Shown: one piece after another, positions 1 through 61,395 of the stretch
Numbering within the stretch: position 1 is the stretch's first letter
Layout: each line of letters starts with the position of its first letter
Assembly: GCA_023954495.1 (NCBI GenBank)
Contig: JAMLIA010000009.1
Location: 1-61,395, forward strand
DNA from: Thermomicrobiales bacterium
GTDB lineage: Bacteria > Chloroflexota > Chloroflexia > Thermomicrobiales > CFX8
DNA: 61,395 bases
Direction: 5' to 3'
Position numbers and translations under genes: made by a program
The notes under the pieces: model-generated
Told to the model about the DNA's origin: nothing
The model's database searches: none
What the model saw: the letters and a program-made list of their open reading frames with translations, nothing else

Positions 1-634
1 GCTCCGCCTCAGTCGCTGGCGAGCTTCGCCGATCGGATATTGCCAGCAACGGCAACACGCCCAACCCGAAGCAGAGTGCCGAGAAGAAGTAGACGACATG
101 AAACCCGAACTGCTCCGCCATCCAGCCGCCCACTCCGGGACCGACCAGCATGCCGAGCGCGATCGACAGGTTGAAGATGTAGGTGTAGGCGCGCGTACGA
201 CCTTGCGGCGTCGATGCGGCAGCGATATAGGCCGACACCGCCGGAACCGCCAGACCGGAGAACTCCATGAGAATCGCGCCGATGATCGCGTGCCACCAGA
301 CGGTGGCCTGGGTGAGGAAGAGTGCGCCCAACGTTGGGACGGCCATGAGCAGGACGATCAGGCGCTTGAGCGATCCGCGATCTGCCAACGCACCGGCGGG
401 GAGTGCTAGCGCAGTCCGAACCAGCGCACCGGCACCGATGACGAAGCCAATCTGGCCGGGACGTGCACCGAGGTTTTCGATGAAGAGTGGCCAGATCGCG
501 ATCTGGAGCGAAAAGCCCATGCCCCAGATCGCATGGGCCCAGAAGAGCAGGGCATTATCGCGCCCGAGGCCGAGATCGGAACGGAGCCAGGATGGTCGAT
601 GTTGCCGGCGTGAAGTCTCATTCTTCCTCGTCAC
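1..634 (-). CDS. MFS transporter, N-terminal part (runs off the window)
   Basis: About 211 residues are visible, reading off the left edge. A GTG start at 632-634 is chosen because an in-frame TAG lies just upstream, inside the end of the preceding gene, and the stop of that gene is only 4 bp away. The translation is a typical MFS half: hydrophobic helices, an LPAGALADRGS loop between helices 2 and 3 (MFS motif A position), and a helix-5-like GMLVGPGVGGW segment. It is less similar to the four MFS genes upstream, lacking their PWFVLETTGSA and FWxLLVLVF signatures, so it is probably another subfamily. It would be the last visible gene of the minus-strand operon starting at 8507. Substrate unknown. 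Confidence 0.8.
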   Translation of the reverse strand, partial: MTRKNETSRRQHRPSWLRSDLGLGRDNALLFWAHAIWGMGFSLQIAIWPLFIENLGARPGQIGFVIGAGALVRTALALPAGALADRGSLKRLIVLLMAVPTLGALFLTQATVWWHAIIGAILMEFSGLAVPAVSAYIAAASTPQGRTRAYTYIFNLSIALGMLVGPGVGGWMAEQFGFHVVYFFSALCFGLGVLPLLAISDRRSSPATEAE

Positions 635-638
635 CGGC

Positions 639-1949
639 TCACTCTACACGCTGATTCGCAGTCGCGCGACCCGTCAGCACCGGCTGCGCCGACGTCGATA
701 TGGTCCGGATCTCGGGGTTCAGGAACGTCAGGATGGCGATCAAGGAAAACAGCCCTGCGATCCCCGCCAGGACGACTGTGACGGCGACGCTATCCAGGAT
801 GAATCCGGCGAGGACAACGCCGACTGGTGACGCAATCTGCACCATCGCCATCAGGCTGGAATAGACGCGACCAAGGTGGCTCTCCGGCACGCGCTCCTGC
901 AGGATGACCATGAGCGTCGCGTTGATCGGGCCGTTCGCCAGCCCCATCGCCGCAGCGCCGATGACGCTGAGCGCAACCCAGGTTGACCACGGCAGCGACC
1001 ACAATCCAACTGCCATCAGCGCGACACCACCGAGCAGGAGCTTAATGCGCGGTAGCCGCTCGCCGACGATTCCGTAAAGGATCGTTCCGACCAGCGAGCC
1101 ACCGCCGAATCCGGCGATGATCAGTCCGAGCACGCGCGGATCGTCGAAGACCTCTTTGGCATAGACCGGCAGAGCCACCGCAAAGAGCGCGCTGAACAGC
1201 AGATTCGCACCGACAGAGACCTGAATAATCGCCCGCAGGAAGCTATCGGACAGGATCAGCTTCGCGCCGGCGAGCGATTCACGCAGCACATTGGCTTCGC
1301 CAGCCTCCTCCGCTGCCTGCGCCTCTTCCGTCCGCTGCCACGGAACGAGCACGGCAACCATTAGCGCCGAGATGGCGAATGACCCGGCATCGAGGAAGAG
1401 CACGGTCGTCGCGCCAAGAACTGACATGAGAAAGCCCGCCGCGAGCGGGCCGATGACCATCGCCGCCGCGCTGGCCATCTGCATGCCGGCATTCGCGCGC
1501 TCCAGCGACATGCCGGTTCTGGCGCTCAGGCCGGGAATCATCGACTGCCGCGCAGCCGCACCGGGGATGTCGAGCAGCGCACCCATGAATACCAGCACCA
1601 GCAAGTGCCAGAACTGCAGCATGTCCGCCAGGTGCAGGATCGGGATGAGGACGACGGTCAGACCGCTGAAGATGTCGCTGACGACACTCGCGCGCTTGAA
1701 CCCGACGCGATCGACGACGAGGCCACCGGCCATCCCGGCCACGACGACCGGCAGCAGCGACGCGAAGGCGACGATGCCGGTGCGCGAGGCGCTGCCGGTC
1801 GTGATATAGACGAACCAGGGGATAACCAGCGCAGTGAGCGAGTTGCCGGTCAGCGATATGCCGCTCGCCAACACGAGGAACGGAATCGCCAGGCGATCCC
1901 TCCGCGTTGGGTTGTCCGACCCCGCCGGTCGCTCGACAACGGTATTCAT
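639..1949 (-). CDS. MFS transporter (MFS_3/macrolide-efflux type), paralogue 4
   Basis: A 436-residue integral membrane protein with about 12 hydrophobic segments. The family exports drugs or siderophores by proton antiport (known for MefA-like and enterobactin-exporter-like members; the substrate here is not evident). Landmarks are PWFVYITTGSAS after helix 1, DRVGFKR between helices 2 and 3, and FWHLLVLVFMGALLD before helix 4, all shared with the MFS genes at 3520, 5567 and 6829. Its ATG is 1 bp after the stop of the DUF4097 gene, so translation is probably coupled. The C-terminal tail is polar. It is one of four paralogues that look like products of tandem duplication. Confidence 0.88.
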   Translation of the reverse strand: MNTVVERPAGSDNPTRRDRLAIPFLVLASGISLTGNSLTALVIPWFVYITTGSASRTGIVAFASLLPVVVAGMAGGLVVDRVGFKRASVVSDIFSGLTVVLIPILHLADMLQFWHLLVLVFMGALLDIPGAAARQSMIPGLSARTGMSLERANAGMQMASAAAMVIGPLAAGFLMSVLGATTVLFLDAGSFAISALMVAVLVPWQRTEEAQAAEEAGEANVLRESLAGAKLILSDSFLRAIIQVSVGANLLFSALFAVALPVYAKEVFDDPRVLGLIIAGFGGGSLVGTILYGIVGERLPRIKLLLGGVALMAVGLWSLPWSTWVALSVIGAAAMGLANGPINATLMVILQERVPESHLGRVYSSLMAMVQIASPVGVVLAGFILDSVAVTVVLAGIAGLFSLIAILTFLNPEIRTISTSAQPVLTGRATANQRVE

Positions 1950-1950
1950 G

Positions 1951-3438
1951 TCAATCTTCCTGCTGCGCGGGCCGGCTGGGACCGAGTGCGTTGAGCATGC
2001 GATCCGCGTCCGCCACCGAGATTTCGCCGCGCGACAGGGCGTCGAGGATCGCCCGCATCTGCTGATCGCGCGTCAGAACCGGTACATGGGTGGTCGTCTC
2101 TTCGGGCGCTGTGGATAGCGAAACGACGGAATTCGGTGCGGATGGCGGCGTCGGTGCCAGTGGCGGGCTCGGAGCGACAGGCGGCTGTGGCGGCTGCGGG
2201 GCCGTCGGCACCAGCCGGACGCGGATGTCGCCGCGCTCCGTCCGCAGCTTCAGATCGACCCGCTGCGTCGAAGACGGATCTGTGACGCCCACATAGCGCT
2301 GCGTCGCGCCGCGCGGGCCGGGCCGACCGACGCTGACCAGCGGAACATCAGACTGAATCTCACCACCGGCCAACAACGCCTCAACCCGCACCGGCACGCC
2401 GGATTGCAGGGCCAGGGTAATGTCGCCCGATGATGTTTCCGCTGAGAACGAGCCAGTGTCGGCGTCGTCGCTGGTCGAAAAAGTGACGCCATGGTCGCCG
2501 GCGTGGAAGCTGAATCCGCCTTTGGTGAAACGCAGGCCAGCGTCTCCCGCCTCCAGGTCGAAGCCACCACGGGAAATCCGCAACCCCTTGTCATCGGCAG
2601 CAAACGACAATCCCTTCGAGCGCAGGATGCGGGAGACAAGGCCGTCGTCATCCGCATCGGGCTGCCCGTGCGGTTGCGATGGCGGCGGCAGCAACTGTGT
2701 GTTGCAGACGATGTCCCCGCGCGCCGTCTCGATATCCATACCCACCAGGCTACCGGCGCGAATGACGACGTCACCACTGCCAATCTTGACCGTCAGGTTC
2801 TGGCTGCGCGGGCGCGTGACAGTCACGTCACCGGTGCCCATTTTGGCGACAATGGAGCCCGTCGAATCGACGATCGACACATCACCACTACCCAGCTTCA
2901 GATCCAGCCTGCCGTCGATCGAGTCGCAGGTGACATCGCCCTTGCCCAGCGACAGCGTCCCGACAGCCGCGGAGGTCGCGATCTGAACATCGCCACTTCC
3001 GACGCTCATCGCTATCCGGCCGACGCAATTCGCGAGGCGCGCATCGCCCTTACCCAGCGTGTAGGTCAGATCGCCAGAGCCGCCATCGACCCGCAGATTG
3101 CCCTGCCCGTGGCGTATTTCCACCGCGCCTTCGATGCCGCTGAGATAAATATCTCCGCGCTCGAGGCTGCCGTTGATCGGCGGACAACCGGTGGTCGGCA
3201 CCGTCAGCACCGGCGAGCTGTTTGAGCTGCGCCCGCGCTGATAGATGATGATCGTGTCGCCCTCGCGAACCAGTGACGGATCGCCGCTCTTCGAGCCGGG
3301 CGAGAGGTACACCTGCCCGACCATTGCCGGGTCGGCGATGACCGAGATGTTCGTGTGCTCACAGTCCAGTCGGATCCAGTTGATTCCTTCTAGCGAGCCG
3401 GGATGGTCCGCAGCTCGCGTTTCATCAATCTCTGCCAT
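1951..3438 (-). CDS. DUF4097-type beta-repeat protein with C-terminal SHOCT-like domain
   Basis: About 495 residues from the ATG at 3438, preferred because GAGGTGA sits 6 bp upstream; a GTG at 3447 is the alternative. The middle (roughly residues 100-240) is a run of about 20-residue repeats centred on G(S/T)GDV, typical of the right-handed beta structure of DUF4097/toast-rack proteins. A proline-rich linker (about 420-450) leads to a final domain containing ILDALSRGEISV, like the SHOCT-like tail of YvlB/LiaX proteins. No signal peptide or membrane segment is visible, so it is probably cytoplasmic or membrane-peripheral. LiaX-type relatives sense cell-envelope or antibiotic stress (family knowledge); here it lies between MFS genes, suggesting it senses or modulates their cargo (inference). 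Confidence 0.8.
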   Translation of the reverse strand: MAEIDETRAADHPGSLEGINWIRLDCEHTNISVIADPAMVGQVYLSPGSKSGDPSLVREGDTIIIYQRGRSSNSSPVLTVPTTGCPPINGSLERGDIYLSGIEGAVEIRHGQGNLRVDGGSGDLTYTLGKGDARLANCVGRIAMSVGSGDVQIATSAAVGTLSLGKGDVTCDSIDGRLDLKLGSGDVSIVDSTGSIVAKMGTGDVTVTRPRSQNLTVKIGSGDVVIRAGSLVGMDIETARGDIVCNTQLLPPPSQPHGQPDADDDGLVSRILRSKGLSFAADDKGLRISRGGFDLEAGDAGLRFTKGGFSFHAGDHGVTFSTSDDADTGSFSAETSSGDITLALQSGVPVRVEALLAGGEIQSDVPLVSVGRPGPRGATQRYVGVTDPSSTQRVDLKLRTERGDIRVRLVPTAPQPPQPPVAPSPPLAPTPPSAPNSVVSLSTAPEETTTHVPVLTRDQQMRAILDALSRGEISVADADRMLNALGPSRPAQQED

Positions 3439-3519
3439 CAGGCTCACCTCGATTTCTTCGTGCGTCGCTCATCTGGCGAAACGCAGGATAACCACAATAG
3501 AACGAAGGACGCAGTGCGA

Positions 3520-4779
3520 TCATGCCGACGCTGCACCGGCCCGGGCGGCAGTGCCTGGGGGCAGGTCCATCTCGCGCAATGCAGACACGCGCAACATGCT
3601 CAGCGCTGCGAGGACGTAGATCACGGCGACGCCTCCAATCGCGAGCGTCAGGCCGGCCCACTCAACCAGGTATCCGGCCAGCAATCTGCCAATCGGAATC
3701 GCCAGCCAGGCGATGCTGGTGATGACGCCGAACACGCGTCCGCGCAGCTCGGGCGGCACCCGCTCCTGATTGACCGTCATGAGAATCGGATTCAGCGGAC
3801 CAGCGCCAAACCCACGAACAACCAGCGCCGCCAGCGTCAGCACCAGCACCGGTGTGAACGCCAGCGTGATCAGCGGCACGCCAGCGAGGACGAACGACGC
3901 AATGTACAGATTCCGCCGCGGCATACGATGCCCGACCGCCGCGAACATCAGCGTCGTGACGACCGCACCGGCTCCGTGGGCCGCCAGCATCAGCCCCAGG
4001 CTGGCGGCAGACCCGTAGACCTCGACGGCGTAGACCGGGATGATCAGGCCGATCATCGCGTCGATGAAGTTCATCATCGAGACCTGAACGACCAGACAGA
4101 GGATCAGCCCGTCGCGCCGAATGAAGTCGAATCCCACGCGCAGGTCGTCGCGGTAGCCGCTGGTGACACGCCGCTCCTCGTGCTCTCTGGCCATGCTGGC
4201 CGGAATGCAGAGAATCAGTGCTGCCGAGACCAGGAAGCTCGCCGCGTCAATCCACAGCGCGGCATCAACGCCAGCCCCGGCAATGACCAGACCGGCGATC
4301 GGCGCGCCGAGCAGATACGACGCGCGCTGAATCAGTTGCTCGATCGCATTCACCCGCTCCAGCTTCATCGCGGCGCGCTCAGCCAGGTCGGGCAACAGCG
4401 ACATGCGCGCCGTCGTACCGGGCGTGTCCAGCAACCCGCCGATGAACACCAGCACGAGCAATTGCCAGAACGCCAGCCCGACCGTCAGCGCCATCAGCGG
4501 GATCGCCGCGACGGCGACGCTGCTGATGATGTCGGAAACGATGCTCATGCGCCGGAAGCCGACCCGGTCGACGAGCGCTCCGCCGAAGACACCGGCGATG
4601 ATGAACGGCAGCGCAGCCGCGAAGCCGGTCAGCCCGGCCTGCGAGGCACTGCCGGTCGTCTCCAGCACGTACCACGGAATCGCGATCAGCGCGAAGACGT
4701 TGCCCAGCATTGAGACCGCATTCGCGGCCAGCAGGGCGAAGAGCGGCAGGCGCGCTCGCGACTCGGGCGAAAGGATCAT
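3520..4779 (-). CDS. MFS transporter, paralogue 3
   Basis: A 419-residue, 12-helix MFS protein. It carries the set shared by the locus: PWYVLETTGSAS after helix 1, DRVGFRRMSIVSD as motif A, FWQLLVLVFIGGLLD before helix 4 and RVPPELRGRVFG near helix 10. The start ATG overlaps the stop of the toast-rack gene (ATGA, 4776-4779), so the two are translationally coupled. Likely role is efflux of a small amphipathic compound (inferred from family; substrate unknown). The 81 bp between its stop and the ATG of the next gene is the longest gap in the operon and could hold an internal promoter, but I see no convincing -35/-10. Confidence 0.88.
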   Translation of the reverse strand: MILSPESRARLPLFALLAANAVSMLGNVFALIAIPWYVLETTGSASQAGLTGFAAALPFIIAGVFGGALVDRVGFRRMSIVSDIISSVAVAAIPLMALTVGLAFWQLLVLVFIGGLLDTPGTTARMSLLPDLAERAAMKLERVNAIEQLIQRASYLLGAPIAGLVIAGAGVDAALWIDAASFLVSAALILCIPASMAREHEERRVTSGYRDDLRVGFDFIRRDGLILCLVVQVSMMNFIDAMIGLIIPVYAVEVYGSAASLGLMLAAHGAGAVVTTLMFAAVGHRMPRRNLYIASFVLAGVPLITLAFTPVLVLTLAALVVRGFGAGPLNPILMTVNQERVPPELRGRVFGVITSIAWLAIPIGRLLAGYLVEWAGLTLAIGGVAVIYVLAALSMLRVSALREMDLPPGTAARAGAASA

Positions 4780-5570
4780 CGGGTGTCTGCCTCAATGGTC
4801 AGCGAGCCAACTCCGGTTGACAGGTCGAGTCGCATGATCGGCATGCCATCAGCTGCCGGGCGCGACCAGTTGCCCGGCTGCCCGTGCAACCCATGCGCGC
4901 GAATTGCTCCGAGTGATGTCGTCGCTCGCACTTCCAGACCGACCGCGTCCGGCAGACGCACCCGGATCGAGCCAGTCGCCGCCTGCAACCGGACAGCGCA
5001 ATCGCTCTCCCAGATGCCGCGCAGGTCGACATCGAGCGAGCCGGTGCTCGCGCTGACATCCACCGTCGCCAGGGCAGCGAACTGACCGGTCAGCTGTAGC
5101 CCGATCGTGCCGGTTGAGCCTTCAATGCGCACCTGCCGCAGATTGTCCTGCCGCCCGGCGATGGTCAGCGTTGACTCGCCAGTCGCCTGATCGATCGAAA
5201 CGTTGCGCAGGGCCAGCGCTGAGAGGTTGTAGGTGCCATCGCCAGTCGAATGAACGATTTCCAGATCGAGCGGAATGCGGTTCGACAGCGCGATGTCCCA
5301 CTCATTGCGACCCCGGTTGGATGATCGTCCGCTCGGCGTGGACTGGCAGACCGTCATCCTGCCGGTGCCGTCCGTCTCCTCGTAGTTGAGCACCGGCTCC
5401 AGCTCGGGCGTGTAGCGGAATGCACCGTCGAGGAGGTCTGATGCGCTGCCGGAAATCCGCAGCACGCCGACGTGCATACCGACCCGGGCGACGACATGAT
5501 CTGCGGTACCAGTCGGCAATGTGTGGTGGGCGAACTGCTCGGCAACGTTCTTCGAGCGACCAAAGATCAT
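4776..5570 (-). CDS. Toast-rack (DUF2154/DUF4097-like) family protein
   Basis: 264 residues from the ATG at 5570, which overlaps the stop of the upstream MFS gene (ATGA). The open frame continues further upstream, but that part is antisense-like noise inside the MFS gene. Residues about 25-70 (GVLRISGSASDLLDGAF then EPVLNYEE) match the toast_rack N-terminal domain; the rest is a beta-rich repeat array with G(S/T)G turns (STGTIGLQL, STGSLDV, ATGSIRV). No signal peptide or transmembrane helix. Related domains occur in LiaF/YvlB-type cell-wall stress proteins (family knowledge). It is coupled on both sides to MFS genes, an unusual arrangement. Confidence 0.82.
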   Translation of the reverse strand: MIFGRSKNVAEQFAHHTLPTGTADHVVARVGMHVGVLRISGSASDLLDGAFRYTPELEPVLNYEETDGTGRMTVCQSTPSGRSSNRGRNEWDIALSNRIPLDLEIVHSTGDGTYNLSALALRNVSIDQATGESTLTIAGRQDNLRQVRIEGSTGTIGLQLTGQFAALATVDVSASTGSLDVDLRGIWESDCAVRLQAATGSIRVRLPDAVGLEVRATTSLGAIRAHGLHGQPGNWSRPAADGMPIMRLDLSTGVGSLTIEADTR

Positions 5571-6832
5571 GCGACCTCCTCCAGGGCGAGTGCAGGGCGA
5601 CCGGGCATACGCGCCGGTGTCTGCATCTGGCGAAATACCGGGATGAACCAGAACAGCGAAACAACGAGACAGTTGCTGACAGCCATGAAGAGCAGTGTGG
5701 TCTGCAGGCCCATCCGCTCCAGAAGCAGGCCGTACATGAGCATGCCGATCGGGCTGGTAGTCATGCTGACCGCGCCGATCAGGCCGAAGACGCGACCACG
5801 CATCTGCTCCGGAATGCGTTCCTGCATGATCGTCATCGAGAGTGGGTTGGCGGGTTCCAGCGCCGTCGCGTTGACGACGATCGCACCAGCGACGATCCAC
5901 AGCGGCGGGATCAGGACCAGCAACCAGAAGGTCAGCGCCCGCACGGTGAAGCCACCGACGTAGACCAGGCGGCGGGGCAGGCGATGCCCGCGTGCGGCAT
6001 AGATCAGCGCACCGACGATCGATCCGCCGCCCAGAGCCGAGTAGAGAACACCGAGGTCGAGCGCCGAGCCGAGCACATCGCGGGCGTAGACCGGCAGCAC
6101 AACCACGTAGAGCGGCTCCGCCAGCAGGCTGCCCAGCGTCGACATCGCGATCATCCCGAGCACCAGCCGATCGCCGCGAATGAACCGCAGTCCCTCAGCA
6201 ATCTCGGTGAGATAGCTGCCCCGCTCGGAGAGATGCGCGGCGCGCAAGAACGGCAGTCCGACCGTCAGGATCGTCGCCGAGATGACGAACGAACCGGCGT
6301 TGACGAAGAGCGCACCCTCCGGGCCGATAAAGGCGAGCGCGGCTCCGGCGAGCGGCGCGCCGAACATCGCAGCAATCCGCCGGACGATCGCCCACAGCGA
6401 ATTGGCGCGCTCCAGCGTCATCCCGGCCCGCGCCGCCAGGTCGGGATACAGACTCGTGCGAGCGGTCGCACCCGGCGCATCGAGCAGCGCCCCAGCGAAC
6501 ACGAGGACGAGCAGGAGCCAGAACGGTAGCGAGCCGATCAGATAGAACAGCGGGATAAGCGCGACCGAACCCGCGCTGGCGAGGTCGGACATGATCGCCA
6601 TGCGGCGATAGCCGATCCGCTCGACCATCCCACCGGCAAACGCACCGGAGATGATCAGCGGCAGCAATCCGGTCGCGGCGACAATGCCCATCTTGCCCGC
6701 GCTGCCGGTGGTCTCCAACACGAACCAGGGGATCGCAATATTCGAGAACTGGTTCCCCAGATGCGAGATCAGGTTCGCAACCAGCATCGCCCGGAGCGGC
6801 AGCGCCGAGGATCCTCGCCAACGCCGGATCAT
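5567..6832 (-). CDS. MFS transporter, paralogue 2
   Basis: 421 residues with about 12 membrane helices and the locus-specific MFS signatures: PWFVLETTGSAGKMG after helix 1, ERIGYRRMAIMSD in the 2-3 loop, FWLLLVLVFAGALLD before helix 4 and RIPEQMRGRVFG in the C half. Its ATG overlaps the stop of the MFS gene upstream by 4 bp (ATGA) and its own stop overlaps the toast-rack start. Probable proton-driven exporter of unknown substrate. The GSAGKMG stretch is shared with paralogue 1 but not with paralogues 3 and 4, suggesting that 1 and 2 are the closest pair. Confidence 0.88.
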   Translation of the reverse strand: MIRRWRGSSALPLRAMLVANLISHLGNQFSNIAIPWFVLETTGSAGKMGIVAATGLLPLIISGAFAGGMVERIGYRRMAIMSDLASAGSVALIPLFYLIGSLPFWLLLVLVFAGALLDAPGATARTSLYPDLAARAGMTLERANSLWAIVRRIAAMFGAPLAGAALAFIGPEGALFVNAGSFVISATILTVGLPFLRAAHLSERGSYLTEIAEGLRFIRGDRLVLGMIAMSTLGSLLAEPLYVVVLPVYARDVLGSALDLGVLYSALGGGSIVGALIYAARGHRLPRRLVYVGGFTVRALTFWLLVLIPPLWIVAGAIVVNATALEPANPLSMTIMQERIPEQMRGRVFGLIGAVSMTTSPIGMLMYGLLLERMGLQTTLLFMAVSNCLVVSLFWFIPVFRQMQTPARMPGRPALALEEVA

Positions 6833-8097
6833 GCGGCGCTCCCCTCAGCGACCGGCCGCGACTCATCGAGCCGGTGGATCGCCGGGACGAAGAACATCGC
6901 GATGGCCAGCGCCTGCGACAGAATCGCGATCGCGAGGATCGTTCCGCGCATGCCGAGGCGTTCGATCGACAGGCCAGCAAGCAGCATCCCAAGTGGTGCG
7001 GCGACTTGCGAGATTGCCGAGAAGGTGCTGAAGACACGCCCGCGCAGTTCCGCAGGAATACGCTCGTGGCGGACTGTCACCAGCAACGGGTTGAGTGGAC
7101 CGACGACGAGCGCACCGATGACGATGCCGCCCATGATGACCGCCAGATTGGTCGAGAACAGCAGCACCCAGGTCGAAGCCGTCGTCAGCATGTAGCCGAG
7201 AATCCAGAGGAACCTTCGCGGCAGTCGGTGGCCGGCGACCCCGTAGAACACCGCGCCAGTCAGCGCGCCGATGCCGAAGGCTGCCGCGATCAGGCCCAGG
7301 CGTGTCGGATCGTCCCAGGTGCGCTTGACGAAGACCGGCAGGACGACCGAGACAATCGGGCTGTTGACAAAGTTCGAGATCGCCAGACCGGCCGCCAGGA
7401 CGAGCAACACATCGTCACCACGAAGAAACCGGAAGCCCGCTTTCAAATCCTCGACGTAACGGCTGCCGGTGCGCGGACGAGATGGAAACAGCCGCGCCGG
7501 AACTGCCAGCACTACGACGAGCGCCGAGATGGCAAACGTGCAGGCGTCGAACAACAGAACGTTGTCAGCGCCGATCATCGCGATCAGCAACCCCGCGAGT
7601 GGCGGCGCGACAAGCAACGCAGCGAACTGAGTGCCCTCAAAGACCGAGTTGGCTGATTCGAGCCGCATCCGACCGGCGGCAGCCAGCTCCGGGATCATTG
7701 AGCGACGCGCGGTGAGGCCGGGGATGGCCAGCAGTTCCGCCATGAACACCAGCACCAGCAATTCCCAGAAGGCCAGTCCGACCGTGTGATGGAGGATCGG
7801 CACCAACGCGACCGAGACAGCACTGACCAGATCGGCGGCCACACTGACGTGGCGGAACCCGATGCGATCAACGAGCGCCCCACCAAACACGCCCATCAGG
7901 AAGCCGGGCAGCGCGATGACGAAGGCGGTAAGCCCCATCTTGCCGGCACTGCCGGTCGTCTCCAGCACGAACCACGGCAACGCAACCATCGTCAGCATGC
8001 TGCCGATGAGCGAAATGGCGTTGCCGCCGAGAAACGCGAAGATCGGCAGACGAGCCGAGGCTGTTGGATTAGCGACTGCGACGTCGGCTGCCATCAT
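6829..8097 (-). CDS. MFS transporter, paralogue 1
   Basis: 422 residues, 12-helix MFS protein, second gene of the operon and 11 bp downstream of the DUF2089 regulator. Two consecutive ATGs are possible starts, preceded by GGGAGAGC. Signatures are PWFVLETTGSAGKMG, DRIGFRHVSVAAD, FWELLVLVFMAELLAIPG and RIPAELRGRVFS. Family membership suggests efflux of a toxic or signalling small molecule; the substrate cannot be read from the sequence. Its stop overlaps the next MFS start (6829-6832), so two full MFS genes are coupled back to back. Confidence 0.88.
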   Translation of the reverse strand: MMAADVAVANPTASARLPIFAFLGGNAISLIGSMLTMVALPWFVLETTGSAGKMGLTAFVIALPGFLMGVFGGALVDRIGFRHVSVAADLVSAVSVALVPILHHTVGLAFWELLVLVFMAELLAIPGLTARRSMIPELAAAGRMRLESANSVFEGTQFAALLVAPPLAGLLIAMIGADNVLLFDACTFAISALVVVLAVPARLFPSRPRTGSRYVEDLKAGFRFLRGDDVLLVLAAGLAISNFVNSPIVSVVLPVFVKRTWDDPTRLGLIAAAFGIGALTGAVFYGVAGHRLPRRFLWILGYMLTTASTWVLLFSTNLAVIMGGIVIGALVVGPLNPLLVTVRHERIPAELRGRVFSTFSAISQVAAPLGMLLAGLSIERLGMRGTILAIAILSQALAIAMFFVPAIHRLDESRPVAEGSAA

Positions 8098-8108
8098 GCT
8101 CTCCCGAC

Positions 8109-8507
8109 TCAGGCTTCGCTGGCCAGGCGGCGGAGCATCGACATGCCCTCGTCCGGCGAGAGGCGTCCGTCCGCGACGCGCGCCAGAATCTCTTCGCGGT
8201 TGAGCTCGTCGGCCTCCGACTCCGGCGAGCCGCTCTCCTCAGTAAAGGCAGCGATGAGGTCATCCAGCTTGGCGCGAACGGTCGGGTAGGAAACGCCGAG
8301 CGAGCGCTCGACATCTGACAGATTGCCGCGACTCATCACGAAGAGCCGCAGAAACGCCTGTTGCTCCTGCGACAGGCGCAGGGTCGGCGCAGCCGGAGAT
8401 GGCGCGGCGAACGACCCACGAATCTGGATGTCGCAGGTCGGGCAATAGAGCTCCCGAACGATGAGCTCACCTTCACAACTGGGGCAGGAATTGATCTGAA
8501 TCGACAC
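8109..8507 (-). CDS. DUF2089 family regulator (zinc ribbon + HTH + SHOCT-like tail)
   Basis: 132 residues from a GTG at 8507 with a strong AAGGAGGAAG ribosome site. The N-terminus is a zinc ribbon (C8-x2-C11 and C22-x2-C25). The middle (about 45-85) is a helix-turn-helix of the DUF2089 type: LSQEQQAFLRLFVMSRGNLSD then LGVSYPTVRAKLDDL. The C-terminus (REEILARVADGRLS...GMSMLRRL) is a SHOCT-like segment resembling the tail of the DUF4097 protein at 1951. As the first gene after the promoter at 8529-8557, it probably controls its own operon (inference). DUF2089 proteins are predicted DNA-binding regulators; no ligand is known to me. Confidence 0.85.
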   Translation of the reverse strand: MSIQINSCPSCEGELIVRELYCPTCDIQIRGSFAAPSPAAPTLRLSQEQQAFLRLFVMSRGNLSDVERSLGVSYPTVRAKLDDLIAAFTEESGSPESEADELNREEILARVADGRLSPDEGMSMLRRLASEA

Positions 8508-8528
8508 GGTTCTTCCTCCTTCGCCGCT

Positions 8529-8557
8529 ATCCTAGCGAGGAAGAGAACCATTGTCAA
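8529..8557 (-). promoter_or_regulatory. SigmaA-type promoter of the DUF2089/MFS operon
   Basis: On the minus strand a perfect -35 TTGACA (8552-8557) is followed by exactly 17 bp and a -10 TAGGAT (8529-8534). The predicted transcript starts near 8522, giving a leader of about 15 nt that contains the AAGGAGG site of the GTG at 8507. This is among the clearest promoters in the window and supports the whole 8507-to-left block as one transcription unit. Confidence 0.75.
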
Positions 8558-8566
8558 GTGTTTTTG

Positions 8567-8598
8567 AACTGATTTTTACTTTTTCTTTTGAATCAGTT
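8567..8598. promoter_or_regulatory. AT-rich inverted repeat upstream of the operon promoter
   Basis: AACTGATT (8567-8574) and AATCAGTT (8591-8598) are perfect inverted 8-mers separated by 16 very AT-rich bases in otherwise GC-rich DNA. The site lies about 10 bp upstream of the -35 and touches the stop of the XRE gene. It could be an operator for a regulator such as the DUF2089 or XRE protein, or a weak terminator of the XRE gene. There is no T tract after the stem on the minus strand, so I favour a binding site. Confidence 0.4.
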
Positions 8599-9079
8599 AC
8601 CGACTCTCAAAATCAGGATGATGATCGTTAGCTGCTGGTAGCGCCAGCTGGCGGATATCGCTGCGCTGCAGTTGCGCAGGTTGGTCGCGCCGATCGAAGC
8701 AGGCGCGCAGGACCGCCCGCACAATGTCGAGGTCGCGCCGATCCAGCTCCGGCAAGCGCCGCAGGTAGAGCAGCAGCTCCGGATCGTCCAGCCCGACGCC
8801 GATCGCATCGAGCGTGACATCGCCGGGCAGCGCCAACCCTGCCTGCGCATAGAGCTCGGTCCAGGAGTGCCCCATCGCCCCGCAGACGCGGGTCAGCACA
8901 TCCAGCCCCGGACGGCCGGGCTGGCCGCGCTCCAGACGCGACAGATAGCCGCGACTGACACCGGCGCGCGCGGCGAGCTCATCCTGCGTCCAGCCAAGCT
9001 CGCGCCGCCAGCGCGCCAGCACCGGCCCCAGCACGCGCCCGGTCGGGTCCGTTCCGTCTAGCGTCAGCGATCGTGACAT
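8597..9079 (-). CDS. XRE-family helix-turn-helix regulator
   Basis: 160 residues. Residues about 18-75 form a Cro/C1-type HTH (RELGWTQDELAARAGVSRGYLSRLERGQPGRPGLDVLTRVCGAMG). The C-terminal half is mainly helical and charged (LDDPELLLYLRRLPELDRRDLDIVRAVLRA) and may mediate dimerisation. No metal-binding or enzymatic motif is visible. It lies upstream of, and in the same direction as, the DUF2089/MFS operon but is separated from it by that operon's own promoter. It could regulate the neighbouring efflux genes (inference). Confidence 0.85.
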   Translation of the reverse strand: MSRSLTLDGTDPTGRVLGPVLARWRRELGWTQDELAARAGVSRGYLSRLERGQPGRPGLDVLTRVCGAMGHSWTELYAQAGLALPGDVTLDAIGVGLDDPELLLYLRRLPELDRRDLDIVRAVLRACFDRRDQPAQLQRSDIRQLALPAANDHHPDFESR

Positions 9080-9083
9080 GGAA

Positions 9084-9120
9084 CCTCACCCCCTGCCCCT
9101 CTCCCGTGGGTAGAGGGGTG
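9084..9120. repeat. Dispersed CCTCACCCC/CCCCTCTCCC hairpin repeat, copy 1
   Basis: CCTCACCCCCTGCCCCTCTC followed by a short loop and AGAGGGG forms an imperfect hairpin. The same design occurs at 44490-44529 and 61126-61180. It sits 5 bp upstream of the XRE start, an intergenic position like the other two. Confidence 0.55.
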
Positions 9121-9236
9121 TCATGGATCGAACAGGTCGCCTGCCGCTTTGTGCAGGGCAGCGCTGACGCTGCCACCGGCTGGATTCGTTCGCACCATCC
9201 TACCCGGATATACTCCTGCGCGGGAGAGGGGGCCTG

Positions 9237-9665
9237 ATGATCTGGTATAGCGAGTCGACAGATGATGTGGCGGCCGAGGACTTGCACGGCTTCTTCGTTG
9301 GCTGGCCAAATCCGCCAACGCCGGAGACGCACCTGCGCATGCTCCGTGGGAGTTCACACGTCGTCCTGGCACGCGATGGGGACTCGGAGCGAGACGGTCA
9401 GGTCGTGGGCTTCATCACTGCCGTCAGCGATGGTGTGCTGTCGGCGTACATCCCGCTATTGGAAGTGTTGCCGAGATTTCAGAATCACGGGATCGGCAGC
9501 GAGCTAGTCCGACGCATGCTCGACCAGCTTTCGGACTACTACATGATTGACCTTCTTTGTGACACTGAACTGCAGCCCTACTACGAGCGCTTCGCCATGC
9601 GTCGAGCGACAGGCATGATGCTGCGCAATTACGACAGGCAGGCCGGGCGGCCGAACGCCGATTGA
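9237..9665 (+). CDS. GNAT-family N-acetyltransferase
   Basis: 142 residues, ATG at 9237 preceded by GGGAGAGGGGG. The acetyl-CoA-binding region is recognisable: VVGFITAVSDGVLSAYIPLLEVLP as strands 4-5, then RFQNHGIGSELVRRMLDQL, where the usual R/Q-x-x-G-x-G/A loop reads RFQNHGIGS. The C-terminus has the common YYERFAMRRATGMMLRNY ending. The substrate is unknown. It stands alone on the plus strand between two minus-strand units and is convergent with the MFS gene at 9683. Confidence 0.85.
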   Translation: MIWYSESTDDVAAEDLHGFFVGWPNPPTPETHLRMLRGSSHVVLARDGDSERDGQVVGFITAVSDGVLSAYIPLLEVLPRFQNHGIGSELVRRMLDQLSDYYMIDLLCDTELQPYYERFAMRRATGMMLRNYDRQAGRPNAD

Positions 9666-9682
9666 TCGAGACGCCACACGTA

Positions 9683-10981
9683 TCAGGGCTGAACAGTTGA
9701 CTGTGATACATCTGGAATGACATCAGGAATATCTACCGGCGTGCTTTCGATATTGCGCAGGCTGTACGAGGCAAATCCCAGGACGCAGGCGAGCGTGGCC
9801 AGGATTCCGCCACCGATAAACACCGCTCTGACACCATAGGCGTCGGCCAACGGCCCGAAGAGCGCGAGGCCAATCGGCCCGGCAAGTGCCCAGACCATCA
9901 TAAACAGTGAAAGAACGCGGCCCTGATAGTGGTTTGGGACGACCGTTTGGAGGATGGCTCGCGACGGCACCATGCCAATGGCGTAGGTCACGCCCGAGAC
10001 AAACCACCAGAACACTGCCATCCAGAACATGCTGGCTGGCATGAGCGCCGCCAATGCCACCGTCGCGCAGGAGAGTGCGAAGGTGACGAGCATCACGGTA
10101 ACGCGGCGCTGCCGAAATGCCATGACACTCGCAATCAGCCCACCGACAACCACACCTGCGCCACCGCCGCCTTCCATGACGGCAATCGCGTTGACACCGG
10201 CGTGGAAGTACTGCTGCACCAGCAAAGGGGCCATCGCAAATGCCGGCATGATCGTCAGCAGCATGAGAACGTTGATGATCCACATCGCTGCTAGCCCGCG
10301 ATGCCCGAAGACGACCCTGACTCCGGCCCGCGTGTCGGACCACATGCTGCGTGCTGCCTGGGAGACGACGCGGGTCTGTGGAATTGCGAAGAAGAACAGC
10401 GGCACGATGCCGAGCAGCGCGGTCGACACGTCGATCATCAGCGCCCACTGCAACGGCAGCAGCGCAAGCGCCAGGGCCGCAGCTGGCGCAGCAACGATGC
10501 TGCACAAGCCCATCACGAGCTGGTTCATGCCGACGGCACGCGACAGCCACGATGTCGGCACGAGCATGGCGGTGCTCGCCGCTGCGGCCGGCGACTGGAA
10601 TGCCTGCATCGCGCTTCGAATCGCCATCAGCGTATAGATGTGCCAGAGCGCAACTCGATCGACGGCAAACAGGATGACAAGGATGACCATGCACAGCGCT
10701 GTGATTGCGTCAGTCAGGATCATGATCAGCCGACGGTCATAGCGGTCGGCAACAACGCCGGCAAAGATGCCAAGTACCCCCTGGGGCAACATCGCAGCAA
10801 TACCGGCGGCGGCCAACACACTCGCCGAACCGGTAGTCAGGGTGAGCCACCAGATGAGAACGAATTGTGTGAGAAAGCTGCCGAAGAGCGAGACCGATTG
10901 CCCGATCAGGATCACAAAGAATCTGACCCGCCACGGCTCGTCTTCACGCGGTTCGCGGTGAACGCTCAACGACTGGTTCAT
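9683..10981 (-). CDS. MFS transporter controlled by adjacent TetR
   Basis: 432 residues with about 12 membrane helices, MFS_3-like (ADRYDRRLIMILTDA in the 2-3 loop, VVPNHYQGRVLSLFMMVWALAGPIG in the C half). It is more distant from the 0.6-8.1 kb cluster but of the same broad class (TTGSASVLAAAGIAAMLP after helix 1). Its ATG overlaps the TetR stop (10978-10981), so it is the TetR-regulated member of a two-gene operon. The arrangement is the usual one for inducible multidrug or antibiotic efflux (family knowledge); the inducer is unknown. Confidence 0.87.
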   Translation of the reverse strand: MNQSLSVHREPREDEPWRVRFFVILIGQSVSLFGSFLTQFVLIWWLTLTTGSASVLAAAGIAAMLPQGVLGIFAGVVADRYDRRLIMILTDAITALCMVILVILFAVDRVALWHIYTLMAIRSAMQAFQSPAAAASTAMLVPTSWLSRAVGMNQLVMGLCSIVAAPAAALALALLPLQWALMIDVSTALLGIVPLFFFAIPQTRVVSQAARSMWSDTRAGVRVVFGHRGLAAMWIINVLMLLTIMPAFAMAPLLVQQYFHAGVNAIAVMEGGGGAGVVVGGLIASVMAFRQRRVTVMLVTFALSCATVALAALMPASMFWMAVFWWFVSGVTYAIGMVPSRAILQTVVPNHYQGRVLSLFMMVWALAGPIGLALFGPLADAYGVRAVFIGGGILATLACVLGFASYSLRNIESTPVDIPDVIPDVSQSTVQP

Positions 10982-11517
10982 CGGGCTAGCCGAAGAAGCT
11001 CTTCACGAAGCTCGGCGCGTTCGGCTTCTGTTACCAGTGGCCAATCGAAGAATTCGCCGTACCACCAACCATCACAAGCGGCGCGGATGAGTAGAGCGCG
11101 ACCAGGCATGAGCCCGTCGGCGGGCGGTTGCAACGTCGGGGATGCGGCATAGAACTCATCGGCAACTCCCCAACTCTCCTGGAACACGGACCAGATCTGA
11201 GAAAGGATGCGTGGCATGGCGGGGTCACCATCGAACGTCGCGCGAATATAGGCGCGATGCCAGCGACCGGCGCTCGACTCGTCTTCTGTAGCCAACTCCC
11301 GGCGCAGAGCCTCGTCGAAGCTCTGCAACTGTTCTGTGAGGACACCTTCCACCAGCGCGGCTTTTGTCGGGAAGTGGTGCAGTAGCCCACCCTTACTGAC
11401 TCCAGCGTCAGCCGCAACGGCATCCATCGAGAGCGAAGCAGCACCGTGATCCAATATGCGCTGAATCGAGGAATCAATGATCGCCTGTCGAGTTTTCTCA
11501 GGAGCCTTCTTTGTCAC
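10978..11517 (-). CDS. TetR/AcrR-family repressor of the MFS efflux gene
   Basis: 179 residues from a GTG at 11517. The N-terminal DNA-binding domain is clear: RQAIIDSSIQRILDHGAASLSMDAVAADAGVS then KGGLLHHFPTKAALV, the typical TetR recognition helix region. The C-terminal part is a ligand/dimerisation domain (TetR_C type) ending in FFDWPLVTEAERAELREELLRLA. Two operator-like inverted repeats with identical ACCGTC half-sites lie 15-65 bp upstream, so autorepression together with the coupled MFS gene is likely. Confidence 0.9.
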   Translation of the reverse strand: MTKKAPEKTRQAIIDSSIQRILDHGAASLSMDAVAADAGVSKGGLLHHFPTKAALVEGVLTEQLQSFDEALRRELATEDESSAGRWHRAYIRATFDGDPAMPRILSQIWSVFQESWGVADEFYAASPTLQPPADGLMPGRALLIRAACDGWWYGEFFDWPLVTEAERAELREELLRLAR

Positions 11518-11531
11518 ATTCGATACCTGCT

Positions 11532-11559
11532 TTCAAACCGTCTGAACAGACGGTTTGAA
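11532..11559. promoter_or_regulatory. TetR operator candidate 1 (perfect 13-bp inverted repeat)
   Basis: TTCAAACCGTCTG (11532-11544), 2-bp centre, then CAGACGGTTTGAA (11547-11559): a perfect palindrome of the kind bound by TetR regulators. It ends 15 bp before the repressor start codon, so binding would block transcription or its early elongation. Confidence 0.75.
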
Positions 11560-11562
11560 TCT

Positions 11563-11582
11563 TACCGTCCACATAGACGGTA
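11563..11582. promoter_or_regulatory. TetR operator candidate 2 (same half-site and spacing)
   Basis: TACCGTC (11563-11569), 6 bp, GACGGTA (11576-11582). The ACCGTC-N6-GACGGT core is identical to that of the first palindrome, with centres 27 bp apart (about 2.5 turns). Two sites on nearly opposite helix faces suggest two dimers bound over the promoter. Confidence 0.65.
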
Positions 11583-11708
11583 TGCAAGATGTAGTGGGAT
11601 CTGGCAGACACTCAGGCACAACTGACGCCCCATTGCTGTTGACGGGCAAGGCACCTGTCAGACGCAATGGGGCGTTATCGGCGTATGAAGTGACCTGATG
11701 AGTGCGGA

Positions 11709-12263
11709 TTACTCGGATTCCCGGCGCTTCCACAATCCGTTCGACGGCACTCGCAGGGCGCGGTTGAACTTACTGGATGCATTCTCCCAGGCGATAATCT
11801 CGGTCAGCTCAACGATGGCGTCATCGTCAAACTGCTCGCGAACGCGGGCAAAGAGTTCGTCGTCGACATCGCGATCAGAGAAGGTCATGGCGTCGGCGTA
11901 GGCGAGGGCGACGCTGTCGCGTTCGTCGAAGAGGCCGCTGGCTTCCCAATCGTCGGTCAGTGCGTCAAGCTGGTCATCCGAGACACCAAGGTGGCTGCCG
12001 ACGGCAGCGTTGATGTCCGTTCAGAACTCGCAACCATTGATTGATGCCACGCGGCGATTCAGGATCGCTGTCAGTCTCGCGTCGATCAAGCCCGACTCGG
12101 CAAGCGCGGCCCACATTCCTTTGGCCGCGCGATAGATCGGCTCGCGCCGGGCGTAGAGGACATGGCCACCGAACGGACGACCAGACTTACGCACCTGCTG
12201 CTCAATCGGGCGACGCAGGTCGTCGGGTAGCTGGGTGTAATCGGCTCCAGGGATACGGGTCAT
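11709..12263 (-). CDS. AhpD-like carboxymuconolactone decarboxylase family protein; candidate selenoprotein (CxxU)
   Basis: Reading from the ATG at 12263 (SD GGGAGG, 7-bp spacing) the frame runs to a TAA at 11709-11711 with a single internal TGA at 12021-12023, codon 81. The region reads LNRRVASINGCEF-TGA-TDINAAVGSHLG. In AhpD/CMD proteins this is the CxxC redox motif, and the TGA falls exactly on the second cysteine, the reactive one in AhpD. Downstream sequence remains a good CMD protein (SGLFDERDSVALAYADAM, VELTEIIAWENASSKFNRAL), with no further stop or frameshift. A stem-loop with SECIS geometry begins right after the TGA. I therefore read it as a 184-residue selenoprotein with peroxidase- or disulfide-type redox function. 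The alternative is a nonsense-mutated pseudogene or a sequencing error. Confidence 0.72.
11983..12016 (-). promoter_or_regulatory. Candidate bacterial SECIS stem-loop
   Basis: On the minus strand, 4 nt after the TGA, ACATCAA pairs with TTGGTGT (one G-U). Inside it, GCTGCC-GTC-GGCAGC (11994-12008) makes a perfect 6-bp stem with a 3-nt loop. The apical loop begins 18 nt after the TGA and its first base is G. This fits the known bacterial SECIS pattern (stem-loop within the ORF just after UGA, loop about 16-37 nt away, G among the first loop bases). The element is in coding sequence, as expected for bacteria. Confidence 0.6.
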
Positions 12264-12394
12264 CGTAATGCCTCCCGCGTTTCGACACATCGTTGTGCCA
12301 CTCACCGTGCAGGCTAGCACACCGTCACGCACCGTCGAGAGCCACTACAATCGCCCGGGGGAAGCCACTGCGGCACAAGTGAGGAGACGCGATC

Positions 12395-13873
12395 GTGAGC
12401 ACGAGCTATGACGTCGTCGTTGTTGGCGCTGGGAACGCCGCTCTCTGCGCGGCGCTGGCGGCGCGCGAGCAGGGCGCGAGTGTCCTGGTCCTGGAGCGCG
12501 CTCCACACGCCGAGCGCGGCGGCAACAGCCGCTACACTGCCGGTGCGTTCCGGCTCGCCTTCAACGGCGTCGAAGACCTGTTGGAGGTCGTGCCCGAGCT
12601 GACCGAGCATGAGCGGGCAACGACCGATTTCGGCAGCTATACGGCTGACCAGTTCTTCGCCGACATGGCCCGCATCACCCAGTATCGCGCCGATCCCGAC
12701 CTCGTCCCGATCCTGATCGACCAGAGCCGCGCCGCTGCCGTCTGGATGCGCACGCACGGTGTCCGCTTCTCGCCGAGCTACGGCCGACAGGCGTTCCGCA
12801 TCGGCGAACGCTTCCGTTTCTGGGGTGGACTTGCAGTTGAGGTCACCGGTGGTGGCCCAGGGCTGATCGAGGCGCTGATGCAGGCGATTGAAGCCGAAGG
12901 CATTGAGATTCGCTATGAGTGTGGCGCGACCGACCTCATTGAAGCGGACGGCACGGTGCGCGGCGTCGTCGCTCGCCAGAACGGACGGCGCGAAGAGATC
13001 CGCGCCGAAGCGGTTGTGCTGGCCAGCGGCGGATTCGAGGCCAACGCCGAGTGGCGCACGCGCTACCTCGGTCCGGGCTGGGATCTGGCGAAAGTCCGCG
13101 GCACGCGCTTCAACACCGGCGATGGCATCCGCATGGCGCTGAATGTCGGTGCGATTCCCTGGGGCAACTGGTCTGGCTCGCACGCAGTTGCCTGGGATCG
13201 CAACGCGCCTGACTTCGGCGACCTGCGGGTCGGCGACAACTTCCAGAAGCACAGCTACCCGTTCGGCATCATGGTGAACGCCAACGGCGAGCGCTTCGTC
13301 GACGAGGGCGCTGACTTCCGCAACTACACCTACGCCAAGTATGGGCAGGTGGTATTGCAACAGCCCGGCCAGTTCGCCTGGCAGGTGTTCGACGCCAAGG
13401 TCACTCATCTTCTGCGCGATGAGTACCGCATTCGCGAGGTGACGAAGGTGCGCGCCGACACGCTCGAAGAGCTGGCCAGCAAGCTGGAGGACGTCAACGG
13501 CACACGCTTCCTGGAGGTGATTGAGGAGTACAACGCAGCCGTGCAGGACAACGTGCCGTTCGATCCGACGATGAAGGACGGACGCGGCACGACCGGTCTC
13601 GATGTGCCGAAGTCGAACTGGGCGAACCAGCTCGATACGCCGCCGTACGAAGCCTATGAGGTGACCTGTGGCATCACCTTCACCTTCGGCGGCCTGCGCA
13701 TCGACCGCGAGGCGCGAGTGCTGGACACGGCTCTGCAACCGATCCCCGGCCTGTACGCGGCTGGGGAGCTGGTCGGCGGGCTGTTCTACTTCAACTACCC
13801 CGGCGGCACCGGTCTCACCTCAGGCTCTGTCTTCGGTCGGATTGCCGGGACGAGCGCCGGACGCCGGCTGTAA
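12395..13873 (+). CDS. FAD-dependent dehydrogenase, TcuA (tricarballylate dehydrogenase)-like
   Basis: 492 residues from a GTG at 12395 with GAGGAGACG upstream. The N-terminus is a Rossmann FAD site (DVVVVGAGNAALCAALAAREQGASVLVLE). The FAD-binding_2/fumarate-reductase-flavoprotein fold continues with ERGGNSRYTAGAFR, GGPGLIEALMQAIEAEGIEI, the second FAD contact VVLASGGFEAN, and the C-terminal YAAGELVGGLFYFNYPGGTGLTSGSVFGRIAG. These are the landmarks of tricarballylate dehydrogenase and related soluble fumarate-reductase-like flavoproteins. The partner TcuB is absent nearby, so the true substrate is uncertain. Probably cytoplasmic and monocistronic. Confidence 0.82.
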   Translation: MSTSYDVVVVGAGNAALCAALAAREQGASVLVLERAPHAERGGNSRYTAGAFRLAFNGVEDLLEVVPELTEHERATTDFGSYTADQFFADMARITQYRADPDLVPILIDQSRAAAVWMRTHGVRFSPSYGRQAFRIGERFRFWGGLAVEVTGGGPGLIEALMQAIEAEGIEIRYECGATDLIEADGTVRGVVARQNGRREEIRAEAVVLASGGFEANAEWRTRYLGPGWDLAKVRGTRFNTGDGIRMALNVGAIPWGNWSGSHAVAWDRNAPDFGDLRVGDNFQKHSYPFGIMVNANGERFVDEGADFRNYTYAKYGQVVLQQPGQFAWQVFDAKVTHLLRDEYRIREVTKVRADTLEELASKLEDVNGTRFLEVIEEYNAAVQDNVPFDPTMKDGRGTTGLDVPKSNWANQLDTPPYEAYEVTCGITFTFGGLRIDREARVLDTALQPIPGLYAAGELVGGLFYFNYPGGTGLTSGSVFGRIAGTSAGRRL

Positions 13874-13944
13874 GGAGAGCGGCGGCGAGCCTCGCTTCGT
13901 GGCGGGATCGGCAGCAGGTGTTCGGTCGGCAGCCCGCCCCGAAT

Positions 13945-14113
13945 CCTGTCATTTCGAGCAGCAGCGAGAAGTCTCCCACCCGTTTGAGGCAGTCGGGCTG
14001 GGAGGAGCGGATCCTTCACTGTGTTCAGGATGTCAGAGAAGAGGACGGGGCGCGGCGACGTTCGTCTGTATCGGGCCGAAGGAGATTTCTCGCGTGCGCG
14101 CTCGAAATGACAG
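13945..14113. repeat. Dispersed palindromic repeat (CTGTCAT... family), copy A
   Basis: CCTGTCATTTCGAGC at the left end and GCTCGAAATGACAG at the right end are inverted; inside, CGAGAAGTCTCCC and GGAGATTTCTCG are also inverted. The internal CTCCCACCCGTTTGA is shared with the repeats at 28.3-28.8 kb. The element fills the 300-bp gap 13874-14173, which contains no convincing gene. It resembles a non-autonomous, MITE- or REP-like unit. Confidence 0.6.
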
Positions 14114-14173
14114 AGAGCGAGGCCGGCTGCCAACCGGACGTTTCTTGCTATCCGCTGCCTTGATTCAGCGGGG

Positions 14174-15103
14174 CTACGACGCGTCCGAATCCGCTGATAC
14201 GAGGCGGCGCAGGGTAGCAATATGCGCGGGTGTCGTACCGCAGCAGCCGCCAACAATCCGCGCGCCAAGCGCCAGCCAGTCGCTCACGTAGGCGGCGTAG
14301 CGTTGCGGGCCGATAGCGTCTTCCAACTCCCAGCGATCGGAGGCGACGGGCGGACCGAGGTTGCCGTACGCGCCGATTGGCAAAGTCGTGGACTGGGCAA
14401 GGTTGCGCAGCGCCGTCTCGACGTGTGGTGTCGGGATGCAGTTGACGAGCAGCCCATCCGGCCCGAGGGGCGCAAGCGCACTCGCTGCGTCGGCAAGCGA
14501 CTCACCGGAGAGCAGATGACCATCTTCGCTGCAGACAAAGCTCACGAGCACCGGCAGGCCGGTGGACAGAGCGGCCTGCGCCGCCGCGTACGCCTCACGA
14601 ATACAGTTCATCGTCTCGATCAGAATCAGGTCGACGCCAGCACCGGCTAGCCACGCAGCAAGCAGCCCGTGTTCCCGAGCCAGTGCCGCGTCGTCTGGCA
14701 CCAGCCAGGGTGAGAAGCAATCCTCAACCGGCGAGATCGAGCCTGCTACCCAGACCGGGCGAGCCGCCGCGTCCGCCGCCTCTCGGGCCAGCGCGACGGC
14801 GCGGTGCGTCAGGTGTTCTGCCCGACCGGCAAGCCTAGCGCGCTCGACGGCACGCTCGTTCGTCCGGAATGTGTTGGCGGTGAGGATGTCCGCTCCGGAT
14901 TCGACGTAGGCGGCGTGAATCTGCTGCACAGCATCCTGATGCAGCAGCAGCGCCTGGGCAGACCAGAGCGGCTCCGGCGTTGGAACACCGCGCCGCTCCA
15001 GCTCAGTGCCGAGCGCGCCGTCGACGATCAGCGCGTCCGGCTGGCGCAGTCGTTCGCGAAACGCCACGCTGCGCTCACTCGACTGGATGCCAGCGCCAGG
15101 CAT
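14174..15103 (-). CDS. Homocysteine S-methyltransferase family protein
   Basis: About 309 residues using the ATG at 15103 (GAGG 9 bp upstream; TTG 15118, ATG 15109 and GTG 15067 are alternatives, the last avoiding overlap with the upstream gene). The fold is the methionine-synthase-type barrel: DGALGTELERRG at the N-terminus, ADILTANTFRTN, VAGSISP, DLILIETMNCIREA. Zinc ligands are the Cys of LLVNCIPTP and the CC pair of RIVGGCCGTTPAHI near the end. Members transfer a methyl from S-methylmethionine, SAM or betaine to homocysteine (MmuM, BHMT). The donor cannot be deduced. The trans-sulfuration enzyme at 20995 is the other sulfur-amino-acid gene nearby. Confidence 0.85.
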   Translation of the reverse strand: MPGAGIQSSERSVAFRERLRQPDALIVDGALGTELERRGVPTPEPLWSAQALLLHQDAVQQIHAAYVESGADILTANTFRTNERAVERARLAGRAEHLTHRAVALAREAADAAARPVWVAGSISPVEDCFSPWLVPDDAALAREHGLLAAWLAGAGVDLILIETMNCIREAYAAAQAALSTGLPVLVSFVCSEDGHLLSGESLADAASALAPLGPDGLLVNCIPTPHVETALRNLAQSTTLPIGAYGNLGPPVASDRWELEDAIGPQRYAAYVSDWLALGARIVGGCCGTTPAHIATLRRLVSADSDAS

Positions 15104-15893
15104 CGCCATCAACCTCAATCCGACCGAGGCCGGGGAAGGGCGTGTGGTACGCCATCACCAGATGGCCGGACTCGGCAGCATAAGCGAGCAGCCGTCGCCG
15201 TGTGCGAACCGTCTGATCCGGGTCGCCGTCGAAACTGATGTACCAGTCAGGATAGCCGGGCTGAAATGCCAGGTGGAATGTGTCAGCCACGTGGAGCAGC
15301 TTGTCGTCACCATCACCGAAGACCAGCGCCATCATGCCTTCTGCATGGCCAGGAGCCGGGATCGTGCCAATGCCCGGAATGACGTCGTCACCGGGATTCA
15401 TGCGCCGATAGCGATCGGCGAGTCCCAGAAGTTGGCGTTGCGCTACGTCGTTTGGCTCGGCTGTCAGACGTTGCCATTCTTGCTCACTCATGACGTAGGT
15501 AGCATTGGGGAAGGTTGGGTTGCCCGCTCTATCAGTGTTCCCGCCGATATGGTCGCCATGACCATGGGTCGAAATGACCAAATGAACGCCCGCCGGATCA
15601 ATGCCCGCCGCTTCGAGGCCATCGACCATCGCACTACGAGCATTGTCGTCATTGGGGCCGTTACCAGTATCGACAACTACCATGGCATCACCGACTTGCG
15701 CGACGAGGATGTTCATCGCCATTTTCAGTGGTGTGCCGGACTCGGCGACCCAACGATCGACCGCTGCCCGGAGCTCTTCGGCGGGGGCATTGATAAAGGA
15801 CGGGCCACCCCCTGGCGGAACCTCGCGCTCCAATTCACAGATCACTGTGTACTGTATGCCGCCGTGCTGGAACCGATGAAATCGCCCTGACAT
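15075..15893 (-). CDS. MBL-fold metallo-hydrolase
   Basis: 272 residues from the ATG at 15893 (a TTG one codon earlier is possible). The metallo-beta-lactamase signature is complete: VVVDTGNGP, then THGHGDHIGG (HxHxDH), the third histidine in PAPGHAEGMMAL and a final YHTPFPG. The pattern is like the N-acyl-homoserine-lactonase/quorum-quenching-like group, which binds two metal ions (family knowledge), but the substrate is unknown. No signal peptide. The 3' end overlaps or abuts the methyltransferase start, indicating an operon. Confidence 0.88.
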   Translation of the reverse strand: MSGRFHRFQHGGIQYTVICELEREVPPGGGPSFINAPAEELRAAVDRWVAESGTPLKMAMNILVAQVGDAMVVVDTGNGPNDDNARSAMVDGLEAAGIDPAGVHLVISTHGHGDHIGGNTDRAGNPTFPNATYVMSEQEWQRLTAEPNDVAQRQLLGLADRYRRMNPGDDVIPGIGTIPAPGHAEGMMALVFGDGDDKLLHVADTFHLAFQPGYPDWYISFDGDPDQTVRTRRRLLAYAAESGHLVMAYHTPFPGLGRIEVDGDAWRWHPVE

Positions 15894-15916
15894 CAACCGC
15901 TCCTATCGTCGTTGCT

Positions 15917-17590
15917 CTAGCTGCCAGTCTCAGTTGGCCAGATCGGGATCTGCATCTTCGTCGCGCGGGCGTGGAGAACTGCGCGCTCATAGCCAGCATC
16001 GACATGGCGCAGCACGCCCATGCCAGGATCGTTCGTTAGCACGCGCTCCAATCGCTTCGCTGCCTCCGGTGTGCCGTCGGCGACGATCACCTGCCCGGCG
16101 TGGATCGACAGGCCGATCCCGACGCCGCCGCCGTGATGAACCGATACCCAGGTCGCGCCGGAAGCCGTGTTGACCAGCGCATTCAGGATCGGCCAGTCGG
16201 CAATCGCGTCCGATCCATCGCGCATCGCCTCTGTCTCGCGGTACGGCGAGGCGACCGAGCCGCTGTCGAGATGATCGCGCCCGATGACGATCGGTGCCTT
16301 GACTCGACCGCTGGCGACCAGCTCGTTGAACTTGAGCCCCGCCAGATGCCGCTCGCCATAGCCGAGCCAGCAGATGCGTGCCGGCAGTCCCTGAAACTCG
16401 ACTTGCTCCTTCGCCATCCGCAGCCAGCGATGCAGATGCTCCTTCTCCGGGAACAGTTCCATCAGTGCGCGATCGGTCTCGTAGATGTCCTCGGGGTCGC
16501 CGGAGAGCGCCACCCAGCGGAACGGCCCCTGCCCCTCGCAGAAGAGCGGACGGATGTAGGCCGGGACGAAGCCCGGATAGTCGAACGCATTCTCGACACC
16601 GGCCAGAAACGCCTGACCACGCAGGTTGTTGCCGTAGTCGAAGACGATCGAGCCGGCCTGCTGAAAGTCCAGCATCGCCTGCACATGCGCACCCATCGCG
16701 GCCAGCGAGCGTTTGAAATAACCCTCGGGGTCCTGCGCGCGCAGCAGGCGGGCATCCTCCAGCGTCATCTCTGGGACGACGTAGCCGTCCAGCGCGTCGT
16801 GCGCCGAGGTCTGGTCGGTGACGACATCGGGGCGGAAACCGCGACGGACGAGCTCGGGGTGCGTCTCGGCGGCATTGCCGATCAGCGCGATCGACAGCGC
16901 CGCGCCGCTGGCTCGCGCCGCCTCGGCCAGCTCAAGCGCCTCATCGAGTGAGTCGGTCGCGCGATCGACGTAGCGCGTCTCCAACCGCCGCTGGACGCGG
17001 TGCGGATCGGCCTCGACGACGAGGCAGACTCCGTCGTTCATCGTCACTGATAATGGCTGGGCGCCACCCATCCCGCCGAGACCGGCGGTCAGCACGAGCT
17101 TGCCAGCCAGCGAGCCGCCGAAGTGCTGGCTAGCCAGCTCGCCGAACGTCTCGTAGGTGCCCTGCAAGATGCCCTGGGTACCGATGTAGATCCACGAGCC
17201 GGCCGTCATCTGGCCGTACATTGTCAGGCCCAGACCTTCCAGCCGCCAGAACTCCTCCCAGGTCGCCCACTTCGGAACGAGCAGCGAGTTGGCGATGAGG
17301 ACGCGGGGCGCATCTTCGTGGGTGCGCAGGACGCCGACCGGCTTGCCGGACTGCACGAGCAGGGTCTCGTCGACTTCCAGATTGCGCAGGCAATCGACGA
17401 TCGCGTCGAACGCCTCCCACGTCCGTGCGGCGCGGCCGGTGCCGCCGTAGACCACCAGATCCTCAGGGCGTTCGGCCACTTCAGGATCGAGGTTGTTCAT
17501 CAGCATCCGCAGGGCGGCCTCCTGCGGCCAGCCCTTGCAGGACAGCTCCGTCCCACGCGGAGCGCGGATCGTACGTGGAGTCGCGTTCAT
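15917..17590 (-). CDS. hutU: Urocanate hydratase
   Basis: 557 residues, the usual length. Converts urocanate to 4-imidazolone-5-propanoate, step 2 of histidine degradation, using tightly bound NAD+ as an electrophile. Diagnostic segments are the start [39 protein letters not shown], the NAD+ loop [11 protein letters not shown] (about 170-180), [12 protein letters not shown], the [19 protein letters not shown] active-site region and [19 protein letters not shown]. Start ATG at 17590 with GGAGTGAG upstream. Histidine ammonia-lyase lies separately at 22184; imidazolonepropionase and the last hut genes are not in the window. Confidence 0.97.
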
Positions 17591-17607
17591 GTCTCACTCC
17601 ATCTCTA

Positions 17608-18729
17608 TCAGTGCAGATTCGCCGTCGAGCGCGCGCGTTCGATATCCACAGGGGAATAGCGATAGGCACGGAAGACGCGGTTGACCGGCTTCACTCGCTC
17701 GGCGCTCACATCGTCGACATAAAACGGATTGATGTACTCCCAGACCACATCGCCTTCGGTCGTCACCTCGAACAATCGACCGAACGTGCCCTCGCAGATG
17801 AGCGTGTTACCGTTCGGCAGCCGTTCGGCGCTGGAGATCAGGGGACTGAAGAACTGAGAGACTTCCTCCTCCTGATAGCGCCAGACGATCTCCTTCGTCG
17901 CCGGGTCGACCTCGATGACGCGGGAGTAGGGCAGCAGGTGGTCGATGCGGTGGGTACCGTTGTCGAACAGCAGGATGTTGCCGTTCTCGAGCAGGACCGG
18001 CGCGTGTTGCTGGGCTACGGTCGGCGACGAGATCTTCCAGATCAGCTCGCCGGAAGAGCGGTCCAGGATCGCCACCTGCGAGAGATTGCGGAACGACAGC
18101 AACAGTTTGCCGTCCGGCAGCTCGCTGACCGAGTTGCAGTGTGTCCAGGCAGCGCGTGTGTTCTGAATCACTGAAATCGGATCTTCGATCGGATCGAGAT
18201 GTTCCCAGGAGCGCCACTCCCAGACGATATCGCCATCGCGCGTCATCTCGACCAGGTAGTCGGCGTGCATCTGTCCCTCGAACTCGGAGCCGGGCGTCCC
18301 GCCCTGCACAGCGGCGGCGATCTCCGGATCGAGCGGCGCGATGCAGATGAGTAGCACGTTACCGTTGCGCAGCTGGATGCCGTCGTGGTGGTGGTCGGGA
18401 TGATTGACCTCCCAGAGGATGCGACCGTCCCAGGTCATCTCCAGAATCGAGCCTGCCTTCCAGGCGGCCTGCGCGATGAACCGACCGGGCGTCTCCGTCG
18501 TCTTGCCGTTGTAGAGCAGGGTGCCGCGCTCAGTCAGCCGACCATACAGACCGGGTGGATACGGTACTTGCCAGCGATGGACGATCTCACCGGCCATGTC
18601 GATGAGATAGACCTCGTTGCCGCCCGCCATCGGCGTGAAGATCGTGTAGCCGTCGAAAGCGTGTTCGCGATCCCAGGCGCGGAGGCCCGTGCCAGATCGC
18701 TTCTGACGCAATTGCTCAATAGTCGCCAT
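17608..18729 (-). CDS. Arylsulfotransferase (ASST)-like beta-propeller protein
   Basis: 373 residues, ATG at 18729 with GGAGG. The sequence consists of repeating beta-propeller blades rich in GD/GEIVW-type turns: MAGEIVHRWQVPYPPGLYG, WDGRILWEVNH, TRDGDIVWEWRSWEHLDP, SSGELIWKIS, TTEGDVVWEY. Residues such as HHHDGIQL and HCNSVSELPDGKLLLSFRN match the arylsulfotransferase family (histidine at blade edges). Secreted ASSTs carry a signal peptide; none is present here, so this is a cytoplasmic relative whose sulfotransferase activity is unproven. It ends 17 bp before hutU and probably shares its transcript. Confidence 0.75.
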   Translation of the reverse strand: MATIEQLRQKRSGTGLRAWDREHAFDGYTIFTPMAGGNEVYLIDMAGEIVHRWQVPYPPGLYGRLTERGTLLYNGKTTETPGRFIAQAAWKAGSILEMTWDGRILWEVNHPDHHHDGIQLRNGNVLLICIAPLDPEIAAAVQGGTPGSEFEGQMHADYLVEMTRDGDIVWEWRSWEHLDPIEDPISVIQNTRAAWTHCNSVSELPDGKLLLSFRNLSQVAILDRSSGELIWKISSPTVAQQHAPVLLENGNILLFDNGTHRIDHLLPYSRVIEVDPATKEIVWRYQEEEVSQFFSPLISSAERLPNGNTLICEGTFGRLFEVTTEGDVVWEYINPFYVDDVSAERVKPVNRVFRAYRYSPVDIERARSTANLH

Positions 18730-18777
18730 CGCGCCTCCATTCTCGCGAGCGTGTCGCTGTCGCGATCGTGTCCCGGT

Positions 18778-19605
18778 TCAGGGGATATCCTGCCGACGAT
18801 AGATATCGATATAGCAGAGCAACTGGTAGCCCAACGACGTGTACAACGGTCGACCCTGATTGTTCGAAGCCAGCACCGTCCAGCGCGCGCCGTTGTTGGC
18901 GGCCAGGCGGTGCAGACCGCGCATCAGCCAGCGACCGTAGCCGAGCCGCCGGTAGCGCGCGAGCGTGTGGACATATTCGATCACTGCGGTGTCACCGTCG
19001 GAAATCACGATCGCCGATGCGACCGGCACATCATCAACCACCAGTGCATAGCAGCCGATCTGCGTGTCATTCAGGTATTCGGGAAGCACCCGCCCGTCCT
19101 CACGCAGCACGGCCAGGCGATCGACTTCAGCTTCAGTCGTCAGGCGCACGATCTGGTCGTCTGGCCGCCCGCCAGCAGTACTGACATCGAGGCGCATCAG
19201 GTAGTTCCGCGCGATGTGCGCATAACCAGCTTGCAGGTATTCGACAGACGGGCTGTCGGCGCTCGTGTGGAATGCAATGAATGCGTCGCGCCACTCCGGG
19301 TGCGCTGCGAGAGCCGCCAGCACGTCGGCCGGATCGGTATCACCAACCTCCAGCTCGTGCCAGACGCCAGCCTTCGGGCGCCCATAGGTGATGTGCTTCA
19401 GATCGCCGACCTGCTCAATCGTGAAACCGGGGACGACAGCTTCCAGCCGCAGATATGCGGCCGTGTACACAGCATCTGCCCGTCGCACATCCTGCTGGTG
19501 AAGATCATCAGTGGTCAGGGGGCTCTCCCGTCGATCACGTGCTGTATATGGATGTGATTCTCCAGTGACTTGGTATATCGTAGTCCGTCTTCGGCAATCC
19601 TGCAT
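18778..19605 (-). CDS. GNAT-family N-acetyltransferase
   Basis: Up to 275 residues. The C-terminal 150 residues are a GNAT domain: DDVPVASAIVISDGDTAVIEYVHTLARYRRLGYGRWLMRGLHRLAANNG with the acetyl-CoA loop RRLGYG, then NNQGRPLYTSLGYQ. The N-terminal 120 residues are less conserved and may form a second, degenerate GNAT half. The start is doubtful: ATG 19605 lacks an SD, while a CTG at 19518 sits 7 bp after GGGAGAG. Substrate unknown. It is divergent from the HAD gene. Confidence 0.75.
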   Translation of the reverse strand: MQDCRRRTTIYQVTGESHPYTARDRRESPLTTDDLHQQDVRRADAVYTAAYLRLEAVVPGFTIEQVGDLKHITYGRPKAGVWHELEVGDTDPADVLAALAAHPEWRDAFIAFHTSADSPSVEYLQAGYAHIARNYLMRLDVSTAGGRPDDQIVRLTTEAEVDRLAVLREDGRVLPEYLNDTQIGCYALVVDDVPVASAIVISDGDTAVIEYVHTLARYRRLGYGRWLMRGLHRLAANNGARWTVLASNNQGRPLYTSLGYQLLCYIDIYRRQDIP

Positions 19606-19623
19606 GTCGAGCCGACGAACTGT

Positions 19624-19652
19624 TTGACCGTCGTCGCGCCGTTGCCTATGCT
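19624..19652 (+). promoter_or_regulatory. Promoter upstream of the HAD gene
   Basis: TTGACC (19624-19629), 17 bp, TATGCT (19647-19652). The predicted start near 19659 leaves about 38 nt to the GTG at 19697, which has GGGGAG as SD, and argues against a start at the GTG 19664. Confidence 0.5.
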
Positions 19653-19696
19653 GTCAAGGCAGAGTGGACCTGACGATGTGGGGAGCAGGGGAGAGC

Positions 19697-20416
19697 GTGG
19701 CAATAGACCTGCGCGAATTCTCAACGCTGACATTTGACTGTTACGGCACATTGATTGACTGGGAGACCGGCATCCTCAACGCCCTGCGCCCGTTGCTGCG
19801 CGCGCACGGGCAGGAGCTGACCGACGACCAGGTTCTTGAGCAGTTCGGCGAAATCGAAGCAGCGATCGAAGCGGGGCCGTACAAGGCCTATCGCGATGTC
19901 CTGGCCGAGGTCGCCGACGGCTTCGGCAAGCGCCTCGGCTTCGTACCGACCGCTGCCGAGCGGGCGACATTCGGTGCCTCGGTTGCCAACTGGCCGGCGT
20001 TCCCCGATAGCACCGAGGGACTTCGCGTTCTCAAGCAGCACTACCAGCTCGTCATCCTCTCCAACGTCGACGATGACCTGTTTGCTGCATCAGCCAAACG
20101 ACTCGGTGTGCCGTTCGATGAAGTTGTCACGGCTCAGCAGGTTGGCAGCTACAAGCCAAACCTGAACAACTTCCAAGTCCTGTTCGAGCGCCTCGACACG
20201 CCACAGGAGAAGATCCTGCACGTCGCCCAGAGCCTCTTTCACGACATCGCCCCGGCCAACGCCCTGGGCCTGACGACTGTTTGGGTCAATCGTCGGCACG
20301 ATCGCGATGGCTATGGCGCAACGCCGCCGCAGGAGGCGACTCCGAATCTGGAAGTGCCGAATCTCCGAACGCTGGCGACGTTGGTCGAAGCGGCCTTCGG
20401 CGACTACAGCGAATAG
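19697..20416 (+). CDS. HAD-superfamily hydrolase, haloacid-dehalogenase type II
   Basis: 239 residues from the GTG at 19697 (SD GGGGAGAGC). HAD motifs: motif I TFDCYGTLIDWETG with the nucleophilic Asp, motif II VILSNVDDD, Lys of SYKPN (motif III), and HVAQSLFHDIAPANALGLTTVWVNR for motif IV. This is the pattern of L-2-haloacid dehalogenases; relatives also act as phosphatases. The substrate is uncertain. The acetyltransferase gene follows 2 bp after its stop, so they form an operon with the PLP enzyme at 20995. Confidence 0.88.
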   Translation: MAIDLREFSTLTFDCYGTLIDWETGILNALRPLLRAHGQELTDDQVLEQFGEIEAAIEAGPYKAYRDVLAEVADGFGKRLGFVPTAAERATFGASVANWPAFPDSTEGLRVLKQHYQLVILSNVDDDLFAASAKRLGVPFDEVVTAQQVGSYKPNLNNFQVLFERLDTPQEKILHVAQSLFHDIAPANALGLTTVWVNRRHDRDGYGATPPQEATPNLEVPNLRTLATLVEAAFGDYSE

Positions 20417-20418
20417 CG

Positions 20419-20979
20419 ATGACCAACCAACCAGAGCGATCGTTCACGATTCGACCGTTGACGACGGCGGACGTGTCGGCAGCGCGCGACCTGATGATCC
20501 GCATCTTCGAGCAGGACTTCGGCTATGGCTACCGTCCCGAATTCCACGGCGATGTCGATCAGATGCAGGCGACCTACATCGATAACCCACGCAACGCGCT
20601 GTTCGTTGCCGTCGACGACGCAAGTGGCGCAATCGCGGCGAGCGCCGGTGTGCGCTCCGGTGGACTGAAGCCCGAGTTCAACCACGCCTGGCTCGTCGAG
20701 CGCTACGACCCGGAGCGGTCCGCCCAGATCGTCCGCGTCTATGTCGACCGCGCCTATCGCCGCAACGGTCTGGCGCGGCGCCTCGTCGATGAGGCCGTGC
20801 GCTTCGTCGCTGGCGAGGACAGCTACGATGTGTTGATCCTGCACACTGATCCGCGCTCCCCGGGTGCAGAGGCATTCTGGCGGGCGATGCCGACTCGGCT
20901 CATTCTGGATGATCGCGACGGACCATCCGAGTCGCTGCACTTCGAAATGGATATACCAGGTCGCACGACCCGTACATAA
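20419..20979 (+). CDS. GNAT-family N-acetyltransferase
   Basis: 186 residues from the ATG at 20419, 2 bp after the HAD stop. The frame remains open further upstream, but that part lies inside the HAD gene. GNAT landmarks: FTIRPLTTADVSAARDLMIRIFEQDFGYG, IAASAGVRSGG, AQIVRVYVDRAYRRNGLARRLVDEAVRF with RRNGLA as the acetyl-CoA loop, and DVLILHTDPRSPGAEAFWRAMPTRL. The acceptor is unknown. Coupled upstream to the HAD gene and 15 bp from the next gene. Confidence 0.87.
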   Translation: MTNQPERSFTIRPLTTADVSAARDLMIRIFEQDFGYGYRPEFHGDVDQMQATYIDNPRNALFVAVDDASGAIAASAGVRSGGLKPEFNHAWLVERYDPERSAQIVRVYVDRAYRRNGLARRLVDEAVRFVAGEDSYDVLILHTDPRSPGAEAFWRAMPTRLILDDRDGPSESLHFEMDIPGRTTRT

Positions 20980-20994
20980 GAGGAGAAACCCAAG

Positions 20995-22173
20995 ATGCCC
21001 GATCACCAGAACCTCGATGTCGACACACTGCTGATCCACGGCGGCCCCGGCCCCGACCCGGCAACCGGCGCAGTGACGCCGCCGATTCACCCCACCTCGA
21101 CGTTCGTCCGTGAGCGCATCAACGACGACGCCAGGTACCGCTACTCGCGCGGATCCAACCCAACGCGCGATGCGCTGGAAGGTCTGCTGGCGAAGATCGA
21201 GCACGGCGTTGAGGCGGCGGCATTCGCCTCCGGCATGGCGGCGGTGAACGCGGCGATGCAGCTACTCTCCAGTGGCGACCACGCCATCGTCGGCTTCGAC
21301 TGCTACCTGACGACCTACGACATCTTCACCAACGACCTGCCGCGCTACGGCATCGAGACGACCATCGTCGACCTGACCGACATCGAAGCAGTACAGGCGG
21401 CTGTGCGCCCGAACACGCGCATGATCTACATCGAAAGCCCGACGAACCCGCTGCTCGACATCGTTGACCTCACCGCGATGGCCGAGATTGGCCGAGCGGC
21501 TGGTGCGATTACCGTCGTCGACAACACGTTTGCTTCGCCCTACTGCCAGAATCCGATTGACTTCGGCATCGACCTCGTCGTCCACTCGACGACCAAGTAC
21601 CTCGGCGGCCATAGCGACCTGCTGGGCGGCGCGGTCATCTCGCGCACGCCGGAACTGGCGGCGGAGATCCGCGAGCGGCAGTACAACCTCGGCGCGGTAC
21701 CGAGCGCCTTCGACTGTTGGCTGCTCATTCGCGGCATCCGTACGCTCGGCGTCCGCATGCGCCAGCACATGACCAACGCTCAGGCCATCGCCGAGTGGCT
21801 CGAAGGCCGTCCCGGCGTCACCCGCGTGATCTATCCGGGCCTGCCCAGCCATCCCGGCCACGAGCTCGCCTCGCACCAGATGTCGACCGGCTATAGCGGC
21901 ATGGTGTCGTTCGAGGTCGAGGGCGGCTCGGAAGCGGCGCGGCGCGTGTCGGAGCGCACGAAGCTGTTCCTGCTCGCAACCAGCCTGGGCGGCATCGAGT
22001 CGCTCATCTTCCCGCCGACCGCGTGGCTGGAGTCTGCGCCGGAACTGATGGCCGAGATCCCCGGCTCACCGTGGGCGCAGCACCCGGGCATGATCCGGCT
22101 CTCGGTCGGTATCGAATCGACCCGCGACCTGATCGCCGATCTTGAGCAGGCGCTGGAATCACTGAACGAATAG
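20995..22173 (+). CDS. Trans-sulfuration PLP enzyme (cystathionine gamma-synthase/gamma-lyase family)
   Basis: 392 residues, SD AGAGGAG before the ATG. Cys/Met-metabolism PLP fold: RYRYSRGSNPTRDALE, FASGMAAVNAAMQLLSSGDH, YIESPTNPLLDIVD, VVDNTFASPY and the PLP lysine in HSTTKYLGGHSD (K201). The C-terminal SLGGIESLIFPP and IRLSVGIE are family hallmarks. Sequence alone does not separate gamma-synthase (MetB), gamma-lyase and methionine gamma-lyase; the S-L-G-G-x-E-S segment fits synthase or cystathionine lyase. It ends 10 bp from the convergent hutH. Confidence 0.9.
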   Translation: MPDHQNLDVDTLLIHGGPGPDPATGAVTPPIHPTSTFVRERINDDARYRYSRGSNPTRDALEGLLAKIEHGVEAAAFASGMAAVNAAMQLLSSGDHAIVGFDCYLTTYDIFTNDLPRYGIETTIVDLTDIEAVQAAVRPNTRMIYIESPTNPLLDIVDLTAMAEIGRAAGAITVVDNTFASPYCQNPIDFGIDLVVHSTTKYLGGHSDLLGGAVISRTPELAAEIRERQYNLGAVPSAFDCWLLIRGIRTLGVRMRQHMTNAQAIAEWLEGRPGVTRVIYPGLPSHPGHELASHQMSTGYSGMVSFEVEGGSEAARRVSERTKLFLLATSLGGIESLIFPPTAWLESAPELMAEIPGSPWAQHPGMIRLSVGIESTRDLIADLEQALESLNE

Positions 22174-22183
22174 GATCAGACGG

Positions 22184-23728
22184 TCAGGCAAACGCGCCAA
22201 CCCGACCTTCGGCGGCATCCAGCAATCGACCGTCGCGGATCATGTCGGTGATGGCCGCTAGCTCCGGCGCGAGGAAGCGATCCGGCCCGGGTCCGGGGAC
22301 CTCCGACCGGAGCATATCGAGCACGGCTCGCGAGCCAGCGCCAGGTTGCAGCGGATCGCGCAGGTCGATCGCGAGCCCGGACGCCATCGCTTCGACGGCG
22401 AGGACGCGGCTCAAGTTCGTCAGCACCTGCCGCAGGTTGCGGGCCGAGGCCCAGCCGAGCGAAACATGATCTTCCTGCCCGGCCGATGTCGACATCGAGT
22501 CGGTGCTAGCCGGATGCGACAGCCGCCGGTTCTCAGCAACGATCGACGCCGCCGTGTACTGCGCGATCATCAGGCCGGAATTGACTCCCGCATCAGTCGA
22601 GAGGAACGCTGGCAACCCGCGCGACCGCGTCGCGTCGAGCATGCGGTCGACGCGCTGTTGCGAGATCGCGCCAACCTCGCAGGCGGCGATGGTCAGGAAG
22701 TCGCAAGCGAAGGCAAGCGGCTCGCCGTGGAAATTGCCGACCGACTCGACGCGTCCATCCGGCAGGATCACCGGATTGTCGACCGCCGACGCCAGTTCGC
22801 GCTCGGCGACAACGGTCACGTAGTCGAGCGTGTCACGCGCCGCACCGATCACCTGCGGATGACAGCGCAGCGAGTAGGCGTCCTGGACGCCGTGGGTAAC
22901 GTCGTCGTGAGCGGCGACAAGCGGCGACGCGGCCAGCATCTTGCGCAGGTTCTCGGCACTCTTCGCCTGACCGGGGTGGGGGCGTAGCGCCTGGAGATCG
23001 GCGGCGAATGGGCGGTCGGTACCGAGCAGGCCCTCGACCGTCATCGCGGCAATCGCGTCGGCAGTGCGGAAGAGCCGTTCGGCATCAACAATCGCCATCG
23101 CCAGCATCCCGAGCATGCCATCGGTGCTGTTGATGAGCGCCAGTCCCTCTTTGGCTTCCAGTGTGATCGGCTCGATTCCGGCAGCCGCCAGTGCCGGAGC
23201 AGCCGGTAGTGGCGCGCCATGCTCGTCAACGACCCAGCCATCACCGATCAGGAGCAGCGAAGCGTGGGAGAGCGGTGCGAGATCGCCGCTTGCACCTAAC
23301 GAGCCGAATACAGGAATGTAGGGCGTGATGTCGGCGTTCAGCAGCTTCACGAACTGCTCAGCGACGATCGGTCGCGCGCCGGAGTAACCTTTCGCAAGCG
23401 TCGCGACGCGCAGCAGGATGAGCGCCCGCGCCACTTCCGGCTCAATCGCCGGACCCATCCCTGCTGCATGCGACCGCAGGATGGCGTGCTGCATCTCGGC
23501 TCGCGCATCCGCTGGGATCAGCACACGCGCCAACCCACCGAAGCCCGTTGTCACCCCATAGACCGGACGGTCACTTGCGGCGGCAGCATCAATGTACGCG
23601 CGAGTGTGGCGCATCTTCTGAACGGCATCTTCGCCAAGCTCAACGCGCGCCCCGTCCCGGGCAACCGCAATGACATCAGCAATCGTCAGATCGCCGCCAT
23701 CGACCAGCACAACCCTCTGATCAGCCAT
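22184..23728 (-). CDS. hutH: Histidine ammonia-lyase
   Basis: 514 residues, standard length. Deaminates L-histidine to urocanate. The A146-S147-G148 tripeptide that cyclises to the MIO electrophile is present in FGSLGASGDLAPLSH. Other landmarks: YGVTTGFGGLA, the QDAYSLRCHPQVIGA substrate loop, NPVILPDGRVESVGNFHGEPLA and SAGQEDHVSLGWASARNL. Urocanate hydratase, the next enzyme, is at 15917 on the same strand but with six genes of other functions between. No HutP or HutC-type regulator is seen. Confidence 0.96.
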   Translation of the reverse strand: MADQRVVLVDGGDLTIADVIAVARDGARVELGEDAVQKMRHTRAYIDAAAASDRPVYGVTTGFGGLARVLIPADARAEMQHAILRSHAAGMGPAIEPEVARALILLRVATLAKGYSGARPIVAEQFVKLLNADITPYIPVFGSLGASGDLAPLSHASLLLIGDGWVVDEHGAPLPAAPALAAAGIEPITLEAKEGLALINSTDGMLGMLAMAIVDAERLFRTADAIAAMTVEGLLGTDRPFAADLQALRPHPGQAKSAENLRKMLAASPLVAAHDDVTHGVQDAYSLRCHPQVIGAARDTLDYVTVVAERELASAVDNPVILPDGRVESVGNFHGEPLAFACDFLTIAACEVGAISQQRVDRMLDATRSRGLPAFLSTDAGVNSGLMIAQYTAASIVAENRRLSHPASTDSMSTSAGQEDHVSLGWASARNLRQVLTNLSRVLAVEAMASGLAIDLRDPLQPGAGSRAVLDMLRSEVPGPGPDRFLAPELAAITDMIRDGRLLDAAEGRVGAFA

Positions 23729-23786
23729 TCCGCATCTCCGATCCCACCACCACGACCTAATGTTGGCGAGTCTAGCATGTGCGCCG

Positions 23787-23981
23787 TTATCCCCATGTCC
23801 ACACCAAAGCCAGCACTACCAGCCACGGTGCCGCGACGCAGCAGGCAATGATCGTCATCCCGACTGGGAGCGGCAGCCATAACACGCGGGGGGCGATGGC
23901 GCGCGCCAGCCAGCGGTAGTAGATAAGCGTCAGCGGCACAATGGCACAGGCAACGAGGGCTGCGGCAATCGCGTGCCACAC
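23787..23981 (-). CDS. Small two-helix membrane protein
   Basis: 64 residues from a GTG at 23981 preceded by the strong GAGGAGGAGGG. Two hydrophobic segments (about 4-26 and 35-60) separated by a short basic loop (RWLARAIAPR). It lies between hutH and the malate-dehydrogenase-like gene on the same strand. No family recognised. The good ribosome site and the clean two-helix hydropathy favour a real gene. Confidence 0.45.
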   Translation of the reverse strand: MWHAIAAALVACAIVPLTLIYYRWLARAIAPRVLWLPLPVGMTIIACCVAAPWLVVLALVWTWG

Positions 23982-24032
23982 GCCCTCCTCCTCTCGCTCT
24001 CGCGCGCAACCTGCGGGCCTGGCGCGTGGCGA

Positions 24033-25097
24033 TTAGCTTCGCGACCGGAATTCGGCGATGATCGCGTCGGCGAGCTCGCTGGTTGTCGCGCGACCGCCCA
24101 GGTCTGGTGTCAGCGATTCGCTGCGCGCCAGCACCTCTTCGATGCTGTCGAGCAACGCCGAGCCGAGCTCTTCGCGGCCGAGGTGATCGAGGAGCATCTT
24201 GGCTGTCCAGATCTGGCCGATCGGGTTGGCGATGCCGCGACCGGCGATGTCCGGTGCTGAACCGTGGACCGGCTCGAACATCGACGGGAAGCGCCGCTCC
24301 GGGTTGAGGTTGGCAGCCGGTGCCATGCCGATGCCGCCCATCACCGCAGCAGCCAGGTCGGACAGGATGTCGCCGAACAGGTTCGAGCCAACAACGACAT
24401 CGAACGAGTCCGGGCGGGTGACGAAGAACGCTGACAGGGCGTCGATGTGGTACTGGTCGGTCGTGACATCGGGGTATTCGGCACCGACCGCTGCGACCAC
24501 CTCATCCCAGTACGGCATCGTGATGTTGATGCCGTTGGACTTCGTCGCCGAGGTCAGGTGGCCGCGCCGCGAGCGGGCCTGCTCGTAGGCGTAGCGCACA
24601 ACACGCTCGACGCCCATGCGGGTGAAGACGGTGTTCTGGATCGCCATTTCGGCAGGTGTGCCACCGTGCAGCCGTCCGCCCATGCTGGAGTACTCGCCCT
24701 CCGAGTTCTCACGGACGACGACGAGGTCGATGGTACCGGGCTCGCGCAAGGGAGAGCGCACGCCGCGCAACAGGCGGGCCGGGCGCAGATTGACATACTG
24801 CTGGAACGTCCGCCGAATCGGGATCAGCAAGCCCCAGAGCGAGACGTGATCCGGCACGCCGGGATAGCCGACTGCGCCGAGGAAAATCGTCTCGAAGCTG
24901 CTGAGCGTGTCGAGGCCATCGGCCGGCATCATCTCGCCGTTGCGTGCGTAATATTCGCAACTCCAGGGAAACTCGGTGAAGTCGAACTCCAGCCCACCGT
25001 CGATCTCGGCGGCGGCCCGCAGCACGCGCAATCCCTCTGACACGACCTCCGGCCCGATCCCATCGCCGGGGATCACCGCACAGCTCACCCGATCCAT
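24033..25097 (-). CDS. Tartrate/D-malate dehydrogenase (isocitrate/isopropylmalate dehydrogenase family)
   Basis: 354 residues from the ATG at 25097, which has GGAGAGGGG 6 bp upstream; the ATGs at 25121 lie before that site. Beta-decarboxylating dehydrogenase signatures: AVIPGDGIGPEVVSEGLRVL, VVVRENSEGEYSSMGG, ATKSNGINITMPYWDEV and DILSDLAAAVMGGIGMAPAANLNP. The HVSLWGLLIPIRRTF segment is characteristic of the DmlA/TtuC branch, which oxidises D-malate or tartrate to pyruvate with NAD+. LeuB proteins have a different sequence there. Exact substrate uncertain. Confidence 0.88.
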   Translation of the reverse strand: MDRVSCAVIPGDGIGPEVVSEGLRVLRAAAEIDGGLEFDFTEFPWSCEYYARNGEMMPADGLDTLSSFETIFLGAVGYPGVPDHVSLWGLLIPIRRTFQQYVNLRPARLLRGVRSPLREPGTIDLVVVRENSEGEYSSMGGRLHGGTPAEMAIQNTVFTRMGVERVVRYAYEQARSRRGHLTSATKSNGINITMPYWDEVVAAVGAEYPDVTTDQYHIDALSAFFVTRPDSFDVVVGSNLFGDILSDLAAAVMGGIGMAPAANLNPERRFPSMFEPVHGSAPDIAGRGIANPIGQIWTAKMLLDHLGREELGSALLDSIEEVLARSESLTPDLGGRATTSELADAIIAEFRSRS

Positions 25098-25157
25098 CGT
25101 CCACCCCTCTCCTGCCATCATCAGCCTCGTTGTATGCCCGGCTCACTATATCGCGGA

Positions 25158-25191
25158 AGAGCCGCCTTTCTGGTTCCAGACGGGCGGCTCT
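25158..25191. terminator. Hairpin between DrrB-like and DmlA-like genes
   Basis: AGAGCCGCC (25158-25166) pairs with GGCGGCTCT (25183-25191), a 9-bp stem with an inner CTGG/CCAG helper stem. It follows the permease stop on the minus strand and separates the two transcription units. There is no clear U tract, so it is a tentative terminator. Confidence 0.5.
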
Positions 25192-25219
25192 CGGTCAGGC
25201 TGAGATGTGTTTTGCAGAG

Positions 25220-26044
25220 TTAGCGACTGAGCAGGCGGTAGCGGCGAACGCCGAGCGGGCCGAAGACAGCGATGATTGCGACGATCCAGATCAGCGTCAG
25301 CAACACCGGATGCTCGGCCGGAAATCCACCGGCGGCGAACGGGTTCGGGTTGCCCCACAGGTCGCGGACCGACGCCGTCAGCGCACTGACCGGGTTCCAC
25401 TCCGCGACAGGGCGCAGCCAGGACGGCAGCGTCTGCGGCGGGACGAAGACGTTCGAGATGAAGGTCATCGGGAAGATGAAGATGAAGCCGACCTGCTGGG
25501 CCGACTCGACGGTGCGCAACGACAGACCGAGGACGATACCGACCCACGACATGGCGAAGGCGAACGCCAGCAGCAGCGCCACGCCGGCAAAGAAGCTCGG
25601 CACATCGGTGTGGACGGTCCAGCCGACCGCCAGGCCGGAGAGCATCAGCACGATCAGCGTGCCGGCGTTGTAGACCAGATCGAACAACGCCCGGCCACTG
25701 AGCACAGCAGAGCGCGCCATTGGCAGCGAGCGGAAGCGATCGAGGATGCCCTTGCTGATGTCATCGGTCATGCCGATCGCCGTCATCGAGGCAGCGAAGA
25801 CGGCGGTCTGCGCGAAGATGCCGGGCATCAGGAATTCGCGGTACGAGCCGCCGCCGGGCAGCGGAATCGCACCGCCGAACACGAAGGCAAACAGCGCGAC
25901 GAAGACGATGTTCTGGATGATGGCGAAGATCGCCAACTCCGGGATGCGCGGCACGCGCTTCAGATTGCGCCAGGCGATGATCAGGCCATCGCTGATCGCC
26001 TGCTGCGGACCGCCCGTCCGCGACGGATAGCTCGATGTGCTCAT
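25220..26044 (-). CDS. ABC-2 type transporter permease (DrrB-like)
   Basis: 274 residues with about six membrane helices. ABC2 signature parts: LIIAWRNLKRVPRIPELAIFAIIQNIVFVALFAFVFGG, FLMPGIFAQTAVFAASMTAIGMTDDISKGILDRFRSLPMARSAVLSGR, and the C-terminal FIFPMTFISNVFVPPQTLPSWLRPVAEWNPVSALTASVRDLWGNPNPF, characteristic of daunorubicin-resistance permeases. Its start overlaps the stop of the ATPase gene by 4 bp (ATGA). Together they would form a two-component exporter of a hydrophobic compound (family knowledge; cargo unknown). Confidence 0.9.
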   Translation of the reverse strand: MSTSSYPSRTGGPQQAISDGLIIAWRNLKRVPRIPELAIFAIIQNIVFVALFAFVFGGAIPLPGGGSYREFLMPGIFAQTAVFAASMTAIGMTDDISKGILDRFRSLPMARSAVLSGRALFDLVYNAGTLIVLMLSGLAVGWTVHTDVPSFFAGVALLLAFAFAMSWVGIVLGLSLRTVESAQQVGFIFIFPMTFISNVFVPPQTLPSWLRPVAEWNPVSALTASVRDLWGNPNPFAAGGFPAEHPVLLTLIWIVAIIAVFGPLGVRRYRLLSR

Positions 26045-27108
26045 GCGCTCCTCCGTGCCTGCTGCTCGCCGCCCGCGTCGTCCTCGGTTGCATGGCCGGT
26101 CAGCGTGAGGAAGACGTCGTCCAGCGTCGGTCGGCGCAGGCCGATGTCGTCGATCTGCACTCCGACTTCGTCCAGCTCGCGAAGCACCTGCGCGAGGCGC
26201 TGGGCACCGCCATGTGCTGCGACGGTGATCCGCCGTGTGTGCTGGTCGATCGAGTGATCGCCATCGCCGTTGCGAGTAAGGACGTCCACGGCGCTGGGAA
26301 TATCGCTCGCGTCGCGGACGACAACCTCGATGCGCTCGCCGCCGATCTGCGCTTTGAGCTGGTCTGCCGTGCCACGGGCGATGATCCGACCGTGGTCGAC
26401 GACGGCGATGCTGTTGGCCAGCGCGTCAGCTTCCTCCAGATACTGCGTCGTCAGCAGGATCGTCGTGCCCTCACGAACCCGGTCACGAATGACGTCCCAC
26501 AGGTCGAGGCGACTGCGCGGGTCGAGGCCGGTCGTCGGTTCGTCGAGGAAGAGCAGGCGCGGCCTGCCGGTAAGCGCGCTAGCCAGGTCGAGCCGACGCC
26601 GCATGCCACCGGAGTAGGTCTTGATCGTGCGGTCGGCAGCATCAACCAGATCGAACTGCGCCAACAGCTCATCGGCGCGGCGCTTCGCGTCAGCCTTCGA
26701 GAGCTGGTAGAGCCTGCCGAACAGGTAGAGGTTCTCGCGGCCAGTCAGGTTCTCATCGACCGCCGCGTACTGCCCGGACAACCCGATGACCGAGCGCAAC
26801 TGCTGGGCATCCCGGACAACGTCAAAACCGGCGACGGTTGCCCGACCACCGTCGGGACGCAGGAGCGTCGTCAGAATGCGGACAGTCGTCGTCTTGCTGG
26901 CACCATTCGGGCCGAGCAGTCCGATGACCGAACCGGTCGGCACGGTCAGGTCCAGACCGTTCAGCGCCAGCACTTCGGACTTGCCAAGACGATACTTCTT
27001 GACCAGCCCTTCCGCCGTAATGACGTTGTCCTTGCGCTCATCAATCGTCACCGACGAGCGAATCTCATGACGGACAACCTGTTCGGGGATCGTACTTGAA
27101 AGTGTCAC
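26041..27108 (-). CDS. ABC transporter ATP-binding protein (DrrA-like), altered Walker A
   Basis: 355 residues from a GTG at 27108; the true start may be further in, since the first 30 residues are poorly conserved and SD sites are weak. ATPase motifs: Walker A reads G66-P-N-G-A-S71-K72-T, so the glycine before the lysine is serine. The signature YSGGMRRRLDLA, Walker B LLFLDEPTTGLD and H-like TTQYLEEADALANSIAVVDHGRI are intact. The C-terminal RRPTLDDVFLTLTGH is typical of DrrA. Coupled to the permease at 25220. A good promoter lies 155 bp upstream. Confidence 0.9.
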   Translation of the reverse strand: MTLSSTIPEQVVRHEIRSSVTIDERKDNVITAEGLVKKYRLGKSEVLALNGLDLTVPTGSVIGLLGPNGASKTTTVRILTTLLRPDGGRATVAGFDVVRDAQQLRSVIGLSGQYAAVDENLTGRENLYLFGRLYQLSKADAKRRADELLAQFDLVDAADRTIKTYSGGMRRRLDLASALTGRPRLLFLDEPTTGLDPRSRLDLWDVIRDRVREGTTILLTTQYLEEADALANSIAVVDHGRIIARGTADQLKAQIGGERIEVVVRDASDIPSAVDVLTRNGDGDHSIDQHTRRITVAAHGGAQRLAQVLRELDEVGVQIDDIGLRRPTLDDVFLTLTGHATEDDAGGEQQARRSA

Positions 27109-27262
27109 CTGTCAGGTCCTTGTAGATGTCGCAGCGTGCCAAGCACTTGCCACGATAACCGGGGTGAATCCTTCGGCATTTGCTCGTCGGGTGCCGCTCC
27201 TCACGCTTGAAGTGACACGGCCACCGAGGAGTTGGCCGCGTACGTACGAGATATTCCGAGTG

Positions 27263-27291
27263 ATGATAGAACGCCCGTGCTAGTGTGTCAA
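27263..27291 (-). promoter_or_regulatory. SigmaA-type promoter for the DrrAB-like operon
   Basis: Minus strand: TTGACA (27286-27291), 17 bp, TATCAT (27263-27268). Transcription would begin near 27256, giving a leader of about 150 nt before the GTG at 27108. The stretch 27109-27441 otherwise holds no gene; it contains this promoter, the inverted repeat beside it and a weaker plus-strand TTGACA (27324-27329). Confidence 0.7.
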
Positions 27292-27344
27292 CGAGACACG
27301 GTACAGGTTTCGGGCCGTCCTTTTTGACAGATCCCGTGTCTCGT
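27291..27344. promoter_or_regulatory. Inverted repeat between divergent promoters (operator candidate)
   Basis: ACGAGACACGG (27291-27301) and CCGTGTCTCGT (27334-27344) are perfect 11-bp inverted arms, 32 bp apart. The left arm abuts the -35 of the DrrAB promoter and the right arm covers the spacer of a possible plus-strand promoter (TTGACA 27324-27329). The arrangement suggests one regulator controlling both directions, possibly by looping. Function is inferred. Confidence 0.5.
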
Positions 27345-27441
27345 GTCACGATCTTTCTAAGCGCTACGGGTAGTGCGGGATACGCCTCGCCGTCGCCAGA
27401 ATCGATATCTCTGGTTGAAGCCTCGCGTCAGAGTCAGATAC

Positions 27442-28119
27442 ATGCCATCAATCCTTGCCACCCACACTCATATTCGCTATGGCTTGATGCTCATTGGCAT
27501 CGTCCTGCTTGGTACGTTCGTCAGCGTTTCGAGTGTTGCAACTCACACAATGAAATCACCAGACTCGAGCGAGGTCATCGTTCAGGTCCTTGCTCAAGAC
27601 GGTCACGAGTACCCTGAAAGCGTCGCTACTGTGAATGGCAGGCAAATCTCAGGGAAGTCGCTCGCGCAACGTGTATATGCACTTACGGTAAGTCCATCAG
27701 CGATGGATTGGAGTACGAAACCGCAGGCATCAGATAGCGTCGAGAAACAGGCACTAGCTCAGCTCATTCAAGAACAAGTCATTCTTTCTGCGGCGGAAGA
27801 TCTGGGACTCGCGGCGACGACAGACGAGGCAGTCGCGTTTGCAAAGACGCAGCAACAGATGTTCCTCACATCTGATGACCCGGGGGCGAAGGAAGTTTAT
27901 GCTGCCGCAGCAGCTCAGCTCGGAGTTTCTCCCGAGGAATTCGCCGATCAACCGGAGGCGGTTGAGGTGTATCGAACCGCGCTCACTCGGTCACATGTGT
28001 ACGCGTGGATTACGAACAATCTTCCGGAAGATCAGCGCAACGATCCTGTCGCGTTTCAACAGGCACTCGATGCGTTCATCGCGCAACATACCGAGAATGT
28101 GACGATCCTGCTCGGCTGA
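27442..28119 (+). CDS. Membrane-anchored SurA N-domain-like protein
   Basis: 225 residues from the ATG at 27442; the frame extends to 27373. A membrane anchor or signal peptide (GLMLIGIVLLGTFVSVSSVA) is followed by a segment of SurA/PrsA-N type: VATVNGRQISGKSLAQRVYAL, then EKQALAQLIQEQVILSAAEDLGLAAT. Further helices follow (KEVYAAAAAQLGVSPEEFA), and the end is DPVAFQQALDAFIAQHTENV. No parvulin PPIase domain is present, so it may be a holdase-like extracytoplasmic chaperone (inference). GC and codon choice look visibly lower than in the neighbours, and a repeat island follows, which hints at acquisition. Confidence 0.7.
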   Translation: MPSILATHTHIRYGLMLIGIVLLGTFVSVSSVATHTMKSPDSSEVIVQVLAQDGHEYPESVATVNGRQISGKSLAQRVYALTVSPSAMDWSTKPQASDSVEKQALAQLIQEQVILSAAEDLGLAATTDEAVAFAKTQQQMFLTSDDPGAKEVYAAAAAQLGVSPEEFADQPEAVEVYRTALTRSHVYAWITNNLPEDQRNDPVAFQQALDAFIAQHTENVTILLG

Positions 28120-28296
28120 TGACATTTCCTCGACTCCCATTTGGCTTTGATGCTCTGTTCGACATGACGTGCTCCGTGCGTTAACACGGGGAAGGACGTG
28201 TAATCAATACTGACAACTAATCCCTGCATCTTGCATGCCGAACAGGCTTACATATTTCAATAGACCGTACTTTTGGGAGCAGCAGCCACCCCGCTC

Positions 28297-28402
28297 CCTG
28301 TCATCTTGAGGTCGCAACCGAAAGATCTCCCACCCGTTTGACTCAGTCCAACGCAAGGGAGATCTCTCACTGCCGGGTGCCCCCTGGGCGGCAGATGACA
28401 GG
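28297..28402. repeat. Dispersed palindromic repeat (CTGTCAT... family), copy B
   Basis: Begins CCTGTCATCTTGAGGTCGC (28297), contains CTCCCACCCGTTTGA as at 13.97 kb, and ends with a 46-bp segment (28357-28402, GGGAGATCTCTCACTGCC to GCAGATGACAGG) that recurs exactly in inverted orientation at 28739-28784. Both ends carry the CCTGTCAT/ATGACAGG termini. No gene is present in 28120-28926. Confidence 0.7.
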
Positions 28403-28481
28403 ACAAGGTGTTGGCTGCCGGATCGGACTGCTCGCCATTGCTGGCATTGCCGACTCGCTGGACTGGTAACCTCCATGTTCC

Positions 28482-28658
28482 CCTGTCATCTTGAGGTCGC
28501 AACCGAAGATCTCCCGAGCTTGACACCCGGACTACCCGTAGCCGCGCCCCTGCCTCTGCCATTCGTGGCACAGCGAGCCCTCCGGTGAAGAATCCATCCC
28601 TGTCCGACCAGCATCCAACAGGTGGAGGATCTTTCGGTTGCGACCTCAAGATGACAGG
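28482..28658. repeat. Dispersed palindromic repeat, copy C (long terminal inverted repeats)
   Basis: The left end CCTGTCATCTTGAGGTCGCA (from 28482, to CTCCC at 28515) and the right end (28624-28658, ending CTCAAGATGACAGG) are inverted copies of about 34 bp differing by an indel. The left end is also a direct copy of 28297-28331. The roughly 100 bp between the arms have no recognisable gene. Architecture like a MITE. Confidence 0.7.
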
Positions 28659-28738
28659 ACACGGTGGTGGCTGTGGGGCCGGACTGCTCGCCATTGCTGA
28701 AGGCAGTCGACCCGCTGGCTCGGCAGCCAACCCTTTCT

Positions 28739-28834
28739 CCTGTCATCTGCCGCCCAGGGGGCACCCGGCAGTGAGAGATCTCCCACCCGTTCGGCCCAGT
28801 CCAACGGAGGGGAGATTTCGGGCGTGCGTGCTCG
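28739..28834. repeat. Dispersed palindromic repeat, copy D (inverted relative to B)
   Basis: 28739-28784 is the exact reverse complement of 28357-28402. It continues with CTCCCACCCGTTCGG and CAGTCCAACGGAGGGGAGAT, like copy B, and ends near CGTGCTCG where a TTTCGAG-type terminus has decayed. The preceding CGGACTGCTCGCCATTGCTG (28681) is a direct repeat of 28424-28443. Confidence 0.6.
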
Positions 28835-28926
28835 CATGGTCAACGCGGTGGAGGAACTGATGCCAAAGGGGTGCGTGCCAAACGGGCGTATGCGATACGT
28901 CCCTACCTGGGCGGCAACATCCCGCC

Positions 28927-30807
28927 TCAATCCGCCGCTTGTGGTTCCTCGTGGGCGAACTGGGTGCGGTAGAGCTCGGAGTAGCGGCCGGAGTGGGCGA
29001 GCAGGTCGACGTGGGAGCCGCGCTCGACGATGCGGCCATGCTCGATGACGAGGATGAGGTCGGCGGCGCGGACAGTCGAGAGACGGTGGGCGATGACGAG
29101 GACCGTGCGACCCTCCAGCGCCTCGTTCAGCGCGGCCGAAACCGCGACTTCCGAGGTCGAGTCGAGGTGCGCAGTCGCCTCATCGAGGATGACGACGCGC
29201 GGATGGGCCAGCAGTAAGCGAGCAATTGTCAGTCGCTGGCGCTCGCCGCCGGACAGCCGGTAGCCACGCTCACCGACGATCGTGTCCAGTCCATCCGGCA
29301 GTGCCGAGATGATGTCTGCCAGCCGAGAGCGCCGCAGGGCATCCCAGAGCTCGTCGTCGGCCGCGTCCGGTCGAGCCAGCGTCAGGTTGTCGCGGATCGA
29401 CTCGTGGAACAGGTGGCCGTCTTGTGTCACCATGCCGAGGGTGGCGCGGATCGAGGCCAGCGACAGGTCGCGGACATCGACGCCGCCCAGCCGGATCGCG
29501 CCGGAATCAACGTCGTAGAGCCGCGGGACAAGCTGCGCGATCGTCGACTTGCCTGCGCCGGACGAGCCGACGAGCGCGACCATCTCACCCGGCTCGGCAC
29601 GGAAGGAGATGTCGTGCAGCACCTCGATGCCGCCACGTGTGTCGAGGACAGCGACCTCTTCCAGCGAAGCCAGCGACACCTTGTCGGCGGCGGGGTAGCT
29701 GAACGAGACGTGGTCGAACTCGATCGACACCGGACCCAGCGGGACCTCGCGCGCATCCGGCTTCTCAGCAATCAACGGCGGCAGGTCGAGCACCTCGAAG
29801 ACGCGCTCGAAGCTGACCATCGCGCCCATGACCTCAACGCGCGCACCGGCCAGTGACGTGAGCGGGGCGTAGAGGCGGGTTAGCAGCAGAGCGAGCGCGA
29901 CGACCGAGCCGGCCTCAAGCTGGCCACGGATCGCATAAAAGCCGCCGAGGCCGTAGACGAGCGCCAGCGCCAGTGCCGACACGAGCGTCAGCGCCGTGAC
30001 GAAGACCGCCTGCAGCATTGTCGCGCGAACGCCAATGTCGCGAACACGCGCCGCACGGCGGGCGAATTCAGCCGACTCTTCATCCGGCCGACCGTAAAGC
30101 TTGACCAGCGTCGCGCCTGGTGCGGAGAAGCGCTCGGTCATGCGGGTGCTCATGGCCGCGTTGTAGTCAGCCGCCTCGCGCCGCAACGCCGCCAGCCTCC
30201 GACCGATGCGCCGCGATGGCAGAACAAAGATGGGCAACAATGCCAACGCCAGTGCGGTAATCTGCCAGGAGATGCTGAGCATGACGGCGAGGGTCAGCAG
30301 GAGCATGACGATGTTGCTGACGACGCCGGAGAGTGTGTCGCTGAACGCACGCTGGGCACCCATGACATCGCTGTTCAGGCGTGAGACGAGCGCGCCGGTG
30401 CGGGTGCGGGTGAAGAACGCGACCGGCATGCGCTGAACGTGATCGAAGACTGCCGTTCGCAAGTCGAGGATCAAACCCTCACCGATGTTTGACGACAGCC
30501 AGCGGTTGAGGATCCCGAGACCCGCCTCAAGGATGGCGATGGCCGCGATCAGTGCAGCTAGCCGGATAACGGAGCGCGACGACTCCCCTGACACGATCGC
30601 GTCGACGACCCGACCGGCCAGCACCGGCGTGGCAACCGCGAGCGCCGCCATGATGATGCTGACGATCAGGAAACCGACGATCAGACGTCGGCGAGGACGG
30701 GCAAACCCGCCGATGCGGCGGAGTGTCTCCATCGAGAATGGCCGCTCGTTCGCTCGATCATTCCCGGAGCTGCGCATCGAGCGCCAGGCGGCAGATTGCA
30801 TACTCAT
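28927..30807 (-). CDS. ABC exporter, fused membrane and ATPase domains (MsbA/LmrA-like)
   Basis: 626 residues. Residues about 40-330 are a six-helix ABC_membrane domain (RRLIVGFLIVSIIMAALAVATPVLAGRVVDAIV, RMPVAFFTRTRTGALVSRLNSDV). The rest is the nucleotide-binding domain: Walker A GSSGAGKST, Q-loop MVTQDGHLFHESIRDNL, signature LSGGERQRLTIARLL, Walker B VVILDEATAHLD and switch IAHRLSTVRAADLI. It works as a homo- or heterodimer exporting lipid or drug (family knowledge). The insertion between strand 1 and Walker A (PAADKVSLASLEEVAVLDTRG) is long. It is a single gene, directly downstream of the repeat island. Confidence 0.93.
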   Translation of the reverse strand: MSMQSAAWRSMRSSGNDRANERPFSMETLRRIGGFARPRRRLIVGFLIVSIIMAALAVATPVLAGRVVDAIVSGESSRSVIRLAALIAAIAILEAGLGILNRWLSSNIGEGLILDLRTAVFDHVQRMPVAFFTRTRTGALVSRLNSDVMGAQRAFSDTLSGVVSNIVMLLLTLAVMLSISWQITALALALLPIFVLPSRRIGRRLAALRREAADYNAAMSTRMTERFSAPGATLVKLYGRPDEESAEFARRAARVRDIGVRATMLQAVFVTALTLVSALALALVYGLGGFYAIRGQLEAGSVVALALLLTRLYAPLTSLAGARVEVMGAMVSFERVFEVLDLPPLIAEKPDAREVPLGPVSIEFDHVSFSYPAADKVSLASLEEVAVLDTRGGIEVLHDISFRAEPGEMVALVGSSGAGKSTIAQLVPRLYDVDSGAIRLGGVDVRDLSLASIRATLGMVTQDGHLFHESIRDNLTLARPDAADDELWDALRRSRLADIISALPDGLDTIVGERGYRLSGGERQRLTIARLLLAHPRVVILDEATAHLDSTSEVAVSAALNEALEGRTVLVIAHRLSTVRAADLILVIEHGRIVERGSHVDLLAHSGRYSELYRTQFAHEEPQAAD

Positions 30808-30903
30808 TGCACGTCATCCTGTCTCGCGCATATCCGTTGCGCGCTGACTGGTGCAACATCGTGACCGCCGACGTTGTTCCTTATAAGAACAAGACGGGTG
30901 CAA

Positions 30904-31872
30904 CTACCCCCAGAGCGTAGCCAGGACAGACGGATCGATATTTCCACCGCTGATGATGATACCGACATTCCGCGCGTCGTCGGGCAACAGTCCGGACATA
31001 GCCGCAGCAACTGCCACGGCACCGCTCGGCTCGATCACAATCTTCATGCGCGTGATCACAAAGCGCAGCGCGTCAAGCACCTGCTCGTCACTGACGATCA
31101 GGACGTCCTCAAGCAATGCCTGCATGACCGGGAAGGTGAGCTCGCCCGGTGTTTGCGAGCGCGTGCCGTCGGCGATCGTCTCGGGCGGCGGGACGGTCAC
31201 GCGCTCGCCCTTTGCCAGCGACAGCTTCGTGTCGTCGGCACCCTCTGCCTCGACGCCGAAGATGCGGACCGACGGGCGGAAGCCCTTGGCGGCAACCGCG
31301 CAACCGGCGATCAGCCCACCGCCACCGATCGGTACAACGAGCGTGTCGATCTCCGGCGCGGTCTGCAGCAGCTCGAGTGCGGCGGTGCCCTGCCCGGCCA
31401 TGATGAATGCGTTGTCGTACGGCGGGATGACGACCATGCCGCGCTCAGCAGCGACAACATGCTGGTAGTCTGCGCCGTCCAGCTTGTGACGGTCGAAGAA
31501 GACGACCTCGGCACCATAGCCGCGAGTCGCATCGACCTTGACATGCGGCGCGTCGTCCGGCATGACAATCACTGCTGGAACGCCAAGCAGGCGGGCGGAA
31601 AGCGCCACTCCTTGCGCGTGGTTACCACTGCTGAATGCGACCACGCCGCGCTTTCGGGCATCGTCATCCAGGCGGCTGATGGCGTTGTATGCGCCGCGAA
31701 ACTTGAACGCACCGGCGCGCTGGAAATTCTCGCATTTCAGATAGATGTTCCGGCCGGTCATCTCATTCAGCGTCCGGCTCTGCAGCACCGGCGTCGGATT
31801 AGCAATACCGCGCAAGCGTTCGGCGGCGTTCTGCACGTCATCAAATGAGATCACCAGACTCTCGGTCGACAC
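30904..31872 (-). CDS. Threonine/serine dehydratase family PLP enzyme (threo-3-hydroxyaspartate ammonia-lyase-like)
   Basis: 322 residues using the GTG at 31872, which places SFDDVQNAAERLRG at the usual N-terminal position; an ATG at 31932 adds 20 atypical residues. Fold-type II PLP signatures: NFQRAGAFKFRGAYNAI with Schiff-base Lys57, FSSGNHAQGVALSARLLGVPAVIVMPDDAPHVK, PIGGGGLIAGCAVAAK for the phosphate, and IIISGGNID at the end. There is no ACT domain, so it is unlikely to be the biosynthetic IlvA. Likely roles are L-threonine or L-serine dehydration or 3-hydroxyaspartate deamination. Confidence 0.88.
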   Translation of the reverse strand: MSTESLVISFDDVQNAAERLRGIANPTPVLQSRTLNEMTGRNIYLKCENFQRAGAFKFRGAYNAISRLDDDARKRGVVAFSSGNHAQGVALSARLLGVPAVIVMPDDAPHVKVDATRGYGAEVVFFDRHKLDGADYQHVVAAERGMVVIPPYDNAFIMAGQGTAALELLQTAPEIDTLVVPIGGGGLIAGCAVAAKGFRPSVRIFGVEAEGADDTKLSLAKGERVTVPPPETIADGTRSQTPGELTFPVMQALLEDVLIVSDEQVLDALRFVITRMKIVIEPSGAVAVAAAMSGLLPDDARNVGIIISGGNIDPSVLATLWG

Positions 31873-32022
31873 CAGCCCCACCCCACTCCGTCCATCAGTG
31901 TCCGCAGCACGATTCGCCACGTGGTCAAGCATACAGCGAGCACGATCGAGTATCGCCGTGCCTGTGTGCGTTCAGCCGATTGACATTGCGTAACAGCACG
32001 ACTGGCGGGGACACGATACGTT

Positions 32023-32213
32023 CATTCATCCCGGAGAATGTCGATGTTCTGATCGTTGGCGGGCGAGACTCGGGTGCCAGCCTGGCTTCATTGCGCGGGA
32101 TGCTCGCGTCACCCGGCAGTTGTCGCATAAAGCACATCGCAGCCAATGCGCTCATTCACGCTGTTCGGGACGTGGGCGACGAACACCGGCACCTGCTCGT
32201 ACTGCCAGGCTGA
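32023..32213 (+). pseudogene. Possible remnant of a flavoprotein N-terminus
   Basis: The plus-strand frame ending at TGA 32211-32213 contains FIPENVDVLIVGGRDSGASLA, which looks like the FAD dinucleotide-binding start of geranylgeranyl-reductase-type monooxygenases (VGGxxxGxSLA). The next residues lose the pattern and no full domain follows. It lies in the 410-bp gap between the dehydratase and the binding protein. Low certainty; it may be coincidence. Confidence 0.3.
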
Positions 32214-32224
32214 ATCAACAACAG

Positions 32225-32258
32225 GACACCGCCGACCACGACTGTGGCCGGCGGTGTC
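32225..32258 (-). terminator. Terminator hairpin of the peptide-binding protein gene
   Basis: GACACCGCCGACCAC (32225-32239) and GTGGCCGGCGGTGTC (32244-32258) form a 15-bp stem with one mismatch and a 4-nt loop, 24 bp after the stop of the binding-protein gene. On the minus strand it is followed by CTGTTGTTGATT, moderately T-rich. Confidence 0.7.
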
Positions 32259-32282
32259 GATGACCTGCGATTGCTTCAAAAC

Positions 32283-34217
32283 CTAGCCGTCGCGGCGCCA
32301 GTTCTGGATGTCCCAGTACGGGCCGGTCCAGGAGGTCGGGTTGTAGTCCGTCAGGTCGGCCGCAGCGGCGGTCAGGCCCTGCGGGATAACCATCGGGATC
32401 TCGACGACGTCGTTCACCGAGATGTCGTTCATCTGGATGAACAGTTCGTCCTGCGTATCAGGATCCATCTCCGTCTTCGCCTGCTCGTGCAACGCGTCGT
32501 ACTCCGGGTTGGAGTAGCGCGTCACGTTCAGCCCGCCCCAGCTGTTCGACTTCTGAGCGATACCGGACGTCGCGTACCGCCGCATGTAGCCGATCGGGTA
32601 GAGGCTATCTGGCGCGTAGGTGAAGATCTCGAGGTCGGCGTAGAACTTGGTGTAGGTATCCGGATTGCCGGCATCAGCCGAGAAGAAGACAGCGGCGTCA
32701 ACCGACTTCAACTCAACCTCGAAGCCAACCTGCTCCAGGTATTGCTTGACGACTTCCTGCGCCTTCTGCCGCGTCGAGCTGACCGACGTCTGGAACAGCA
32801 GCTTGTATCCGGCTGCTTCCGGGAAAGCGCTCAGCAGCTCCTTGGCCTTGTCCGTGTTGAACTCCCAGCTCGTGTTCGGAGAGTTGAAGCGCGGCGGAGC
32901 AACCAGGTTGTTCGACGTCGGCACGGCACCGTTGCCGTAGACCTCGCTGGCGATCACATCACGCGGGACGCAAAGGGCGATCGCCTGGCGCGCCTCAAGG
33001 TGCTGGAACAGCGGATGGTGGGTGCCGGGCTCGGCGCGAGCGCCGTCGACCTCGGTGTTCGGGTCGGCGAACTGAACGACGATCTTGTCGCCGGTGATGG
33101 CGGAGACTTTGGTCAGCTTCCCGGCGGTCTCCTTCTCCAGCTCGGCGATGACCTTCGGGTCGCCACCGGCACCCCATGCCCAGTCAGCCTCACCGGTCTG
33201 CATGACGGCGCGAGTCGACGACAGCGCGTCGCCGCCGCCCTTCAGCTCAACAGTGTCGAAGAACGGCTTGCCGGCCTCCCAGTAACCGTCGTAGCGATCG
33301 TAGAGCACGACGTCACCCGGACGAAACTCGGTGACAGTGAATGGTCCCGTGCCGACCGGGCTGAGATTCGCCGGGGCATTGCGCGATTCAGTCCCCATGA
33401 AGTCTCGGAACACGTGCTCCGGGATGATCATGCCGTTGCGGCCAGTGAAGATTTCGAATCCGGCCGGGTTTGGATCGGCGAACGTGATCACGACCGTGTA
33501 ATCGTCCGGAGTATCAATCGAAGCAATCGGTGCGAACACTGCGGACGTCACCGATGCGGTATCGGGATCGGTTGAGTATTCCCAGGTGAACTTCACGTCC
33601 TTGGACGTAAACGGCGTACCATCGTGCCAGGTAACACCTTCTCGGAGCTTCCAGGTCACCGATAGCCCGTCGTCGGTGACACCACCATTCGCCAGGGTCG
33701 GAAACTCAGTGGCGAGAACCGGCACCGGCTCACCTTCACGGGTGAAGTCGGCCAGCGGCTGGTAGGCGATGCGCGAAGCATCGTAGTCCTTATAGCCGGT
33801 TGCCAGATGCGGATTGAGCATCGTCGGGGCTTGCCACTGCAGAATGCGCAGCTGTCCGCCGCCGCCTGCTTCGGCGGCCGGCTCGGCGGGCTCAGTTGGC
33901 TCCTCGGGCTCGGCCGTTGGCGATGCCTCTTCGGTGTCAGTCTCGGTTTCCTCTGCCTCCTCAGCCGTGGCAGTTGGCTCAGCCTCGGTGGCGGGTGGCT
34001 CGGTCGCCGACGGGGCGGTGGTTGCCTCGCCACTCGAAGAATCAGAGCTGTCGTCGTCGTCATCGCCACCGCAGGCGGCCAGCAGCGTGGCAATGACCGG
34101 CGCACTCAACCCGAGCGCCGCACCGCGACGCAGCAAGCTGCGCCGACTGAGACGCCCGGCGCGAATCTCGCTCCAGAGATCCTCAACCGAATCGGACGCG
34201 GGAGTAACTCGAACCAT
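32283..34217 (-). CDS. Peptide/oligopeptide ABC transporter substrate-binding lipoprotein (SBP family 5)
   Basis: 644 residues from the ATG at 34217 (AAGGAG, 8-bp spacing). A twin-arginine-like segment RLSRRSLLRRGAALGLSAP runs into the lipobox LLAACGG, so it is probably a TAT-exported lipoprotein. A low-complexity acidic/Pro/Thr linker (about 50-120) tethers the domain. The SBP_bac_5 domain follows: LRILQWQAPTMLNPHLATG, LKFTW-like VKFTWEYSTDPDTA, SPVGTGPFTVTEFRPGDVVLYDRYDGYW, EARQAIALCVPRDVIASEVYGNGAVPTS. No permease or ATPase genes adjoin it, so its transporter must be encoded elsewhere. Confidence 0.9.
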   Translation of the reverse strand: MVRVTPASDSVEDLWSEIRAGRLSRRSLLRRGAALGLSAPVIATLLAACGGDDDDDSSDSSSGEATTAPSATEPPATEAEPTATAEEAEETETDTEEASPTAEPEEPTEPAEPAAEAGGGGQLRILQWQAPTMLNPHLATGYKDYDASRIAYQPLADFTREGEPVPVLATEFPTLANGGVTDDGLSVTWKLREGVTWHDGTPFTSKDVKFTWEYSTDPDTASVTSAVFAPIASIDTPDDYTVVITFADPNPAGFEIFTGRNGMIIPEHVFRDFMGTESRNAPANLSPVGTGPFTVTEFRPGDVVLYDRYDGYWEAGKPFFDTVELKGGGDALSSTRAVMQTGEADWAWGAGGDPKVIAELEKETAGKLTKVSAITGDKIVVQFADPNTEVDGARAEPGTHHPLFQHLEARQAIALCVPRDVIASEVYGNGAVPTSNNLVAPPRFNSPNTSWEFNTDKAKELLSAFPEAAGYKLLFQTSVSSTRQKAQEVVKQYLEQVGFEVELKSVDAAVFFSADAGNPDTYTKFYADLEIFTYAPDSLYPIGYMRRYATSGIAQKSNSWGGLNVTRYSNPEYDALHEQAKTEMDPDTQDELFIQMNDISVNDVVEIPMVIPQGLTAAAADLTDYNPTSWTGPYWDIQNWRRDG

Positions 34218-34546
34218 CGGGAGACTCCTTCCCCTCACCATCCAGCCAGGCCGCCCTGCCCCGACGGGCCTATCCGCCGCGGGCAAGATCCGGCAAATGC
34301 CGGTCGGCTGCCTGATTCCGCGCCCGCCCTTGCCCCGGGTCGGTACACGAAATCGACCAGCGCCGACGCTGGTCACGGCAGAATTGATTCCCGCATGTGG
34401 TGTGAGTGGTATGCCGTTACGGCAGCCGCTGCCGACCTGAGCACCATTCACACGTACCAACAACCTGCATACACAGATGTCGAATGGGAATTGTTCAACC
34501 GGCGACGATGAACAGCAGGGTATGCGGTGTATGTATAGACTGTCAA
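34218..34546 (-). promoter_or_regulatory. Long structured leader with upstream promoter
   Basis: A minus-strand TTGACA (34541-34546), 16 bp and CATACC (34519-34524) make a modest promoter about 300 bp before the binding-protein start. The leader contains the perfect hairpin GACCAGCG-TCGG-CGCTGGTC (34355-34374), a second hairpin at 34290-34303 (CCGGC/GCCGG), and other G/C-rich helices. I see no match to a known riboswitch. The 372-bp gap holds no protein gene. Confidence 0.35.
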
Positions 34547-34589
34547 TAGGGTGATGCGTATTTGTTGGTATCAGTTTCCGACGATTCAG

Positions 34590-35141
34590 TTAGTTTGACT
34601 TTCTGTTTGCCTGCCATTCATGATTCAGAATGGCGTAGGTGAAGGTGTCCCACCAGCGGCCACGGAAGTGCTGGTGCTCGCGAATGTGCGCCTCCCGACG
34701 CATACCGATCTTCTCCATCACCCGTGACGATCCGCGATTATAGGCGATGCACTCCGCCCAAATGCGATGCAGCGCGAGATCCTCGAACCCGAAGCGCACG
34801 ATCGCCGACGCCGCTTCGGTGGCATATCCGCGGCCCCAATAGCCCGGGTCGAGCTCGTAGCCGATGTTCGCCTCGCCGATTTCAGGATCGTTGATGCGAA
34901 TGCCGCAATTCCCGATCATCGCGCCCGAGGCACGCTCAACGATGGCGAGCTGGTGGTTCAGACGTGGCTCGGTCGTCTGCGCCGCGACGAAGCGATCGAC
35001 GAGTCCGCGCACAATGCCATCCGAGTCATCGTTCTGCGGATAGAACTGCTGGTAGCGCTCGTCGCGCCAGTAGCGCGCCATCACCTGCCAATCATCCGGA
35101 ACGAACTCCCGCAGAATCAACCGCTCGGTTGTGATGTGCAC
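34590..35141 (-). CDS. RimJ/RimL-type GNAT N-acetyltransferase
   Basis: 183 residues from the GTG at 35141, which has GGAGG 10 bp upstream; the open frame extends upstream into the SRPBCC gene but is not protein-like there. Acetyltransf_3 landmarks: ITTERLILREFVPDDWQVMARYWRD, IGNCGIRINDPEIGEANIGYELDPGYWGRGYATEAASAIVRFGFEDLALHRIWAECIAYNRGSSRVMEKIGMRREA. The acetyl-CoA loop is YWGRGYA. Such enzymes modify ribosomal protein N-termini, aminoglycosides or small amines; the target here is unknown. It is last in a MarR-SRPBCC-GNAT run. Confidence 0.88.
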   Translation of the reverse strand: MHITTERLILREFVPDDWQVMARYWRDERYQQFYPQNDDSDGIVRGLVDRFVAAQTTEPRLNHQLAIVERASGAMIGNCGIRINDPEIGEANIGYELDPGYWGRGYATEAASAIVRFGFEDLALHRIWAECIAYNRGSSRVMEKIGMRREAHIREHQHFRGRWWDTFTYAILNHEWQANRKSN

Positions 35142-35214
35142 TGGTTGGATGCCTCCGCCAGACAGACGATGCAAGTCGGCCCAGCGCAATGCTGGACCGA
35201 CCGGCGCCAGGAGA

Positions 35215-35667
35215 TCAGCAATCCTCTTCAAACCACTCCGTCTTGCGCTCGCCGTCATCCAACCAGCGCTTCAGGTTGCCCAGCTCGATGTCCCAACCGC
35301 CGCTATTGTCCTCATAGAGTCGGTCCCAGTCGTCCCCATCTCCAAATCCTGTCTGGGTCAGGCGGACGAGCGTCCCAGCATCGTGGGCGATGAAGTCGAA
35401 CGCGCAGGTCGTCGAGCGCTCGCTCGTGACGTCCCACGCGAAGACGAAGCGGTTCGGCGGCGACATTTCGACAATGCGCCCAACGCTACTCTGGTGGGGC
35501 AGCCAGGTCAGGTTGTAGCGCTCACCCGGCGCAGCACCAACGTCGGCATGCTTGACGAACCAGTGCTCCAGCTCCGACTGCTCCGCGAACGCGCGGTAGA
35601 CGCGCTCCGGCGGTGCGGCGATGACGATTTCCTTGACGATCGCGCGACCAATTGACGGGGTGCTCAT
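35215..35667 (-). CDS. SRPBCC/AHSA1-like domain protein
   Basis: 150 residues. START-like fold of the AHSA1 (activator of Hsp90 homologue) type: IVKEIVIAAPPERVYRAFAEQSELEHWFVKHADVGAAPGERYNLTW, then IVEMSPPNRFVFAWD and GTLVRLTQTGFGDGDDW...GGWDIELGNLKRWLDDGE. It has a hydrophobic ligand cavity in relatives. Such genes frequently lie next to ArsR/MarR regulators, as here, where its ATG overlaps the MarR stop (35664-35667). Ligand unknown. Confidence 0.88.
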   Translation of the reverse strand: MSTPSIGRAIVKEIVIAAPPERVYRAFAEQSELEHWFVKHADVGAAPGERYNLTWLPHQSSVGRIVEMSPPNRFVFAWDVTSERSTTCAFDFIAHDAGTLVRLTQTGFGDGDDWDRLYEDNSGGWDIELGNLKRWLDDGERKTEWFEEDC

Positions 35668-36206
35668 GGTTCGGGTTCTCCTTCAACAGCATGTTCTGGT
35701 ACATCCAGAACTGAACGACGGAGACGCTCCAGCGCCTCATCCCAGGAGGTCGACAGGCTCGCCCAGAGGTCATCGCCTTCCGGAAGCGTGGCGACGATGG
35801 TCGACAGCACCGAGCGGAACGTGTCCAGATCGGCCGGCGCGTGATGCTGCCGCAACACAGATTCGATACCGGCATCCCAGCTTGCCAGCCGCGACTCCAG
35901 ATCGGACGCGAGCGCGCGACCGCTGTCGGTCAACCAGAGTCGGACGATGCGCCGATCCTGATCGTTGCGCTTGCGCTCAACCAGCCCGACCTTCTCCAGC
36001 TGATCTGCTATCCAGGTCATCGATGTCGCGTCGAGCTGAGCACGTTCGCGGACATCGACGAGCGCCAGCCCGTCCTCGCGCCACAGTTGCCGCAAAACGT
36101 AGAGCTGCGACGGCGAGACGACATCCTCCGCCAGCGCTGCGGTGTACATCTTCGCGACCTTGCGTCCGGCTGCGCCGAGCAGAAAGCCGAGCGGTTCTCG
36201 ATTCAC
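35664..36206 (-). CDS. MarR-family transcriptional regulator
   Basis: 180 residues from the GTG at 36206. The longer frame to 36281 would place the start inside the promoter (36250-36278), so it is rejected. Winged-helix MarR domain: EDVVSPSQLYVLRQLWREDGLALVDVRERAQLDATSMTWIADQLEKVGLVERKRNDQDRRIVRLWLTDSG, including the DxRxxxxxLT wing. A C-terminal helix pair probably dimerises. A palindrome overlapping its -10 suggests autorepression of the MarR-SRPBCC pair. The exact start is uncertain because no well-placed SD is seen. Confidence 0.85.
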   Translation of the reverse strand: MNREPLGFLLGAAGRKVAKMYTAALAEDVVSPSQLYVLRQLWREDGLALVDVRERAQLDATSMTWIADQLEKVGLVERKRNDQDRRIVRLWLTDSGRALASDLESRLASWDAGIESVLRQHHAPADLDTFRSVLSTIVATLPEGDDLWASLSTSWDEALERLRRSVLDVPEHAVEGEPEP

Positions 36207-36249
36207 GACTGTCGACCCACGACCATCTGCGTTCCTCCAGTTCGAGATC

Positions 36250-36278
36250 ATCCTAATTAGGAACATCGTATCTGTCAA
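36250..36278 (-). promoter_or_regulatory. MarR promoter with overlapping palindromic operator
   Basis: Minus strand: TTGACA (36273-36278), 17 bp, TAGGAT (36250-36255). The perfect 12-bp palindrome TCCTAATTAGGA (36251-36262) covers the -10 and part of the spacer, the classic place for a MarR operator. The -10 hexamer is the same as in the DUF2089 operon promoter. Confidence 0.7.
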
Positions 36279-36351
36279 CACACTACGTCAACGCTCCGGA
36301 TCGAACGCGGGCGTACAATCGACACGAAACGATGTCAGGAGGTTCCACGCC

Positions 36352-37032
36352 ATGCCAGAGATGTTGAATGATCGAGTTGTGCTGGTGACCGGCGGGACCG
36401 GCGCACTCGGCGCGGGTGTGCTGCCGGTGCTGGTGCGCGAGGGCGCGACCGTCATCACGACTTCGCACCGACCGACGGAATCGCCGGGCGAGGGAATCAC
36501 TGTCGAGATCGCCGACCTACTGGAGCCGGGGGCGGCCGAACCGCTGATCGAACGCGTCATCGCCCAGCACGGTCACCTCGACGGGCTCGTCTGCCTTGTC
36601 GGCGGATTTCGTGGCGGTACCTTCATCCAGACCGACAACCAGACCTGGCGCGAGCTAGTTGAGCTGAACGTCCAGACCGCCGTGTCGACGATTCGCGCCG
36701 CGCTGCCCAGCATGGTCGAACGCGACTATGGCCGGATCGTCACCGTCGGCGCGCGCACCGCCGTGAATCCGATGCCGAACACTGCCGCCTACGCCGCCGC
36801 CAAGGCTTCGGTCATCGCCTTCACGCGCTCACTCGGACGCGAGCTGCGCCGAACCGGCGTCACGATCAACTGCATCCTGCCAGAGACGATCGACACACCA
36901 CAGAACCGCGAATCGATGCCAAAGGCGAACCCGGATAACTGGGTCAAACCTGCCGACGTCGGCGAAGTCATCGCCTTCCTCTGCAGCCAGCAAGCCGGCA
37001 TCATCCGCGGCGCAGCGATCCCGGTGGAATGA
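36352..37032 (+). CDS. SDR-family oxidoreductase
   Basis: 226 residues from the ATG at 36352, with CAGGAGG 8 bp upstream. Classical short-chain dehydrogenase: VVLVTGGTGALGAGVLPVLVREGATVI (Rossmann loop GGxGxxG), DGLVCLVGGFRGG, the catalytic YAAAK motif in AAYAAAKASVIAFTRSLGREL (Tyr and Lys), and a substrate loop after TGVTINCILPETIDTP. The active-site Ser position appears to be taken by VGARTA, a slight deviation. It uses NAD(P)H; the substrate is unknown. It is transcribed away from the MarR gene and ends at a bidirectional hairpin. Confidence 0.9.
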   Translation: MPEMLNDRVVLVTGGTGALGAGVLPVLVREGATVITTSHRPTESPGEGITVEIADLLEPGAAEPLIERVIAQHGHLDGLVCLVGGFRGGTFIQTDNQTWRELVELNVQTAVSTIRAALPSMVERDYGRIVTVGARTAVNPMPNTAAYAAAKASVIAFTRSLGRELRRTGVTINCILPETIDTPQNRESMPKANPDNWVKPADVGEVIAFLCSQQAGIIRGAAIPVE

Positions 37033-37035
37033 ACA

Positions 37036-37074
37036 ACATCAGTGCTCCACAGGCAACCTGCGGAGCACTGATGT
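37036..37074. terminator. Bidirectional terminator hairpin
   Basis: ACATCAGTGCTCC (37036-37048) and GGAGCACTGATGT (37062-37074) form a perfect 13-bp stem. A smaller CAGG/CCTG stem sits in the loop. It lies between the convergent SDR and LLM genes. Confidence 0.8.
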
Positions 37075-37088
37075 GAGATCCGAACCGA

Positions 37089-37967
37089 CTACTTCCACTC
37101 CTCGCGCAGCTTCGGAATCAGCCCTTCGGCGACCGGCTTGAAGTCGTTGACGTCCTTCGGTGAGTGGAAAAGGAAGTCGGTGATGCCGAGCGCGCGCAGC
37201 GAGTCGAGGTGCTCGCGCTGCTCTGCCTCACTCTTGGTGACGAAGTCAGCGCCGAGCGTCGTCGAGCGGCGGATTTCCTTTGGATCGCGACCGATCTTCT
37301 CGCAGGCAGCCTCGATCTTCCCAACGCGCTCGCGGTAGGTGTCCACGTCCGGGAAGTTGTTGTCCCACTGGTTGGCGTAGCGCGCGATGATTCGTAGCAT
37401 GCGGTCGCCGGAGCCACCGATCACGACCGGCAGGTGCGGCTTGCCGTTCTTCTGCTGGATCGGCTTGGGGAAGAACAGTGCATCGCGCAGCTGGTAATAC
37501 TTGCCGTCGTAGTTGGAGACGTCTTCCGTCTGCAGCTTCTCGAAGATCTCCAGCGCCTCACGGAACATCGAAACGCGATCGCCATTCGAGGGGAAGTCGA
37601 TGCCGTACATGTCGTGCTCGCCCTCGAACCAGGCAGCACCAACGCCGAGCAGGCAACGCCCGTTCGAGATGTGATCGACGGTGACCGCCGACTTCAACAG
37701 CATGCCGGGATTGCGATAGGTGATGCCAGTCACCATCGTGCCGAGCTGGACGGTCTTCGTCGCCTCGGCCAGACCAGCCAGCAGCGTCCAGCCTTCGAGG
37801 TTGGGGCCACTGCGCGGATCGGAGAGCGGAATGATGTGGTCGAACACCCAGGCAGATTCCAGACCCCAGGCGTCTGCTGCGAGGATATTGCGGCGGATTT
37901 CGTCCCACGACAGGTGGTGCTGGCTGCTGCGCAGCCCGAACCTGGCTGACGGTATCGTTGCAGTCAT
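37089..37967 (-). CDS. LLM-class flavin/F420-dependent oxidoreductase
   Basis: 292 residues, ATG at 37967 with GAGAGG upstream. Luciferase-like TIM barrel: FGLRSSQHHLSWDEIRRNILAADAWGLESAWVFDHIIPLSDPRSGPNLEGWTLLAGLAEATKTVQLGTMVTGITYRNPGMLLKSAVTVDHISNGRCLLGVGAAWFEGEHDMYG. This LGTMVTGxxYRNPxxLAK pattern is typical of F420-dependent members in Actinobacteria and Chloroflexota; FMN use cannot be excluded. The C-terminal GSGDRMLRIIARYANQWDN is also a family mark. Substrate unknown. Confidence 0.9.
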   Translation of the reverse strand: MTATIPSARFGLRSSQHHLSWDEIRRNILAADAWGLESAWVFDHIIPLSDPRSGPNLEGWTLLAGLAEATKTVQLGTMVTGITYRNPGMLLKSAVTVDHISNGRCLLGVGAAWFEGEHDMYGIDFPSNGDRVSMFREALEIFEKLQTEDVSNYDGKYYQLRDALFFPKPIQQKNGKPHLPVVIGGSGDRMLRIIARYANQWDNNFPDVDTYRERVGKIEAACEKIGRDPKEIRRSTTLGADFVTKSEAEQREHLDSLRALGITDFLFHSPKDVNDFKPVAEGLIPKLREEWK

Positions 37968-38049
37968 CGGATGCCTCTCTGTCTGTTCGCCAATATCGTT
38001 GACAGAGGGGTACTTTCGCAGAGAACTGGCCAGCCGTCCAGACCTGCAC

Positions 38050-38066
38050 TACTCAATTGTTGAGTA
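38050..38066. promoter_or_regulatory. Palindrome in the LLM/deacetylase intergenic region
   Basis: TACTCAA (38050-38056), TTG, TTGAGTA (38060-38066): perfect 7-bp arms. It lies in the 291-bp divergent gap 37968-38258, which otherwise shows no gene and no clear promoter. A regulator-binding site is possible; no other copy was noticed in the window. Confidence 0.35.
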
Positions 38067-38258
38067 TCTCGGGAGAACGTGTCGCACTGCGGCCAGATCG
38101 GGACCGCTCGTCACACCGTCACTTTTGAGATATTTGCACTGACTCCCCACACTGCCGCCTGAACTACCATGCTGACGAAAATCGCCCAACTGGCTTGTAG
38201 GGGGAAGACAAACAACACTCGACCGCACACGATGCGGCGGTACAGAAAGCGAGACGAG

Positions 38259-39521
38259 ATGTCGGGCAAGGGGTCCTCTCATCGCGGTCGGTTCCATCTG
38301 ATTGTGGCCGCGCTGCTGGCAATGGCGACGTTGTCGTCGACATTCGCGCTGGCACCTCGGCAGGCGGACGCCGCCGACGCTGCGGACGTCCTGACCGTGC
38401 GCACGTTCGACACTGACCAGAAGCTGATGGCGCTGACGTTCGATGCCGGTTCTGACACTGGCTACACAGCGCAAATCCTCGATACGCTCAAGAGCAAGGG
38501 TGTCAAGGCGACGTTCGGCATGACTGGTCTCTGGGCGCAAGCCAACCCGGCTCTGCTTCAACGCATAGTTAATGAGGGCCACCAGCTCATCAACCACTCG
38601 TGGGACCACCCATCGTTCCCGTCGCTCACGACCGCGCAACGTGAAAGTCAGCTCAGCAGCACCGAGAACCTGGTGCACGACCTGACCGGCGTCTGGATGA
38701 AGCCGTACTTTCGCCCACCGTACGGCGAGTACGACACTGCGACGCTGCGCGACATCGCCGCCAACGATTACACCGTCAACGTCATGTGGACGACAGACAC
38801 GCTCGGCTGGAACGGCGCGACAGTGAGCCAGATCAACACCCGCGTGCTGAACGACGCACGCCCCGGCGGGGTCGTGCTGATGCACGTCGGCGCGGCATCG
38901 CAGGATGCGGCGGCGCTCCCCGGCATGATCGATCAGCTGCGTGCTCGGGGTTACGAGTTCCAGCGAGCGAGCGACTTCCTGGAGCCTCAGGCACGCTATT
39001 TCCCCGAGACCGGTTTCAGTGTCGATAGCAACTTCCTGCGCTACTGGAATGAGTTCGGCGGACTAGCTCGCTTCGGCTATCCACTGACCGACGTCTTCAC
39101 CCGCGACGGCATCCAGATGCAGTACTTCGAGCGCGTGCGGATGGAGCTGCATCCGGGCGAGTGGCCGTCGCACCACGATGTACTGCTCGGGCTGCTCGGT
39201 GTCGAGCTGACTGAGGGGCGTCACAGCGAACAGCCGTTCCTGCGCAGCACCGGCGCATCCGACGCCAATTGCAATTTCTACGCAGAGACCGGCCACCACC
39301 TGTGCTTTGGCTTCCGCGCGTACTGGCAGGCGAACGGCGGGCTGGCGATGTTCGGCTTCCCGATCAGCGAGGAGTTCCGCGAGCGCAACAACGAGACAGG
39401 CGAGATCTACACCGTCCAGTACTTCGAGCGTGCGCGCTTCGAATATCACCCGGAGAACCAGTCACCGTGGGATATCCTCGGCGGCCACCTCGGACGTACA
39501 GCGTATGAGGAAGGGCTGTAG
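38259..39521 (+). CDS. Secreted polysaccharide deacetylase with two FGxP-type C-terminal repeats
   Basis: 420 residues from the ATG at 38259 (GAGACGAG upstream; 38232 possible). A signal peptide (LIVAALLAMATLSSTFALA) precedes a NodB domain (about 45-240). Motif 1 is LTFDAGSD with the catalytic Asp, motif 2 HSWDHPS with the metal His pair, motif 3 RPPYGEY and motif 5 VLMHVGA. The second half has two copies of a roughly 85-residue module: FLRYWNEFGGLARFGYPLTDVF...YFERVRMELHP and FRAYWQANGGLAMFGFPISEEF...YFERARFEYHP. Similar modules occur in many Chloroflexota extracellular proteins and probably bind the cell envelope. It removes acetyl groups from peptidoglycan or another glycan (family). Confidence 0.88.
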   Translation: MSGKGSSHRGRFHLIVAALLAMATLSSTFALAPRQADAADAADVLTVRTFDTDQKLMALTFDAGSDTGYTAQILDTLKSKGVKATFGMTGLWAQANPALLQRIVNEGHQLINHSWDHPSFPSLTTAQRESQLSSTENLVHDLTGVWMKPYFRPPYGEYDTATLRDIAANDYTVNVMWTTDTLGWNGATVSQINTRVLNDARPGGVVLMHVGAASQDAAALPGMIDQLRARGYEFQRASDFLEPQARYFPETGFSVDSNFLRYWNEFGGLARFGYPLTDVFTRDGIQMQYFERVRMELHPGEWPSHHDVLLGLLGVELTEGRHSEQPFLRSTGASDANCNFYAETGHHLCFGFRAYWQANGGLAMFGFPISEEFRERNNETGEIYTVQYFERARFEYHPENQSPWDILGGHLGRTAYEEGL

Positions 39522-39538
39522 CGTCTGGCGCGCAGAGC

Positions 39539-39727
39539 TTACGACCAGAACCAGCGCCAGAATCGCCGCAATGGCCGAGTGCCGAACGCGAGCAGGATGA
39601 TCCAGCCGCCCCGGAAGATGAACGCGATGAGAACGGGCAGCCCCACGCGCATGATATTCGCCAGTCCGCCCACGGCTGCCCCTTTCGTCAGGTCGCCTGC
39701 TGCCGTATCCTGTGCCAACGATAACAA
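39539..39727 (-). CDS. Small hydrophobic membrane protein
   Basis: 62 residues with one long hydrophobic stretch (VGLPVLIAFIFRGGWIILLAF) and a basic aromatic tail (RRFWRWFW). It lies convergent to the deacetylase and divergent from the dienelactone hydrolase. The start is uncertain and no family is recognised. The tail and hydropathy look protein-like, but the evidence is thin. Confidence 0.4.
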   Translation of the reverse strand: MLSLAQDTAAGDLTKGAAVGGLANIMRVGLPVLIAFIFRGGWIILLAFGTRPLRRFWRWFWS

Positions 39728-39751
39728 TCCGGCACCCTGAGGAGGTTCCCG

Positions 39752-40498
39752 ATGTGCTACGGAGATGACGCCCGCCCACCACTTCCCCCCATTTCCGGCG
39801 GCAGTGTGGCCGCAGGCGGCGACCTGACGCTCGAAGCGTCAGACGGCAATCGCTTCATGGCCTACGCGGCGCATCCAGCTAATCCAACCGGCGCGGGTGT
39901 CGTCATCCTGCCGGACATCCGCGGCCTGCACACGTTCTACAAGGAGCTGGCCGACCAGTTCGCAGTCGCAGGATTCGACGCGGTCGCGATCGACTACTTC
40001 GGCCGCACCGCCGAGACCGACAACCGCGACGAAAGCTTCGCCTTCCGCCCGCACGTCGAGCAGACCACCGCCGAGGGCGTTGACGGCGACGCGGCGGCAG
40101 CCATCGCACACCTGCGCTCAGCCGAGGGCGGCGCGGTCGAGCGCGTCTTCAGCGTCGGCTTCTGCTTCGGAGGCGCAGCGTCGTGGCGACAATCCGCCAC
40201 GCAGTCGGGACTGTCAGGGGCGATCGGCTTCTACGGCGTGCCATCGCGCATCGAGAGCTACATTCCGTCGATGGCAGCCCCGCTGCTCGTGCTCGTCGCC
40301 GGAGCGGACCACACGCCGGTCGAGGCGTTCGAGCAGTTCGACGTCGATCTGAACGACGCTGGTGTCTCGCACACGATGGTCATCTACGACGGCGCACCGC
40401 ACTCGTTCTTCGACCGCACCTTCAAGGAGCACGCGGCAGCCTGCGACGACGCCTGGAAGCAGATGCTCGCGTTCATGGAATCGCCGCCGACGGGCTGA
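39752..40498 (+). CDS. Dienelactone hydrolase family protein
   Basis: 248 residues, ATG at 39752 with GAGGAGG. Alpha/beta hydrolase of the DLH type: GVVILPDIRGLHTFYKELADQFAVAGFDAVAIDYFGRT, the nucleophile elbow VGFCFGGAASW with Cys as nucleophile, Asp in VAGADHTPV and His in GAPHSFFDRTF. The Cys-Asp-His triad is the carboxymethylenebutenolidase arrangement. The true substrate may differ, since no chlorocatechol genes lie nearby. The VOC gene follows 15 bp downstream and is probably co-transcribed. Confidence 0.92.
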   Translation: MCYGDDARPPLPPISGGSVAAGGDLTLEASDGNRFMAYAAHPANPTGAGVVILPDIRGLHTFYKELADQFAVAGFDAVAIDYFGRTAETDNRDESFAFRPHVEQTTAEGVDGDAAAAIAHLRSAEGGAVERVFSVGFCFGGAASWRQSATQSGLSGAIGFYGVPSRIESYIPSMAAPLLVLVAGADHTPVEAFEQFDVDLNDAGVSHTMVIYDGAPHSFFDRTFKEHAAACDDAWKQMLAFMESPPTG

Positions 40499-40513
40499 CG
40501 AAGGGTGTCACAG

Positions 40514-40909
40514 ATGGATAGTCAGGACGCCCCGAGTCAGGCAATCAGCTTGAGCACGATCGGGCAGATTTCGATGCGCGCGCATGACGTCGACCGCGCG
40601 GTCGCGTTCTACCGCGACATCCTCGGCGTGCCGTTCATCTTCCAGTCCGGCGACCTCGCCTTCTTCGATTGCGATGGCACCCGCCTGCTGATCAGCAGGC
40701 CGGAGCTCCCCGAGTTCGACCATCCCGGCTCGATCCTGTATTTCCGTGTCGCTGACATCAACGCGACATATGCCGCGCTCAAATCGCGAGATGTCACCTT
40801 CATCGACGAACCGCACCTGATCGCCCGCATGCCCGACCACGAGCTCTGGATGGCGTTTTTCAAGGACAGCGAGGACAACACGCTGGCGCTGATGTGCGAG
40901 GTGCGCTGA
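40514..40909 (+). CDS. VOC (glyoxalase/bleomycin-resistance) family protein
   Basis: 131 residues from the ATG at 40514 (AAGGG upstream; a GTG at 40505 is possible). Two beta-alpha-beta-beta-beta modules: ISMRAHDVDRAVAFYRDILGVPFIFQSGDLAFFDCDGTRLLI and ILYFRVADINATYAALKSRDVTFIDEPHLIARMPDHELWMAFFKDSEDNTLALM. Metal-ligand candidates are the His of RAHDVD or DHELW and the Glu/Asp near SEDNTLAL. Enzymes of this family act on glyoxals, catechols or lactones. Specific role unknown; likely operon with the dienelactone hydrolase. Confidence 0.88.
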   Translation: MDSQDAPSQAISLSTIGQISMRAHDVDRAVAFYRDILGVPFIFQSGDLAFFDCDGTRLLISRPELPEFDHPGSILYFRVADINATYAALKSRDVTFIDEPHLIARMPDHELWMAFFKDSEDNTLALMCEVR

Positions 40910-41023
40910 GTAGCATGGAGGTAATAGAAGCGGCCGCAGGTCGTCCGTAGGGACATGCCTCTCTCCACCGTGATACAATGTCTACATGGTGACAACGAAA
41001 ACAGATTGCGTGGCAGGTAAGGG

Positions 41024-41425
41024 TTGGGCAACAGTTTCCGACTCAGCGGCGAACGACTGGAGCGACTGAACCGCGTCGCCCGATCGATGAACAGGACGCC
41101 CGGCGAGGCGGCGGCGATCCTGGTCGAGGAGGGATTGCGAATGCGCGAATTCCCGGCGATCGAGTTCCGCGATACTGGCATCGGTCGCCAGGCATACGTG
41201 CGAGGTCACCGTCTGCCGATCTGGCTCCTTGCCAGTGCTGCACGTGAATACGAATACGACATACCAGCGATCGCGGCGCACTGCAACATCCGTGCTGATA
41301 TCATCGCCGTCGCGCTCGACTACGCGAAAACATTTGCTAACGAGATCGATGCCGCGATCCGCGACACTGACGCAATGTTCGAGCGGCTCGCAGCGCAACA
41401 GCCGCATCACGTGATCTCCGTCTAG
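41024..41425 (+). CDS. DUF433-family antitoxin
   Basis: 133 residues from a TTG at 41024; TAA lies in frame just upstream and CAGG sits 6-7 bp before. The N-terminus resembles a ribbon-helix-helix (FRLSGERLERLNRVARSMNRTPGEAAAILVEEGL). The C-terminal 70 residues are DUF433: GIGRQAYVRGHRLPIWLLASAAREYEYDIPAIAAHCNIRADIIAVALDYAKTF. An ATG at 40986 in another frame (MVTTKTD) resembles a normal RHH start, so a frameshift upstream is conceivable. The pair with the PIN-like gene 2 bp downstream is a typical toxin-antitoxin arrangement. Confidence 0.8.
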   Translation: MGNSFRLSGERLERLNRVARSMNRTPGEAAAILVEEGLRMREFPAIEFRDTGIGRQAYVRGHRLPIWLLASAAREYEYDIPAIAAHCNIRADIIAVALDYAKTFANEIDAAIRDTDAMFERLAAQQPHHVISV

Positions 41426-41427
41426 CA

Positions 41428-41799
41428 GTGCCGGCGCTGCTTTTGGATGCGCACCTCTCACATGCACTGGCGAACGCTTTGGCGCGACGAGGATTTGATG
41501 TCGTCCATCTCGCGGACCTGGCCGACGGTCAATGGCGCACCGCCGACGATGCGAGCGTGCTTACAGCGGCGACCGCTGCGAATCGCATTCTCGTCAGCTA
41601 TGACATCGCAACGCTTCCCGACCTCGCCCAGCTCTGGTTAGAGGAAGGACATCACCACTCCGGACTGCTGATTCTCCCCCGAAGCATCAACCAGCGAGAC
41701 GTCGGGACCCAGCTCGCCGCGATCGAATCAACTATTCGTCGCATCTCTATGGACACATGGGCCGACCTGCTCATCTTCGCCAGCCTGCCATCAGACTGA
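41428..41799 (+). CDS. DUF5615 PIN-like toxin
   Basis: 123 residues from a GTG at 41428, two bases after the antitoxin stop. The N-terminus LLLDAHLSHALANALARRGFDVVHLADL carries the first PIN-like acidic residue, and DDASVLTAATAANRILVSYDIATLP the second acidic cluster (DDASVL, YDIATL). The DUF5615 family is predicted to be RNase-like (Mut7-C/PIN-like) and toxic without DUF433 partners (family knowledge). It ends 4 bp from the convergent flavoprotein gene. Not tested biochemically here. Confidence 0.82.
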   Translation: MPALLLDAHLSHALANALARRGFDVVHLADLADGQWRTADDASVLTAATAANRILVSYDIATLPDLAQLWLEEGHHHSGLLILPRSINQRDVGTQLAAIESTIRRISMDTWADLLIFASLPSD

Positions 41800-41803
41800 C
41801 CCG

Positions 41804-43387
41804 CTACCCATGCCTCCCACCCTGCAAGTTCGCGATCGCTTCGTGGGCGGCGTTGTGGCCGGGGGCGCCCATGACGCATCCTCCGGGCCAGGCACCAGCA
41901 CCGCAGAGGTAGAGGCCGGGGACGGGACCTTCGTAGGTGCTGCTGCCGGGGACGGGGCGCAGGTCGAACGCCTGCTCGGGCACCAGCTCGCCCTGGAAGA
42001 TATGGCCGCCGGTCAGGCCGAAGCGCGCCTCGATGTCCGGCGGGGCCAGCGCCTGCATATCGACGACGACATCCATGATGTTCGGCGCATATTCGGCGAA
42101 GCGCTTCAGCACATGCCAGGCGATCTCATCACGGCGTTCGTCCCAGGTGCCTTCGGCCAGCTCATAGGGGAAGTACTGCGTGAAGACCGAGATCGTGTGC
42201 TTCCCTTCCGGCGCGACCGTCGAGTCGAGCGCCGACTGCGTGTGGATATTCATGAACGGCTCGGAACTGGGCAGTCCCTGCAGCGCATCCTCATAGGCGC
42301 GCTGCATCGAGTCGATCGTCGGGCCGATGAAGAGTCCGCCGGTATGGCCCCAGCGCTGCTCGCGATCTTCGCCCTCCAGCACAGTGAAGCGCGGTAGCTC
42401 CTCGACGGCGAGATTGATCTTCATGACCGGCGACTTGATCTGGATGGCGTTGATGTCGCGCAGGAACGTCTCGGGCAGCGCGGCGGAATCGACCAGCTTC
42501 GTGTAGGTGCGGACCGGATCGGCGTTGGAGAGCACAACCTTGCCGCGCACTTCCTCACCGCCAACCAGCGCAACGCCACGTGCGACCCCACCCTCAATGA
42601 TGACCTCGGCCACTTCGGCGTTGGTGCGGATCTCCGCGCCGTTGAGCTGCGCCACCGACGCGAGCGCCTTCGTCACCGTGCCCATCGCGCCGCGCACGTA
42701 CGCCCAGCGGCCGCGATAGCCGGTGCTCATGCCCATCGAGTGGTACAGCTTGACGTAACCTGTGCCAGCGTCGCGCGGGCCGCGGAACGTGCCGATCAGG
42801 CCGGAGGCGGCGATGCCGGCCTGGATGTAGGGGCTCTCGAAGAAGTATTCGGCGAAGTCGGCGGCCGAGCCGAGGATCAGCTTCTGGAACACGCGCGCAT
42901 CGTCGGCGCTGCCGGAGAATGCTGCGGCGAACTCCGACCACGATGGGGGTGGCCGCAGGATGAACTGGTCCATCGCCTCGCAGGCGCGCTCGACGAAGTC
43001 TTCATAGTAATGGTAATTGCGCGCGTCTTTCTCGGAGAAGCGCCGGATCTGCTCAATGACCTGATCGTCGTCATTCCAGTAGACGAGGTACTCGCCATCC
43101 GGGAAGGGCATGAAGAAGCGCGGGTTGCGTTCCAGCAGCTCCAGTCCGTGCTCCCAGAGATCAAGATCGTCGATGATCGAGCGCGGCGTGAGCGACAGGA
43201 CGTAGGAGCCGGTCGACGCGATGTAGCCGGGCGCGTTGGGGAACTCCTCGGAGATCGCCGCCCCGCCGACCGTGTGGTAGCGCTCAAGCACGCAGACATC
43301 GAAGCCAGCGCGCGCCAGGTAGCAGGCGGCGGTCAGGCCGTTGTGGCCCCCGCCAATGATGACAGCGTCGTATATCTTCGCGCTCAT
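41804..43387 (-). CDS. FAD-dependent oxidoreductase, phytoene-desaturase/PYROXD2-like
   Basis: 527 residues from the ATG at 43387 with AGGAGG; the longer frame to 44395 overlaps the zinc peptidase and is spurious. N-terminal FAD site DAVIIGGGHNGLTAACYLARAGFDVCVLERYHTVGGAAISEE, a flavin-amine-oxidase-like body (YVRGAMGTVTKALASVAQLNGAEIRTNAEV, VLSNADPVRTYTKL) and the C-terminal GLYLCGAGAWPGGCVMGAPGHNAAHEAI, which closes the FAD site. It resembles carotenoid desaturase-like and PYROXD2-like proteins. No carotenoid genes are nearby, so the substrate is open. Confidence 0.88.
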   Translation of the reverse strand: MSAKIYDAVIIGGGHNGLTAACYLARAGFDVCVLERYHTVGGAAISEEFPNAPGYIASTGSYVLSLTPRSIIDDLDLWEHGLELLERNPRFFMPFPDGEYLVYWNDDDQVIEQIRRFSEKDARNYHYYEDFVERACEAMDQFILRPPPSWSEFAAAFSGSADDARVFQKLILGSAADFAEYFFESPYIQAGIAASGLIGTFRGPRDAGTGYVKLYHSMGMSTGYRGRWAYVRGAMGTVTKALASVAQLNGAEIRTNAEVAEVIIEGGVARGVALVGGEEVRGKVVLSNADPVRTYTKLVDSAALPETFLRDINAIQIKSPVMKINLAVEELPRFTVLEGEDREQRWGHTGGLFIGPTIDSMQRAYEDALQGLPSSEPFMNIHTQSALDSTVAPEGKHTISVFTQYFPYELAEGTWDERRDEIAWHVLKRFAEYAPNIMDVVVDMQALAPPDIEARFGLTGGHIFQGELVPEQAFDLRPVPGSSTYEGPVPGLYLCGAGAWPGGCVMGAPGHNAAHEAIANLQGGRHG

Positions 43388-43591
43388 GCAACCCTCCTGA
43401 CTGCTGTGCCATGCTGATTCGGATATGCGGATCGTACCCGAGATGAGCAGGAGATGCGCGGCATGCCACGTGCATTCTGTCGTACGTTGGGGGATGAGTC
43501 GCGCATCGCGTGGCGTGATACAACATCGTCTATCAATTACATGAGACTGGGGCCATGAGGGTCGGCGGGGTATGCCGGGTGGAGGTTGAAT

Positions 43592-44485
43592 ATGGCGCGA
43601 TTCAGAAAAGATGCGCAGCTTGATCCATCTCAAATTGAGGATCGGCGTGCTGGCGGGGGCGGCGTGCCCAAGGGCGCGGCCATCGGCGGCGTCGGCGGTG
43701 GGCTGGGCATCATCATCCTGATCATTACGCTGCTCATGGGCGGCAATCCGCTGGACTCCAGCACCGGCATCCAGCAGCAGCAGCCACCTGCGGATCAGGC
43801 GGTGCAGGGCGGCAGCATCTCGACCGAATGTCAGACTGGCGACGATGCGAACGAGCAGCGCGACTGCCGGATCGTCGGCTACGTCAATAGTATTCAAGCG
43901 TACTGGGACGATGAGCTGCCCAAGTATGGCCTGACCTACAGCGAGTCGAAGACGGTGCTCTTCTCGCAGGCGACGCAGACCGGCTGCGGCTACGCCAGCT
44001 CGGAGGTCGGCCCGTTCTACTGCCCGGCCGACAAGCAGGTTTATCTCGATCTGGGCTTCTTCGATGATCTGCGAACCAAGTTCGGCGCGCAAGGGGGCCC
44101 GTTCGCTGAGGCGTATGTGCTGGCCCACGAGTACGGTCACCACATTCAGGATATCGAGGGCATCCTCGGCCGCTCGCAGCAGGACCGCCAGGGACCACAG
44201 AGCGCGGCGGTCCGCACGGAACTGCAGGCCGATTGCTACGCGGGCACCTGGGCGAAGAACGCCGTCGCGACCGGCTACCTTGCCGAGCTGACCGATGAGG
44301 ATATCCGCGTCGGCCTCGACGCCGCCTCGGCCGTCGGTGACGACCGCATTCAGGAAGAATTCCAGGGCCGCGTCAACCCGGAGACCTGGACGCACGGCTC
44401 GTCCGAGCAGCGCCAGCAGTGGTTCATGACTGGCTACCAGACCGGCGACCCGACCAAGTGCGACACGTTTAGCGGGGGGATTTAG
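43592..44485 (+). CDS. Neutral zinc metallopeptidase, YpfJ-like
   Basis: 297 residues from the ATG at 43592 (GGTGGAGG upstream). A single membrane helix (about 31-50, [14 protein letters not shown]) follows a short cytoplasmic stretch. The catalytic domain has the zincin motif HEYGHH (179-184) in [21 protein letters not shown], with the third ligand region [18 protein letters not shown] and C-terminal [29 protein letters not shown]. This is the pattern of the Zn_peptidase_2/YpfJ family. The substrate is unknown; the domain should be extracytoplasmic. Confidence 0.92.
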
Positions 44486-44489
44486 GGGA

Positions 44490-44529
44490 CCTCACCCCCC
44501 GTCCCCCACTCCCGCGGGGAGAGGGGGAG
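44490..44529. repeat. Dispersed CCTCACCCC/CCCCTCTCCC hairpin repeat, copy 2
   Basis: CCTCACCCCCCGTCCCCCAC then TCCCGCGGGGA and GAGGGGG form a G/C-only hairpin. It follows the zinc-peptidase stop by 5 bp and faces the minus-strand gene at 44542, so it may act as a terminator for both. It shares its plan with 9084-9120 and 61126-61180. Confidence 0.55.
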
Positions 44530-44541
44530 TAGCTGAGTTGA

Positions 44542-45225
44542 CTATGAGCCACTTTCCGGCAGAAGCGTGAGGTCTGTTACGGTCATGTGGCTGATCTCTT
44601 CGCCGTCAATGGTGTTGACGATCTCGATCGGCATCGGTGGGGTTATGTCGGTGCGGTAGGTGATCGTCTCACGCCGTGTGAAGGAATCGGCGCTGTTGCA
44701 CGACTCCGGTTGGCTGAGGCCGGTCAGCATACCGTCCGGGTCTGGCTGGCAGGGGACGACATCTTCGTGCTGGAAAACGAGTCGATCCGGCTCCGACTGC
44801 GGCAGCGTGCTGTAGCCCTTGCCGGGCAAAGCTGTGTCGCGACCCGGCACCAGCCAGGGTCCTGGCATCACCACGCCATCGCCGTGTTCTCGAACAATGT
44901 CATCCTCAATGGTCGATTGATCGACGACGAAGTTGCCATCACGGAACCGATAGACATCGCCAACAGCCGCAGGATTCACGCTGCTAGCAACGAGCGTCTT
45001 CTCCCAATCGTGCTTGCTGTTCCAGATGATCGACCACGTCTCGCTGCCTGCTGGTTGCGACAGTCCGTTGAAGTGACCTTCATTGACGTAGGTCATCTCG
45101 AACGAAGGCCAGTCGAAAGCGTTGGGGTCGGTGGCGCTGGTCTGACGTTGCCCGCTCAGGATGACAATTGCCGAAACACCGACAATAGCAGCAATAGCGA
45201 TGACACGGCTTAGTTGAGAGAGCAT
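44542..45225 (-). CDS. Membrane-anchored hypothetical protein
   Basis: 227 residues, ATG at 45225 with AAAGGAG. A signal-anchor (VIAIAAIVGVSAIVILSG) precedes a polar extracytoplasmic domain with no family I recognise. Visible features include WPSFEMTYVNEGHFNG, WSIIWNSKHDWEKTLV, a Cys pair (VVPCQPDPDG and ESCNSADS) that could form a disulfide, and a beta-rich end (ETITYRTDITPPMPIEIVNTIDGE). It may be a LolA/outer-lipoprotein-like or sensory domain, but I cannot assign it. Confidence 0.7.
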   Translation of the reverse strand: MLSQLSRVIAIAAIVGVSAIVILSGQRQTSATDPNAFDWPSFEMTYVNEGHFNGLSQPAGSETWSIIWNSKHDWEKTLVASSVNPAAVGDVYRFRDGNFVVDQSTIEDDIVREHGDGVVMPGPWLVPGRDTALPGKGYSTLPQSEPDRLVFQHEDVVPCQPDPDGMLTGLSQPESCNSADSFTRRETITYRTDITPPMPIEIVNTIDGEEISHMTVTDLTLLPESGS

Positions 45226-45530
45226 GGCAGGCTCCTTTGGATTCAGGAGCGCTGGCTCATGGCCTCAAACTCTACTGTGCAGGCGATTTTCGCGTCAGTC
45301 TGCGAACGACCCAGCGTTCCCGTGGCATGTTTGCTTTTAGCATTCCATTTTTTTCGGCAGGTCAAATGCGGTAGAGATGCCACGGGGCCATGTCGATGGC
45401 ACTGTCCAGCCCGCGTGTTCCAGGAGAATCAACCATGTCTCCGGTCAGCCGCCACCACGTCCGCGACTACAGTGCAGTCGTCTTCGCTACCATCAGTGCG
45501 ACTATTCTGTGTCTTTCCTCAAATATCAAG
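45226..45530. other. Gene-free interval
   Basis: 305 bp between the divergent membrane protein start and the macro-domain stop. Base composition is less GC-rich than the genes (a TTTTTTTC stretch near 45350). ORFs seen here are short and not protein-like. I find no promoter, hairpin or RNA gene I can defend. Confidence 0.4.
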
Positions 45531-46082
45531 TCACCCCAACACCCGCTCAATCTCCCGCCGGAACACCTCGGCGCGTTCGGGGGTGCGGACGATGAAGCGG
45601 ATGCGCTGGAGGTCGCTGCCGGCGGCGAGGTGGTCGCGCAGGGCGCTGACCATGGCAGTGGCGCAGTCGGTGTCGTCGAGGCCGCCGACGCCGGTGCCGA
45701 GCGCGGGGAGGACGATGCTGCCGTAGTGGTTGGCATCGCAGAGATCAAGGGCCTTGCGGGTGGTTGAGGCGACCGATTCCGGTGAGGCGTAGATCTGGGT
45801 GCGATCGGTAAAGCCCATCGCGGCGGCGTGGATGATGGCGCGGGCCGGTGCAGGCATTGCGCCGGCGCTGGTCAGCACGACGTTGCCCACCTCGATTGGC
45901 CCCTGCGCCATCGCCTCTTCTTCGACGACGGTGCCGGCAGCGCGCTTGAGCGCACCTGCCACACCTGCGCCCATCCACAGCTCGTTATTGGCCGCGTTGA
46001 CGTAGACCTCGGCCTGATGTGTCGCGACGTCGGCGATGTCACCGACGATGACGTCGACGATCGGTCGTTCGCGCTCCTCCAT
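45531..46082 (-). CDS. Macro-domain protein (ADP-ribose binding)
   Basis: 183 residues, ATG at 46082 with AGGACG upstream. Macro-domain landmarks: DVIVGDIADVATHQAEVYVNAANNELWMGAGVAGALKRAAG (the VNAANN and GGVxGA-like loops bind ADP-ribose), then EVGNVVLTSAGAMPAPARAIIHAA and SIVLPALGTGVGGLDDTDCA (second phosphate loop). Such enzymes hydrolyse O-acetyl-ADP-ribose or remove ADP-ribose from proteins or nucleic acids (family knowledge). No sirtuin or DarT-like partner is adjacent, so it stands alone. Confidence 0.93.
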   Translation of the reverse strand: MEERERPIVDVIVGDIADVATHQAEVYVNAANNELWMGAGVAGALKRAAGTVVEEEAMAQGPIEVGNVVLTSAGAMPAPARAIIHAAAMGFTDRTQIYASPESVASTTRKALDLCDANHYGSIVLPALGTGVGGLDDTDCATAMVSALRDHLAAGSDLQRIRFIVRTPERAEVFRREIERVLG

Positions 46083-46193
46083 CTGCGTCGTCCTTCCTCT
46101 GTCTATCCATTGCTGACCACCGACAACGCGTAACGGAGGGTGGCCCTTCGTATTCCGTCTATGGCTTCATTCTGTCAGAAAGGGACAGCGTTG

Positions 46194-46787
46194 GTGATCA
46201 ACCGGCGATTTCTACTCCTGCTGACCATCCTGACCGCGCTGCCACTCATCCTGGCAGCCTGTGGCGGCGGCAACAAGCAAACGTTTGAGCGCCCGGACGG
46301 CACAGCCGCCAGCGGGCCGGTGACGCTGACCCCGCTGAGCGCCGGTCGCGATCTCTCCGCGCCCGATGGCTGGTATACCATCCGCATCCCGACCGACTGG
46401 ATCGAATCGCCACCGCTGATCGCCGAACTGGCCGCGCGCGAGACAACCGGCGCGAATCCGCTGTCGCTGCGCATCACCCGCGAAGCGCTCGACTCGATTA
46501 CAACGGCGCAGGCGTACCTCGAAGCAACGCGACGCGATGTCAATGCGCGCTATGAGAACGTCGTCACACTCAGCCTCGGTCCGGTGACGATCAACAATGT
46601 CCCGGCGACGCGCTGGCTCTATACCGCCACGGTCGACGGCGAACCGCGCATGATCTACCAGATCTTTATCGTTCAGCAGCAGAGCGGGCTGGTGCTGACC
46701 GGCCTGTCTGCGCCGACCGCTGATTACCAGCACGTGTCGCAAACGTTTGACGCGATTGCCGGGACTATTTCGTTCGGGCGCGGGTAG
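46194..46787 (+). CDS. Lipoprotein, PsbP/DcrB-like
   Basis: 197 residues from the GTG at 46194 (AAAGGGA upstream; TTG 46191 possible; the frame to 46140 is less likely). A lipobox signal peptide, FLLLLTILTALPLILAACGGG, gives lipidation at the Cys. The rest resembles the PsbP/DcrB-like sandwich fold of Chloroflexota lipoproteins: WYTIRIPTDWIES, SLRITREALDSITTAQAYLEATRRDV, YENVVTLSLGPVTINNVPATRWLYTATVDGEPRMIYQIFIVQQQSG. Role unknown; it is probably on the outer face of the membrane. Confidence 0.78.
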   Translation: MINRRFLLLLTILTALPLILAACGGGNKQTFERPDGTAASGPVTLTPLSAGRDLSAPDGWYTIRIPTDWIESPPLIAELAARETTGANPLSLRITREALDSITTAQAYLEATRRDVNARYENVVTLSLGPVTINNVPATRWLYTATVDGEPRMIYQIFIVQQQSGLVLTGLSAPTADYQHVSQTFDAIAGTISFGRG

Positions 46788-46796
46788 GCGTGTGCA

Positions 46797-47102
46797 CTAC
46801 GCGAGTTCGTCGATCTGGCGCGCGAGATCAAGGTCGAGCGTGGTGACGCCGCCCGCTTCGTGCGTAGTGAGGAAGACGATCACGTTCCGCCAACGAATGT
46901 CGATATCAGGATGATGGTTCGCGACTTCGGCCAACTCGCCGAGCTTGACAACGAACTGGATCGCTTCGGGGAACGTCGACCGGCGAAATCGCTTGCGGAT
47001 GCCTCGATCTTCACGTCGCCAGCCGCTGAGCTCACGGTCAAGGAAACGATCAACTTCACTCACCGGAAGCGGCTCAACGGCGGCGCGCTCGTCGGCTTCC
47101 AT
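46797..47102 (-). CDS. Pterin-4a-carbinolamine dehydratase
   Basis: 101 residues, ATG at 47102 with GAAGGAG. PCD/DCoH fold: EVDRFLDRELSGWRRED, FPEAIQFVVKLGELAEVANHHPDIDIRWRNVIVFLTTHEAGGVTTLDLDLARQID. The NHHPDIDIRWRNV segment with its two catalytic histidines is diagnostic. It dehydrates 4a-hydroxytetrahydropterins in recycling of the cofactor of aromatic amino acid hydroxylases, and distant roles as a molybdopterin or regulatory factor are known. No hydroxylase is in the window. It is convergent with the lipoprotein gene (9 bp). Confidence 0.95.
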   Translation of the reverse strand: MEADERAAVEPLPVSEVDRFLDRELSGWRREDRGIRKRFRRSTFPEAIQFVVKLGELAEVANHHPDIDIRWRNVIVFLTTHEAGGVTTLDLDLARQIDELA

Positions 47103-47251
47103 CGGACGCTCCTTCCTTCATATACACGCAGCGGACAGCACAGCCTGCCGTCGGCACAATGGTATCCTTCGCCAATGCAACGGTCGTCACTGCAGCGCAT
47201 CCAGCCAGCAATAACGCCGCGCAACGCTGCGCGACCGACAGGCGTTTGACT

Positions 47252-49960
47252 ATGTCCCGACGGTACCGCACATCTGCCCGCACCCGCCGCGCCCAGGCCG
47301 CCCGACGTCGGCAGCACCGACACATCCCAGCACGCCAGATCGCACTCGCTCGCGCCGACCGACGGCGATCGCGCAACCAGCGCGTTTCAATGGTCGCCCG
47401 CCTCGGCGGGATGCTCGCGATCTTCGCCGCGACGATGATGCTGTTTATCGGTGGCGTCAGCGCGAGCGTTGCCGTGGCCGGTTGGAACTACTTCACTGAG
47501 GATCTGCCGTCGATCGACCAGTTCGAGGCGCGCGATTTTCAGACGACCCGCATCTACGATCGTCACGACACGCTGCTCTACGAAGTCAGCGACCCGGAGT
47601 TCGGCTGGCGCACCTATCTCTCACTGGATGAGATCACCAACAACGGCCAGAACATGAACCTGGTCAACGCGACCATCGCTGCCGAAGATGAGACGTTCTG
47701 GACAAACTACGGTGTCGAGCCGCTGGCCGTCGTCCGCGGTGCATTCATCAACCTGACCGGGCGCGGGTCGTCCGGTGGTTCGACGATCACGCAGCAGCTC
47801 GTGCGCGCACTCTTCCCGGAGAAGATCGGCTTCGAGCGCTCCTACGAGCGCAAGATCCGCGAGGCGATAGTCGCCGTCCAGATGACCGAGACGTATTCAA
47901 AGGAAGACATCCTCGAACTGTACCTGAACACGATCTATTACGGGAACCGCGCCTACGGCATCGATGCCGCGTCGCAGGCGTATTTCAACAAGCATCCGTG
48001 GGAGCTGAATCTGGCCGAGGCGTCGATGCTGGCCGGTTTGCCGCAAGCGCCCAGCTACTACGATCCGACCATCAACATGGAGGTCGCCAAGGCACGCCAG
48101 CAGTACGTCCTGAACCAGATGGCGAAGCAGGGGTTCATCTCGCAGGAGGGAGCCGACACTGCCTGGGGTGTTCTGCTCGACCCGCAGACGCGCGAGAACC
48201 GCTACAACCTCGCGCCACACTGGGTGAACTTCGTCATTGATTCGCTGGAAGAGCGCTACGGTGCCGAAAAGGTGTATCGGGGCGGCCTGCAGGTACGCAC
48301 GACGCTGGACTACAACCTGCAGCAACAGGCCGAAGAAGTGGTGAAAGAGCACCTGGCCACGCTCGCGCCGTACGACGCCAACAACGCCGCGCTGGTGGCG
48401 ATGCTGCCCGGCAGCGGCGAAATCGTGGCGATGGTTGGCTCTGCGGACTATACCGACGACAGCATCTCGGGGCAGGTGAATGTCGCCGTCGCTGAACGCC
48501 AACCTGGCTCGGCGTTTATGCCGATCACCTACGCGGCTGCCTTTGAATCCGGCTGGTACCCCGGCACGGTGATCCTTGACTACGCCGTGCGCTACGACAC
48601 GCCCGGCGCGCCGGATCCGGAGTATGTGCCGGTGAATGCCGGCGGACAGATTCACGGCGCAGTCAGCGTCCGCTCGGCGCTGGCCCAGTCACTGAACGTA
48701 CCGGCGGTGCGGGCGATCGACTTCGCCGGCGTCGCTGACACGATCGACCTGGCCCACCGCATCGGCGTGCGCGACGGACTCTGGCGCGGCACCAGCTTTT
48801 ACGGGCTGGCTCTGACGCTGGGCGGTGGCGAGATTTCGCCACTGGAGCTGACCAACGCCTATGGCACGTTCGCCAATAACGGGCGCTTCGTGCCGTGGTC
48901 AGCGATCCTCGATATACAGGAGCCGGGCGGCGATGCGCTGCAGACGTTCGATCCGGCGCGCGCCTGGAACGGTGCGCGGCAGGTGATCGCGCCCGGACAC
49001 GCCTACGAGATCACCGATATTCTGAGCGACGACGATGCTCGCCGGATGACCTACGGCACCGGCAACCCGTTGGAGTTCCCCGATCTCGACCGCCCGGTTG
49101 CCTCCAAGGTCGGCACCAGTGCCGACTGGCGCGACAACTGGACCGTTGGCTACACGAGTGACCTCGTCGTCGGCGTCTGGGTCGGCAACACAGACAACTC
49201 GCAGATGCGCGAGATAGACGGCATCGTCGGCGCAGCACCGATCTTCCACGACTTCATGGTTCGCGCGCACGACCCAGCTTACGCTGCGGCACTGAACGGC
49301 CCGGACGGCCAGCCGGTACCGAGTGCTTTCGCGCATCCGGACGACATCATCGAGATCGACGCCTGCGTCCCGACCGGCAAGCTACCGGTCGCCGGGGTTG
49401 AAGTGGAGCAGGAGATTGCGACGATTCAGGATCGCCCGGTTGTTCGGTGCGACCAACTGACGGAGCGCGAAGCGGGCGACCTGCGCGCGGCGCTGACTGA
49501 CCTGACGGTGAACGGCGATCGCTACACACCTGAGGGCATCGCCTCGCTGTTGGCCTACTCACAGGCTGTTGGCGGCGCGCTCGGCATCCCGGACAATCCG
49601 GTTGAGCCGACGCCGACGCCGACGCCTACTCCGACGCCGACACCAACGCCAACACCGACGCCGACACCGTCACCGACGCCGACGCAGCCGCCTGCGACTC
49701 AGACGCCGACCCCACGCCCGAACCAGCCGGGACAGACGACCGTGCCGAATCTGGTTGGGCTTTCGCAATCAGCGGCCGCCGCGGCGCTGCAAGCAGCCAA
49801 TCTCCAGCTCGGTGCTGTCGTCCCGGTCACGCAATCGAACCTGCCGCCGGGCGTCAACATCAACACGGTTCAGGTCGGTCAGGTTATCCTGCAATCACCG
49901 GTCGGCGGGCTCACCGTCCCAACCGGATCATTCATTAATATCGCTATCCGCGCGGAGTAG
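47252..49960 (+). CDS. Class A penicillin-binding protein with atypical transpeptidase site, PASTA tail
   Basis: 902 residues from the ATG at 47252. A basic cytoplasmic N-terminus and one membrane helix (MLAIFAATMMLFIGG) precede a GT51 glycosyltransferase with its motifs: AAEDETFW with the catalytic Glu, GGSTITQQLVRALF, RKIREAIVAVQ-like and ILELYLNTIYYG. The transpeptidase domain follows, but the SxxK motif reads S420-A-F-M423: the general-base lysine is methionine. SLN is intact, while the KTG triad reads K619-V-G. A (PT)n linker (about 784-815) ends in a PASTA domain (TVPNLVGLSQSAAAAALQAANL). The protein likely polymerises glycan, while acylation by penicillin or peptide is doubtful. Confidence 0.92.
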   Translation: MSRRYRTSARTRRAQAARRRQHRHIPARQIALARADRRRSRNQRVSMVARLGGMLAIFAATMMLFIGGVSASVAVAGWNYFTEDLPSIDQFEARDFQTTRIYDRHDTLLYEVSDPEFGWRTYLSLDEITNNGQNMNLVNATIAAEDETFWTNYGVEPLAVVRGAFINLTGRGSSGGSTITQQLVRALFPEKIGFERSYERKIREAIVAVQMTETYSKEDILELYLNTIYYGNRAYGIDAASQAYFNKHPWELNLAEASMLAGLPQAPSYYDPTINMEVAKARQQYVLNQMAKQGFISQEGADTAWGVLLDPQTRENRYNLAPHWVNFVIDSLEERYGAEKVYRGGLQVRTTLDYNLQQQAEEVVKEHLATLAPYDANNAALVAMLPGSGEIVAMVGSADYTDDSISGQVNVAVAERQPGSAFMPITYAAAFESGWYPGTVILDYAVRYDTPGAPDPEYVPVNAGGQIHGAVSVRSALAQSLNVPAVRAIDFAGVADTIDLAHRIGVRDGLWRGTSFYGLALTLGGGEISPLELTNAYGTFANNGRFVPWSAILDIQEPGGDALQTFDPARAWNGARQVIAPGHAYEITDILSDDDARRMTYGTGNPLEFPDLDRPVASKVGTSADWRDNWTVGYTSDLVVGVWVGNTDNSQMREIDGIVGAAPIFHDFMVRAHDPAYAAALNGPDGQPVPSAFAHPDDIIEIDACVPTGKLPVAGVEVEQEIATIQDRPVVRCDQLTEREAGDLRAALTDLTVNGDRYTPEGIASLLAYSQAVGGALGIPDNPVEPTPTPTPTPTPTPTPTPTPTPSPTPTQPPATQTPTPRPNQPGQTTVPNLVGLSQSAAAAALQAANLQLGAVVPVTQSNLPPGVNINTVQVGQVILQSPVGGLTVPTGSFINIAIRAE

Positions 49961-49968
49961 GGCAGGGC

Positions 49969-50184
49969 ATGGACACGACGGGTTGGCATTGGACGTTCAT
50001 CGGTGTTTCGGCGGCGACGGCAGCGTTCGCGCTGATCATGCGTCACCGCCTGATGACACAGTATCCCGACGATGACTCGAAACAGATGCGCTCGATGCTC
50101 GGCTTTCTGCGTGGCGCGGCCATGCTGGCGATCCTGATCATCATCATCGCCGGGGCAAATCTGCTCCGCATGACGCTGACGTAG
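49969..50184 (+). CDS. Small two-helix membrane protein
   Basis: 71 residues starting 8 bp after the PBP stop, so probably co-transcribed. Two hydrophobic segments (about 9-25, FIGVSAATAAFALIMRH, and 50-66, AAMLAILIIIIAGANLL) are separated by a charged loop (YPDDDSKQMRS). No family is recognised. The close spacing to the PBP and the clean hydropathy support a real gene. Confidence 0.6.
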   Translation: MDTTGWHWTFIGVSAATAAFALIMRHRLMTQYPDDDSKQMRSMLGFLRGAAMLAILIIIIAGANLLRMTLT

Positions 50185-50292
50185 GGACGCAACCCACTGG
50201 GACGTGCCGGGAAGTCAAGCTATTTGGCGCGTACGAATGCGAAAAACAGCCGGACGGGGTGCCGGGAGGCTTCCGAAGCGGTGACGGGTCTG

Positions 50293-50301
50293 TGATATAG
50301 T
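50293..50301 (+). promoter_or_regulatory. Extended -10 promoter of the nuo operon
   Basis: TG-A-TATAGT (50293-50301) is an extended -10. Seventeen bp upstream the -35 is weak. Transcription would begin near 50308, giving a leader of about 53 nt to the TTG start of nuoA. It fits the operon's first gene. Confidence 0.5.
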
Positions 50302-50360
50302 ACACGCGGTTCAACGGGGCCGCCGAAAGGCGGATTTGGGTGGAAAGGACGCGGTGACAA

Positions 50361-50717
50361 TTGCTCACCAGTTATGCGGTCATCGGGCTGTTGTTCTTCG
50401 CTGCAGCCTTGATGGGATCGGCCCTCCTGATGGTAGGCCGACTGGTCCGACCGGTCCGCCCAAACCCTGCCAAAGAGCTTCCTTACGAGTCAGGCGTTCC
50501 GGGGGTCGCACCGCCACGCATGCGCTACACACCGCGCTTCTACGTTGTGGCGATGCTCTTTGTCGTCTTTGACATCGAGGCGATCTTCCTCTTTCCCTGG
50601 GCGGTTGCGTTCGATGCTCTCGGGCTGTACGGCTATATTCAGGCCATCGTCTTCATCAGCCTGCTGCTCGGCGGTCTCGCCTATGAGTGGAAGAAAGGAG
50701 CGCTCGAATGGGTCTGA
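50361..50717 (+). CDS. nuoA: NADH-quinone oxidoreductase subunit A
   Basis: 118 residues from a TTG at 50361, with GGAAAGGACG upstream. Three membrane helices and the family core [45 protein letters not shown], where the conserved DxEAxFLxPW lies in helix 2. It is a membrane-arm subunit of complex I near the quinone site. The canonical Cys of the switch loop (YECG) is replaced by Ser in YESGV. First gene of the nuoABCDHJKLMN operon; its stop overlaps nuoB by 10 bp. Confidence 0.95.
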
Positions 50718-51331
50718 TCGAAGGCAAATTCGAGAAGAACGTTCTGACGACTTCGGTCGACTGGCTGTTCAACTGGGGGCGACGCTCCTCGTTGTGGTGG
50801 CTGCAGTTCGGCCTGGCCTGCTGCGCGATTGAGATGATCTCCGCGTCCATGCCGCGATTTGACCTGTCGGAGCGCTTCGGCATGCTCTACCGGGCCACAC
50901 CACGCCAGGCGGATCTCATGTTTGTTGCCGGCACGGTCACCAAAAAGATGGCACCGACCGTCCGCACGCTCTACGATCAGATGGCAGATCCGAAGTGGGT
51001 GATCTCGATGGGTAGCTGCGCGAATGTCGGCGGCCCATTCGATACATACGCTGTTGTTCAGGGCGTCGATCAGGTTGTGCCTGTCGATGTCTACGTGCCG
51101 GGGTGCCCGCCGCTTCCGGAAGGTCTCTACTTTGGTGTCCTTGAGCTTCAGAACAAGGTCATCAAGTACGACACGATGACGAAGCAGCACGGCGTCGAAG
51201 CAGCTGACATTGAGCGCGAGCAGGATCGCATTGCGGCACGCGCCGCGATCACCGGTACCGACGCGGCAATTGTCAGTTCGCAGACCGGCCTGAGCAGTCG
51301 CGAAGCGACGACCGGCCTACGACGAAACTGA
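50708..51331 (+). CDS. nuoB: NADH-quinone oxidoreductase subunit B
   Basis: 207 residues from the ATG at 50708 (AAAGGAG, 8-bp spacing), overlapping the end of nuoA. It carries cluster N2: [10 protein letters not shown] supplies C38 and C39, [12 protein letters not shown] the third cysteine and [11 protein letters not shown] the fourth. Electrons pass from N2 to quinone. The C-terminal 50 residues ([34 protein letters not shown]) are a charged extension beyond the core. All four ligands are present. Confidence 0.97.
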
Positions 51332-51390
51332 CCTGACGGTTCTCCCGCCTGAGGGCGATCCCCCAGGCACGGCCGAGGAGGCATAGAGCG

Positions 51391-52110
51391 ATGTCCCAGA
51401 ATCCAGCGCCAGACGCCGGAACACCGCCGGACGCGCAGGAAACGACCCAACTGCCTGCGCTCGATACGCAGGTGGCCGCTGAGCTCGCACCTGTCATTGA
51501 GCCAGCGACCGATCAGACCGGCGTCCAGGAAATCAATCCGGTGTGGGTCTATAGCGGCTACTGGGGCCCGCTCGACGAAGCACAGCATCCTGCCATCATC
51601 GCCCTGCGCGCGCAGTTTGGTGATGCGATTGAAGACGTCACGTTCTTCCGCGATGAGGTGACGGTCCGGGTTCGGGCCGAGAAGTTGCCGGAGATCTGCA
51701 CAGTTCTGCGCGACACGCCCGACCTGAAGTATCAGATGGTCTCGGATCTCACCGCGGTCGATATGCTGAACTTGCGGAGCGAACCGCGCTTCGATGTCGT
51801 CGTCACGCTCTACTCGATCCCGCGCCGATGGCGGCTGCGCCTCAAGGCGGGTGTGCGAGAAGACCAGCCCTGCCCGACGCTGACGACCGTCTACGCGGCG
51901 GCCGGCTGGCTGGAGCGCGAATGCTACGACATGTTCGGTATTGTCTTTGCCGGCCATCCGGACCTGCGTCGTATGCTGTTGGCCGAGGACTGGGACGAGG
52001 GCCATCCGCTGCGCAAGGACTACCCGATGCGCGGCTACAAGCAGTATGTTCAGCCCGGGTTCGCAGGCGCAGCGCCGCGCATTCGCGAGACTCCGAGAGA
52101 GGGCGCATAG
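51391..52110 (+). CDS. nuoC: NADH-quinone oxidoreductase subunit C
   Basis: 239 residues, ATG at 51391 after CCGAGGAGGC. The first 60 residues are a Pro/Ala-rich extension of low complexity. The NuoC (30-kDa) domain follows: [14 protein letters not shown]-like [43 protein letters not shown], then [24 protein letters not shown] and the signature [38 protein letters not shown]. It bridges NuoD and the hydrophilic arm. Separate from nuoD (not a CD fusion). Confidence 0.95.
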
Positions 52111-52114
52111 ATCC

Positions 52115-53347
52115 ATGATTCAAGAAGCCCCAGCCGGCGGAACAATGCAGATCGAGGTCGAGCGCCAGATTGGCGAAAATCGCCGTGAGCTCGTCCTCAA
52201 CATGGGTCCGCAGCACCCGTCCACTCACGGCGTGCTCCGGGTCGTCCTGACGCTTGAAGGCGAGACGATCGTCGCGACCGACCCGATCATCGGGTACCTG
52301 CACCGCGGTGTTGAGAAGATCGGCGAGAACCGCCGCTACTCGCAGTTCACGCCCTGGACCGACCGCACCGACTACGTTGCGGCCCCGCTCAACAACCTCG
52401 GCTACATCCTGGCCGTCGAGAAGCTCTGCGGCATCGCCGCGCCGGAGCGTGCGCAGTACTGGCGCGTCATCATGGCCGAGCTGAGCCGCATCGCCAGCCA
52501 TCTCGTCTGGCTCGGCACTCACGCGCTCGACATCGGCGCGCTCTCAATGAGCCTTTACTGCTTCCGCGAGCGCGAGGACATTCTCGACATCTTCGAGCGC
52601 CTCTGCGGAGCACGACTGACGACCAACATGATGGAGATCGGCGGCTTCTCGCGCGAGATCCCCGAGGGGCTGGACCAGATGGTCGAGGACTTCCTCAAGA
52701 AGTTCCCGACGCACCAGCAGGAGTATTCTGATCTGCTGACGCAGAACCCGATCTGGATCGCGCGAACCCGCGGCGTCGGCATCATCGAGCCGGAAGCAGC
52801 CATCTCCTACGGGCTGACCGGTGCCTGCCTGCGCGGTAGCGGCATTAACTACGACATTCGCAAGGCACAGCCATACCTGATCTACGACCGACTCGACTTT
52901 GAGGTGCCGATCGGCACCCGGGGCGATGTCTACGATCGCTATCTCGTCCGGATGGAAGAGATGCGGCAGGCGTTGCGGATCATCCGCCAGTGCCTGGATC
53001 AGATGCCGACCGACGGACCGCTGATGCTGAACGAATCGAATTACGTCATCCCACCACACGCGACCGTGCTCCGCACCGCCGAAGACATGCAGCGTCATTT
53101 CGTGTGGGTAATCAAGGGTTTCGAGGCGCCCAAGGGCGAGGTCTATATGGCGATCGAGCACTCCAAGGGCGAGCTCGGATACTACATCTACTCGGACGGC
53201 TCCAATATGCCGTATCGGATGCGACTGCGGACTCCCGACTTCGTGAACCTGCAGGTGCTACCGTATATGGCGCAGGGAGCCATGCTCGCTGATGTGGTCG
53301 CGCTGATCGGTACGATCGATATCGTGCTCGGGTCGGTAGACCGTTAG
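52115..53347 (+). CDS. nuoD: NADH-quinone oxidoreductase subunit D
   Basis: 410 residues from the ATG at 52115; an in-frame ATG at 52145 is an alternative, and the open frame further upstream lies within nuoC. 49-kDa subunit: LVLNMGPQHPSTHGVLRVVLTLEGETIV with the quinone-site H-S-T-H, IGYLHRGVEKIGENR, AAPLNNLGYILAVEKL, and C-terminal RLRTPDFVNLQVLPYMAQGAMLADVVALIGTIDIVLGSVDR. It shapes the quinone chamber with NuoB. The next gene, nuoH, begins only after a 228-bp gap. Confidence 0.97.
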   Translation: MIQEAPAGGTMQIEVERQIGENRRELVLNMGPQHPSTHGVLRVVLTLEGETIVATDPIIGYLHRGVEKIGENRRYSQFTPWTDRTDYVAAPLNNLGYILAVEKLCGIAAPERAQYWRVIMAELSRIASHLVWLGTHALDIGALSMSLYCFREREDILDIFERLCGARLTTNMMEIGGFSREIPEGLDQMVEDFLKKFPTHQQEYSDLLTQNPIWIARTRGVGIIEPEAAISYGLTGACLRGSGINYDIRKAQPYLIYDRLDFEVPIGTRGDVYDRYLVRMEEMRQALRIIRQCLDQMPTDGPLMLNESNYVIPPHATVLRTAEDMQRHFVWVIKGFEAPKGEVYMAIEHSKGELGYYIYSDGSNMPYRMRLRTPDFVNLQVLPYMAQGAMLADVVALIGTIDIVLGSVDR

Positions 53348-53575
53348 CGGGCAACAGACCGGGTAAATGCACGCGGTGCAACGCGCCGAGGTGCAGTACA
53401 CTCTGGGAGCCTTCGGGACCGGAACATGACCGGGAATGCGACAGGCTCTCTCCGTGTGAAGGTGGGACACGATTGTCTCGCTCTTCAGGCGCGGTTGGGG
53501 CCGCGCGCCACGGCATCGGGTTGAGCGTCAACGGGGTGGCGCGCGCCGGAGCATAGAGGGGGAAACGTTTCCAAC
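53348..53575. other. Gene-free gap inside the nuo operon
   Basis: 228 bp between nuoD and nuoH, where other nuo junctions are 1-103 bp. No ORF with NuoE, NuoF, NuoG or NuoI features exists here. I see several G/C-rich short inverted segments (for example GGCGCG and CGCGCC near 53500-53550) but no clear promoter or terminator. Confidence 0.5.
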
Positions 53576-54610
53576 ATGAGCGACCAACCGCTCTGGATTT
53601 CGTTTGTGGTCGGGTTCATCGTCCTGAACGTCCTGCTGATTGGCATGGCGTACATGACGTGGGCCGAACGCAAGGTCATGGCCTACATGCAGGATCGCAT
53701 CGGGCCAAATCGGACCGGCCCGTTTGGCCTGCTCCAGCCGATTGCTGACGCAGTCAAGCTGATCGGCAAGGAAGACCTGATCCCGAAGTTCGCCGACAAG
53801 CGCATCTTCGTGATCGCACCGCTGGTGTCGTTCGTCACCGCTCCGCTCGCCGGCCTGGTGATCCCATTCGGCGACCATGTGACGATTGCCGGACGCCAGA
53901 TCAACCTCTACGCAACTGACATCAACATCGCCGTCCTCTACGTTCTTGCGCTCAGCTCAATCGGCGTCTACGGCATCATCCTCGGTGGCTATGCGTCAGC
54001 GAACCGCTATTCGCTGCTCGGTGCGTTGCGCGCCGCAGCACAGGTCATCTCGTACGAGATCGTCCTGGGGCTGTCGCTCGTTGGCATTTTCATCATCGCG
54101 GGTTCGCTCTCGCTGGTCGACATCCTCAATCAGCAGCGCCAGACGCTCGATCTGTTCGGCACTGGCCTGCAGATCCCCAACTGGTTCATCTTCTATCAGC
54201 CGCTGGCGTTCGTGATCTTCCTTATCGCTGCGGTGGCGGAGACGAACCGTCTCCCGTTTGACCTCCCGGAAGCAGAAACGGAGTTGATCTCCGGCTTCCA
54301 CACTGAGTACTCCGGATTCCGCTTCTCGTTCTACTTCCTGGCCGAGTACATCAGCATGATCGTCATTTCGCTGTTCGCAGCGACGCTCTTCCTCGGCGGC
54401 ACGGATGGCCCGGTCGCTGATGGAGCGTGGTGGCTGATCCTGAAGGCAATGATCTTCCTGTTCTTCTACATCTGGCTGCGCACGACGCTGCCACGTTTCC
54501 GCTACGATCAGTTGATGGGTATTGCCTGGAAGGTGCTGCTGCCGCTGGCGCTGCTGAATATTGTCGTGACAGGGTTTGTCCGACTCGCCTTCAATAATCA
54601 GCTCTGGTAG
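53576..54610 (+). CDS. nuoH: NADH-quinone oxidoreductase subunit H
   Basis: 344 residues with about eight membrane helices, ATG at 53576 (GAGGGGGAAACG upstream). NuoH/ND1 motifs: YMTWAERKVMAYMQDRIGPNRTGPFGLLQPIADAVKLIGKED, AAAQVISYEIVLGLSLVGI, the acidic loop AETNRLPFDLPEAETELISGFHTEYSGFRFSFYFLAEY and LRTTLPRFRYDQLMGIAWKVLLPLALLN. The loop lines the quinone access path and links it to the proton channels. Next gene nuoJ follows 48 bp later, with no nuoI between. Confidence 0.97.
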   Translation: MSDQPLWISFVVGFIVLNVLLIGMAYMTWAERKVMAYMQDRIGPNRTGPFGLLQPIADAVKLIGKEDLIPKFADKRIFVIAPLVSFVTAPLAGLVIPFGDHVTIAGRQINLYATDINIAVLYVLALSSIGVYGIILGGYASANRYSLLGALRAAAQVISYEIVLGLSLVGIFIIAGSLSLVDILNQQRQTLDLFGTGLQIPNWFIFYQPLAFVIFLIAAVAETNRLPFDLPEAETELISGFHTEYSGFRFSFYFLAEYISMIVISLFAATLFLGGTDGPVADGAWWLILKAMIFLFFYIWLRTTLPRFRYDQLMGIAWKVLLPLALLNIVVTGFVRLAFNNQLW

Positions 54611-54658
54611 GGGGATGACGCGTGACACGGCTCAGGGACACACGGGGGTGGAGATCAG

Positions 54659-55435
54659 ATGACGCCTGAGGTGCTCGTATTCGACATCCTGGCGGTGATT
54701 GCGATCATCGCCGGCATCGGGGTGGTCGTGTCGCGCAATCCGGTGCATAGCGCCGTTGCGCTCGTCGTGACGTTCATCAACCTCGCCGGGATCTTCGTGA
54801 TGCTGCGCGCCGAGTTTCTCGCCGCAGTGCAGATCATTGTCTATACCGGCGCGATCCTGGTGCTGGTGCTCTTCGTCATCATGCTCGTTGACATGGACGA
54901 CCTGCCGGAATTCCACGGCGGCGCACCACTGCAACGCATGTTTGCGATTGCCATCGGTCTCATCCTGCTCGGCGAAGTTGCGGCGGCAGTGCTGACACGC
55001 ACCGTCGTTGGTCAGCCGGGGCCGTGGAATGAAGAGACGATCGCTGCTGCAGGCGGCAATGTCCAGGTGCTCGGGCAGTTCCTCTATTCGGGCTACGTGT
55101 TGCCGATCCAGGCAACCGCCATCGTGCTGCTTGTCGGCACCATCGGCGCGCTGGTGATGGCACGGCCGGATGAGCCAACGACGCGAGCACGCAGCCGCAC
55201 GACAGGCACGATCTCACTCGGCCACTCGCGTGGCGCTGACCTGGTGGCACTGCCGACCGGCGCACCGACGGCACGCGTCATTCGCCACGAAGACGTACGC
55301 GATGGGCTGGTTATGGTGACATCAGCCGATGCCTACACCGAGCATGCAGCCTGGGCGGGCACCGACGTACCGAGCGGGGCCGATGCGGATGAATATCCGA
55401 CCGGTGCCGGTATCGGCAGTGAGGAGAATCGCTGA
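54659..55435 (+). CDS. nuoJ: NADH-quinone oxidoreductase subunit J
   Basis: 258 residues, longer than the usual 165-200. Residues 1-170 are the five-helix NuoJ core: GIGVVVSRNPVHSAVALVVTFINLAGIFVMLRAEFLAAVQIIVYTGAILVLVLFVIMLV. After VGTIGALVMARPDEPTTRARSR comes about 90 residues of hydrophilic tail with an HSRG, HEDVRDGLVMV and acidic end, unlike other subunits. The stop overlaps the nuoK start by 1 bp. The tail probably faces the cytoplasm; its role is unknown. Confidence 0.95.
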   Translation: MTPEVLVFDILAVIAIIAGIGVVVSRNPVHSAVALVVTFINLAGIFVMLRAEFLAAVQIIVYTGAILVLVLFVIMLVDMDDLPEFHGGAPLQRMFAIAIGLILLGEVAAAVLTRTVVGQPGPWNEETIAAAGGNVQVLGQFLYSGYVLPIQATAIVLLVGTIGALVMARPDEPTTRARSRTTGTISLGHSRGADLVALPTGAPTARVIRHEDVRDGLVMVTSADAYTEHAAWAGTDVPSGADADEYPTGAGIGSEENR

Positions 55436-55743
55436 TGGGTGAGCTAACCGCCACGCACTTTCTCTTGCTGAGTGCGGCACTATTCATCACCGGGATGATG
55501 GGGGTTCTCACCCGTCGCAACGTGCTGGTGATCTTCATGAGCGTCGAGCTCATGGTCAACGCCGTCAACGTGTCGTTCATAGGCTTCGCCTGGGAACAGA
55601 ACTCGATGATCGGCCAAACGTTTGCACTCTTCGTCATCGCTATCGCGGCAGCCGAGGCCGTGCTTGGACTCGGCATCGTCATGGCGCTATCGCGCCGGGC
55701 CGATACGGTTGACGTCGGAGAGGTCACAGAGCTGCGTGACTAG
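55435..55743 (+). CDS. nuoK: NADH-quinone oxidoreductase subunit K
   Basis: 102 residues with three membrane helices. NuoK signature: THFLLLSAALFITGMMGVLTRRNVLVIFMSVELMVNAVNVSFIGFA, with the Glu of SVELMVNAVN and a second acidic residue in AIAAAEAVLGLGIVMAL, both involved in proton translocation in the MrpC-like channel. Overlaps nuoJ by one base (TGATG). Ends with a short acidic tail. Confidence 0.97.
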   Translation: MGELTATHFLLLSAALFITGMMGVLTRRNVLVIFMSVELMVNAVNVSFIGFAWEQNSMIGQTFALFVIAIAAAEAVLGLGIVMALSRRADTVDVGEVTELRD

Positions 55744-55833
55744 CGCAGCACGCTACTGGGGAACGTCTGACGCGGGGGCGCGTCAGGATCGGGGCAGCAG
55801 GGAGCTGTCCCTCGTAGGGGAGAGAGCCAGTCG

Positions 55834-57780
55834 ATGAAGGATCTGCTCTTCTTGATCCCGTTGCTGCCACTCCTGGCGGCGGTGATCAACAGCCTGTTCG
55901 GGCGCTGGTTACTCCGCGACCTGGCAGGACCGATCGCGACCGTTTCGGTCATCGGGTCGTGGGTTGTCAGTCTGCTCGTCTTCATCGACCAGCTTGGCTC
56001 CGATACGCCGCTCACGCAGCACCTGTTCACCTGGATTCCGGCCGGTGATTTCCAGATCCCGGTCACGCTGCATGTCGATCACCTGACGGCAGTGATGCTG
56101 ATGGTTGTCACAACCGTCGGCTCGCTGGTGCATGTCTACTCCAACGGCTACCTGAAGGGCGACACGGGCTTCTACCGCTTCTTCGCTTACCTGCCACTGT
56201 TCGTCTTCTCGATGCTGATGCTCGTCCTCGCAGACAACTACCTGCTGCTCTTCTTCTTCTGGGAGGGCGTCGGACTCTGCTCGTACCTGCTGATCGGCTA
56301 CTACTTCAAGCGCACATCCGCAACGAACGCGGCGAAGAAGGCGTTCATCGTCAACCGCGTTGGTGACGTCGGCTTCGGTATCGGCATCATGCTGATCTTC
56401 GTCAAGACCGGCTCGATGGTCTTCAGCGAGGTCTTCGCCGCCATCCCGTCCGTTGCCGGATCGACCGTGACACTGATCGCTATCCTGCTATTCATCGGTG
56501 CAACCGGTAAGTCTGCACAGTTGCCACTCTTCGTCTGGTTGCCGGACGCGATGGAAGGCCCAACGCCGGTTTCCGCACTCATCCACGCCGCGACAATGGT
56601 CACGGCTGGTATTTACATGATCGCCCGGTCGTTCCCGATCTATGTCGCAACCGACGATGCGCGACTCATCATCTCGATCGTTGGTGTCGCGACGGCCTTC
56701 ATGGCCGGCACGATCGCGGTCACACAGTTCGACATCAAGCGTGTCATCGCCTACTCGACGGTGTCGCAACTCGGGTTCATGGCCTTCGCGCTCGGCGTGG
56801 GTGCCTGGATCCCGGCGATCTTCCACCTCGTGACCCATGCCTTCTTCAAGGGTCTGCTCTTCCTTGGCTCGGGCTCCGTCATCCACGGGATGCACGAGGA
56901 GCAGGACATGCGCCGCATGGGTGGCCTGAAGAAGTACATGCCGATCACCTACTGGACATTCCTGATCGCTGCCGCCGCCAACGCCGGCCTCATCCCGCTC
57001 GCAGGTTTCTGGAGTAAGGACGAGATCATCGTCGGTGCCTTCGTGAACCACTCCTACATCATCATGACCGTCGGCCTGCTCGCGGCATTCTTCACCTCGC
57101 TCTACATGTTCCGGGTCGTCTTCATGACGTTCCACGGCAAGGAGCGCTTCGATCCGCACGAAATCCATCCGCACGAATCGCCGCGGCTGATGACGATCCC
57201 GCTGATCCTGCTGGCGATACCGGCGGCATTGATCGGCTTCCTCGGCTTCCCGCCGGAAGATGGCTGGATCCATCGATTCCTGTCGCCAAACTTCACCCTC
57301 GATGGCGCGCATGAAGCCGCAATCGCATCGTTAAATGCGGTCGAAGGCGCGACCGAGCATCATGTCTCGATGGCGACAACACTGACACTGGGTGGCATAT
57401 CAACACTGATCGCCCTGGCGGGTGCCTGGATCATGTACATGGCCTACATCAAGAAGGCCCCGGCGTTCGATCCGAACACCTGGGCAGAGCGCCTGGGCGG
57501 GCTGTACACCTTCGTGTCGCGCAAGTGGATGGTCGACGAACTGTACGAGACGCTGATTATCCACCCGCTGTATCTGTTCTCGATTTTCCTGTGGCGGATC
57601 GTTGATGCCGGTATCATCGACGGCGCGGTGAACGGCGTCGCGGGCGTTGTCGGATTCACGTCCGGACGATTGCGCCGTGTGCAAACCGGATTCGTCGCGA
57701 ACTACGCGTTCGCCATCGCCCTCGGGGCAGCGGTGATCGTCGGTGCGTACTTCGTCTTCGTCAGCAACCTGTTCTCGTGA
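55834..57780 (+). CDS. nuoL: NADH-quinone oxidoreductase subunit L
   Basis: 648 residues with about 16 membrane helices, ATG at 55834 after GGGGAGAGAGCC. Antiporter-like core: WEGVGLCSYLLIGYYFKRTSATNAAKKAFIVNRVGDVGF, GKSAQLPLFVWLPDAMEGPTPVSALIHAATMVTAGIYMIAR (conserved Lys and Glu), KRVIAYSTVSQLGFMAFALG and FKGLLFLGSGSVIHGMHEEQDMRRMGGL. The C-terminus carries the amphipathic lateral helix region (FVSRKWMVDELYETLIIHPLYLFS). It forms the distal proton channel. Confidence 0.97.
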   Translation: MKDLLFLIPLLPLLAAVINSLFGRWLLRDLAGPIATVSVIGSWVVSLLVFIDQLGSDTPLTQHLFTWIPAGDFQIPVTLHVDHLTAVMLMVVTTVGSLVHVYSNGYLKGDTGFYRFFAYLPLFVFSMLMLVLADNYLLLFFFWEGVGLCSYLLIGYYFKRTSATNAAKKAFIVNRVGDVGFGIGIMLIFVKTGSMVFSEVFAAIPSVAGSTVTLIAILLFIGATGKSAQLPLFVWLPDAMEGPTPVSALIHAATMVTAGIYMIARSFPIYVATDDARLIISIVGVATAFMAGTIAVTQFDIKRVIAYSTVSQLGFMAFALGVGAWIPAIFHLVTHAFFKGLLFLGSGSVIHGMHEEQDMRRMGGLKKYMPITYWTFLIAAAANAGLIPLAGFWSKDEIIVGAFVNHSYIIMTVGLLAAFFTSLYMFRVVFMTFHGKERFDPHEIHPHESPRLMTIPLILLAIPAALIGFLGFPPEDGWIHRFLSPNFTLDGAHEAAIASLNAVEGATEHHVSMATTLTLGGISTLIALAGAWIMYMAYIKKAPAFDPNTWAERLGGLYTFVSRKWMVDELYETLIIHPLYLFSIFLWRIVDAGIIDGAVNGVAGVVGFTSGRLRRVQTGFVANYAFAIALGAAVIVGAYFVFVSNLFS

Positions 57781-57882
57781 TGAGTGCGGGCGATATGGAA
57801 ATGGTCGAATCGAGACAGGTGAGACAGATCGTGACGATGACAATGGTCCCGGAGGCAGCTCGGGTGGAGGGGGCAACATCCC

Positions 57883-59526
57883 GTGAGTGACTTCCCAATC
57901 CTTAGCCTGATCACGTACTTGCCGCTGCTCGGCGCGCTCGTGATCTTCTTCTGGGCCAAGGCAACGCCGGACACGACGCGCAAGATCGCGCTCTGGTCGT
58001 CCGCCGCGTCGTTCCTTGCGTCACTCGTGATGCTGGCGAGCTTCGATTCGAACTCGTCCGGCATGCAGATGACTGAGCACATCACCTGGCTGCCCAGCGT
58101 CGGTATTAACTACGACATGGGAGTCGACGGCATATCAGTGCTGCTGGTCGTGCTGACGACGATGCTCAGCATGCTGGCCGTCATCTGGTCGATGGGGCCG
58201 GTTCAGACGCGCGTACGCGAATACTTCATCGCGATCCTGCTGCTGGAGATGGGCATGATCGGCGTCTTCGTGGCGCTCGACCTGTTCCTCTTCTACATCT
58301 TCTTCGAGCTGTCGCTGATCCCGATGGCCCTGCTTATCGGCGTCTGGGGTAGCCAGAACCGCGTCTACGCAGCGGTGAAGTTCTTCCTTTACACGCTGGC
58401 CGGCTCGCTGCTGATGCTCGTCGGTATCGTTGCGACCTATCAGGCGTACTACGAACAGACCGGCGTGCGTACGCTGAACGTGATCCAGCTGGCCGAAGGG
58501 AACTACGGCCACAACTTCCAGATGTGGGTCTTCGCGGCGTTCTTCATTGCGTTTGCGATCAAGGTGCCGATGTGGCCGTTCCATACATGGTTGCCGGACG
58601 CTCATACGGAAGCTCCGACGGCCGGTTCGGTTCTGCTGGCGGGCGTGCTGCTGAAGATCGGCGGCTACGGCATGATCCGCTTCAACCTGTCGCTGTTCGA
58701 GGACGCCTCGCGCACGTGGGCACCGTGGATCGTCGCCATCTCGGTCATCGCCATCATTTACGGCGCACTCGTCGCGTTGCCACAACCCGACATGAAGAAG
58801 CTGATCGCCTACTCATCGGTCAGTCACATGGGCTTCGTCACGCTCGGCATCTTCTCATTCACGATGCAGGGCCTCTATGGCGCGATGATCGTCATGCTCT
58901 CGCACGGTCTGGTTACGAGCGGCCTGTTCATGTGCGTCGGCGTTGTCTACGACCGCGCCCACACACGCCTCATCAGCGCCTTCGGCGGCCTGGCTCAACG
59001 AATGCCGGTCTATGCATCGCTCTTCGGCATCCTCGTGTTCGCGTCGATCGGTCTGCCGGGTCTCTCCGGTTTCGTCGGTGAGTTCCTGGCGATCATCGGA
59101 GTGTTCCGCGAATACTACTGGGCCGGTGCGATCGCGTTCACCGTCGTCATCTTTGCAGCGTGGTACATGCTGTGGCTCTACCAGCGCGTCGTCTTCATGC
59201 GCCAGCCTGAGGATCTGCCCGATCCGGGCGACAACGAGTTGACGCCGGAAGAGCGCGCAATGCTGGCCAGCGCCGGTCATGGGCACGGACACGGGCATGG
59301 CGATGCGCACGGCCTGCCGGCTGTCTCAGGTGGCTCCGGTGCGGTTGCCCACGCAGAAGAGCATCATGGGATCTCATGGCCGGATCTTGATAAGCGAGAG
59401 ATCACGGCGATCGCGCCGCTGGTCATTCTCTCGATCGTCATGGGCGTCTGGCCCGGTCCGTTCATGAACATCATGCAGAGAACGCTGGAAGCCGTTCTCG
59501 CTTCATTCGGTAGCCTCGGGGTTTAG
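57883..59526 (+). CDS. nuoM: NADH-quinone oxidoreductase subunit M, with His-rich insertion
   Basis: 547 residues from a GTG at 57883. Antiporter-like subunit with about 14 helices: FFELSLIPMALLIGVWGSQNRVYAAVKFFLYTLAGSLLMLVGI, KVPMWPFHTWLPDAHTEAPTAGSVLLAGVLLKIGGYGMIRF, KKLIAYSSVSHMGFVTLGIF. Between the last two helices (about 455-500) an unusual hydrophilic insertion carries GHGHGHGHGDAHG and AHAEEHHG, a candidate metal-binding stretch on a membrane-exposed loop. The rest is standard and is predicted to pump one proton. Confidence 0.97.
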   Translation: MSDFPILSLITYLPLLGALVIFFWAKATPDTTRKIALWSSAASFLASLVMLASFDSNSSGMQMTEHITWLPSVGINYDMGVDGISVLLVVLTTMLSMLAVIWSMGPVQTRVREYFIAILLLEMGMIGVFVALDLFLFYIFFELSLIPMALLIGVWGSQNRVYAAVKFFLYTLAGSLLMLVGIVATYQAYYEQTGVRTLNVIQLAEGNYGHNFQMWVFAAFFIAFAIKVPMWPFHTWLPDAHTEAPTAGSVLLAGVLLKIGGYGMIRFNLSLFEDASRTWAPWIVAISVIAIIYGALVALPQPDMKKLIAYSSVSHMGFVTLGIFSFTMQGLYGAMIVMLSHGLVTSGLFMCVGVVYDRAHTRLISAFGGLAQRMPVYASLFGILVFASIGLPGLSGFVGEFLAIIGVFREYYWAGAIAFTVVIFAAWYMLWLYQRVVFMRQPEDLPDPGDNELTPEERAMLASAGHGHGHGHGDAHGLPAVSGGSGAVAHAEEHHGISWPDLDKREITAIAPLVILSIVMGVWPGPFMNIMQRTLEAVLASFGSLGV

Positions 59527-59596
59527 GGAGCGGGATGCGCGACCGGATGGCGACCAGGGCATCCGGTAACGGCGAGTAGTTCCAACAGGGGGACAC

Positions 59597-61117
59597 GTGG
59601 ACACGGTTACGCAACTCTTCCCGCACATCAACCCGGATGTGACGCTGATCATCCCGCAGTTGATCGTGCTCGGCACGGCGTTGCTGCTGCTGCTCGGCGA
59701 TCTCATGCTGGATCGCTCGCGCCATCGCGTGCTGACCATGCTGACGCTCGTCGGACTCAGCGCGGCACTCATCGCCAACTTCTTCTACATTGGCGTCAAT
59801 CGGACGACCTTCAACGGGATGTTCCGCGCTGACGACGTCAGTGTGTTCATCAACCTGATCGCGCTCATCGGCTCGATCCTGTCGGTGATGATCTCGGCGA
59901 GCTATCTGGAGAAGAAGGTCGAACCGGGCAGCATGCCGCTGCCGGAGTACTACGTTCTGCTGCTCTTCTCAACGCTCGGCGCGATGGTCGTCGGCTCGGC
60001 CGGCGATCTGCTGATGGTCTTCATCGGCATCGAGATGGGTTCGCTGGCGATCTACGCCCTGACCGGCTTCGCCCGCAAGCGCCTGACATCGCTCGAAGGT
60101 TCGCTGAAATACTTCCTGCTCGGTCTGTTCGCCTCTGCCATCCTGCTCTACGGCATGGCCTGGGTGTATGGCGCGACCGGCACGACAAACCTCGATGGAA
60201 TCGCAACCGCGCTCTCCGGCACCGTCACCGATGGCAACCTGGAGCCCTCGCTCCTGCTGGCGCTGTTGCTCCTGACGGTCGGCCTCGGCTTCAAGATCGC
60301 GGCTGTGCCGTTCCACATGTGGACTCCAGATGCGTATCAGGGCGCGCCGACGCCGGTTTCCGCCTACATGTCGGTCATCCCGAAGGTCGCCGGCTTCGCA
60401 GCGATGATTCGCATCTTCCCGCAGGCACTCGCGCCGATGCGCGACGAGTGGGTCACGCTCCTCGGCATTCTGGCGCTGATCACAATGGCGCTGGGCAACA
60501 TCGTCGCCGTCTCGCAGCGTGACGTAAAGCGTATGCTCGCCTACTCATCGATCGGACATACGGGCTATGCCCTGGCCGGCCTCGCCGCGTTTGGCGCAGT
60601 GCAGGCAGTTGATGACCGCTCAGTGTCGTCCGTGCTGTACTACCTGTTCGCCTACGCGTTCATGAACGTCGGTGCGTTCGCGATCGTTGCCTGGCTGCAG
60701 GAGCGCGGTGGCGGCACCAACATCGACGACTTCAACGGCCTCGCCTCACGTTCACCGCTGGCAGCCTTAGCGATGACGGTCTTCATGTTCTCGCTCATGG
60801 GTATCCCACCGCTCGTCGGCTTCTACGCGAAGTACTACGTGATTGTCGCGACGATCGAAGCCGACATGATCTGGCTGGCGATCGCGATCGTCCTCGCGTC
60901 AGCTGTGTCAGCGTTCTTCTATCTCAGAGTTGTCGCGGCGATGTACTTCTCACCTGCGCCGGACACAGAGATGCAGCCGAGCCGCGTCCCGCTGATGGCA
61001 ACCGGCCTTGCGGTCATGACCATTGGAACACTCGTTGCCGGCATCTTCTCGAGCCAGGTCTTCAACCTCGCTCAGAACTGGATCAACGCCTTCAGCACAA
61101 CGATTGCAATGCGGTAG
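59597..61117 (+). CDS. nuoN: NADH-quinone oxidoreductase subunit N
   Basis: 506 residues from a GTG at 59597. Antiporter-like, about 14 helices: [133 protein letters not shown]. Conserved Glu and Lys residues of the channel are present. It is the last gene of the operon and is followed by two hairpins. Confidence 0.97.
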
Positions 61118-61125
61118 GGAACGGC

Positions 61126-61180
61126 CCTCACCGCTGCCCAAAGGGCTCCCGCCCCCTCTCCCAATACTGGGAGAGGGGGT
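61126..61180. repeat. Dispersed CCTCACCCC/CCCCTCTCCC hairpin repeat, copy 3
   Basis: CCCTCACCG followed by CCCCCTCTCCC (61152-61162), AATACT, GGGAGAGGGGG (61169-61179): a perfect 11-bp stem just after the nuoN stop. It shares its left CCTCAC and the CCCTCTCCC stem with 9084-9120 and 44490-44529, and may act as a terminator here. Confidence 0.6.
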
Positions 61181-61230
61181 GACCTGTGTTTGGGGGTAGG
61201 CTGCCGTGACGCAGAATTCCGCAGACGCTA

Positions 61231-61262
61231 GAAGGACTGGAGCGTTGTCGCTCCAGTCCTTC
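61231..61262 (+). terminator. Terminator hairpin after the nuo operon
   Basis: GAAGGACTGGAGCG (61231-61244), TTGT loop, CGCTCCAGTCCTTC (61249-61262): a perfect 14-bp stem 113 bp after nuoN. There is no long U tract, but the stem is strong and the position fits the end of the operon. The remaining bases to 61395 show no gene. Confidence 0.7.
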
Positions 61263-61395
61263 CAGCGGCCAAATGAGGGGAGGAGTGAGTGAGACTGACC
61301 GGCGGTGCGTCCTGTCACCCCGCCGATCACCAACATTGTCTGTCACAGCCGGTTCGTGCACATCGGACGAAAGACCCAAGTTTGATCTGGGACCC

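Follow-up and report, generated by a model that had tools for sequence, protein, structure and literature searches.

The window analysed here is a stretch of 61,395 nucleotides (positions 1 to 61,395 of contig JAMLIA010000009.1, from the draft assembly GCA_023954495.1 of a Thermomicrobiales bacterium), and on its minus strand, at 11709-12263, lies a gene for a predicted CMD/AhpD-like selenoprotein. The reading frame runs from an ATG at 12263 to a TAA at 11711-11709 and yields 184 residues when its sole internal stop, a TGA at 12023-12021 (codon 81), is read as selenocysteine (Sec, U); this codon takes the second cysteine position of a CxxC-type redox motif, N-G-C78-E-F-U81. A Shine-Dalgarno-like GGGAGG is seen by eye in the upstream sequence, just 5' of the ATG (approximately 12268-12273, minus strand). 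The original prediction, which described an otherwise intact frame with one TGA in place of the second Cys of the motif, protein-like codons on both sides of it and a normal ribosome site, is right in each of these points; its interval of 11709-12263 is also correct, but it gave no strand, and the gene is on the minus strand. A plus-strand reading of the same interval was rejected, the frame there being meaningless.

Within the window 187 TGA codons join two longish open stretches, and 18 of these, including the TGA of the AhpD-like gene, have coding-like base composition on both sides; among the 18 the AhpD-like gene alone carries a CxxU redox motif. Its neighbours are a divergently oriented gene for a TcuA-like FAD dehydrogenase and, downstream, genes for a TetR regulator and a Mef-like MFS transporter. 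Five MFS transporter genes are found on the minus strand of the window (639-1949, 3520-4779, 5567-6832, 6829-8097, and 9683-10981), alternating with genes for repeat-rich proteins at 1951-3447 and 4776-5900; the gene at 9683-10981, the one of the five that was searched, encodes the Mef-like protein, a member of an H+ antiporter family.

The encoded protein matches the CMD family (PF02627) with 29.5 bits, above the gathering cut-off of 23. By far its best NCBIfam match is NF053654 (GroundWater_YciW, 'YciW-related (seleno)protein'), which aligns residues 1-180 with positions 1-179 of the 179-position model (E 1.3e-74); its score of 249.8 bits falls short of the equivalog cut-off, 310. All 12 sequences of one alignment match the same model. 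The AlphaFold model (pLDDT 95.6, pTM 0.90) is all-helical with an AhpD-type fold, and the nearest solved structures found by Foldseek are AhpD of D. radiodurans (6k40, TM 0.86), three peroxidase-related proteins (2prr, 2oyo, and 2pfx), and Bmp8, a debrominase (6ohi/6ohj, TM 0.76-0.81). A sequence profile search returned the same set of AhpD, peroxidase-related proteins, and Bmp8. Around the CxxC motif of AhpD there are a Glu and a His that form a proton relay; Ala66 and Asn85 of the window protein align with them, so the relay residues are absent. Among the 12 orthologues of the order, Ala occupies the first of these positions in nearly all and Asn the second in every one, while in CxxC homologues of the order Glu is present in 8/10 and His in 9/10. 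The relay may plausibly be dispensable where a selenolate, ionised at neutral pH, takes the place of the thiol.

Genomic context offers little guidance to function. The window genes beside the AhpD-like gene do not include ahpC, and no neighbour is conserved in the 80 loci compared: the largest shared cluster of neighbours occurs at 6 of them, and no cluster includes a neighbour from the window. Since the neighbourhood is not conserved, the substrate cannot be deduced from it.

The TGA at codon 81 is conserved wherever the close clade was sampled. A search of 61 genomes of the order gave 12 orthologues with 53-69% identity, all of which carry the codon-81 TGA. Among named genomes 80 loci were found, and the codon could be scored in 79 of them; it is TGA in all 79 and TGC or TGT in none, so that no Cys form of this close clade was seen among them. 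Such agreement lies far outside what chance would produce. The two sets overlap, as 12 loci of the order are identical in sequence to named loci. The named loci span about eight or more phyla, as placed by record titles with the titles of metagenome-assembled genomes taken as given: Chloroflexota (Thermomicrobiales, Ktedonobacteria, and Herpetosiphonaceae), Rubrobacter and other Actinomycetota, Acidobacteriota, Eremiobacterota, Rokubacteria, Gemmatimonadota, Planctomycetota, gamma- and deltaproteobacteria, and SAR324. Independent assemblies thus agree on the codon, and isolate genomes (Ktedonobacter racemifer, Dictyobacter aurantiacus, and Ktedonosporobacter rubrisoli) are among those that carry it. 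The TGA-bearing homologue in the complete Rubrobacter marinus genome is matched piecewise, as if the gene itself or its recorded sequence contained a frameshift.

Purifying selection is stronger downstream of the TGA than upstream of it: each of 11 comparisons made with the window gene gives a pN of 0.19-0.28 for the part after the TGA, lower than the 0.34-0.44 of the part before it, so the downstream half is translated and constrained. Farther afield, a phylum-wide search found more distant CMD proteins, some with one TGA and others with none. Both Sec and Cys forms thus occur in the superfamily, whereas the sampled members of the close clade all have Sec. One more distant CxxU homologue has a second in-frame TGA where its relatives have Trp (GHU versus GHW/GCW), which may be a TGG-to-TGA change, a sequencing error, or decay.

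Bacterial SECIS elements are stem-loops just 3' of the UGA with a G opening the loop, and the window gene has such a structure closely downstream of codon 81. The putative element (11991-12011, minus strand; AAC GCUGCC-GUC-GGCAGC CAC) consists of a 6-bp stem, which starts 12 nt after the UGA, and a 3-nt loop with G as its first base; the core folds with -10.0 kcal/mol. Energy alone is less decisive, because 1.7% of synonymous recodings fold as well. Across the 79 sequences the stem pairs 15-29, 16-28, 17-27, 18-26, and 19-25 form in 76-79, and the sixth, loop-proximal pair forms in 46. The paired Ala codon is GCT in 75/79 sequences versus 10/79 at a control Ala (Fisher p ~3e-28), and GCT is a minor Ala codon in the window (49/400). 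The motif CGCUGCC...GGCAGCG is absent from the ten Cys homologues compared. By fold, pairing, and synonymous constraint, the hairpin fits a putative bacterial SECIS element held in place by synonymous codon choice.

The original prediction had proposed a search of the same genome for the Sec machinery, and this was successful for the three protein-coding genes: selA (407 bits), selB (328 bits), and selD (355 bits) are all present, while tRNA-Sec was not found in the draft. The selD frame has an in-frame TGA of its own (...SCAGUAAK...), so that SelD itself appears, from its sequence, to be a selenoprotein. This gene is located at 7789-8727 on the minus strand of another contig (C99), preceded on the same strand by a thioredoxin-like gene. 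Located 3' of selB, on the same contig (C57; L058:9175-9446), is a T-box leader RNA (Rfam RF00230, 101.9 bits).

The tRNA-Sec gene was sought in this draft assembly by covariance model, by pattern, and by similarity to a relative's gene, and was found by none of these; the pattern was a poor guess, as relatives have TCTTCAAAA around the anticodon. Weaker matches to the tRNA-Sec model in this genome were rejected, being tRNA-Ser, tRNA-Leu, tRNA-Gly, and tRNA-Trp according to ARAGORN. Nor was tRNA-Sec found in the sole other genome of the genus, despite the presence of selB there. The draft yields 42 tRNA genes, and tRNA-Phe and tRNA-Gly(GCC) are not among them; tRNA-Phe is a gene that no cell can lose, and therefore tRNA genes are missing from the assembly. 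Of 46 genomes of the order with selB, 15, this one included, have no clear tRNA-Sec; within the same family, a clear one, its anticodon UCA, is present in three genomes. Assembly loss is the likeliest explanation of the gap; that both genomes of the genus are without the gene may be a coincidence or may be meaningful. Elsewhere in the code UGA behaves as usual: 11 of the 18 window genes checked end in TGA, the tRNA-Trp found has a CCA anticodon only, and the tRNA-Cys found has GCA.

The reading that best accounts for these observations, with a probability of about 0.95, is that the gene encodes a single-domain redox protein of the CMD/AhpD fold, belonging to a clade with Sec fixed in place of the second Cys of CxxC. 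The Sec reading of the original prediction is thus upheld by selA, selB, and selD, by the SECIS-type hairpin, by the stronger downstream purifying selection, and by the homologue alignment it had suggested, which shows TGA and never Cys at codon 81 of the scored close loci. The sequence itself shows the invariant TGA and the hairpin that follows it, the genes of the Sec machinery, the CxxU motif, and the fold; from these we infer that Sec is incorporated in the cell, that the protein is redox-active, and what kind of substrate it has. Recognition of the small hairpin, 12 nt downstream of the UGA, by a complex of SelB, GTP, and Sec-tRNA would lead to insertion of Sec instead of termination. In AhpD the second Cys of CxxC is the one that attacks peroxide. 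AhpD-like chemistry is likely here, in which the selenolate of U81 would attack an oxidised substrate, probably a peroxide or other electrophile; C78 would resolve the intermediate as a selenenylsulfide, which would then be reduced by a cellular thiol system.

Two other accounts of the TGA deny that it is a Sec codon. The frame comes from a draft assembly and the TGA is its sole lesion, which would suit a pseudogene or truncated gene, whether through a recent mutation to a stop codon or through an error in sequencing; however, the same TGA recurs at every scored named locus, in independent assemblies of which some are of isolates, and the half of the gene after it is the more conserved half. 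The original prediction had named unrelated stops in close relatives as the sign of a pseudogene, and close homologues instead share this same TGA. With conserved coding sequence downstream and an invariant TGA, the pseudogene reading is already refuted, its chances being practically nil. It is very improbable that the UGA is decoded as some other residue, be it Cys through an unusual tRNA with a UCA anticodon or Trp through a general change of code. Such decoding would suit the missing tRNA-Sec in this assembly and that of its congener, as well as the Cys that homologues in the wider family have at this position, but it is at odds with the presence of SelA, SelB, and SelD, with the TGA within selD, and with the clear tRNA-Sec (UCA) of three genomes of the same family. 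The assembly has lost tRNA genes, tRNA-Phe among them, and the only tRNA-Trp and tRNA-Cys genes found have CCA and GCA anticodons. The ordinary use of TGA as a stop in the window led us to reject a general TGA-to-Trp change.

A further alternative accepts the selenoprotein and questions its substrate: the protein could be, instead of a peroxidase, a reductase of another electrophile, for example one resembling reductive dehalogenases (Bmp8 and the deiodinases), with Sec fixed for that reason. Bmp8 is among both the nearest folds and the sequence matches, the window protein and almost every close orthologue have Ala/Asn where the relay Glu/His is retained by most CxxC homologues in the order, and no Cys form occurs among the 79 loci. 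However, a number of AhpD and peroxidase-related structures are matched just as closely, genes for halogenated compounds do not adjoin the gene, whose neighbourhood is not conserved, and a substrate cannot be read from the fixation of Sec; a reductase role of this kind is unlikely. A broader proposal is that the clade forms a Sec-only branch of CMD/AhpD proteins, in which Sec has replaced the Glu-His relay together with the catalytic Cys, leaving a selenium-only active site that perhaps acts on a non-peroxide substrate, as in reductive dehalogenation; this is conceivable, although still rather doubtful.

If the protein is, as preferred here, a Sec-fixed redox protein of the CMD/AhpD fold, a standard gene caller would end its gene at residue 80 and lose the C-terminal half along with the catalytic residue, and the same would happen in every relative checked. 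The lineage, whose named relatives are labelled Thermomicrobiales, Thermomicrobiaceae, or Sphaerobacteraceae, would make selenocysteine and have at least three TGA-containing selenoprotein genes. Another CMD/AhpD-like gene of the same genome, from a different subfamily, is found on contig C85 (L011:1408-1929, plus strand; core at 4639-4884), where an in-frame TGA replaces the second Cys of its CxxC motif (NGCGFU). Reading frames for amidase (endolysin)-like and small membrane (holin)-like proteins, possibly of phage origin, lie next to it. That Sec is fixed over about eight or more phyla, that a Cys form was not seen and that the relay is lost together offer a useful lead on why some enzymes are unable to revert to cysteine.

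Among known systems the protein is closest to NF053654, which it resembles over its full length and whose own name allows for a selenoprotein, although it scores below the equivalog cut-off of that model. Peroxidase-related CMD proteins (TIGR01926; 2oyo, 2prr, 2pfx, and 6k40) are similar in fold and have a CxxC-type site; the window protein differs from them in scoring 29.6 against a TIGR01926 cut-off of 81.8, in having Sec for the second Cys, and in having Ala and Asn at the relay Glu and His positions. AhpD of Mycobacterium tuberculosis (1knc and 1gu9), an all-helical member of the same superfamily with a CxxC motif, is a weak Foldseek match (TM 0.44-0.46, E ~4), and its relay residues are not conserved in the window protein. 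E. coli YciW has in common with the window protein a COG name and an AhpD-like domain (PMC11429811), but such domains number two in YciW and their cysteines are spaced differently (PMC11429811), whereas the window protein has one domain with CxxU; the role in cysteine metabolism proposed for YciW is therefore not transferable.

Replacement of Cys by Sec in AhpD-like proteins had indeed been reported before, as the original prediction stated: by 2008 the Global Ocean Sampling survey described 'AhpD-like 1' (COG2128, CxxU) from 299 Sec and 902 Cys sequences (Zhang and Gladyshev, 2008; PMC2398784), and reviews also list an AhpD-like CxxU selenoprotein family (PMC9312934; PMC13188914). The COG2128 AhpD-like selenoproteins of the YciW group share their superfamily and CxxU motif with the window protein, but the surveys found many Cys homologues, whereas the clade described here has Sec at 79/79 scored loci. 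Neither the lineage nor the motif is new, since CxxU AhpD-like proteins have long been known and NCBIfam models the family; the window gene almost certainly encodes a real selenoprotein that is a somewhat divergent member of this already catalogued family.
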